Positions 1-33,217 of a stretch of DNA of 33,217 nt are shown piece after piece (position 1 is the first letter of the stretch; each line of letters starts with the position of its first letter). Source of the DNA: Hyphomicrobiales bacterium (GTDB lineage: Bacteria; Pseudomonadota; Alphaproteobacteria; Rhizobiales; JAJFHC01); NCBI GenBank assembly GCA_021775835.1, contig JAJFHC010000234.1, forward strand, positions 1 to 33,217. Reading direction: 5' to 3'. Made by a program: the position numbers and the translations under genes. The notes beneath the pieces are model-generated. The model did not search any database. It was not told the origin of the DNA and saw nothing but the letters and a program-made list of their open reading frames with translations.

Positions 1-140
1 TCAATCATCGGCGGATATTGCAGCCGATCGGTAACATCCCGCCTGCTGAAGCCGAGGAGCGATATTACGCTATGCAGGACAAAGTCCCCATGGCAGCATA
101 ACTTAAACCAAACAGCCTCCGACAATCCCGGTGCGGTTCA
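1..140 (+). mobile_element. Right end of an IS3-family insertion sequence (partial)
   Basis: The window opens inside an insertion sequence. The plus strand encodes the C-terminal tail of an IS3-type OrfB integrase, and about 40 bases after its stop codon the sequence reaches a terminal motif ending gtgcggttca at 131-140. That is the reverse complement of the TGAACCGCNCCGGG-type terminus common in the IS3 family. I place the element boundary at about 140. The left part, OrfA and the target-site duplication lie outside the window, so completeness and activity cannot be judged. The family assignment rests on remembered family consensus plus the reading frame. Confidence 0.75.
3..101 (+). CDS. 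IS3-family transposase OrfB, C-terminal fragment (cut by window start)
   Basis: A reading frame open from base 3 ends with TAA at 99-101 and gives 32 residues, including RILQPIGNIPPAEAEERYYA. This is the characteristic C-terminal tail of IS3-family OrfB (rve-type DDE integrase), usually seen as LEPIGNIPPAEAEARYYA. The catalytic D,D(35)E core lies upstream of the window. In the family, OrfB is made by programmed frameshifting from OrfA and catalyses strand transfer of a circular intermediate. The gene appears intact at its 3' end; nothing can be said about the rest. Confidence 0.8.
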   Translation, partial: NHRRILQPIGNIPPAEAEERYYAMQDKVPMAA

Positions 141-247
141 ATGCGGACCTTTGAGGTATTCGTATCGTGTCGCATTCAGGACGAGTAGAACAAACGTGCT
201 AAGTACTCTACACAGACAGATGTTGAACGGGAACGACGGGACAGCCC

Positions 248-1558
248 TTGGCCGAATCTGACTATTCGCTGCGATCAGAAGAACTGGCAGCGCAAAAGAG
301 CGCTCTTCGAGGACGTCTGATTGCAATGGCCGCAATTGTGCCGCTCATCGCGCTTGTGACGCCCTGGCCCGCACCCCTGTTTACCGTAAGCCTGATCGCC
401 ATTCTGTCAGCCCTTGGATGGTGCGCATGGCGTGTTCAGCTGTCGAGCTGGGACAGGCCGTGGTTTCAATATGCTTTTGTAACGGCAGACTGTGTCGTCG
501 TCGCCATTGCGACACTGTACCCGAACCCTCTGCTTCCTGTGGAGTTGCCACCACAATTCAGTCTACGGTTTGGCTCCTTCATCTACTTCTTCATTCTTCT
601 GGCCGGTCTTGCCTATGTATACCAACCGAAACTGGTGCTCTGGGGCGGTATATCCGCCGCCATATGCTGGTCGGTGGGTGTGCTGTTGTTGATCGCGATA
701 CCCGAAACGATCTGGCACCAGCCCTATGAACCAAGCGTAGAAGAATTAACTCAGCTCATTGGTAATCCTCATTTCATTGATGTGAGCGTTCGGGTTCAAG
801 AAGTGGTTGTCATACTGGTGGTCTCAGGTCTTCTGGCGCTTGCCGTCAGACGGTCACGCTCTGTCGCAGTGCGGCAGGCCAACTTGGCCACTGAACGATC
901 CAATCTCGCCCGATACTTTCCAAAGAAAACCGCCGAGATGCTGGCCGAGCGGTCCAATCCGTTTTCAACCCCGAGCGAACATAAATGCGCAGTTCTGTTT
1001 GCCGATCTCGTAGGCTTCACCACATGGTCTGAAAGGCACAACCCCGGCCAGACCATCGAACTTTTGCGTGATGTACACGGCAGCCTGGCTGATGTCATCT
1101 TCAGTCACGAGGGGACATTGGACAAGTTCATGGGCGACGGGTTGATGGCCACCTTTGGCACACCGGAACCGACTCCCAAGGATGCTTCCAACGCACTGGC
1201 CGCGATGCTGGAAATGGCAAACGCCTTCGAAGCCTGGAAGTCCGCGCCGGACAACACATTGGCCAATGACCTGAAACTCGCTATCGGCGTGCACTACGGC
1301 CCGGTTGTCGTCGGCAATATCGGATCGGAGCAACGTCTTGAGTTCGCTGTCCTCGGCGATACCGTCAACGTTGCCAGCCGCCTTGAGGCCGCTACCCGGG
1401 AAATCGGTTGCCGATGTTTGGTTAGCCGCGATCTCGTTGAGGCGGCGAAGGGTGAAGTTGATGCGAACGCAGCACAGCTTGTTGCTGAACTCCAACCCCA
1501 TGCCCCCGTACAACTGCGCGGGCGAACCGGGAAAGTTGAAGTGCTCCTGCTGCCCTGA
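248..1558 (+). CDS. Membrane-bound class III adenylate/guanylate cyclase
   Basis: Predicted nucleotide cyclase making cAMP (less likely cGMP) at the cytoplasmic face of the inner membrane. Residues about 25-60, 75-95, 108-128, 130-155 and 184-203 are hydrophobic and look like five or six transmembrane segments. A linker (about 205-243) leads into a class III catalytic domain (about 245-425). Visible motifs: FADLVGFTTW with the first metal-binding Asp at 253, KFMGDGLMATFG with the second at 297, and LGDTVNVASRLE near the C-terminus carrying the Asn/Arg transition-state pair. The start is TTG at 248 with a weak ribosome site; an in-frame ATG at 326 (residue 27) is an alternative that would remove only the cytoplasmic tail. 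The N-terminal membrane module probably senses an unknown signal. It is a single gene without obvious operon partners. The fold is certain; substrate preference is inferred. Confidence 0.9.
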   Translation: MAESDYSLRSEELAAQKSALRGRLIAMAAIVPLIALVTPWPAPLFTVSLIAILSALGWCAWRVQLSSWDRPWFQYAFVTADCVVVAIATLYPNPLLPVELPPQFSLRFGSFIYFFILLAGLAYVYQPKLVLWGGISAAICWSVGVLLLIAIPETIWHQPYEPSVEELTQLIGNPHFIDVSVRVQEVVVILVVSGLLALAVRRSRSVAVRQANLATERSNLARYFPKKTAEMLAERSNPFSTPSEHKCAVLFADLVGFTTWSERHNPGQTIELLRDVHGSLADVIFSHEGTLDKFMGDGLMATFGTPEPTPKDASNALAAMLEMANAFEAWKSAPDNTLANDLKLAIGVHYGPVVVGNIGSEQRLEFAVLGDTVNVASRLEAATREIGCRCLVSRDLVEAAKGEVDANAAQLVAELQPHAPVQLRGRTGKVEVLLLP

Positions 1559-1774
1559 TTCCGAGCTGCAGGACGATTAAGTCAAGAAGCAAGACCCTGT
1601 TGGACCGGCATTTTTTCCGATGACAATATGGTGGTCGCAAACTGACGAATTGGACTGAACCGTGCCTATCAGCTAAGAGACCGTTTTGTGAAACGTACGC
1701 TTTCGCCCATATTCTTGCTCGATATACGGTCGGGGCCAGACTAGGCGACGGGCCGTCCTGGAGATTTCATTTCG

Positions 1775-2755
1775 ATGAAAGCCATTACCTATCATCGGTA
1801 TGGGCCGCCCGATGTTCTTCAAATCGAGGATGTGAACAAGCCTGTTGCCGGAAGCAATGAAGTTTTGATCAAGGTGCGTGCGTGTGAGGCAACCAAATCT
1901 GACTGTGAAATGCGCCGGTTCAAATTTGCGGTGAAGTGGTTTTGGCTGCCCCTCCGACTTGCCGTTGGAATCCGAAGACCAAGGAGACGGATCCTCGGGG
2001 GTTATTTTGCCGGTGAAATCGCGTCGATGGGAGCCAGAATCACCGACTATTCAGTGGGCGATCAGGTTTTCGGCTGTGCTGGACTCAACTTCGGTGCCTA
2101 TGGCGAGTATGTCGCTTTGCCAGCAAATAGCACGATCGTCGCCATGCCAGACAATATGAACTTTGAGGAAGCTGCGGCAGTGCCACTGGGTGGGTTAAAT
2201 GCGTTGCATTTCATGCGACTTGCGCGAATCCGGCCGGCCGAAAAAGTATTGGTAAATGGGGCTGGCGGAAGCATTGGCGCACATGCGGTGCAGATTGCCA
2301 AGTCGATGGGTGCGCATGTCACTGCCGTCGACAGCGCCATAAAGGAGGATATGTTACGCCGAATCGGTTCCGACGATTTCATTGACTATTCAAATCAGAA
2401 TTTTGCGGTGAACGGACAATTGTATGACGTTGTTCTTGACATGGTTGCCGGGAGCTCCTTTTCCACTTGCATCAGAGCTCTCAATCCCGGCGGACGCTAT
2501 CTCAAGGCCAATCCGCGCCTATCGGACATGGTTCGCTCCGTTCTCACAAACAGATTCACTAACAAGGTTGCCAGCTTCGCTTTTGCTCGCGAAACAAAAG
2601 AGGAGCTGACTGCGCTCAAAGACATGATCGAAGACGGACGGATCGTATCAATCGTCGACAAAGTCTATCAAATGGAGCAAGCCCCTGATGCACATCGCCG
2701 GGTTGAGACCGAGCAACGCTGCGGAGCGGTCGTGATTGCCATCAGAAACTCATAG
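1775..2755 (+). CDS. MDR-superfamily NAD(P)-dependent oxidoreductase (quinone reductase/zinc-free alcohol dehydrogenase type)
   Basis: A 326-residue medium-chain dehydrogenase/reductase. The N-terminal GroES-like domain starts MKAITYHRYGPPDVLQIEDV, typical of quinone oxidoreductases. The Rossmann domain has the nucleotide-binding stretch VNGAGGSIGAHAVQIAKSMG (about residues 161-180). The usual catalytic-zinc ligands are not evident: Cys-His of classical alcohol dehydrogenases is replaced around ACEATKSDCE, so I favour a zinc-independent enzyme reducing quinones or enones with NAD(P)H. Length is normal for the family (about 320-340). The gene sits alone between the cyclase and the convergent molybdoenzyme operon, with a purine-rich ctggag before the ATG. 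The substrate is unknown. Confidence 0.88.
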   Translation: MKAITYHRYGPPDVLQIEDVNKPVAGSNEVLIKVRACEATKSDCEMRRFKFAVKWFWLPLRLAVGIRRPRRRILGGYFAGEIASMGARITDYSVGDQVFGCAGLNFGAYGEYVALPANSTIVAMPDNMNFEEAAAVPLGGLNALHFMRLARIRPAEKVLVNGAGGSIGAHAVQIAKSMGAHVTAVDSAIKEDMLRRIGSDDFIDYSNQNFAVNGQLYDVVLDMVAGSSFSTCIRALNPGGRYLKANPRLSDMVRSVLTNRFTNKVASFAFARETKEELTALKDMIEDGRIVSIVDKVYQMEQAPDAHRRVETEQRCGAVVIAIRNS

Positions 2756-2948
2756 TGAGAGGCCAACTGCCGGGAAGTAACATGCCTGCATTTGGCACTT
2801 AGGAGAAGCCGATGTTGCGTGTTCGTTCCGTCTGTTCCTGAGACCAAAGCAGACGTCATTGCTCCCCCGAATTCTGATGGAATCCGGTCGGAAATCGAAA
2901 GAAAATATCAAAAAGATACGCGGAGCGTGCGGTGTCTTGTCTTTTGCC

Positions 2949-2980
2949 AGGCTGTTGAACGGGCCTGTCCGAAACAGCCT
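2949..2980 (-). terminator. Stem-loop after the molybdenum hydroxylase operon
   Basis: An 8-bp perfect inverted repeat, aggctgtt at 2949-2956 and aacagcct at 2973-2980, lies about 35 bases past the stop codon of the last gene of the minus-strand operon and also faces the convergent oxidoreductase gene. There is no clear U-tract, so it may be a 3'-end stabiliser or half of a bidirectional terminator rather than a canonical intrinsic terminator. The rest of 2756-3012 shows nothing convincing. Confidence 0.3.
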
Positions 2981-3012
2981 GCGCCCGGTATCGTTTCACC
3001 CCTCAATCGGTG

Positions 3013-3258
3013 TCACCCGCCCTTGAGCTGCGGGATCAGGAAAACCTCGCTGTCGGGATTGACGGGCGCGGTCAGGTCGCTGGCGATGACCTTGCCGTCA
3101 ACGGCAACCGAAACGCCGGCCTCGACCACGGAGTCAAGACCCGGATGGACCTGGACGATGCCCTTCAGGACATCGCCCACGGTCCGGGCCTCTACCTCGA
3201 TCTTGTCCTGGCCGCCGGTGAACCGGCGCAACCCCGACCACAGATTGACTTCAACCAT
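3013..3258 (-). CDS. MoaD/ThiS-like sulfur-carrier (ubiquitin-fold) protein
   Basis: A protein of 81 residues starting MVEVNLWSGLRRFTGG and ending PQLKGG. A small beta-grasp size, an acidic variable middle and a C-terminal Gly-Gly immediately before the stop are hallmarks of MoaD/ThiS proteins, which are adenylated and thiocarboxylated at that glycine to deliver sulfur. The ATG at 3256-3258 overlaps the end of the molybdenum-subunit gene by 8 bases, indicating translational coupling, so I chose this start over a longer upstream reading frame. Being last in a molybdenum hydroxylase operon, it may donate sulfur for molybdopterin or for the terminal sulfido ligand, or act as a dedicated tag; this is inference. 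No adenylating (MoeB-like) partner is in the window. Confidence 0.8.
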   Translation of the reverse strand: MVEVNLWSGLRRFTGGQDKIEVEARTVGDVLKGIVQVHPGLDSVVEAGVSVAVDGKVIASDLTAPVNPDSEVFLIPQLKGG

Positions 3259-5500
3259 CGCTCTTCCGGTCCAGCGCATCCAGGATGCGCGGTGGTGACA
3301 TCGGCAGTTGCTTGAGACGCACGCCGGCGGCACCCGACACCGCATTGGCGATGGCGGCGAGCGGCGGGCAGATCGAGGTCTCGCCGACGCCGCGCACCCC
3401 ATAAGGGTGGCCCGGGTTCGGCACTTCCACGATCACCGTGTCGATCATCGGCAGGTCGGAGGCCACGGGAATGCGGTAATCCAGGAAGTTCGCATTCTGC
3501 AGGCGGCCGTCCTCGCCATAGATATATTCCTCGTTCAGCGCCCAGCCGATGCCCTGTGCGGCACCGCCCTGGTACTGGCCTTCCACGTAGGTCGGGTGGA
3601 TCGCCTTGCCGGCATCCTGCACGACCGTGTAGCGCTCGACGCTGGTCTGGCCGGTTTCCTTGTCCACCTTGGCATCGACGATATGGGTGGCAAAGCTGAC
3701 ACCTGCGCCGTCGGGGGTGGCTTCGAAGTGGCCGACGATCGGCCCGCCCGTGCGGCCCATGCTGCGGGTAATTCTGGCCAGCGGCAACGGGTCGAAGTCA
3801 CCGGCATTGGGACCCGATGGTTTGGCGCAACCGTCTTCCCAGACAACCGCCTCGGCGTCGATGCCCCATTTGGCAGCGGCCCGGGCACACAGTCTCTTGA
3901 CCGCATCCCTGGACGCCTCGATCGCGGCCAGGCCGCTGGCATAGGTCACCCGCGAGCCGTGGCTGATCTCGTTGTAGCCAAGCGTTGCCGTGTCCGCGAT
4001 CGTGGTGCGGACCTTGTCGTAAGGTATGCCGAGTTCTTCCGCCACGATCTGGCACATCGAGGCGCGGCTGCCGCCGATATCGGGGGTGCCCACCGACAGT
4101 GCGGCAGTGCCGTCTTCCGACAGCGCCAGCGTGACCGCGGTCTCGCCACCGTGATTGAACCAGAAGCCGCAGGAAACCCCCCGGCCGTAGCCTTCCGCAA
4201 GCGGTGCGGAGTAATGCGGATGGGACTTTGCCGCCTCAAGGGTTTCAACCAGCCCGATGCGGTCGAAGGCCGGGCCGAATGAAGCCTTGGTGCCTTCTTT
4301 TGACGCATTCATCAGCCGGGTGTCGATCGGGTCGAGCCCGAGCTTGTTGCACAACTCATCAATCACCGACTCCACCGCAAATGCCGCCATGGGCGATCCC
4401 GGTGCCCGGTAGGCCGCCTGCTTGGGGCGGTTGGCGATGACGTCGTAGCCGATCTGCAGAACGTTCTCCAGGGCATAGGGCGCAAAGGCGCACATGGCCG
4501 TAAACTCCATCGGCGCGCCGGGGAAGGCACCGCCCTGCAGCCGGAATACGCCCTTGGCGGCTGTGATGCGGCCTTCCTTGGTCATGCCGATCTTGATGTC
4601 CATCGACGTCGACGAGGTTGGCCCGGTCGCCTTGAAGACTTCCGCCCGGCTCATCACCAGTTTGACCGGCCGGTTCGACTTGCGTGACAGGGCCAGCGCA
4701 ACGGGCTCGATAAAGACTGCCGTCTTGCCGCCGAAACCACCGCCGATTTCCGATGCCGTCACCCGGATCTGGCTGGCGTCAGTGCCCAGCACTTGTGCGC
4801 ATATTTTCTGGACATTGAAATGGCCTTGCGTACAGCACCAGACCTCGCCCCTGCCATCCGAGCCAAGCTGGGCCAGACACGCGTGGGGTTCGATGTAGCC
4901 CTGATGGGTCGCTTCGGTCTTGAAGCTGTCCTCGATAATCAGGTCGGCTTCGGCGAACCCTTGGTCCACATCGCCGTGTCCGCTCTCGTGATAGCGCACC
5001 ACATTGGGGTGCAGGCCTTCCGGCACGGATTTGTCTGCGGCACCCGCCCGAAGGACGGGCGCATCCGGCGCCATTGCCAGATCCACATCTGTGACGTGCG
5101 GCAGCTTCTCGTACTCGATCTCGATCAGCTTGGCGGCATCGCGCGCCGCCAGCGGCGTGGTCGCGGCAACCGCGGCAACCGCATGGCCGTCGTAGAGAGC
5201 TGTGTCGCTGGCCATGACATTTTCAAGAACGTCCCAGTCGCCGCCGGTCAGGCCTTCGGCAAAGTCTGCCCGGGTCACCACGGCTTTCACATCCGGCGAC
5301 GCTTCGGCTTTCGAGGCGTCGATCCTGACAATCCTTGCATGGGCGTGGGGCGACCGGACGATGGCGCCATGCAGCATGCCGGGCGCGGAGATATCGGCGC
5401 CGAACCGGGCGCGGCCTGTGACCTTGTCGATTCCGTCTGGCCTGTCCGGCCGGGTGCCGACAACCTTGAAACTGTCTGGGCTATTTCCGTCAGCAGCCAT
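3251..5500 (-). CDS. Molybdenum hydroxylase large subunit (xanthine dehydrogenase/CoxL superfamily)
   Basis: A 749-residue molybdopterin-binding subunit of a three-subunit hydroxylase that would oxidise an aldehyde, purine or other N-heterocycle by water-derived hydroxylation. The N-terminal a/b hammerhead domain begins at VVGTRPDRPDGIDKVTGRA; the central region has the Gly-rich Moco contacts TQGHFNVQK and EIGGGFGGKT, then AAYRAPGSPMAAFA. Near the C-terminus GVRGVGETSICPP holds the catalytic Glu (about 707). The loop AYRAPG resembles xanthine or aldehyde dehydrogenases rather than the CO dehydrogenase AYRCSFR signature, so CO oxidation is unlikely. Start and stop codons abut or overlap both neighbours (TAATG at 5500, ATGGTTGA at 3251-3258). 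No signal peptide, so cytoplasmic. The substrate cannot be read from sequence. Confidence 0.92.
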   Translation of the reverse strand: MAADGNSPDSFKVVGTRPDRPDGIDKVTGRARFGADISAPGMLHGAIVRSPHAHARIVRIDASKAEASPDVKAVVTRADFAEGLTGGDWDVLENVMASDTALYDGHAVAAVAATTPLAARDAAKLIEIEYEKLPHVTDVDLAMAPDAPVLRAGAADKSVPEGLHPNVVRYHESGHGDVDQGFAEADLIIEDSFKTEATHQGYIEPHACLAQLGSDGRGEVWCCTQGHFNVQKICAQVLGTDASQIRVTASEIGGGFGGKTAVFIEPVALALSRKSNRPVKLVMSRAEVFKATGPTSSTSMDIKIGMTKEGRITAAKGVFRLQGGAFPGAPMEFTAMCAFAPYALENVLQIGYDVIANRPKQAAYRAPGSPMAAFAVESVIDELCNKLGLDPIDTRLMNASKEGTKASFGPAFDRIGLVETLEAAKSHPHYSAPLAEGYGRGVSCGFWFNHGGETAVTLALSEDGTAALSVGTPDIGGSRASMCQIVAEELGIPYDKVRTTIADTATLGYNEISHGSRVTYASGLAAIEASRDAVKRLCARAAAKWGIDAEAVVWEDGCAKPSGPNAGDFDPLPLARITRSMGRTGGPIVGHFEATPDGAGVSFATHIVDAKVDKETGQTSVERYTVVQDAGKAIHPTYVEGQYQGGAAQGIGWALNEEYIYGEDGRLQNANFLDYRIPVASDLPMIDTVIVEVPNPGHPYGVRGVGETSICPPLAAIANAVSGAAGVRLKQLPMSPPRILDALDRKSDG

Positions 5501-5979
5501 TACGATGCCTTCCTGAGTTCAGCGGCTGTGTCCATCACAGCCCGGATGATTTTGTCGTAACCCGTGCAGCGGCACAGGTTGCCGGCGAGCCAGTAACGCA
5601 CTTCGGTTTCGCTCGGATCGGGGTTCTTTTCCAGCAACGCCTTTGTGGCAACGAGGACACCCGGTGTGCAGATGCCGCATTGCATGGCGCCGTACTCGAT
5701 GAAATTTTTCTGCAGCGGGTGCAGTTCCTCGCCCTGGGCGATGCCCTCGACAGTGTCGATAGACTTGCCGTCGGCTTCGGCGCCGAGCACCAGGCACGAA
5801 CAGACAAGCCGTCCGTCCATGGTCACGGAACAGGCGCCGCAGTCGCCGGTGCCGCAGCCTTCCTTGGCACCCGTCAGGCCCAGCTTGTCGCGCAGGGCGT
5901 CGAGCAGGGTTTCGCGGGGATCGCACAGGAACTCGGTCTCATCCCCGTTTACGGTTGTGTTGACGTGAATCATGCTCAT
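5500..5979 (-). CDS. Molybdenum hydroxylase 2Fe-2S subunit
   Basis: A 159-residue small subunit passing electrons from molybdenum to FAD through two [2Fe-2S] clusters. The plant-type ferredoxin domain has GCGTGDCGACSV followed by VCSC (Cys 42, 47, 50 and 62). The helical second domain has QCGICTPG (Cys 101, 104) and LCRCTGYD (Cys 136, 138). All eight ligands are present. The start at 5979 is preceded by gaggaa at good spacing and overlaps the FAD-subunit stop as ATGA; a longer upstream frame would intrude into that gene. The stop overlaps the large-subunit ATG (TAATG). Length is normal for CoxS/XdhC-type subunits. Confidence 0.94.
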   Translation of the reverse strand: MSMIHVNTTVNGDETEFLCDPRETLLDALRDKLGLTGAKEGCGTGDCGACSVTMDGRLVCSCLVLGAEADGKSIDTVEGIAQGEELHPLQKNFIEYGAMQCGICTPGVLVATKALLEKNPDPSETEVRYWLAGNLCRCTGYDKIIRAVMDTAAELRKAS

Positions 5980-6836
5980 TGGGAATTCCTCGCACGGTCG
6001 TAAGCTATCCTGGCGGCACGCCGGGCCAGCACGCCGGCCACTTGGGTGCGGAACTTGATGGTGCCGCGTTTGTCGTCGATCGGGTTGCACGCCGCCGACG
6101 CCGCGGCGGCCATGGCAGCCAGGCTTGCGTCATCGAGTGTCGTGCCGATGATCGCCGTGGCGGCATCTTCGACCACGACGGCTGTAGGGGCGACGGCGCC
6201 AAGGCAAACTTTGGCCTCGGTAACCGTGTCGCCGTCCAGGCGCAGGTTGACGCCGCAGCCGACCACCGCGATATCCATTTCGGTGCGCGGTATGAACCGC
6301 AGGTAGGCGTCTCCGCCATTTGTCCCGCGCGCGGGCACGTGAACCGCGCTGACCACTTCGCCTTTGGCAAGGCTGGTGCTGCCCGGTCCGGTGGGGATGT
6401 CCTCAACCGCCACCGTGCGGTCGCCGCCGGGGCCGGTGACCGTGACGGTAACGCCTGCGGCGATCATGGCCGGCACGCTGTCAGCCGCCGGCGAACCGTT
6501 GCACAGGTTGCCCACGAGCGTCGCGCGGCCCTGTATCTGGGTTGAGCCGATCAGGTCCATGGATTCCACAATTCCCGGCCAGTCCTTGTGCAGCGATGGA
6601 TGCTCGGACATTTCCGCACCGGTAACGGCGACGCCAATGCGCCAGCCACCGCCCTCGGCGGCGATCTCCTTGACACCTTCAATCTTCTTCACATCGATCA
6701 GGTCGTCGGGGGTGACGGCATCGGCGCGCAACTGCACCAGAACATCGGTGCCGCCGGCCAAAAACCGTGTCACGCCATCCGCTTCGGCGGCGATAGCGAC
6801 AGCAGCGTCAAAACTGCTGGGACTGTGATAACGCAT
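5976..6836 (-). CDS. Molybdenum hydroxylase FAD-binding subunit (CoxM-like)
   Basis: A 286-residue medium subunit and first gene of the minus-strand operon. It binds FAD and hands electrons to the final acceptor. The family signature FLAGGTDVLVQLRADAVTPD (about residues 25-44) matches the AGGTDL-type FAD pyrophosphate loop, and GRATLVGNLCNGSPAADSVP (about 103-122) matches the second conserved FAD-binding stretch. The C-terminal CO-dehydrogenase-flavoprotein-like domain follows. The stop overlaps the next start by four bases. The 150-base gap upstream (6837-6988) is AT-richer than the genes and should carry the operon promoter, though I see no confident box. Acceptor specificity (NAD or quinone) is unresolved. 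Confidence 0.92.
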   Translation of the reverse strand: MRYHSPSSFDAAVAIAAEADGVTRFLAGGTDVLVQLRADAVTPDDLIDVKKIEGVKEIAAEGGGWRIGVAVTGAEMSEHPSLHKDWPGIVESMDLIGSTQIQGRATLVGNLCNGSPAADSVPAMIAAGVTVTVTGPGGDRTVAVEDIPTGPGSTSLAKGEVVSAVHVPARGTNGGDAYLRFIPRTEMDIAVVGCGVNLRLDGDTVTEAKVCLGAVAPTAVVVEDAATAIIGTTLDDASLAAMAAAASAACNPIDDKRGTIKFRTQVAGVLARRAARIAYDRARNSQ

Positions 6837-6988
6837 GTATTCTCCTAATATTCCACAACACGACCACTCGGTCGCATGCCATCGCGAAACTGGTCAATTT
6901 TCATGTGGGTTCGATAACGGGAACGATTGTAAGACCTGGAACAAAGATAACAACCCGCGCTACCACATATTGAAAAAGACGGCGAATC

Positions 6989-7879
6989 CTAATTTGCCGA
7001 AGGGCAGACATCTCGCACGATCTTTCGGATCAGGGGTGTCGATTTTTTTCTCTCCATTCCGGGCTCGAATCGCCTGTCGTACAAGATGCGCAGCATGAGC
7101 ATGTCCGCACTGGCTTGCGCGCGCGTTGGGGAAAGATTCCCGGACAACAGGGAAAGCGGGTTTTTCACGATCGTGCGCGTCAGCCCCAGTGACTGCAGCA
7201 CAACACGCATCGTGCAGGCGGAGATATGGGGACCAAAACCAGGAACCACAGCGCGAGCCTTGTCGATGTTTCCAAGCCCGTCAATGCGCGCGGCATAGAA
7301 ACAGCCCTTGCCATCTCGTAACATCTCCCGGTCATGGCGCAAGGCGGATCTGATCCGGCGGGCAAGCAGACTCACTTCCGGCGCGCCAAGTGTTGGGGCC
7401 GAGCGATCGTAAAGCAGTTCGTAGTCCGCGACGCTGCCGGCGACGAAAATTGCGAAATTCCGGTTCTCACCTGACGGCGTATCCGGAAAGTTCATGTCGA
7501 GGTCGAAACCTGGATTGCCATGCGTCAGGAAATTGAATTGAAGGACAACACTAAGGCCACTGTCGGCCTTGTAAATATCGGTGTCTTTCAAACGCAGCAG
7601 CTCGAATCGTACCGGCCTGGACCACTTTGCAACTCTTGCTTCGGGACGGGCGTCTGGCCAAGTGCCCTTGTCGAATGCCGTGGCTTTGAAATGTTCGACG
7701 GCGCTTGCGACATTAATCCCGGCTGCCTTGCAAAGCCCGCCTTCCTGCCAGTCGAACGCCCAGGTATCGTCGGATTTCTCACCGGCGGACGCAACCATTG
7801 CCGAGCACAACATCAATGCTGCGGTGAAGAGGAGGTGCAACCGGACCCAACGTTTTTGATCACTAACTTTTTCGGGCAT
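6989..7879 (-). CDS. Exported protein of unknown function (DUF2927-like)
   Basis: A 296-residue protein with a Sec-type signal peptide: charged start MPEKVSDQKRW, hydrophobic LHLLFTAALMLCSAMVASA, and a likely cleavage after ASA near residue 32. The mature part contains ARVAKWSRPVRFELL and later SALRHDREMLRDGKGCFYAA and VLQSLGLT. This arrangement reminds me of alphaproteobacterial DUF2927 proteins, but the match is from memory. Four Cys residues (near 50, 193, 218 and 293) could form disulfides in the periplasm. It is encoded downstream of nothing obvious, and the divergent gene at 8054 shares its upstream region. No catalytic motif is recognised. Confidence 0.7.
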   Translation of the reverse strand: MPEKVSDQKRWVRLHLLFTAALMLCSAMVASAGEKSDDTWAFDWQEGGLCKAAGINVASAVEHFKATAFDKGTWPDARPEARVAKWSRPVRFELLRLKDTDIYKADSGLSVVLQFNFLTHGNPGFDLDMNFPDTPSGENRNFAIFVAGSVADYELLYDRSAPTLGAPEVSLLARRIRSALRHDREMLRDGKGCFYAARIDGLGNIDKARAVVPGFGPHISACTMRVVLQSLGLTRTIVKNPLSLLSGNLSPTRAQASADMLMLRILYDRRFEPGMERKKSTPLIRKIVRDVCPSAN

Positions 7880-8053
7880 ATTGATGGGAGGGACTTTTCC
7901 TAAAACGTCTGCTCAGGGGAGTATTATTGCCCTATTCAGTAAGCGTCCGCCACTTCTCATAAGTGCCATAAGGAAATACGCTGCCTGAATCTCCTGCATA
8001 TCCAAACGGTTTCGGATAGATTTATGGAAACGGGAGAAGTGAAGACGCAGACG

Positions 8054-8620
8054 ATGGGTACTGATATTGAATTTTGTGTTGAGCGCCGCGAAAGTAACGA
8101 GTGGGTGTCCTGTGACACGTGGACCCGTAATCCGGATCCTGCCGGCTTTCTGACGGGCCAAGATTTCCTCGTCGATACTTGCTGGGGCGATCGGGAATAT
8201 GACGTATTCTCCATTCTGGCTGGCGTCAGGAGCACCGGCGATTACACCGCCATTGCGCCGCTTCGCGAACTGCCTGATGACATGTCGGAAAATCTCGCGA
8301 CGCATGCGCGCGATCGTGTTGGGGATGGGTGGGGCCACTCCCCAAGCTGGCTGACCTTGGCAGAAATCCTGGCGTTTGACTGGGACCAACACATCACGTT
8401 GGAAGGTTATGCCCGTGCAAGTCATTTCCACAGATGGGTGTGTTCGGGCCGTCGCGAGGCCGGCATGCCGCCACCAGATCTGTTCAAACTCATTGAGGTG
8501 AAAGAGTTGGGTCATGCGCTGTTAAGTGAAGAAGAGATCTTTGAGAGAACCGAACCGATCGGTAATCCATACGAAACAAAAAGATGTTTCACGCGAGGTC
8601 CGGCTCACGGCAGAAGTTGA
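8054..8620 (+). CDS. Conserved protein of unknown function (MGTDIxxxVERR family)
   Basis: A protein of 188 residues starting MGTDIEFCVERRESNEWVSC. The opening MGTDI-x3-VE-R followed by a Trp-rich strand, then YDVFSILAGVR and LRELPDDMS, matches a family I remember from phages and scattered bacteria whose members begin with MGxDIH. On that basis I chose the ATG at 8054 rather than the in-frame ATG at 8024, which would add ten residues. A purine-rich gggagaag lies about 15 bases before 8054. No enzyme motif is visible; the many Trp and acidic residues suggest a soluble cytoplasmic protein. It may be a phage or mobile-element derived gene. An overlapping 200-residue frame on the minus strand is a shadow. 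Confidence 0.6.
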   Translation: MGTDIEFCVERRESNEWVSCDTWTRNPDPAGFLTGQDFLVDTCWGDREYDVFSILAGVRSTGDYTAIAPLRELPDDMSENLATHARDRVGDGWGHSPSWLTLAEILAFDWDQHITLEGYARASHFHRWVCSGRREAGMPPPDLFKLIEVKELGHALLSEEEIFERTEPIGNPYETKRCFTRGPAHGRS

Positions 8621-9269
8621 ATGCGCATTAGAGAATTGCTTCTGTTATTTATCTTGGAGCGCGAATTACCGCAGCCGATCTGTGAATTTTATCGAAGATG
8701 CGGTGTCCGAGATGAAGAAGCACGGCGCACCTGAAGACGTAAGGTGCGTATTCTGGTTTGGCTGACGGTTGAAAACTCTTCAACTGAAAATCATAATGCC
8801 CTCTTGAATGAACCGGTTCGACAACTGCTTTGGGTCATGTTCTTCCAGTCTGACCACTCACGTCGGATGGCTGCTCTCAGTGACACCTGCCGTTCTTCAA
8901 CCGCTTGGAGGTCGGCAGTGAAGTGCCAGGAACGGTCATTGGAGAGAGGTCTGAAAACTTGACCTAACAGGGGATTTGCAGTTTTCGCAGATGTCTCTTG
9001 TCGGTCAAGAACGTGTGGAAACACGAGGCTGCATCAAGTACGAAGTTATGTTCTCCAAGGTTGACCTCTACCAAAAATTGAGGTTCGACCATTTAGGCAA
9101 CAAAGGTACCTGTGAAACCGGACTAGGCCTGCATATTTGGTCTGGAGAGATACCCAGTAGGGTCTGTTCCGTTTGCGCAAACAGGATTAACAATTAGTAA
9201 ACCATGTTTCCTTTAGCATCCTCACGAATCTCTACTGTTTTCGGGGGCTGATCCGAAGGGGAAAACTCG
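8621..9269. other. 649-base region without a convincing gene
   Basis: Only short frames (under 80 codons) exist here, none with a recognisable product or good ribosome site. The last 90 bases are AT-richer and probably hold the promoter of the chemoreceptor gene at 9270. I see no tRNA, repeat or transposon end. Confidence 0.4.
9187..9201 (+). promoter_or_regulatory. Possible CtrA-like box upstream of chemoreceptor gene
   Basis: The sequence ttaacaattagtaaa fits TTAA-N7-TTAA with one mismatch, the pattern bound by the alphaproteobacterial cell-cycle and motility regulator CtrA. It lies about 70 bases before the chemoreceptor start. Chemotaxis genes are frequent CtrA targets, but such AT-rich matches arise by chance, so this is a suggestion only. 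Confidence 0.2.
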
Positions 9270-10937
9270 ATGTCGCTTACACAAAAATTTTTGGGGATTG
9301 GCGCGACCGCCTCGCTGCTGGCGATAGTCCTCGCCGTCATGAGTATGGTCGGTGTTTCGCAATTCGCCGGTCTCATAACGCAAACTGAATCTGCTGGAAC
9401 CGCTCTGCGCAATCACCTGACAGGCGATATGATGCATGACGGTTTGCGAAGCGATGTCTACCGCGCATTGTATGCCGCCGAGAATGCACCTCAAGACCGC
9501 GAGGAAGTTCTCAACGATGTCAAGGAACATTCCCAACTCTTTCGAGACCGTATTGCCGCAAACAAAGTCCTTGCATTGCCGGAGGACGTGAGGAAAACGC
9601 TTGCTGGTTTGGATGTACCCCTCGACGTCTATATCAAGATGTCACAAACGATAGTTGTCGAAGCCTTTTCAAACCGCGCGAAAGCCCTGGAACTCCTCCC
9701 GGACTTCAACAAACGATTTTCCGATCTTGAAGGCGAGATGGAAAATGCATCAGGCGCCATTGAGGGAGCTGTCGCCGCAACGACCGCACAGTCGGCTACG
9801 ATTTCCAGGTTAGCGCGGATCATGATGATCATTGCTTTTTTTGCTGCGGTACTCGTTGGGGCGGGCATTACCTTCTACATGTGGCGTTCGCTGGCGGTTC
9901 CTCTCGTAAGTTTGGCGAAATCGATGCGGCTTCTCGGTGAAGGAGACATGGAAGCATCATTGGATCAGACCGATCGCAAAGATGAGGTCGGTGAAATGGC
10001 ACAGGCCGTAAAGGTCTTTAAGGACAACATGATCCGAAACCAGGAACTTGAAGCTGAGCAGGCAAAGGACCAGCAGGGACAGCAACGCAGGGCGGAGGCT
10101 ATCGAAAAGCGTGCCGCGGACTTTGAAGACGTGATGTCGCGGGTCCTGACTTCGGTTGCTGGCGCTGCTGACCTAATGGAGACATCTTCTACATCCTTGT
10201 CGGCAACAGCTGAGGAAACCAACATTCAGTCAACCGCCGTTTCGGCAGCAGCTGAAGAAGCATCAATGAACGTTCAAACAGTGGCGTCTGCGACCGAACA
10301 ACTCAACGCTTCGATTACCGAAATAGCCGGTCAGATCGACCAGTCCCGGGAAGCCGCAGCAAATGCCGTCGCCGAGGTTGGTCAGGCAAATGAAAATGTG
10401 ATGGGCCTGGCAAAAGCCGCCCAGAGCATTGGCGACGTTGTCACACTCATTTCGGATATTGCGGAACAGACCAACCTGCTGGCCCTCAATGCTACGATCG
10501 AGGCGGCTCGTGCAGGCGAATCCGGCAAGGGTTTTGCCGTGGTCGCCTCCGAGGTCAAGACTCTGGCGGAGGCAACCGCCAAAGCGACCGAACAAATCAG
10601 CACCCAGATCAATGAAATCCAGACATCGACGGAAAGTTCCGTTGAGGCTATCCAGAGTATTGGGATGGTGGTGCAGCAAATCGCCGAACGCTCGACGACC
10701 ATTGCCACAGCCGTTGAGGAACAAACGTCTGCTACACTTGAAATCGCACGCAACGTCTCAGAGGCCGCAAGAGGCACCGAGGAGGTTACCTCCAATATCA
10801 CGGAAGTCTCCAACTCCGCAGGTAGCACGGGTACAGCGGCACAACAGGTACTTTCGGCGGCACGCGAAATGAAATCGCAAACGGGCAGTCTGCAGACCGA
10901 AGTCGATTCCTTTGTGCATGATGTCAAAGCGGCTTAA
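9270..10937 (+). CDS. Transmembrane methyl-accepting chemotaxis protein
   Basis: A 555-residue inner-membrane chemoreceptor. TM1 lies at about residues 9-32, then a helical periplasmic ligand domain of roughly 155 residues rich in Glu and Asp (four-helix-bundle type), TM2 at about 190-212 ([20 protein letters not shown]), and a HAMP domain ([20 protein letters not shown]). The cytoplasmic signalling coiled coil has the highly conserved hairpin tip [20 protein letters not shown] at about residues 403-422, which contacts CheA and CheW. No C-terminal CheR-docking pentapeptide is seen. The start ATG follows gaaggggaaaactcg. It is monocistronic. The ligand is unknown. Confidence 0.95.
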
Positions 10938-11206
10938 TGGTTCGAGTCTTCGTCAAATCGCCATTGTTGACCGAGAACTGCAATGCTCACGGTCGATGAT
11001 GGCGATGTTGGTTATTGGAATCTGCATGTTGCCGGCATCCGGAACGACGACACTCAAAACTGTAGAAGAGTCAATGTGCGATAGCTGTCCACAAAATTGA
11101 CTTGGGACGATAGTCTCTTGCGGGTAGAGAACGCCCTTTTCCGCCGGGTAGAATGTACGGTGAAAAGATGGCGTACAGCAGAAGTCTTTGCCTCAACACC
11201 CGATGA

Positions 11207-11500
11207 TCAGTCAAACGTCTTGTTCCGCTCGGAATTCCGCCATTCTTCTCCTGCGTGTTTCAGAACAAGACGCTCCCGATCGTATCCATATCCGACAATG
11301 CCGGCGGTGATTGCAAGAAAGAACCAGTCTTTTAGAAATGACGGTGAACTGCCGTAGACCACGGCCGTCGCGACCTCAAGGCCAAGAAGTGCTGCCATCA
11401 TCACAACCGCGTATATGATGCCGGTCTTGATTGCCGCATCTTGTATCGACACCTTCGTCTCGTCTGACAATGCGTTGAACTGTCCGTTGAAAAAGAACAT
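11207..11500 (-). CDS. Small inner-membrane protein, unknown function
   Basis: A 97-residue protein with two hydrophobic helices (about residues 27-50, IIYAVVMMAALLGLEVATAVVY, and 58-75, LKDWFFLAITAGIVGYGY) between charged ends. Its C-terminal tail GYDRERLVLKHAGEEWRNSE is basic/acidic and soluble. It is divergent from the YcaO gene with a 148-base shared upstream region, so it might be co-regulated with that cluster, but no functional link is visible. The preceding interval 10938-11206 contains only weak small frames. No family is recognised. Confidence 0.55.
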   Translation of the reverse strand: MFFFNGQFNALSDETKVSIQDAAIKTGIIYAVVMMAALLGLEVATAVVYGSSPSFLKDWFFLAITAGIVGYGYDRERLVLKHAGEEWRNSERNKTFD

Positions 11501-11648
11501 TGGGATGGGAATGGCCTTATGAAATTTCAGATGAGACTATATCCGGCGGCATGTGACTCCACCGTGACTCTCCTCTGGCGTCCTGGAACACGGCCGACAA
11601 TGCAACAATCCCTTGCCTGAGCCCTCGCTTTCAGGTTTAGGGTAGGGC

Positions 11649-12908
11649 ATGGGGATTGACTTCAGCGACGTCGGGCAAAAACAGCTTTCGAGCGGTGCGC
11701 ATCGCGTCTGTCCGGCGCGCGAGACCCTCGACCGTATCCTGCCGATCAAGCACAAATTCGGCATCACCCGCGTCGCCAATGTGACCGGCCTTGACCGGAT
11801 CGGTCTGCCGGTGGTGCTGGCGACACGGCCGAATTCCCGGTCGGTGGCGGTCTCCCAGGGCAAGGGCATGACCCTCGATCACGCCAAGGCGTCCGCCGTC
11901 ATGGAAGCGCTGGAGATCTGGCATGCCGAACAGTTCGACGGGCCGCTCCATTATGCCTGTTACGGCGATATCGCCGGCCGTCACGAGATCATCGACATCA
12001 ACCGGTTGCCGGATATCGTCGACAGCCGCTTCACCGAGACACGGCGCTTGATGTGGGTTCAGGCCAGCGACCTGATCAGCGGGCGAAACATGCTTGTGCC
12101 GTTCGAAATGGTGCACGCCGACTACACCCGCCCGGTTCAACCGGGCCATGGTTGTTTCCCCGCCAGCACCAATGGCCTGTCGTCGGGCAACCACATCCTG
12201 GAGGCCGTCTGTCACGGCATCTGCGAGGTCATCGAACGCGATGCCCTGGCCGTCTGGCACCACGAAGCGCCAGGCCACCGGGCATCGCGCCGGCTCGATC
12301 CGGCGTCTGTCGATGATGAGTTCTGCGGGGACGCCCTGGCAAAGTTCGATTCCGCCGGCCTTGAATGCGGCGTCTGGGATATCACCACCGATGTGGGCGT
12401 CGCCTCGTATCTCTGCATCATCAGGGAAACCGGTGCCGCCGCCGGCCATCTGGGACTGGGGTCGGGCAGTCATCCCGACCGCGCTGTCGCCCTGCGCCGG
12501 GCGCTTACCGAAGCCGCCCAGACCAGGGTCAATTACATCACCGGGTCCCGCGACGATCTGGCCATGGCCGAATTCATGCCCGAAGGCATGGCGGCGAAGG
12601 GCGCGGCGGTCGACGATCTGTTCGCCTCGCACGCCACGCCTTGGCGGTTCGACCGGTCGCCCGGCGAGGTCAACGATACCCTGAAGGCGGACCTCGACGG
12701 GCTGCTTGCGCGGTTGCAGGCCGTGGGCATCGACCAGGTCGGCGTCGTCGACCTGACCCGGGCCGACCATGGCATCCCGGTTGTCCGGGTCATCATCCCG
12801 GGTCTCGAAGCTCCACATGACGACATCACCTATCTCGCCGGCCCCAGGGCACTGGCCGCAGCCGCGAGGGCCGGCCAGAGCACCGGATCGGGGGAGGCGG
12901 CCCCATGA
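11649..12908 (+). CDS. YcaO-domain ATP-dependent peptide-backbone-modifying enzyme
   Basis: A 419-residue YcaO protein, first gene of the candidate RiPP operon. YcaO enzymes use ATP to phosphorylate a backbone amide oxygen and so drive cyclodehydration, amidine formation or, with TfuA, thioamidation. ATP and magnesium motifs are in the expected order: SAVMEALEIWHAE (Glu 86, 89), ICEVIERDA (Glu 193, 196) and RRALTEAAQTR (Arg 284, Glu 288, Gln 291). The C-terminus lacks the Pro-rich PxPxP end of azoline-forming YcaO proteins and there is no fused or nearby E1/ocin-ThiF-like partner or dehydrogenase, which argues for the TfuA-dependent thioamide branch. ATG at 11649 follows tagggtaggg. It overlaps tfuA by four bases (ATGA), implying coupling. 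The family is certain; the substrate is inferred from context. Confidence 0.93.
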   Translation: MGIDFSDVGQKQLSSGAHRVCPARETLDRILPIKHKFGITRVANVTGLDRIGLPVVLATRPNSRSVAVSQGKGMTLDHAKASAVMEALEIWHAEQFDGPLHYACYGDIAGRHEIIDINRLPDIVDSRFTETRRLMWVQASDLISGRNMLVPFEMVHADYTRPVQPGHGCFPASTNGLSSGNHILEAVCHGICEVIERDALAVWHHEAPGHRASRRLDPASVDDEFCGDALAKFDSAGLECGVWDITTDVGVASYLCIIRETGAAAGHLGLGSGSHPDRAVALRRALTEAAQTRVNYITGSRDDLAMAEFMPEGMAAKGAAVDDLFASHATPWRFDRSPGEVNDTLKADLDGLLARLQAVGIDQVGVVDLTRADHGIPVVRVIIPGLEAPHDDITYLAGPRALAAAARAGQSTGSGEAAP

Positions 12909-13741
12909 TCGTTTTTGCAGGACCCTCTCTCGGCGGCGAAGATCTTTCCGCCTTCGATGCCGTCACGGTGCGCCCGCCCGCAAAACAAGGCGACCTCTAT
13001 CTGGCGACCCTTGAGCACCCGCGCGCCATCGGCATTGTCGACGGGTACTTCGAAGGCGTGCCGTCGGTCTGGCACAAGGAGGTCCTGTGGGCGCTGACCC
13101 GGGGCATCACGGTTCTGGGTGCGGCCAGCATGGGCGCGTTGCGCGCCGCCGAGCTCGACACCTACGGCATGATCGGGGTCGGCGCGGTCTACCGGTCCTA
13201 CCGGGACGGTGACATTGAAGACGACGATGAGGTCGCCCTCCTGCACGGGCCGGAAGAAATCGGCTACCTGGGCTTGAGCGAAGCCATGGTCAATGTCCGC
13301 GCGACCTGTGCCGCCGCCGGGCAGGCCGGCGTCCTGTCTCACGAACAGTGTTCTGGCATTGTCGCCGCCGCCAAGGAGATCTTCTACAAGAACCGCACCT
13401 GGGAAGCGATCCTGGACACAGCACACGCAGGCCTGTTGAGCAGGGAAGAACGCCAGTCCGTTGCCGGCTGGATCGCCAGCAACGCCGTCGACCAGAAGAA
13501 ACTGGACGCCCTGGCGCTGTTGGCCCGGATGCAGGACGGCGACTTTACAGGATCAAGCGAGGGCGACGTTCGCGATTTCAGGTTCGAGAACACAAGCCTT
13601 TGGCAAAGCAGCGTCAAGTCCTGGCGTCAGGCCGCTGGACCCGAGGATACGCCTGCAGCGCTAGCTGATGAAATGGGCTATCGCCTTGTTAGCGATGAAC
13701 ATTTATATTGGCGTAGCGAAGATGACGACGGTAAACCGTAA
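12905..13741 (+). CDS. tfuA: TfuA-like protein, YcaO partner
   Basis: A 278-residue TfuA-like protein. The conserved core is easy to see: start VFAGPSLGG, then IVDGYFEGVPSVWHKEVLWA (about residues 43-62), GAASMGALRAAELDTYGM (about 72-89) and DDDEVALLHGPEE (about 107-119). TfuA was named from the trifolitoxin locus. TfuA-YcaO pairs thioamidate a glycine of methyl-coenzyme M reductase in methanogens and the backbone of thiovarsolins in Streptomyces, TfuA being thought to deliver sulfur or recruit the sulfur donor. The C-terminal part (from about 190) is divergent and ends in a charged tail. The start is coupled to ycaO by ATGA. It is 41 bases from the next gene. I am confident in the family; that it acts on the downstream repeat protein is inference. 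Confidence 0.93.
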   Translation: MIVFAGPSLGGEDLSAFDAVTVRPPAKQGDLYLATLEHPRAIGIVDGYFEGVPSVWHKEVLWALTRGITVLGAASMGALRAAELDTYGMIGVGAVYRSYRDGDIEDDDEVALLHGPEEIGYLGLSEAMVNVRATCAAAGQAGVLSHEQCSGIVAAAKEIFYKNRTWEAILDTAHAGLLSREERQSVAGWIASNAVDQKKLDALALLARMQDGDFTGSSEGDVRDFRFENTSLWQSSVKSWRQAAGPEDTPAALADEMGYRLVSDEHLYWRSEDDDGKP

Positions 13742-13782
13742 CCCCGGCGAATTCCGGTAATTCAAGAAAGTCCGCTGAGCCC

Positions 13783-15048
13783 ATGGAAGGCACCCGTTTC
13801 AAGCTGTTCCCGCAGCCGCGCTTTCTGGATGATTTCCAGGAGCCGGAATCGGTGCTGGTATCGTCGCCGGCCGGCAGCTTGTCTCCCGGCCCGGCCGACA
13901 ACCGCATGTATACAGTCTACCCCGTCGACAAACCCCGGCCCTATGGCATCGCTCCGGGACCGGGCGACCGCTCCGGGGCGCTCGTGCCGCCCTGGCGGGG
14001 GGCATGCCACCCGCCGGCAATGCCCGACCAGGATGGTCATTTCGATCATCTTGAGCCTGGCACACGGGAGTTCGAGGCAGCCCACCTGTTCGGCACAGTC
14101 CGGTTTGTCCTCGACATCTGGGAGGACTATTTCGGCAGGCGCATTCCCTGGCACAGCGAAAAACATTTTGACCGTCTGGAACTGACCATCCAGCCGACCC
14201 TGGAGAATGCCTATTCAGGCTATGGCTTCCTGGAGATGGGCGGCGACCGCCAGCACGGGCGCTACAAACCTTTCAGCCTGAACTTCGATGTCATCGCCCA
14301 TGAGGTCGGGCACGCCATCATCTATTCCGAGGTCGGCGTTCCTGATCCCAACGGGGCGACCGGCGAGTATTACGGCTTCCACGAAAGCGCCGCCGATCTC
14401 GTGGCGCTGCTGTCCTCGCTGCATTTCAATTCCCTGGTCGACCACCTGCTCCGGAACACCCACGGCAATCTCTATGTGCTCAATTCGGTCAACCGGATGG
14501 CGGAACTATCGGGCAACAAGCAGATCCGCATTGCCGCCAACGACGTCAGGCTGTCGAAATTCGCCCGTGGCTGGGTCAAGGAACACAAGCTGTCGCAGCC
14601 CCTGACCGGCGCCTTCTTCGATATCCTGGTCGACATCTTTCACGAATGCCTGCTCGACTATGGCGCCATCGACCCTCATGTGGAGGACCTGTCCGACAAG
14701 TTGCTGGCGACCCCGGACTATGAGCCCGTGATGCAGGATCTGTTCGACGAGGCGTTTGCCGGACACCCTGACGGCTTCAAGCTGGCGCTGATCGACGCCC
14801 GCGATATCTTAGGCACCTACCTTGCCGACACCTGGCAACAGCTCGACCGCAACGACCTCAACTTTGTCGATGTGGCGCGCGCTTTCGAAGCGGTGGATAT
14901 CGAACATACCGGCGGCCGGTTCGGCCGGTTGATCCGAGGCAACTTCGACCTTCGCGACATCGGTTCTGTCCGGGTCGGACCACAGCTTGAACCGCTCAAG
15001 GCGGACAGCCACGCCAATTCCGTGCGCACTCTGGTTCCTCTGGACTGA
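13783..15048 (+). CDS. Thermolysin-like (gluzincin) zinc metallopeptidase, cytoplasmic
   Basis: A 421-residue protein with the zinc-peptidase motif DVIAHEVGHAIIYSE (His 173, Glu 174, His 177) followed 24 residues later by FHESAADLVALL (Glu 201, Asp 205). HExxH then ExxxD is the thermolysin-type gluzincin arrangement (M4/M36 clan), although spacing from the motif to the third ligand is a few residues longer than in thermolysin. Unlike secreted M4 enzymes it has neither signal peptide nor propeptide; a Pro-rich N-terminal stretch of about 85 residues precedes the domain. It is located between tfuA and the repeat-protein gene on the same strand, so I infer it is the maturation protease removing the leader or cutting between repeats. 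It could instead protect the host by degrading product. Confidence 0.85.
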   Translation: MEGTRFKLFPQPRFLDDFQEPESVLVSSPAGSLSPGPADNRMYTVYPVDKPRPYGIAPGPGDRSGALVPPWRGACHPPAMPDQDGHFDHLEPGTREFEAAHLFGTVRFVLDIWEDYFGRRIPWHSEKHFDRLELTIQPTLENAYSGYGFLEMGGDRQHGRYKPFSLNFDVIAHEVGHAIIYSEVGVPDPNGATGEYYGFHESAADLVALLSSLHFNSLVDHLLRNTHGNLYVLNSVNRMAELSGNKQIRIAANDVRLSKFARGWVKEHKLSQPLTGAFFDILVDIFHECLLDYGAIDPHVEDLSDKLLATPDYEPVMQDLFDEAFAGHPDGFKLALIDARDILGTYLADTWQQLDRNDLNFVDVARAFEAVDIEHTGGRFGRLIRGNFDLRDIGSVRVGPQLEPLKADSHANSVRTLVPLD

Positions 15049-15131
15049 ACGGCACCGATAAGGCTATGATAATGCAGAAGCAACAGACAAGGGCCGAGCG
15101 GATTTCCGGCCGGAGAATGGGGAACGTCTAA

Positions 15132-15710
15132 ATGCCAGAAACACTCCTGAGCGCATCCAGCATAACGTTGTTCGGGCGCGTTGTTGAAGACATCAACATT
15201 GTTCCCGACGACTCGAACAAGTCGCACCACCCGTCGGAAGCGCCCGCAGAAGGCGAGAAACCGGAAATTCAGCGCCAGCTTACCCATGGCAGCGGCCTTG
15301 AGGACTCCTCGGCGCGGCTCGCCCGGATCTATGGCTTCAGCTATGAAGGCGCCTATTTCGAAATGGCCGGTGCAACCCTTTTTCTGGTCCATGGCCCCGG
15401 CGTCGAGTCCTCCGACATCAAGGTTCCCGGACCAAACCGCCGCGACGAGCAATTTTACAGCGAACTGAAGGCCTGGGCCTACGACCGTACCAACCAGACC
15501 ATGCGCCTCGATGTGGATTCCGGATCGTTCGAACAGGTTCTGTTGAGCACTGTCGGCGATGGCGGCGATGTGTCGGGTGCCAGAGTGTCCGGCGCCCGCG
15601 TGGCCGGCGCGAGGGTCTCAGGCGCCAGGGTTTCTGGCGCAAGGGTGTCCGGCGCCCGTGTCTCAGGCGCCCGAGTATCCGGTGCCCGTATCAGCGGTGC
15701 CGACGACTAG
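15132..15710 (+). CDS. Repeat-bearing candidate RiPP precursor (leader plus VSGAR repeats)
   Basis: A 192-residue protein in two parts. Residues 1-145 include a polar, low-complexity segment (about 22-52) and a compact domain (about 55-145) with RIYGFSYEGAYFEMAGATLF and LKAWAYDRTNQTMRLDVDSG. Residues 147-192 are eight consecutive VSGAR units (one is VAGAR) plus a final ISGADD. There is no signal peptide and no Cys. Being the last gene after ycaO, tfuA and a peptidase, it is the natural substrate candidate: long leader, modular core, as in thiovarsolin-type precursors with multiple core repeats. Alternative: the register A-R-V-S-G resembles the A(D/N)LxG pentapeptide-repeat beta-helix, so a pentapeptide-repeat label is likely by automated annotation, but nine units are short for that fold and the central residue is Val. 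ATG at 15132 follows atggggaacg. Confidence 0.8.
   Translation: MPETLLSASSITLFGRVVEDINIVPDDSNKSHHPSEAPAEGEKPEIQRQLTHGSGLEDSSARLARIYGFSYEGAYFEMAGATLFLVHGPGVESSDIKVPGPNRRDEQFYSELKAWAYDRTNQTMRLDVDSGSFEQVLLSTVGDGGDVSGARVSGARVAGARVSGARVSGARVSGARVSGARVSGARISGADD
15570..15707 (+). repeat. Tandem 15-base coding repeat (VSGAR x8 plus ISGAD)
   Basis: Nine in-frame 15-base units encode VSGAR, VSGAR, VAGAR, then five VSGAR, then ISGAD followed by a last Asp. The peptide is almost invariant but the codons are not: Val uses GTG, GTC, GTT and GTA; Ser uses TCG, TCC, TCA, TCT and AGC; Arg uses AGA, CGC, AGG, CGT and CGA. So the amino-acid unit has been kept while the DNA diverged, which points to selection on the peptide rather than recent slippage. 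Confidence 0.95.
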
Positions 15711-15756
15711 GACGGGATGAGGAAAAGTGTGTGCGGTTTTCCGCCCGCATCCCGTT
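15711..15756 (+). terminator. Strong stem-loop right after the repeat-protein stop codon
   Basis: gacgggatg (15711-15719) pairs with catcccgtt (15748-15756) over nine positions, one of them G-U, and an inner gcgg-tttt-ccgc hairpin sits at 15733-15744. The structure starts at the base after the TAG. It lacks a U-run, so it is either a 3'-end stabiliser or an imperfect terminator of the YcaO operon. Confidence 0.45.
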
Positions 15757-15817
15757 CCAAACAGACCCTAGTACGGCTCACAAAATTTATGACGCCGTGA
15801 GACTACCGGCGTTAACG

Positions 15818-16060
15818 GGCTGACTCTCGCATGACGTACCGGCAAGTTGCGCCTGCCGTTATCAGCTTGTCCACCGGTCTTTCGACCGGTATCAACCCAG
15901 CACTGGTTGGTTAGGCCAACCGCTCCAAAGGAAGCGATGCTTCTCCTGGCTTTCCAACCGGTTTGGGCTGCGCGGCCCAAGGCGGCCGGTCCTTCCAGAA
16001 GCCACTAAGGCTTGCGGCCTTCGCGGCCCCATGTTCCCAGAAAGGGCATGGGTTTAAGCG
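15818..16060. ncRNA. Candidate structured RNA: chain of seven hairpins
   Basis: This stretch contains no believable protein gene but consecutive perfect or near-perfect stems: cggca/tgccg (15840-15858), accggtc-tttc-gaccggt (15873-15890), ggttgg/ccaacc (15905-15921), gaagc-gat-gcttc (15931-15943), ttgggc/gcccaa (15963-15980) enclosed by accgg/ccggt (15957-15990), aaggc/gcctt (16007-16021) and cccatg/catggg (16028-16052). Such density suggests a folded RNA or a palindromic repeat cluster. I do not recognise tmRNA, RNase P, 6S or a known riboswitch on either strand, and the strand is undecided. About 495 bases (15711-16205) lie between the flanking genes. Confidence 0.45.
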
Positions 16061-16295
16061 CCTTTCACATCGTTCCGGCCAGCACTTTTGCGTTTTACAG
16101 GACCAATTGCCCCGTGCGAACAAGAACTGCCGCCCGGTTGCCCGCGCCTTTGAACCCCGTCGACGGATTTCACGGTGAGCGTCGTTAAAAGAATGCGACA
16201 CAACGGTGAACCCGATTCACACGCGTTTCACGGCGCCGGGAGAACAATCGACCTATCACGGTTTCATGGAACGGACTTCAAGGAGAGAGGCTAAT

Positions 16296-16829
16296 ATGAC
16301 AGAAGGAAATTCAAGTAACCGGTCGATTGCTCAGTGGGTCCTCGCGGCGCTCTTCTTTTTCACCGGTTTCAGTGCAAATGCCGAATCCTCGTCGCAAAAT
16401 GTCCAGCGCGATGCCACAGCTGTTCTGAAGGCGTTCCATTTCGCTGATCTGGATACCGTGATGAGATACACGCACCCGAAGATCATCAGCATGCTGGGCG
16501 GACCCAAGCCCGCTCGAGAGACAATGGCCAAAGCCCTCAAGTCTCTGAAGTCGCAAGGCATGAAGCTGAAGTCCCTGTCAATTCCCCATGCGCCAAGGTT
16601 CCTGCGTGGTGGCAAGCGCCGCTTCGTGTTTGTCCCCACACTTTCCGTGTTCTCTTTTGACGGCAAGAAAATCGAAAGCCTGAACTACCTGCTCGGCATC
16701 CTGGATGACGGCGCGAAGCAGTGGAAATATCTGGACGGTGCCAAGTTGAACAGCCGGAAAGTCAGAGCGCTTTTTCCGGGTTTTCCGCGAGGGGTAACTT
16801 TTCCGAAGAGGTATATGGAAGTGCGCTAG
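16296..16829 (+). CDS. Exported NTF2-like protein of unknown function
   Basis: A 177-residue protein chosen to start at ATG 16296 because aaggagag lies eight bases upstream (16280-16287); a longer frame back to 16206 has no such site. The signal peptide is SIAQWVLAALFFFTGFSANA, with cleavage probably after ANA. The mature N-terminus DATAVLKAFHFADLDTVMRY followed by THPKIISMLGG and an amphipathic helix looks like an NTF2-like/SnoaL-type cone fold, of which I recall exported versions with YTHPKIVEMMGG. No catalytic residues are identifiable. It stands alone after the hairpin-rich region and is probably periplasmic. Confidence 0.65.
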   Translation: MTEGNSSNRSIAQWVLAALFFFTGFSANAESSSQNVQRDATAVLKAFHFADLDTVMRYTHPKIISMLGGPKPARETMAKALKSLKSQGMKLKSLSIPHAPRFLRGGKRRFVFVPTLSVFSFDGKKIESLNYLLGILDDGAKQWKYLDGAKLNSRKVRALFPGFPRGVTFPKRYMEVR

Positions 16830-17036
16830 CCGCTTGGTGTCACCTTGGGCAAGTAGGCAACTGCCTAAGGATTCACGGTGGCGGAGCATTCGGTTTGCGA
16901 TGCCGCCGACCATTCCAGTCAACAAAGTGCACTGTCACCGCCAACTGTCACCGCAAACCGAAAACCGGATCAATCTCTGTGTATTGGAGCGGGCGGCAGG
17001 CGCAATTTTGCACACACCTTTGATCATCCCGTTCTA

Positions 17037-17303
17037 GGGTCTGTTGAGTATCAGGTTTGTGGTGTCGGTTTCACCAGATTTGTCTAGTTTCGGGTCATGA
17101 GGAGGAAGGACATGGTGTCCATATTCAACGACGAATGGTGCGAAAATGGGCAAATCTGGCGAAATCCCTGCAGGACGCGGCTGATTTCGCCTCTGGACAG
17201 CGTTGCGCGTTGCTTGAAGTGGCCGACACTACGGCGCAACCCGCGCCTTGCCAGAAACAAAATCAGCCACGCCGACGCTGCAAAGCTGATACTCAACAGA
17301 TCC
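17037..17303. mobile_element. MITE-like element with 18-bp terminal inverted repeats at a TA target
   Basis: gggtctgttgagtatcag at 17037-17054 and ctgatactcaacagatcc at 17286-17303 form an inverted repeat with 17 of 18 matches. The 267-base interior has no transposase frame. TA dinucleotides flank both ends (17035-17036 and 17304-17305), consistent with a TA target duplication as made by IS630/Tc1-mariner type transposases. The same end, tagggtctgttga, recurs alone at 20652-20664. I infer a non-autonomous element mobilised by a transposase elsewhere. Confidence 0.7.
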
Positions 17304-17680
17304 TAAGGCGTTCTTCGCTTGAGCGGAGATGGGAAAAAGGGGAGTGGTCTTAAACGCAGGTAGCAAGGCCTCAAGTCCAGCTTGCATCTTAATTTTTTAG
17401 CTCTCCCGAGTTCGGTTCCTCCACGGCAGGGAACGTCGAAATAAGAGCCCCCGTCGGTGCGGACGTGTTGCAGTCTTTTGTATTTTGCAAGAACTGCAGC
17501 CTCAAATATCCGTTTTTGACGGTCATACGCTCGTCTTGCCTGCCGAGGCGTTTCGCCATAGGCGATAATTCGTTTGCAAACCACACCGGCGTGCGGCCGC
17601 TCGTCCAGGGGATCGGCTTGGGCATTGCTCACCAACATCAGGAAAGTGCCCAAAACCAGGATACGGAAGGTAGATATCAT
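17303..17680 (-). CDS. Small exported protein whose 3' end is defined by the MITE
   Basis: A 125-residue protein with a clear signal peptide (MISTFRILVLGTFLMLVSNAQA, then DPLDERP). The mature part has Cys residues in VVCKRIIAYGE, FDVPCRGG, LRCKLD and RPCYL, plus a basic helix GETPRQARRAYDRQKRIFEA, suggesting a disulfide-bonded periplasmic or secreted protein. The TAG stop at 17303-17305 is made of the TA target dinucleotide and the first base of the MITE on this strand, so the C-terminal tail after about residue 110, which is low complexity (LPFFPSPLKRRTP), may be shortened relative to the ancestor. No family is recognised. Confidence 0.55.
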   Translation of the reverse strand: MISTFRILVLGTFLMLVSNAQADPLDERPHAGVVCKRIIAYGETPRQARRAYDRQKRIFEAAVLAKYKRLQHVRTDGGSYFDVPCRGGTELGRAKKLRCKLDLRPCYLRLRPLPFFPSPLKRRTP

Positions 17681-17942
17681 GTTCCAATTCCTTAGACGCG
17701 CACACCACGATGCGGTTCAAATCAGCAAAGAGTCTATCAACGAAATCCATGCTTCGCATGACGCATTTGCGCTACACACAGACGTATCGGTGTCTTGCTC
17801 CGGGCCACCGGATGCCCGTCTGGGAAGTTTGTATGGGCTGATTACGGCGCTGCTCGCAGGGGATCATTATAACTTTCCATACATATTTCGGTGAGTATCC
17901 CTATCCGTAACCACTGAATTTTCAGACGACCAAAGGTGTGTG

Positions 17943-18653
17943 ATGACCAAACATCTTCGATTGGCCGTTGTCGTCGTATCCATTTTGCTGATTGCCATAC
18001 TGTTCGCCAGATACGACGGCTATCAACCAACGGCTCTCCCCGGCGCCCATGTCCAACTGACTTTTGAGGAGAATCTAAAAAACATTGGCAGTGGAGATAT
18101 CGACGGCCAGATCCATGAAGGAAAACTTCAATTTGCCAAGAGCCTGACCGGGCAGTCATATTTTGCGTTGGGTGATGGCGGCTGGCTGGAGTTTCGGGCG
18201 GCGGCCAAGCCGGAATTCAGTGATGTTGTCGAGATCTCGTTCGACTTCAAACCGGAAAACTGGGACAACCCCTACAGGCAAGGCTCTGCGGTGAAGACAA
18301 TGGCTGTGGTCAGCGGCCGAAGCAACGAGAAGATCAGGCATGTCGCCTTTAGCATTTCCAGCGGAAACCAGCCGTCTGTTTCTGTTTCAATAGAAAATCT
18401 GGCGGGACACAAGGCACGACTGAATTCTGAAGCCGGATCGATCTCCTGGAGCTGGCATAGTGTGATGCTGCGCGTCGATCGAAAAACACAACAGTCCAGT
18501 CTTTACCTCGATGGTGAAATGATATCTTCAACCGATATCGTCCCGGCCGTCATCGAACAGGGTTTTGACCGGATCAAACTGGGTACCTGGTATAAAAAGA
18601 ATCAGGCTTATCGCGGGTTGATCGATAATTTCATTGTAAGAGATTTGGAATGA
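17943..18653 (+). CDS. Membrane-anchored or exported LamG/concanavalin A-like lectin-domain protein
   Basis: A 236-residue protein from ATG 17943 (aaagg six bases upstream; a GTG directly before it would add one residue). Residues about 6-24 are a hydrophobic signal or anchor (LRLAVVVVSILLIAILFARY). The rest resembles a LamG jelly-roll: LTFEENLKNIGSGDIDG, a strand GGWLEFRAAAKPEFSDVVEI, then SWSWHSVMLRVDRKTQQSSL, YLDGEMISS and a final YRGLIDNFIVRDLE. These are the order and closing motif of LamG domains that bind glycans or act as spacers. No catalytic motif is visible. Single gene; ligand unknown. Confidence 0.7.
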   Translation: MTKHLRLAVVVVSILLIAILFARYDGYQPTALPGAHVQLTFEENLKNIGSGDIDGQIHEGKLQFAKSLTGQSYFALGDGGWLEFRAAAKPEFSDVVEISFDFKPENWDNPYRQGSAVKTMAVVSGRSNEKIRHVAFSISSGNQPSVSVSIENLAGHKARLNSEAGSISWSWHSVMLRVDRKTQQSSLYLDGEMISSTDIVPAVIEQGFDRIKLGTWYKKNQAYRGLIDNFIVRDLE

Positions 18654-18671
18654 AGGTGAGAATGCGTCCCA

Positions 18672-18705
18672 CCTGAAACCCCGCCCGCATGAGCCCCCCG
18701 ACGAC
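18672..18705 (-). pseudogene. Tiny 3'-end remnant of a cyclase/TPR-type gene
   Basis: cctgaaaccccgcccgcatg and the bases after it closely match the 3' end of the TPR gene at 32707 (cctaaagccccgcccgccta), but the stop triplet is altered and similarity fades after about 34 bases. It directly follows the LamG-protein gene. I read it as debris of the same duplicated 3' segment seen at 26691; chance is possible at this length. Confidence 0.35.
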
Positions 18706-18893
18706 TTTGAAAGCGATCCTTTCAAGTAACTCAAATACTTCTGATTGTCGTTCCAAACGATATCCGCAACGGGTCATGGGTTTGGTGGTCAAAATCAGAA
18801 CGATCGCAGAGCCGTAAGGGTTTAGCTTGCCTGTCGCGCCCAGGTTGATGCAGATTGGTTGCATAAGCTCAACCAAAAAGGACAGGCTCCACG

Positions 18894-19505
18894 ATGACCG
18901 GGTCATTCAAACTTGAGGTCGCCCACGATGTGGCCGCACGCACCGGCCTCGTTTTCTCCGTCAGGCCCGGCAACCTGATCCGCATCACCGATCTCGAGGG
19001 TGCGCAACCGGTAGACTTCTGGGCCTTCAACGCCGACAGTCACCTTGAGTTTTTGTCGTGCGAGCACACCAAGCCGTCAATCGAAAAGCTCTTTCCCCAT
19101 CTCGGCGATGCCGCCTACACCAATCACCGCCGCAAGATCGTCACCGTCGTGGAGGACACGTCACCCGGGCAGCATGACATGCAATTTGCCGCTTGCGATC
19201 GCACCCGCTATGCCGAACTGGGGGTTGAAGGCGAACACGCCAGCTGCCAGGACAATCTCCACAAGGCCCTGGCCAGCATCGGCATCACGCTCGATTTCAC
19301 GCCGCAGCCCTGGAATCTGTTCACCAACTTCTTCATCAACCCGGATGGCACCTTCAGCATCAAGGCGCCGGAGACCAAACCCGGCGACTACGTAGTTCTC
19401 CGGGCCGAAATGCCGGCTCACGTTGTGATCTCCGCGTGCCCGCAAGACCAGAACCTGACCTGCGGCGGCAACCCTACGGGGATCAGGGTGGAAGTCGGAA
19501 CGTAA
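18894..19505 (+). CDS. DUF1989 / urea carboxylase-associated family protein
   Basis: A 203-residue protein. Family marks: EGAQPVDFWAFNAD (about residues 35-48), LSCEHTKPSI with Cys 56, a middle QDNLHKAL, PWNLFTNFFIN (about 138-148), and the C-terminal block KPGDYVVLRAEMPAHVVISA followed by CPQD and NPTGIRVEV. Members often sit beside urea carboxylase/allophanate hydrolase genes and have a jelly-roll-like fold with a probable metal site; the exact reaction is not settled. Here there are no urea amidolyase genes, so it is an orphan copy. The start ATG follows cacg with a weak ribosome site (caggctcc). Cytoplasmic. Confidence 0.88.
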   Translation: MTGSFKLEVAHDVAARTGLVFSVRPGNLIRITDLEGAQPVDFWAFNADSHLEFLSCEHTKPSIEKLFPHLGDAAYTNHRRKIVTVVEDTSPGQHDMQFAACDRTRYAELGVEGEHASCQDNLHKALASIGITLDFTPQPWNLFTNFFINPDGTFSIKAPETKPGDYVVLRAEMPAHVVISACPQDQNLTCGGNPTGIRVEVGT

Positions 19506-19611
19506 GCGCAATTAACCTCCAGAGCCGAATATGCAGACTGACGCCACTCGGCATGATACCATCTGCGCAAAAGATCCATTGGATCGCGCTCAACGCTAAC
19601 CGGAGAACATA

Positions 19612-20016
19612 ATGTCGACCCTAAAACCTGAACTGGCGGAAATGACCACCGAGATCGTTTCAGCTTATGTCTCGAAACATTCAATTCCCGCCTCTGAGCT
19701 GCCTTCACTGATTGGGCAGGTCCATGAAGCCTTGGCAAAAGCCGATGCCGGCGAAAAAGAAGAACCGGCGGTGGTATTGAAGCCGGCGGTCTCGATCAGA
19801 AGTTCCGTCACCCCGGATCACATCATCTGTCTCGAAGACGGTCAAAAGTTCAAGTCGCTCAAACGCCACTTGCGTACTCACTACAATCTGACACCGGAAG
19901 AGTATCGTGAAAAATGGGGCCTCAAACCGGACTATCCCATGGTCGCCCCAAATTACGCGGCCGTCCGTTCGGAACTTGCCAGGAAGATCGGTCTCGGCAG
20001 GAAGAGAGCCGCTTGA
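19612..20016 (+). CDS. MucR/Ros-family zinc-finger transcriptional regulator
   Basis: A 134-residue DNA-binding protein. The N-terminal helical part [18 protein letters not shown] and [14 protein letters not shown] matches the MucR oligomerisation region. The zinc finger spans about residues 73-90: Cys 73, Asp 76, His 86 and His 90 in [19 protein letters not shown], followed by the conserved [20 protein letters not shown]. Asp in place of the second Cys is normal in MucR proteins. These regulators bind AT-rich degenerate sites and control exopolysaccharide, motility, cell cycle and horizontally acquired genes in Hyphomicrobiales. The start ATG follows ccggagaac. Targets cannot be deduced. Confidence 0.93.
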
Positions 20017-20154
20017 GGTGCCGACGCAGGGGGACGCAAGCACTTCTTGTCGGCAAAAAACTGGCTCACGTACTGCTAATTGATAGTGTTCTGGGGTGAA
20101 GCTGAGGCGTGACGTGCTCCTCAGGGCATGCTCCTTCCTAAATTTGTTCTGTTG

Positions 20155-20445
20155 AATTACGGTGACAGTTTATCTAACTCCAAAATGAACTTAGATCACG
20201 AGTCACCTCTTTCATTTTTCGGTTCCGGTCCTCTGCGGGCCGGCGTTAGGGTGTGCCCGTCCGCTTCTGCGGTGCGTTAAGCTAGGCGGGACTGTCGACA
20301 GGCCGGCCGATCGTCTCGCCGCGCCGAATCGCGCCATAGGCCATAGCGCCCTCAAACGGCTCATTGACAAACCCGGCGAAGTCCCCAATACGCTCAAGCA
20401 CCGGCGCGACCTTGACGACGCGGCCGTTGGCTCCGGCCCAGAATC
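20155..20445 (-). pseudogene. RAYT (REP-associated tyrosine transposase) fragment, copy 1
   Basis: Nearly the same sequence as 22386-22680, including the 3' coding end of a Y1/RAYT transposase (reading minus) and the outer motif gaattacggtgacagtttat. The frame is interrupted and the match stops abruptly near 20445, so only about the last third of the gene remains. The region 20446-20651 next to it is unassigned and gives no recognisable product. No function is expected from it; it serves as one arm of a direct repeat. Confidence 0.7.
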
Positions 20446-20781
20446 CTTGATGAATGGTCGCCGGCGGCCCACTGGAGTATCAGGAGCTGTCGCTGAGACT
20501 GGCCAGGCATTTCCCTTCAAGCCTGAAATTCCGTGTACGGCGTTCCTTGTGGCCTGAGTGATGTAAGCCAGCCTGACGCCGGTCGTCTTCTTGGACGAAA
20601 GAGCACAAGCGAACAAACACCACTTGACCTACGTCAACGCCCGGCAGTGACTAGGGTCTGTTGATTGGAGTTAAGGCAAGTTTTGTCCTTATTGATCATG
20701 GAAAATTTTTGCTACAATTTGTCTTCCATAATCCCATCGTTCTGCTTTTCAAGTATCTCATACGGCTGAACGGCGACTGCC

Positions 20782-22386
20782 ATGGGATGCCTGCAGAACA
20801 ACTCCCAATTGTTCATGAATGTGGAACCGATAGTTTTGAAAATCAACGACAAACGAGCCCAAATGTCCCGACTCGCAGGCATCGCCGCCATCGTCATTTC
20901 AATGGCTGTTTCACTTTTCTTTATTGACCGAAACATTACAGACTGGTCCAGCGAGCATGACGCACGCCAGAACCTTGAGGCCTCGTTCACACTGGCAAAC
21001 ACCCTTTGGCCGCGCCCGAATGTTGTCTTTCCGAACGAAAAGGAACAAAGCCTGGGTAATTACAGGGAACCGTTGCCCGTGTTTTTTCTCGCTCTCAACA
21101 TTCTCGCACATCCCGTGCTTTCGAAGGTCCGGACGGTCGACGAGATGGATCAGGGCGACAACCTAATCAGCCTGAAACGCCATCACCTGGTCTGGGCAAG
21201 TCTGCTGATGCTGGGTGCCGCGCTGTTGGTCCGGAGCATTGGCGGGACTGGGATTGTGGGAACCGGCGGGGCTATCGTCGCGATTGGCCTGGCGACCGCC
21301 GACTTTCTTGTGAGGCCATCCGTCATTGACCGGTTCTACACTGAGATACAAGCCGCCACGATTCTGCTCTGGCTCTCATACGCTCTGGTGCTGGCGGTCA
21401 AAACGAAACGGTGGCGCTGGTTCGCACTTGCAGGGTTATTGACCGGAGCCTTGGCCCTAACCAAGTCCGTATTCTTTTACGTCGGTATCGTGATACCGCC
21501 CGTCATGCTGGCAGTATGCCTGTTACCACCAACCCGATGGTCCTTGAGATCTGGCGCAATGAATTACGCAACCATGGCGCTTGCCATGTTTGTCGTCGTC
21601 GCACCCTGGATGCTGAACAACTACGCAAAGAACGGCCATCTCACGATTTCTCAGCGTGGTGGCGTGATCTTGATGATCAGGGCCTACAACAATCAAATGA
21701 CGGCTGAAGAAGCCCAAGGTGCCTTTTATGCCTGGGCGCCCGTACCTCTAAAAAACCTGATTGGCAGCACTTTGGGTTTCTCGCGGGACGACCTGTCGAA
21801 AGGCGGGCGTCTACAGCGCCTCAACATTCACGGCAATCAGGCCTTTGTAAAAGAGGACTGGGCGGCGGAAATTGCCGGGAGACCTGAGGATGCCCTGACC
21901 TTCTACACTGCCGGCCGCGCCGAAGGCGTAAAACTGCAGCGTGAACTGAAGGCTGACGGCGTTGAAAGCTCGCGGGAACAGGTCGACATGCTGCTTCGCG
22001 CCAAGGCGGTGTCGATGATCTTGACCGACCCGATCAACCATCTGCGCATGACACCACTGTTCTTTTGGCGCGGTCTATGGACTCGCGGACCCTCAAATCC
22101 CCCTCAATTCCTGGTTTATGTTTTGATGGTCTCTGGGTTCTTTGTCGCTATGCTTGCCGGGCTGATTTTGCGCCGCCCGTTAATTCTGGCATGCACGTTG
22201 CCAACCGCCGGCGCGACATTCTTTTTTGCATTGTTCACTCAATTCCATCCGCGCTTCAGCGATATTTTGATACCTGTGATGGAAGCAAGTGCCGTGGCGG
22301 CTTGCGTCTTTGTGTTGCAAGGACTGGTATCCCAGATGGCTCGACGAAACCCATGGCTGGCCCGGTTCGACGGCCAAAATCAATGA
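20782..22386 (+). CDS. Polytopic membrane protein, GT-C glycosyltransferase-like (GT39/ArnT type)
   Basis: Up to 534 residues with about ten hydrophobic segments: IAAIVISMAVSLFFID near 35-50, then clusters near 135-180, 190-255, 262-278 and 435-515. After TM1 the loop has DWSSEHDARQNLEAS, where GT-C enzymes carry acidic catalytic residues. RWFALAGLLTGALALTKSVF is typical of the dolichyl-phosphate-mannose mannosyltransferase superfamily (PMT_2-like), which moves sugar from a polyprenyl-phosphate donor at the outer membrane face. A long soluble loop (about 300-430) is unusual for that group. Start is uncertain: ATG at 20782, 20818 or 20863. The gene lies exactly between two direct RAYT-fragment repeats, so it may be an acquired cargo. 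Acceptor unknown. Confidence 0.65.
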   Translation: MGCLQNNSQLFMNVEPIVLKINDKRAQMSRLAGIAAIVISMAVSLFFIDRNITDWSSEHDARQNLEASFTLANTLWPRPNVVFPNEKEQSLGNYREPLPVFFLALNILAHPVLSKVRTVDEMDQGDNLISLKRHHLVWASLLMLGAALLVRSIGGTGIVGTGGAIVAIGLATADFLVRPSVIDRFYTEIQAATILLWLSYALVLAVKTKRWRWFALAGLLTGALALTKSVFFYVGIVIPPVMLAVCLLPPTRWSLRSGAMNYATMALAMFVVVAPWMLNNYAKNGHLTISQRGGVILMIRAYNNQMTAEEAQGAFYAWAPVPLKNLIGSTLGFSRDDLSKGGRLQRLNIHGNQAFVKEDWAAEIAGRPEDALTFYTAGRAEGVKLQRELKADGVESSREQVDMLLRAKAVSMILTDPINHLRMTPLFFWRGLWTRGPSNPPQFLVYVLMVSGFFVAMLAGLILRRPLILACTLPTAGATFFFALFTQFHPRFSDILIPVMEASAVAACVFVLQGLVSQMARRNPWLARFDGQNQ

Positions 22387-22387
22387 T

Positions 22388-22975
22388 CGAATTACGGTGA
22401 CAGTTCATCTAACCCCAAATTATACTTAGATCAGGAGTCACCTCTTTCATTTTTCGGTTTTGGTCCTCTGCGGGCCGGCGAGAGGGTGCGCCCGGTCCGC
22501 TTCTCCAGTGCGTTAAGCCAGGCGGGACTACCGACAGGCCGGCCGATCGTCTCGCCGCGCCGAATCGCGCCATAGGCCACAGCGTCCTCAAACGGCTCAT
22601 TGACAAACCCGGCGAAATTCCCAATACGCTCAAGCACCGGCGCGACCTTGACCACGCGATCGTCGGCTCCAGCCAAGGGCGCACGCGCGCTGGACCATGG
22701 CCAGTCGCTTGCCCTCGCCGCGTGTCGCGCGCGGACCGGATTGAGGGTGACACAGCGCACCGCATTGATCAGATGGTTCTCATCCATGACGACGGACCCG
22801 TAGCGGCCCTGCCACAAATGACCGGTGGCGCGCGCCCAAGCGTTGATAAACCCGGTATGGCGTCTCTGCAGGTCCGTAAAGGTCCGCCGCAATGCGTCTT
22901 CGTCACTGGGAAACCTGATGATATGGACATGGTTGGGCATCAGGCGGCAGGCCCAGACCTCCGATCGAGCACAGG
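22388..22975 (-). pseudogene. RAYT transposase, copy 2, N-terminally truncated
   Basis: The minus strand encodes SEVWACRLMPNHVHIIRF, then RRTFTDLQRRHTGFINAWAR, ATGHLWQGRYGSVVMDENHL, VTLNPVRARHA and DWPWSSARAPLAGADD: the RAYT/Y1_Tnp pattern with the metal-binding HUH His pair intact (NHVH). The N-terminal third, normally ending before EVWAYCLMPNHVH, is missing because homology stops at about 22975 beside the fccB terminator. The residue before VTLNPVRA, usually Tyr in relatives I remember, is Cys here. From the internal ATG at 22940 a 169-residue frame remains, but it should be inactive. The outer motif gaattacggtgacagttcat lies past its 3' end. Confidence 0.8.
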
Positions 22976-22987
22976 TGCAGACTATAG

Positions 22988-23012
22988 AGGCGGCACCTTC
23001 ATGGTGCCGCCT
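22988..23012 (-). terminator. Stem-loop terminator of the fccAB operon
   Basis: aggcggcacc (22988-22997) and ggtgccgcct (23003-23012) form a perfect ten-base stem with a five-base loop, 28 bases beyond the stop codon of the flavocytochrome gene (minus strand). There is no U-run, yet the stem strength and position make it the likely end of the fccAB transcript. The truncated RAYT sequence starts right beside it. Confidence 0.55.
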
Positions 23013-23039
23013 TCATCAGTTGTTCGTCTACCTGGAAGG

Positions 23040-24320
23040 TTAGCCGAAAATATCCTTCGTGATGCCATCGTACCAGCCGTTGGCTTCTTCGGCAGTTTGA
23101 GCCCTGAGATCAGCAGTTTCACCAGGCTTGGAAATGAACTTGCTGGTGACATCAATTTTCTCGGCACCGCCTGCATAGTCGGCACCCACCTTAACACCAT
23201 TATTCTCAGCAACCAGGCTCCAGCAGGTGTTCCGGTACTTTGCGGGAAATACCTTGGATCCGGTAAGATCGCCGAGGATCGCATTGGCCGCAACCTTGGC
23301 CTGGCTGTTGGCTGAGAACGCTGACTTGGGCATGGATGTGGCAATCGATGCGTCGCCGATAACAAAGACGTTCTCATCTGCTTTCGAACGCATTGAGTGT
23401 GGATCGACAGCACACCAGCCGGACTCCGCCGTGAGGCCCGCTCTATGGGCAATTGCGCCCGCAGTTTGTGCAGGGATGACATTGGCAACCGAGGCCTTAA
23501 TAGTGTCATCTTCGGTGACGATCTCCATGGAGTCTGTTTTAACGGCCTTTACGCCGCCTGTGATTTCCTTCGGCAGCCACTCAATCATGCCGTCGTAGTG
23601 CTCCACCCAGGCCTCTTGGAAAAGTGACTGTTTGGAGAACTTGTCTTTGGCATCGAGTACGATGATTTTTGACTTGGGTTTGTTGTTCTTGAAATAGTGC
23701 GCGACCATACAGATACGCTCGTACGGCCCGGGCGGGCAACGGAACGGGTTTGGTGGCGGGCAAATGACGAAGGTGCCGCCATCGTCCATGGCTTCCAGCT
23801 GAAGCTTCAATGCAGCTGTTTGGGTGCCCGCCTGCCAGGCATGCGGCATAATGGTCGACGCTTCCGCACTGTAGCCCTCAATGGTGTCATAGCGCATGTC
23901 GATACCAGGTGAGACCACCAGGCGGTCGTAAGCGATTTCGCCACCACGGCCGAGTCTCACTTTCTTGCCGGCCCGATCTACATCAGTCGCAATGTCATGC
24001 ACCATGTTCACACCATATTCGGCTGCGAGTGTGCCGTAGCCATGGGTGATTGAATCAAGGCTTCGAAATCCACCGAGATAGAGATTTGAAAAGAAGCAGG
24101 TTGTGAAGTGCTGCTTCGGTTCGATGAGGGTGACTGAGACGTCCTTTGAACCTTTAGCAACATAGCGGGCGGTTGTAGCGCCAGCTGGGCCGCCGCCAAT
24201 GACCACCACGCGAGACTTTGCTGCAGCGATAACGGCTGGTGCCGCTAAACCGCTGGCTGCAACTCCAACGCCTGCTGCGCCAAGCAGAGTGCCAAATTGG
24301 CGTCTTGAGACTTTAGTCAT
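23040..24320 (-). CDS. fccB: Flavocytochrome c sulfide dehydrogenase, flavoprotein subunit (SoxF/FccB type)
   Basis: A 426-residue periplasmic FAD enzyme that oxidises sulfide to sulfur or polysulfide and passes electrons to its cytochrome partner. It has a Tat signal (SRRQFGTLLGAAGVGVAASG, cleavage near APAVIA). The mature start has the dinucleotide fold VVVIGGGPAG (about residues 38-47). Two Cys characteristic of the redox-active disulfide at the flavin are present: Cys 75 in HFTTCFFSN and Cys 366 in YRNTCWSLV. ENVFVIGDAS is the second FAD motif. The C-terminal FCSD flavin-binding domain completes the family architecture, and length is normal. The ribosome site gagggaagg precedes the ATG. 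It lies 29 bases downstream of the cytochrome gene in one operon. Confidence 0.93.
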   Translation of the reverse strand: MTKVSRRQFGTLLGAAGVGVAASGLAAPAVIAAAKSRVVVIGGGPAGATTARYVAKGSKDVSVTLIEPKQHFTTCFFSNLYLGGFRSLDSITHGYGTLAAEYGVNMVHDIATDVDRAGKKVRLGRGGEIAYDRLVVSPGIDMRYDTIEGYSAEASTIMPHAWQAGTQTAALKLQLEAMDDGGTFVICPPPNPFRCPPGPYERICMVAHYFKNNKPKSKIIVLDAKDKFSKQSLFQEAWVEHYDGMIEWLPKEITGGVKAVKTDSMEIVTEDDTIKASVANVIPAQTAGAIAHRAGLTAESGWCAVDPHSMRSKADENVFVIGDASIATSMPKSAFSANSQAKVAANAILGDLTGSKVFPAKYRNTCWSLVAENNGVKVGADYAGGAEKIDVTSKFISKPGETADLRAQTAEEANGWYDGITKDIFG

Positions 24321-24349
24321 CTGACTTTCCTTCCCTCTATTTCACCGAA

Positions 24350-24715
24350 TTATTCGGCTTTCTGTTGTGAAAAAAATTTGGCCAGCGATCCAAGTTCCTC
24401 TTCTGACAGGTTCTTGGCAAAATTCACCATGGTTGGATTGGTACGCTCTTCGCTGGCATTCTTGTACTCCAGCATGGTCTGGACGAAGTATGTGTCCGGC
24501 AGCCCATTGATTGCCGGAATACCCTCGCCGTTGGAGTTGTGGCAGGTTACGCATTGGCCGGAGAGATATTCTCCATAGGCCAGGTCAGCCTTGGCAAGTA
24601 TGCTGGCAATCCGGTCATGTTGAGACTCGGCCCAGGCCGTGGTCAGGAGGCCGAAAGATAGGAACATTGTAGACAAGCCAGCCGACTTGCAAATTGCTGA
24701 CGCCGATAAAGGCAT
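24350..24715 (-). CDS. fccA: Periplasmic cytochrome c, FccA/SoxE-type subunit
   Basis: A 121-residue class I c-type cytochrome. The signal peptide includes LSTMFLSFGLLTTAWA (cleavage near residue 29). One heme site CVTCH at about residues 55-59 follows YGEYLSGQ; the sequence GEGIPAINGLPDTYFVQTML is typical of cytochromes c553-like FccA, and Met 96 (or 81) would be the sixth ligand. It has one heme, as in monoheme SoxE/FccA forms. The start follows ggaggt by five bases. First gene of the fccAB operon; it accepts electrons from the flavoprotein and hands them to soluble cytochromes or an oxidase. Confidence 0.9.
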   Translation of the reverse strand: MPLSASAICKSAGLSTMFLSFGLLTTAWAESQHDRIASILAKADLAYGEYLSGQCVTCHNSNGEGIPAINGLPDTYFVQTMLEYKNASEERTNPTMVNFAKNLSEEELGSLAKFFSQQKAE

Positions 24716-25166
24716 AAATTACCTCCACGCTGTCTCCTTCCAGAACGTTGCCCCAATCTGGATAGAGTCGTTTCTCCAAGCGACATGTATATAGTATTAT
24801 TCGAATGTTACAATGAACGACTATTGCCGACAAGAGTAGAAAAAGGGAATCCGAGGCAGGCCGGGTAAAGAGCGTACTGAATGGCTCGCAGTGGCAGCTG
24901 AACCGATTTCCGGCATACTGGGATCGATCGATGCCGTCGCCAATACGACAAAATCCCGTGCGTCGAGTAGGAGCTTGGGTACCAATAAGACATTTGTTAA
25001 CCAAAAGGACACCACGTGAACATAATGTTGCCGGGTACAGGGTTATCTTGCCTAAGGGACCGTCACGCTCTCGTTTTTCCGAAAAAATACCCAAGACGAT
25101 GTCGCTCATATCCAACTGCGGGATGAGGTCCTAAAAACTGTCGAAGACCCGTCGATTACGAAGGCT
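24716..25166. other. Shared upstream region between fccAB and the CZB chemoreceptor
   Basis: About 450 bases with no believable gene. AT-rich sequence around 24780-24815 is suited to the fccAB promoter. The stretch 25065-25166 stays open in the chemoreceptor frame back to a TAA and reads [20 protein letters not shown], like a real N-terminus lacking a start codon (see findings). Confidence 0.5.
24799..24806. promoter_or_regulatory. Small palindrome upstream of fccAB
   Basis: attcgaat is a perfect eight-base palindrome within the AT-rich segment about 85 bases before fccA. Sulfur-oxidation operons in this class are often repressed by ArsR-family SoxR/SqrR-like proteins binding ATTC-type palindromes. 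The match is short and no regulator gene is nearby, so this is weak. Confidence 0.2.
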
Positions 25167-26477
25167 GTGGAGACACTGCAAGCATTGGCTGACCGTAAGT
25201 TCAACGTCGTTCATGACGGTGAAAGTGACTTGGATCATGTCATTCGCAACCTGGCGGATACACTCAAGGGGAATGCGGTTGGAGCGCTGTCAGCCACCGT
25301 CACGTATTCGATGAATGCAAGCCATGCGATGGCGTCGGTCTCCCAGGTTACTGGAAGTACGAGAGACGTGAGCGGCAAGGTGCAAATTATGGCCGCCGCG
25401 ACTGAAGAACTCAGGGCATCTATCGAACAAATCGCAGAGACCAGTTCAAATGCGGCAGAAACGGCGGACCAGGCACGTAGTACCGCCTATGGTGGGATCG
25501 AACGCCTTGGGCAGACGATGGAACGTATGGACGAATTGGCAGGTTCGGTTGATACGATCAACGATCGAACGGAAAAGCTCGCAGCCGCCGCCGACCAGAT
25601 TTCGGGTATTCTGGAAACGATCGACGCCATCGCGAGTCAGACAAATTTGCTTGCGCTCAACGCAACGATAGAAGCTGCACGAGCCGGTGACCAGGGTAAA
25701 GGGTTCGCCGTTGTCGCAGGTGAGGTGAAAACTCTAGCTTCTCAAACCAGTACAGCCACGGAAGACATACGACAAAGAATTTCTCAACTGGAGTTGGAGA
25801 TCACGTCTCTCAAGGAGGCAACGGATCAAGGCATAAGGGCCGCGGATGCAGGCAAAAAGGAAATGAACGAAGCCCGAGACGACATTGCAATCATTGGAAC
25901 GCAAGCAGATGACGTATCGTTGAGAATGAGCGAAATATCCAACATGCTCACAGAACAGAGCGCGGCTATTGGTGAAATTTCCGAAGGGGTCACTCAGGTT
26001 TCGGACCTTTCTCAGCGCAATCACGAATTTGCCGACCTGACCATCGATGCCGTGCGACAGTCTGAATCGACAATCGAAAAGCGCTTTGGAGAACTCGAAA
26101 AGCAAGATATCCCGGATTCGGTACTTTACCGTGCCAAGTCTGATCATTTCCTCTGGAAGAAGCGTCTGGCAGAAATGATGGTCGGTCTCAATTCCTTAAA
26201 TCCGGATGAGTTGGCGGATCATCATTCATGCCGACTGGGCAAATGGTACGACAGCATTGAAGACAATTGGTTCTTGGCTGATGTCGACTTCAAATCTCTG
26301 GTCGCGCCTCATAAATCAGTTCATGAACTTGGTATAAAAGCCGCGCGCCTGTGTGCTTCAGGCCAATTGGACGAGGCATGGGCAGAATATCGTAAAATGG
26401 ACGAAGCTTCGACAGAAGTTGTTCGTCTCCTTGACTCGTTGATAGAAAAACGAGACACACTACGGTTGTCGAGCTAA
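25167..26477 (+). CDS. Soluble methyl-accepting chemotaxis protein with C-terminal CZB zinc-binding domain
   Basis: A 436-residue cytoplasmic chemoreceptor with no transmembrane segment. Coiled-coil signalling region about residues 45-300, with the CheA/CheW contact tip [20 protein letters not shown] at about 153-172. The CZB domain (about 315-430) has its zinc ligands: His 327 in [11 protein letters not shown], Cys 355 in [10 protein letters not shown], and His 382 and 386 in [12 protein letters not shown] domains sense zinc and, in some receptors, hypochlorous acid through the zinc-bound Cys. Location opposite sulfide dehydrogenase hints at sensing of redox or reactive sulfur species, which is inference. 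GTG 25167 has poor ribosome-site spacing; coding character extends about 100 bases further upstream without a start codon. Confidence 0.88.
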
Positions 26478-26690
26478 AGCGAACCCCTGATCATCATGGT
26501 CACCTGGCGAACAGGAGCTGAACCGCCTGTCCGGGATTCATTGTTCTCGATCCATCTAATTGACATCCCGCTGTTTTCAGATGACGCTCAATCGTCCATT
26601 TTAGGGAGTACCCCTAAATTATGGAAATGCGGTGACAGTGCACCAACTTCAATCTCCCCGTCTTCAGTAGTCACACCGAAACCGTCCAGC
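26478..26690. other. Intergenic stretch with a shared REP-like motif
   Basis: No gene seen. It contains gcggtgacagtgcac at 26629-26643, whose reverse complement recurs at 16927-16941. The flank also resembles the bases after the TPR gene at 32650-32700 (attacagtgcac, aatctcc), so this is probably the 3' flank that travelled with the adjacent TPR fragment. Confidence 0.45.
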
Positions 26691-26889
26691 CTAAAGCCCC
26701 GCCCGCCTGAGCCCCTCGACAAAGTGCCGCACGTCGTCCTCGAACTTGTCCGGCTGGACCGCCGCCCAGTGGTCGATGTCGAAGTTGGGGTGGGCTGCGA
26801 GCACCCTGGCGGCTTCCGCCCGGGCCTCGGTCTCGCGGCCCAGGTGGCCGTAGCTGGCGGCCAGGATACGCCGGCCCTCCGTCGGGTTC
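26691..26889 (-). pseudogene. 3' fragment of a cyclase/TPR gene (duplicate of 32707 end)
   Basis: The minus strand encodes NPTEGRRILAASYGHLGRET, then the HPNFDIDHWAAVQPDKF stretch, ending VEGLRRAGL and TAG. It is almost identical to the C-terminus of the TPR protein at the window's right edge. Homology stops sharply at 26889, where sequence of another gene begins. It has no start or TPR body of its own, so it is a transposed or recombined gene tail rather than a gene. Confidence 0.75.
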
Positions 26890-27024
26890 GATGAGATGCG
26901 CTACCACGGCAATGCCCGCTCCCGCAGCAACAGTCGACGCATACGGTGTCGCCAGGGTTCCCGCAAAGAGGACAAACGCCACGAATTGCAGTGGCAAACC
27001 ACGTATCAAACCCGCCAAACGCAT
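26890..27024 (-). pseudogene. Truncated small membrane-protein ORF fused to the TPR tail
   Basis: From ATG 27022-27024 the minus strand reads MRLAGLIRGLPLQFVAFVLF, then AGTLATPYASTVAAGAGIAV and VAHLIEP, about 45 residues with one or two membrane helices. It then runs out of frame into the TPR fragment, giving Arg/Pro-rich nonsense to a stop at 26671. I interpret it as the 5' part of a membrane-protein gene cut by the TPR-tail insertion. It starts 26 bases beyond the stop of the M28 peptidase gene, on the same strand. Confidence 0.4.
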
Positions 27025-27049
27025 GGCAGACGAATTTCGTCCCGGCCAT

Positions 27050-28024
27050 TCAAAACTGTACGGCGACCTGATACAGGCCGTCGACCACCTTTCCCATGCG
27101 CTCATAGTCCAGTGTCTCCGGCGTATCGGTCGTTTTGTGGTAATTGGGGTTGCGCAGAAAGGCCGTATCCGTGACCATTACCGCGGGCAGACCATGTTGC
27201 CAGAATCCCCAGTGATCCGAGAAATCGATACCCGGCACGATCACCGGCGCATTGATCGAATGGACCGGCAACGAATTCCCGACGCGCATCAGGGCCTTCA
27301 CTCTGGCCACAAGGGACCTGTCGAAGGACTGGCCAACGACGCCGATGAAGTTTCCCTCATCCGGATAGAAAGCCTTCAACATCGGCAACGGATATTGCTG
27401 AGACCCGGCCTCATCCGAGAAGTAGCCGATCATCTCTACACTGATCATGAGTTTCACGTCGACGCCCTCGTTCGTCAGACGCTTGGCATAGACATACGAA
27501 CCCATGTTGCTTGACCTGAAGTTCGGCGGCTCCTCAAGCGAGAACGCGACAAGATCAATCCGGTGTGTCAGATCCGGTTTTGCCTGTTGGATCATTCGAG
27601 CGAGTTCAAGGATGGCGGCAACGGCACTCGCATTGTCGTCGGCTCCGGGATTGTTGTCGCCAGCCACATCGTAATGGGCGCCGATGACAATGCGGGGGCC
27701 GTCGGCGGGGCCCAGAGCGCAGACGATGTTGTGGTAGTCGTTGCCGCCGACTTGAAACGTATGTCGTTCAGGCGCACAGCCGGCAATGATGAATTCGGCC
27801 GTTATGAGTTCTGCAACACCATTGAGCACGTCCACATTGTGGTATGCCCTTGCCGGATTGCTCGCAGCCAGGAACTCCACATGCGCCTTGAGCCTTTCCG
27901 GTTGCGCCTTGGGAGCCTCGACCGGCTTCGCGGACGCGAACAGTATGGGGTTCTTGATGAACCAGTACAGCCCGCCGTAGAGCAATATGGCCGCCGACAT
28001 TATTGCAATAGTTAATTTCAACAT
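27050..28024 (-). CDS. M28-family zinc aminopeptidase, membrane-anchored or exported
   Basis: A 324-residue protein with an N-terminal hydrophobic segment (about residues 3-23, LTIAIMSAAILLYGGLYWFI) acting as anchor or signal, then an M28 (PA-less, QC/aminopeptidase-like) domain facing the periplasm. Metal and catalytic residues are visible: His 117 and Asp 119 in IGAHYDVAGD, Asp 129/130 in NNPGADDNASA, Glu 164 and 165 in FSLEEPP, Glu 197 in SVEMIGY, and His 296 in NYHKTTDTPETLD. All positions expected for a co-catalytic two-zinc peptidase are filled. The substrate is unknown; relatives cleave N-terminal residues or act in peptide nutrition. The start ATG lies near a decayed RAYT element on its upstream side. 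Confidence 0.9.
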   Translation of the reverse strand: MLKLTIAIMSAAILLYGGLYWFIKNPILFASAKPVEAPKAQPERLKAHVEFLAASNPARAYHNVDVLNGVAELITAEFIIAGCAPERHTFQVGGNDYHNIVCALGPADGPRIVIGAHYDVAGDNNPGADDNASAVAAILELARMIQQAKPDLTHRIDLVAFSLEEPPNFRSSNMGSYVYAKRLTNEGVDVKLMISVEMIGYFSDEAGSQQYPLPMLKAFYPDEGNFIGVVGQSFDRSLVARVKALMRVGNSLPVHSINAPVIVPGIDFSDHWGFWQHGLPAVMVTDTAFLRNPNYHKTTDTPETLDYERMGKVVDGLYQVAVQF

Positions 28025-28052
28025 CGCAGTCCCATGGCCATCCTGTTTATTG

Positions 28053-28759
28053 TGACAGCTTACTTAAAGCCTAGATAGGCATCGATGGCACTTCCAATAA
28101 CTGCCTTGTCCGCCTGGGGTCTCTGCGTCGGGGTATGAGCGAGCCCCGGTGCTCCCCTCCAGTTACCACGCAGGAGCGCGCCCTAGGTTGCCGCGTCGTC
28201 AATCGGCTGATCGAGACAGCCGGCGAAATCACCGACACGTTCCAGCACTGGCGCGCCCTTGATCGCCAGACCGTCAACGCCGCTCAGATGCGCCCTTGCA
28301 CTCGACCAGGACCAGTCCCCGGTGCTGGCTACAAGCCGCGCACGGACCGGATTGAGGGTGACATGGCGCACTGTATTGATCAGATGGCGCTCGGCCATGT
28401 CGACGGAAACCTGGCGGCCTTGCCACAGACACCGGTGGTACGGGCCCGGGCATTGATGAATCCGGTATAGCGACGATGCAGATCGACAAAAGTGCGGCGC
28501 AGTCCGTCTTCGTAGCTGGGAACCGTGATGACATGGACAGGGTTGGGCATCAGGCAGTAGGCTCGGCCCTCCGGCCGAGCCCTTGCTTTGCTCTGGGGCA
28601 ACAGATACCGACAAAGACCAAAGTCGGCGTGTTAAAATAACGTCTGCTCGCGGCAGTTACCGCGCTGAGTGATGTGTTGAGGCAATCGGGGGACAACAAG
28701 CCGGGCGACGCGGGCCATGGAGTGTAACGTGTAAGAGGTTGGGGTTAAGTAAACTGTCA
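28053..28759. mobile_element. Decayed RAYT-type element with terminal inverted repeats
   Basis: tgacagcttacttaaagcc (28053-28071) and ggggttaagtaaactgtca (28741-28759) are inverted repeats, matching at 16 of 19 positions. Between them lies a broken RAYT gene. The same end motif (ggtgacagtttatctaac and variants) also borders the RAYT copies at 20158 and 22389. True IS200-like Y1 elements lack inverted repeats of this kind, so the RAYT gene may be framed by REP-like palindromes or be a passenger of another element. Confidence 0.5.
28183..28614 (-). pseudogene. RAYT transposase, copy 3, inactivated
   Basis: Reading minus, AYCLMPNPVHVITVPSYEDG, RRTFVDLHRRYTGFINARAR and later VTLNPVRARLVAS in another frame correspond to the RAYT family. 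The HUH motif NHVH has become NPVH, removing a metal-binding His. At least one frameshift occurs after TTG (TGVCGKAARF instead of TGHLWQGRY). The Tyr expected before VTLNPVRA is His. This copy cannot encode an active enzyme. Confidence 0.8.
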
Positions 28760-29054
28760 TGGTAACCTGACAAGTCTCCATGTCTTTCCAAAGAGGCACA
28801 ATACCGAAAATGCAAAGAGAAAAATATCTTTCGATACCTATCTGGGTATTAAGTGAAATGATCTATAAGTTCATAAAATGAAATACAGAAAAAAGTATTT
28901 CCATGTCCAAAGCGAAATAGTCCATTGCGGAGGAAGATTGTTAGTACATTACTATCGACTTAGAATCACCTGATGGTGGCCTTTAAACATATTGAGTAGT
29001 TGGCGACCGTACTCAATGTGGTAAAAGAAAGACAGAATTTGGGGCGGGGTTGAA
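28760..29054. other. AT-rich upstream region of the heme peroxidase gene
   Basis: About 295 bases with no gene. Composition is clearly more AT-rich than the surroundings, with runs such as aaaatatctttcgatacct and gaaatacagaaaaaagtatt. It presumably holds the peroxidase promoter and could be a site for AT-binding regulators such as MucR, but no defined operator is recognised. Confidence 0.4.
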
Positions 29055-30671
29055 ATGTCAAACAGGCATGGAACATACGCTTATGTGGTTGACGGAGAAA
29101 TCTTCACGCATGAGGGTCGGCAGACGGAAGAAGGCGATTTTCTATTTGATGCAAAATCCCGCGAACTATTTGGGCCAATTGACCCAAAGGTCACAACCGA
29201 TACAAATGAACACCAAAACTGCTTGGGACCTATCACAGAATACACTCGTATCTTTTTAGACCGCGCACAGGTATTGAACAAGGAACTTATCGAGAAACTC
29301 GGGTGGGTAATGGTGCCCGACGACGAGGATGACGTTGGCGATCCGGACGAATCTGGCATTCCTTCGGCATATACATATCTCGGCCAGTTCATCGCGCACG
29401 ATATGACTTTTATGCAGCGGTCCAGTTCGAACCAACCAAACAATTACCGAACGCCGCGACTCGATTTCGACAGCATCTATGCATATGACAAGACGGCCGT
29501 TTCGTATCCCTGCACGGATAGCTCTGGACCGCTGCCTATCGGCTGTACCGGGAACTTCGACCTGGTTGATTTTTTTCACGAAGATCTTCCGAGACGCCCC
29601 AGTCACGAGGCGATTGTCGGTGATCCGCGTAATGACGACGTGCTGCCTGTGGCGCAGACCCACGTCGTGATGATGAAATTTGCCAACCGTGTTGCCAGCG
29701 TAGCCACAGACGAGGGTGAAGCGCGTGAACTCTGCACCAAGCACTTTCAGTCTGTTGTCTTACACGACTACTTGCGGAAAGTCTGCGATGACGATGTTTG
29801 GAACGATGTCGAGCAGAACTGGCGTGCATTGGTGGCGCCAAGGCGAATGTCAGACGCAGATCGCCGCGCGTTCAAGATTCCGATCGAGTTCGCGATGGCT
29901 TTCCGCTTTGGCCATAGTATGATCCGTTCTCGTTATCGAAACTGGGTATTTGATCGGGATGCAGATCTCGAGACATTCTGGGACGAAACCTACAACAGTG
30001 GGGTCGATTTTGGTGTTCATCACCAGGGCATAGGCGGTGTTTGGGTTAACAATTGGTACCGGTTGCTCGATTTTGCCGGCACAAGATATGAAGCTGCCCA
30101 AGTAGCTGATGGTGGCGCAGTAATCCATTCGGCCGCCATCAATACGTATCTCGCGCGGCAATTGGGCCGCATTCCGGAACAAGCATTGCCGGACCCTATC
30201 TGTGGTACGAAACCCTTCACACTGCTTCCAAATCTTGCAGTCCGCACGCTCCTTATGCACCACGCGCTGGAACTGATGGACGGTCGGGCTATCGCGGAAG
30301 CTGTCCACAAAACCCTCGTTGCTGACAAGATCGACCGGCCGGATTTCAAAGTTTTGAAACCGGATGATGTTCTTAAAGATGAACCGTTCGTAGATAAACT
30401 GACCACTGAGGAGAGGGCATTGATCGGCAAACATCCGCCTTTGTGGTTCTATGTTTTGAAGGAGGCGCAGCTTCTTGGGAGTGGTTTGACGCTTGGTCCC
30501 GTTGGCAGTCGGATCGTGTTGGAAACTATACACGCTGCGATCGAAGCGGCCGAAACGTCGATCCTGCATGATAAATGGATCCCCGATACCCGCCTCGATC
30601 CGGGTAGCTCAGACTTCTATACGTTTCCCCGTCTGGTTGCGTTCGCCGGAGATCCGGCGCCAGTGAAGTGA
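29055..30671 (+). CDS. Animal-type heme peroxidase (peroxidase-cyclooxygenase superfamily)
   Basis: A 538-residue bacterial member of the animal heme-dependent peroxidases. Distal His 115 lies in YLGQFIAHDMTF, and the proximal His 287 in AMAFRFGHSMIRSRYR, matching the family pattern FRFGHS. LPVAQTHVVMMKFANRVA corresponds to the conserved helix with HN-type residues, and a C-terminal GLTLGPVGSRIVLETIHAAI closes the fold. It uses hydrogen peroxide to oxidise halides, phenols or lipids. There is no signal peptide; export, if any, would be by a type I or other route, as for some bacterial peroxicins, but no RTX repeats are present. ATG 29055 follows ggggcggggttga. A short gene follows after 54 bases. 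Confidence 0.88.
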   Translation: MSNRHGTYAYVVDGEIFTHEGRQTEEGDFLFDAKSRELFGPIDPKVTTDTNEHQNCLGPITEYTRIFLDRAQVLNKELIEKLGWVMVPDDEDDVGDPDESGIPSAYTYLGQFIAHDMTFMQRSSSNQPNNYRTPRLDFDSIYAYDKTAVSYPCTDSSGPLPIGCTGNFDLVDFFHEDLPRRPSHEAIVGDPRNDDVLPVAQTHVVMMKFANRVASVATDEGEARELCTKHFQSVVLHDYLRKVCDDDVWNDVEQNWRALVAPRRMSDADRRAFKIPIEFAMAFRFGHSMIRSRYRNWVFDRDADLETFWDETYNSGVDFGVHHQGIGGVWVNNWYRLLDFAGTRYEAAQVADGGAVIHSAAINTYLARQLGRIPEQALPDPICGTKPFTLLPNLAVRTLLMHHALELMDGRAIAEAVHKTLVADKIDRPDFKVLKPDDVLKDEPFVDKLTTEERALIGKHPPLWFYVLKEAQLLGSGLTLGPVGSRIVLETIHAAIEAAETSILHDKWIPDTRLDPGSSDFYTFPRLVAFAGDPAPVK

Positions 30672-30725
30672 CCTCGAACATTCTGTACTAATCGCCAACG
30701 TCAAAACATCAAAAGGAAACAAGAG

Positions 30726-31151
30726 ATGACTTTCAAGATCGTAAAGGCCGCAAGCGACGCGCAGCCGGACTTCTCCGGAACACAACGCGCCGGAACTTAC
30801 CTCAGAAACAATGTCGGAAAATATAAAAAAGGCGCTGGTGAAGGAACGAAGCTACTTGAGGATTTGCATACGAAAGTTTTGGTCCCCACCACTACGATCA
30901 TGATCGACGGCTCCGGCAAAAGGGCCCATCTTGCGAACGGCAAGGCGGATTCAAAACTCAATCTCTCGAAGGACGAAACAGGCCGTAAGTACAAGATGTC
31001 ACTGCCGGATGGCTCCAAGATCAACACCAAATACGTTGAGGGCATCCTGAAAGTCCTACAGGACAAGTTCATCAAAGACAAAGCGAAACCCACCGACACG
31101 GACATGAAGGACTTCATGCTTGGACTCATCCTTTTATCAAAGTGCAGGTAG
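30726..31151 (+). CDS. Hypothetical protein downstream of the heme peroxidase
   Basis: A 141-residue basic, soluble protein (many Lys and Asp) starting MTFKIVKAASDAQPDFSGTQ, with a strong ribosome site aaaggaaacaag. No signal peptide, no membrane segment, no recognised domain; ends LGLILLSKCR. The 54-base spacing and same strand suggest co-transcription with the peroxidase, so it may be a partner or immunity/chaperone-like protein, which is guesswork. Confidence 0.6.
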   Translation: MTFKIVKAASDAQPDFSGTQRAGTYLRNNVGKYKKGAGEGTKLLEDLHTKVLVPTTTIMIDGSGKRAHLANGKADSKLNLSKDETGRKYKMSLPDGSKINTKYVEGILKVLQDKFIKDKAKPTDTDMKDFMLGLILLSKCR

Positions 31152-31173
31152 GATGATGGGCGGTGTCCCTCTC

Positions 31174-31462
31174 TAGATCGCTCTATCCAATATCGTCGCC
31201 ATGCGGATAACACCGTCAAGGCGAATGCATTCGCTGTCAAAGGGACGCCCCTGAACGATCGTGAATGGCTCATACTAGCCAACATACTGCACGTGGAAAT
31301 TTCCGGCTGCGCACCACAAACCGAATGGACCGTATGGACAAGGTCGAACACACGGCACAGGAGGATGAGCCGCAATTTGGAAAGCGTCTGTTTCTTACAT
31401 CAGCCGTGAAAGCTCGTGCCGGTTTGTTGAAACTCGGCAGGGAACAAACGATTCACGAATAA
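31174..31462 (+). pseudogene. Possible MarR-family regulator remnant with frameshift
   Basis: In one frame 31174-31300 reads RSIQYRRHADNTVKANAFAV and TPLNDREWLILANIL, like the start of MarR proteins (dimer helix then wHTH entry). In the next frame, up to TAA at 31460-31462, it reads NRMDRMDKVEHTAQEDEPQF and KRLFLTSAVKARAGLLKL, like the MarR wing and C-terminal LT-x-GRALL helix. The join needs a frameshift and roughly ten residues are missing between the two halves. Suggestive only. Confidence 0.35.
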
Positions 31463-31525
31463 ATCACGCGACAGACCATATACAATCTTGGCTACCTGAC
31501 TCATCGAATAGAATGGAGTTCAAGA

Positions 31526-31852
31526 ATGAGAGAACATGTCGGCCTGCTCGCCATGGTTGTCGTAATGTCGGCAAACATGACCATTCATGGTGCAATAGGC
31601 GCCGAGGCATCTGCGATTGAAAATCCAAGATGTGACAGGAAAAACACCTGCACTCTCCACTGCATCGGCCCGGGCGGGCAAACATCAAACACGTCAAATA
31701 TTATGAATGCAGATGTAGGCCAATTTGGCGATGGTCTCAAGTTTACATTAACTGTAGTTGATGTGGTCGGAAAATTTGATCAGCATGTGTACGCGGCCGG
31801 CAGTTTCTATTGCAAGATAGATGAAGCCCCATACCGGAAGCCCGGACAGTAA
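31526..31852 (+). CDS. Small exported protein, unknown
   Basis: A 108-residue protein with a signal peptide (VGLLAMVVVMSANMTIHGAIG, cleavage near AEA). The mature part contains CDRKNTCTLHC and a later Cys in GSFYCKID, so four Cys might form two disulfides in the periplasm. The start is near aatagaatggagttcaaga. No family is recognised. Confidence 0.5.
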   Translation: MREHVGLLAMVVVMSANMTIHGAIGAEASAIENPRCDRKNTCTLHCIGPGGQTSNTSNIMNADVGQFGDGLKFTLTVVDVVGKFDQHVYAAGSFYCKIDEAPYRKPGQ

Positions 31853-31976
31853 ATCGCTTAAGTAGGCGTAGCGAATTGTAATCTGCGTTACCATCTCCTC
31901 AGCAATGCATGTGTCACGTTGCTCTCACGCCCCTTTTGCAATCTAACTACACTCTTCAAAATTGAAGAAGACGATT

Positions 31977-32195
31977 ATGACCGAAGCAATTCGAATTGTG
32001 GAGTTATCCGATCGGAGAAGCTGGACGAGAGTAATTGTAAAATTGTTGGCGTCGTTGATGTTTGTAATTTTCATTGCAGAGGAGTCCCTTGCGGCTGATC
32101 CGCCAAAGAACATCGAAATTGGCACAGTGAACATCAAACCGGTTAACTTGCCCAATGGAATTGCCAAAAATGGAATATCTGTCAGGCGTCGGTAG
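31977..32195 (+). CDS. Very small possible exported protein
   Basis: From ATG 31977 (an upstream TTG at 31962 is also in frame) the frame gives 72 residues with a hydrophobic stretch IVKLLASLMFVIFIAEESLA resembling a signal peptide, then ADPPKNIEIGTVNIKPVNLP. gaagaag precedes the ATG. The shape is that of a short periplasmic peptide; no homologue known to me. It may be noise. Confidence 0.3.
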   Translation: MTEAIRIVELSDRRSWTRVIVKLLASLMFVIFIAEESLAADPPKNIEIGTVNIKPVNLPNGIAKNGISVRRR

Positions 32196-32706
32196 AATAA
32201 ACTCGGAAAATCGGGAAGCTCTGGCGTTTTGCAAACCGCATTGGTTGTTACTTTCTGGTGCCTGTTCCTCGGCCGTCAATCAATCCGAATAAAATTTTAC
32301 ACACTCGAACGCTATTTTTGACGGCACTCGGAGAATTGGTTGGTATTGCCGGGCAAAGGGACCAATCAACACCCCCATTCCGCCGCATTACAGGACGTTT
32401 GAATTGCATCTGGTTTGTGCCAAACCAAAATAAACAGGTTGTACGCGAATTTTGTCCTCGACTAATTTTGCGTGCTTTCTGGGATCAGTGTTGTTTACGA
32501 GCACAGTCAGGGATGAAAATTATGCACGACGCAGGCAGTTATCGGAATTTCTGTTTCACACTGCATAGGTCCGTTTGAGATTGAGATTTCTTTTCAGATT
32601 GCAAGCGATCGCAGTGAGCTCAATCTGAAGTGCTGCGTCGGCGATACCCGTGGAACTACAATTACAGTGCACAAATCTAATCTCCCAACCCCTCAGAGAA
32701 TCACGC
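32196..32706. other. About 510 bases without a convincing gene
   Basis: AT-rich intergenic sequence holding only unlikely frames. It contains the 3' flank of the TPR gene, part of which (attacagtgcac at 32660-32671) resembles the flank of the TPR fragment at 26.6 kb. No terminator with a clear U-run is seen. Confidence 0.4.
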
Positions 32707-33217
32707 CTAAAGCCCCGCCCGCCTAAGCCCCTCGACAAAGTGCTGCACATCTTCTTCATACTTGTCCGGCTGGACGGCGGCCCAGTGATCGATGTCGAAG
32801 TTGGGGTGGGCTGCGAGCACCCTGGCGGCTTCCACCCGGGCCTCGGTCTCGCGGCCCAGGTGGCCGTAGCTGGCGGCCAGGATGCGCCGGCCCTCGGTCG
32901 GGTTCTGCATGGTCTGGATCGCGCGCACCGCCTCTTCATACTGCTTCAGGTTGAAGTAAGCCCCGCCCAGGTGCCAGATATACTGGTCGGGATAAAACGG
33001 GTTGAGACGCATGGCCTTCTGCAGCAGTTCGATGGCCTCTTCCGACCGGCCCGAGTGCGCCAGCGCATCGGCCATATCGGACATCAGGTCGGCATCGTTG
33101 GGGTTGAGCTTGATCGCGCGCTCATAGGCGCTGATCGCCGGCTCGTGCTCCTTGCGGTAGAGGTGGGCAAAACCCAGTTCGCCGAACCCCCGGGCATCGG
33201 ATTCATCCAGATCGATG
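32707..33217 (-). CDS. TPR-repeat protein, C-terminal part (probable class III cyclase/TPR protein), cut by window end
   Basis: Minus-strand frame open from the window edge to TAG at 32707-32709, about 169 residues. It contains at least three TPR units: ISAYERAIKLNPNDADLMSD, EEAIELLQKAMRLNPFYPDQ and QYEEAVRAIQTMQNPTEGRR, then a tail HPNFDIDHWAAVQPDKYEED ending VEGLRRAGL. This tail is typical of rhizobial proteins with an N-terminal adenylate cyclase domain, an ATPase-like middle and C-terminal TPRs; that N-terminal part would lie beyond 33217, so the cyclase identity is inference. A tail fragment of the same gene type is duplicated at 26691-26889. Confidence 0.85.
   Translation of the reverse strand, partial: IDLDESDARGFGELGFAHLYRKEHEPAISAYERAIKLNPNDADLMSDMADALAHSGRSEEAIELLQKAMRLNPFYPDQYIWHLGGAYFNLKQYEEAVRAIQTMQNPTEGRRILAASYGHLGRETEARVEAARVLAAHPNFDIDHWAAVQPDKYEEDVQHFVEGLRRAGL

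Follow-up and report, generated by a model that had tools for sequence, protein, structure and literature searches.

The operon at positions 11,649 to 15,710 of the window, a 33,217-nucleotide stretch of DNA from a Hyphomicrobiales bacterium, raises the question of what a YcaO-TfuA pair, a metallopeptidase and a repeat-bearing protein do together. On balance we lean toward a peptide module in which one precursor carries several cores, is processed by the peptidase and is coupled to cAMP/cGMP signalling, usually though not always with YcaO and TfuA.

The operon and its enzymes

Four plus-strand ORFs form one operon. They encode a YcaO-family protein (11649..12908, 419 aa), a TfuA-like protein (12905..13741, 278 aa), a gluzincin-like (M4/M36-like) metallopeptidase with HExxH and ExxxD motifs (13783..15048, 421 aa) and a putative precursor, a repeat protein without a single Cys, with a folded domain and a repeat tail (15132..15710, 192 aa). 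The ORF coordinates agree with the first-pass annotation, which had described a consecutive four-gene set, the first two genes overlapping by 4 bases, and a Cys-free last product.

The YcaO scores 271.6 bits against Pfam PF02624, far above the cut-off, and aligns with the solved Methanocaldococcus MJ1094 YcaO (6pe3, E 2e-29). Its Glu, Arg and Gln positions, which we take to be the ATP site, align with those of 6pe3, in keeping with the ATP-site motifs noticed at first. Against TIGR03266, the model for McrA-glycine thioamidation, it reaches 231.8 bits, below the cut-off of 365. The TfuA is as clear as was claimed, with 159.9 bits against PF07812, again far above cut-off, and a match to the solved TfuA 6xp8 (E 2e-36); its score against NF033432 is 214.8 bits, below the cut-off of 235.2. 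The window therefore holds an adjacent YcaO and TfuA of the thioamide type, as judged by best models whose equivalog cut-offs are not reached.

The HEVGH and ExxxD motif residues on which the peptidase was first recognised are invariant in all 34 aligned sequences. With HExxH and a candidate third ligand Glu in ExxxD, the protein is M4/M36-like by its motifs, and it lies outside the curated family models. For example, the match to Pfam Peptidase_M4 is sub-threshold (15.1 bits, cut-off 22.4), and no PDB sequence matched at E ≤ 1. A low-confidence structure model (mean pLDDT 55) gave M36 proteases and thermolysin as its first-ranked PDB fold matches, at E 0.18 or worse, and none at E ≤ 0.001. 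Relatives in the database number 1967, the best 120 of which are listed. Judged by eye, the peptidase has no signal peptide. Phage cargo was considered and rejected, a phage collection having yielded no match to it.

The repeat protein and its tail

The last protein of the operon has no match above cut-off in Pfam or NCBIfam. From an AlphaFold2 model built on 121 sequences it looks like a precursor, with a predicted folded domain of about 143 residues (residues 1-143, 15132..15560) and a tail predicted to be disordered, much as the folded leader and multi-unit tail of the first-pass annotation had it. Mean pLDDT in 10-residue blocks is 70 to 97 across residues 1-140, and the domain model matched no PDB fold at E ≤ 0.001. 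At residues 147-177 the pLDDT is below 50, which is weak evidence of disorder because repeats are hard to model. The tail contains eight 5-residue units (15570..15689), a putative multi-core region, followed by ISGADD. They had been read as eight VSGAR units; the number stands, but the units are not identical, seven being VSGAR and the third VAGAR.

Relatives of the repeat protein number 287, and a profile search gave at least 162. Within one protein the unit is near-uniform, and between species it differs: VSGAR, SVRGA, GGGKV, SGAHARI and SRMAMA have been detected, as well as tails with no unit at all. Homologues of the same domain have a repeat period of 4 to 7 or lack repeats, as do the Mesorhizobium-type and L030 precursors. 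The tail type changes between homologues while the N-terminal domain stays alignable, so that a gene with a conserved leader and a variable core is linked to the YcaO-TfuA pair. In some clades the units are without Gly (SRMAMA, SRAAMA), and a single thioglycine rule therefore does not fit. Between the units of the window pS is 0.69 and pN 0.067, and pS exceeds pN in all 42 measured arrays (medians 0.68 and 0.088). The arrays were chosen by amino-acid similarity, which partly builds in the low pN; the informative value is the high pS. This synonymous divergence between units rules out recent slippage as their origin.

A tail of this kind might be structural, a pentapeptide-repeat beta-helix, with YcaO and TfuA modifying something else, and we judge this very improbable. 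The period is 5 in all 120 close relatives examined, there is a sub-threshold Pfam Pentapeptide match (18 bits, cut-off 20.2), designed proteins with pentapeptide repeats (5dn0, E 5e-12) are matched by the tail of the alignment profile, and several relatives are named pentapeptide repeat-containing by NCBI. The differences in unit between species are nevertheless a strong argument against the helix, into which the 4-, 6- and 7-residue units or repeat-free tails of same-domain homologues would misfit; neither a fixed period of 5 scoring above the family cut-off nor a beta-helix was found. In pentapeptide repeats one position of the unit is Asn or Asp, whereas in window-type repeats that position is mostly Arg or Lys. 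The predicted disorder is a weaker point on the same side. Such NCBI labels on public relatives had been missed by the first-pass annotation.

A short motif, R[GA][ASP]DGxLY, bears on what YcaO and TfuA act upon. Its pattern was composed after viewing the sequences. Among 75 loci scanned it was detected in eight ORFs, none of them in the window's own branch. In three precursors (L041, L045, L047) it is placed ahead of the repeats; the other five ORFs adjoin peptidase-less YcaO-TfuA pairs and have the motif near their start, and two of these are repetitive. This placement, ahead of repeats and also beside other YcaO-TfuA pairs, is pointing to the tail as the putative substrate. It argues against an McrA-like protein modification, in which the target of thioamidation by the pair would be the folded domain, the peptidase or the cyclase, and the tail would be a basic anchor or binding tail. 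We think that quite unlikely. It would explain why the best models of both proteins describe a protein-modifying pair, why most tail units, though not the SSGASL units of L039, carry basic residues and why tail types vary on an alignable domain. It would also suit G439, a related whole genome with no YcaO or TfuA match anywhere in which the repeats are still present. Precursors without repeats fit modification of the tail and modification of a protein alike.

Distribution of the gene set and its cyclase partner

The four-gene association seen in the window is conserved. In 55 peptidase loci collected by sequence pattern, YcaO is found in 52, TfuA in 53 and a relative of the repeat protein in 52 (43 by profile and 9 by reading the next ORF). 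Of the six gene pairs, peptidase and precursor show the best correlation between their distances (rho 0.91, from 42 of the 55 loci). Among Rhizobiaceae genomes with the peptidase, TfuA lies within 3 kb in 50 of 52; of the rest, G489 is truncated where its contig ends and G439 is without TfuA. The module is sparse, occurring in 9 of 385 sampled alphaproteobacterial genomes. It had been said at the outset that YcaO-TfuA pairs occurring consistently without the repeat protein or peptidase would speak against the system, and in part such pairs exist: 17 of the 25 TfuA matches in the 385 genomes are YcaO-TfuA loci without either. These look like other precursor classes.

YcaO and TfuA can be missing as well. 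Regions on Rhizobium leguminosarum/etli-type plasmids have cyclase, peptidase and precursor with no YcaO-TfuA nearby (7 of 7 fetched), and purifying selection acts on each of the three genes there. On p42c of Rhizobium etli CFN 42, too, cyclase, peptidase and precursor have no YcaO-TfuA beside them. Such plasmids, which the first-pass annotation had missed, rule out that the peptidase is always accompanied by the pair. Together with G439, where the repeats are kept in the absence of both proteins, the selected plasmid genes indicate that thioamidation is not needed everywhere. In genome G242, TfuA, peptidase and precursor lie together with no cyclase in the vicinity, and the sole YcaO is found on a different contig, which rules out a YcaO beside every TfuA-peptidase locus. 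The Rhizobium form thus offers a naturally occurring control against which the role of thioamidation can be tested directly.

Of 47 evaluable loci, 42 have a class III nucleotide cyclase, recognised by profile search, no more than about 1 kb away. In the 385 sampled alphaproteobacteria, 6 of 7 evaluable peptidase loci have one. In 7 loci it overlaps YcaO by 4 bases. The PF00211 catalytic domain scores above the Pfam cut-off in neighbour genes of L005, L010, L046 and L043. Ten host genomes, about 56 Mb in all, yielded 162 cyclase matches, between 3 and 36 domains of this kind per genome, from which the chance expectation of a nearby cyclase is about 2%, phylogeny uncorrected. No cyclase lies near L001 (the closest relative), L014, L022, L027 or L041. 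In the window, a relative of the TPR-type class III cyclase that sits next to the operon elsewhere is found displaced, 17 kb from the operon, at the contig end (32710..33216, minus strand). Cut by the window end, it is readable only over its C-terminal 169 residues, with 83% identity by tblastn to residues 423-591 of the L005 cyclase, and no catalytic domain can be seen. Another minus-strand stretch, of 65 residues (26694..26888), resembles the C-terminus of the same type (77% identity by tblastn, L005 cyclase residues 527-591). The first-pass annotation had no cyclase in its account.

With a cyclase usually beside the operon, the module is more likely to alter cAMP or cGMP than to yield a secreted antibiotic, the linkage by itself being no proof of a signalling role. 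If the operon were a natural-product cluster, thioamidated cores would be released as short Arg peptides, exported and active on other cells, and the cyclase would be a regulator of the cluster only. We hold this to be unlikely, although the first-pass annotation had proposed such cores, thioamidated and released as short Arg-containing peptides. The thiovarsolins are a precedent for thioamides in repeated cores, the best YcaO and TfuA models are thioamide-forming, and the sparse distribution would fit. So would a cluster of GNAT acetyltransferases that is represented at 19 of the 55 loci (Pfam confirmed both that were scanned, L005 and L010) and an ABC transporter gene adjoining the L045 precursor. 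However, neighbour clustering gave just one widely shared transport-like gene, an ABC ATPase by eye, which occurs at 11 loci, 3-6 kb upstream. The peptidase, the precursor and the cyclase are also retained where YcaO-TfuA is missing.

In the signalling-coupled peptide module that we prefer, the folded N-terminal domain of the precursor would be recognised by the enzymes, and the disordered tail would provide several copies of a short core. YcaO and TfuA most likely convert one backbone amide per repeat to a thioamide, either the one at the Gly of S-G-A-R, if McrA is the guide, or the Ala-Arg amide, if thiovarsolins are. The metallopeptidase would then cut the precursor, probably in the cytoplasm, and the product or the precursor state would act together with the adjoining class III adenylate/guanylate cyclase, which has TPR or AAA-type domains. 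Against this reading, no exporter, sulfur donor or cleavage motif common to the loci was found. A more specific version is offered tentatively: a second-messenger system with its own metallopeptidase, by which a peptide present in many copies on a folded carrier would be released or remodelled, the peptide being the ligand of the partner class III cyclase. Thioamidation would then be common, stabilising and dispensable, and absent in the R. leguminosarum/etli-type form.

The gene set, which recurs in many related bacteria and usually beside a cyclase, may be an unrecognised bacterial signalling system. To our knowledge the expanded class III cyclase receptor family of alphaproteobacteria is poorly understood, and the tight linkage suggests ligands for it. 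The peptidase family and the leader domain, both outside curated models, would widen the known range of YcaO-TfuA systems.

Comparison with known systems

A literature search recognised no description of this module; its coverage was partial and the result is no proof of absence. Anti-phage defence was considered and rejected: for none of the four operon proteins did PADLOC give a match at E ≤ 0.001. The cyclases adjoining the operons at L005 and L046 do match the PycC models of Pycsar, through the catalytic domain, and no Pycsar effector gene was noticed. YcaO, TfuA and adenylate cyclases are named among the genes of ATP-grasp branch 6 loci (PMC8939145). Those loci centre on graspetide ATP-grasp enzymes, and the accessible part of that source mentions no such peptidase or precursor. 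TfuA-related clusters have been mined across bacteria, giving 2,326 unique clusters with more than 500 in Rhizobium according to the available portion of PMC8120280, and some of these may be this module. The main text of that paper has no word beginning with 'repeat', 'cyclase', 'protease' or 'metallo', and has 'peptidase' once, as Peptidase S9.

The pair that forms McrA thioglycine is the closest by curated models, TIGR03266 and NF033432 being the best for the two proteins, and the resemblance pointed out at first holds in that sense. Unlike that pair, the window proteins fall below the equivalog cut-offs, and their module adds a peptidase and a precursor, in most loci with a cyclase as well.

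Thiovarsolins, from the var cluster of Streptomyces varsoviensis, had been named as a precedent for repeated cores, and the sections available of PMC6511847 describe them as such: repeated cores give APR tripeptides that are N-acetylated and have their Pro and Arg joined by a thioamide, and the number of repeats in related precursors varies from zero to five. The word 'cyclase' is absent from the text of that paper. Their cluster includes genes for heme oxygenase-like, ATP-grasp, MFS and amidinotransferase proteins and, in contrast to the window, is stated there to be without a specific protease (PMC6511847, as far as available). Like the window, it has a YcaO-TfuA pair and a core containing Arg, and in thiovarsolins the thioamide is next to that Arg (same portions of PMC6511847).

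Operon and repeat tail in the window

The operon consists of four plus-strand genes, as the first-pass annotation had stated. The YcaO (11649-12908) and TfuA (12905-13741) match their Pfam families with 272 and 160 bits, far over the cut-offs. The peptidase (13783-15048) reaches 15.1 bits with Peptidase_M4 against a cut-off of 22.4, and the tail of the repeat protein, or precursor (15132-15710), reaches 18 bits with Pentapeptide against 20.2. In NCBIfam, YcaO and TfuA score best with the models for the McrA-glycine thioamidation pair, both below cut-off (231.8 against 365 for TIGR03266; 214.8 against 235.2 for NF033432). The solved structures closest in sequence are MJ1094 YcaO (6pe3, E 2e-29) and a TfuA (6xp8, E 2e-36). 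The tail had been described as eight VSGAR units; the count is correct, but seven are VSGAR and one is VAGAR, followed by ISGADD.

In an AlphaFold2 model (121 sequences) of the window precursor, residues 1-140 form a domain (block means 70-97), residues 147-177 have pLDDT <50 and the tail lacks secondary structure. No fold in the PDB matched the domain model at E 0.001, and Pfam/NCBIfam scans of the domain in the window protein and scanned relatives gave nothing above cut-off. The repeat unit is near-uniform inside one protein and varies from protein to protein. Units of five residues (VSGAR, VSGSR, VSGAK, SVRGA, GGGKV, MNARG) are found along with units of six (AYSGGK, SRAAMA, SRMAMA, SRGKMA, DLVGRS), seven (SGQRVRA, SGAHARI, SGANARV) and four (MNVG), and the repeat is absent from Mesorhizobium/Rhizobium-type proteins and those of loci L030, L090 and L092. 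Period 5 occurs in 120/120 close relatives (the best 120 of 287). A tail folded as a pentapeptide-repeat beta-helix is suggested by the match of the tail part of the A2 precursor profile to designed pentapeptide-repeat proteins (5dn0, E 5e-12), and some relatives are labelled pentapeptide-repeat by NCBI. This fold was rejected, because the same domain carries periods of 4, 6 or 7 or no repeat, and the tail is disordered in the model. The behaviour of the repeats is rather that of a variable core attached to a constant leader.

Among 49 precursors, 42 have a measurable array and seven have none (including L040, cut by a contig end). Synonymous exceeds non-synonymous divergence between units in 42/42 arrays (median pS 0.68, pN 0.088), which argues that the units are old and kept alike by selection; the arrays were chosen by amino-acid likeness, so that pN is lowered by construction and the independent evidence lies in the high pS.

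Five precursor relatives (P0199, P0213, P0221, P0224, P0232) carry a ~100-residue insert in the variable loop, ahead of the ARIYGF motif. It presumably resembles phage tail-associated domains; Pfam found nothing in the four scanned (P0199, P0213, P0221, P0232).

Conservation of the module

The protein database holds 1967 peptidase and 287 repeat-protein relatives, the best 120 of each being listed. Scanning genomes with an alignment of the peptidase yielded 55 loci, a list that is biased because two peptide patterns were used to draw it. YcaO-TfuA neighbourhoods with the same peptidase and precursor recur: YcaO is present in 52/55 loci, TfuA in 53/55 and the precursor, by profile, in 43/55. 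L036 and L041 lack YcaO, and L036 also TfuA; the contig starts just upstream in both. In nine further loci (L045-L053) the peptidase is followed by an ORF that is, by inspection, a distant precursor, while L035 and L037, without one, stop at a contig edge. L055 is a Chloroflexi peptidase, 31% identical, whose partners are absent. Hosts include Hyphomicrobiales/Rhizobiaceae, Roseobacter, Rhodospirillales-type and some gammaproteobacterial genomes. Pairwise distances correlate most strongly for peptidase and precursor (rho 0.91; YcaO-precursor 0.84, TfuA-precursor 0.57), all values being inflated by shared ancestry; 42/55 loci were used with tails included, those left out being partial, fused, irregular or without a curated precursor.

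At L030:1173-4004 a single ORF encodes YcaO and TfuA, and the precursor, with a non-repetitive tail, lies 1.7 kb past the peptidase. An ABC transporter membrane protein lies immediately 3' of the L045 precursor (L045:12196-14736), a possible dedicated exporter.

In a less biased sample of 385 alphaproteobacterial genomes, the peptidase was detected in nine, one of them (G194) by a weak partial match, and TfuA in 21, with 25 matches. TfuA adjoins 8/8 strong peptidase genes, and the precursor is present in 7/7 peptidase loci where the contig continues (six by profile, G009 by eye). G242 groups TfuA, the peptidase and a precursor with MNVG units, and its sole YcaO match is on another contig. The first-pass annotation had tied the YcaO-TfuA pair to peptidase and repeat protein; at the 17 remaining TfuA loci, YcaO is present (17/17) without peptidase or precursor at the thresholds used. 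In 394 genomes of Rhizobiaceae, an R. etli query detected the peptidase in 52, and TfuA was detected in 122. By hand comparison of the two match lists, TfuA lies within 3 kb of the peptidase in 50 of the 52; the exceptions are G489, cut by a contig end, and G439, without TfuA.

The peptidase is also found in 125 plasmid records, 115 of them Rhizobium, from which 14 regions were fetched. Seven with 36-41% identity (L116-L119, L125-L127) have the order cyclase-YcaO-TfuA-peptidase-precursor. Seven with 51-52% identity (L114, L115, L120-L124), including R. etli CFN 42 p42c, have cyclase-peptidase-precursor; neither YcaO nor TfuA was matched in the fetched 15-19 kb, and the precursors end in SRSGG-type units. 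An even spread of 25 plasmid records held 10 of the 51-52% class and 14 of the 36-41% class. The former is under purifying selection (median pN/pS in the seven regions 0.13 for peptidase, 0.29 for precursor, 0.12 for cyclase). G439 has the same arrangement, with RSSGG units and neither a YcaO nor a TfuA match in its possibly incomplete genome. The constant pair is therefore peptidase and precursor, usually with the cyclase and nearly always with YcaO-TfuA alongside. The form lacking YcaO-TfuA nearby counts against any model requiring a thioamide.

A small ORF of ~110 residues lies 3' of the precursor on R. etli/leguminosarum plasmids (L114:8974-9312, L115:8958-9290).

The class III cyclase partner

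Clustering of neighbour genes gave one dominant partner, in 42 loci, and a GNAT acetyltransferase in 19. In the genes scanned with Pfam, the former is a class III cyclase combining PF00211 with TPR (~590-620 aa) or AAA_16 (~1000-1130 aa). By profile it lies within ~1 kb in 42/47 evaluable loci; seven loci cut <1 kb away by contig ends, and L055, with no core, stand outside this count. The cyclase is convergent downstream in 28 loci, downstream on the same strand in four, upstream in nine, and upstream overlapping the YcaO ORF in L045. With the longest ORF taken, cyclase and YcaO overlap by 4 bases in L046 and L048-L053. It is absent nearby in L001, L014, L022, L027 and L041. Ten host genomes (~56 Mb) hold 162 PF00211 matches, so that chance proximity is ~2% by simple arithmetic with no phylogenetic correction. 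In the 385-genome sample, the cyclase accompanies 6/7 evaluable peptidase loci (G242 lacks it). It also lies within ~1.2 kb at 7/17 peptidase-less YcaO-TfuA loci (L096, L097, L098, L099, L101, L102, L109), suggesting a wider association that may be general in Alphaproteobacteria.

The window, which appears to be the whole contig, has no cyclase directly after the operon. One is also missing near its closest relative, L001. The C-terminal part of a cyclase relative (169 residues; 32710-33216, minus strand) is cut by the window end, and a second C-terminal stretch of the same type lies at 26694-26888 (minus strand). The window is thus probably a rearranged version of the locus, and the presence of two such pieces on a single contig suggests that a rearrangement duplicated or broke the gene. 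A separate membrane-type class III cyclase (248-1558, plus strand) has an N-terminal half that is hydrophobic by eye. It is 56% identical to L005:14609-15946, 2.7 kb from the same operon in that locus, and L006:14601-15932 is similar. After the operon, a 45-49 base stretch (15713-15761) has copies 91-96% identical at two L001 sites, one directly after the L001 operon and the other 8.5 kb further; it is a dispersed element that possibly had a part in the rearrangement.

Tail motif, proposed roles and known systems

In the precursors of L041, L045 and L047, an additional segment ahead of the repeats carries the motif R[GA][ASP]DGxLY. Among all ORFs of at least 50 residues in the 55 loci and 20 sampled loci (L090-L109), this pattern, written after these sequences were seen, occurs in eight only: these three precursors and five ORFs adjoining peptidase-less YcaO-TfuA pairs (L096, L098, L099, L101, L102), the ORFs of L096 (15-residue units) and L098 also being repetitive. 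The pattern has no match in L110-L113, and in the window's own branch (P0121-P0292) even a looser form has none. By analogy, the shared motif points to the repeat protein as the YcaO-TfuA substrate.

The highly repetitive ORFs L096:10928-11344 and L098:10300-11253 (both minus strand) have R[GA]PDGxLY near the start and are flanked by a class III cyclase and the YcaO-TfuA pair in alphaproteobacterial genomes. They look precursor-like in sequence, a candidate sister multi-core class without peptidase.

From the observed parts list, its conservation, architecture and linkage, we infer a module for peptidase-processed peptide signalling, with putative chemistry, cleavage and signalling. The leader domain of the precursor would serve in recognition and the tail as a multi-copy core; YcaO-TfuA would be the modifier, the metallopeptidase the processor and the cyclase a receiver or output. 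Neighbour clustering gave no exporter common to most loci, which agrees with an intracellular role without proving it.

Literature searches gave no paper recognised as a description of this module. Mining of TfuA clusters is reported in portions of PMC8120280 (2,326 unique, >500 in Rhizobium), the main text of which holds, by term count, no word starting with 'repeat', 'cyclase', 'protease' or 'metallo'. Passages of PMC8939145 name YcaO, TfuA and adenylate cyclases among the genes of some ATP-grasp loci. The thiovarsolins, as passages of PMC6511847 describe them, derive from a repeating precursor processed by YcaO-TfuA, in a cluster there presented without a specific protease. These N-acetylated APR tripeptides carry the thioamide between Pro and Arg, and their acetylation is attributed to the host.
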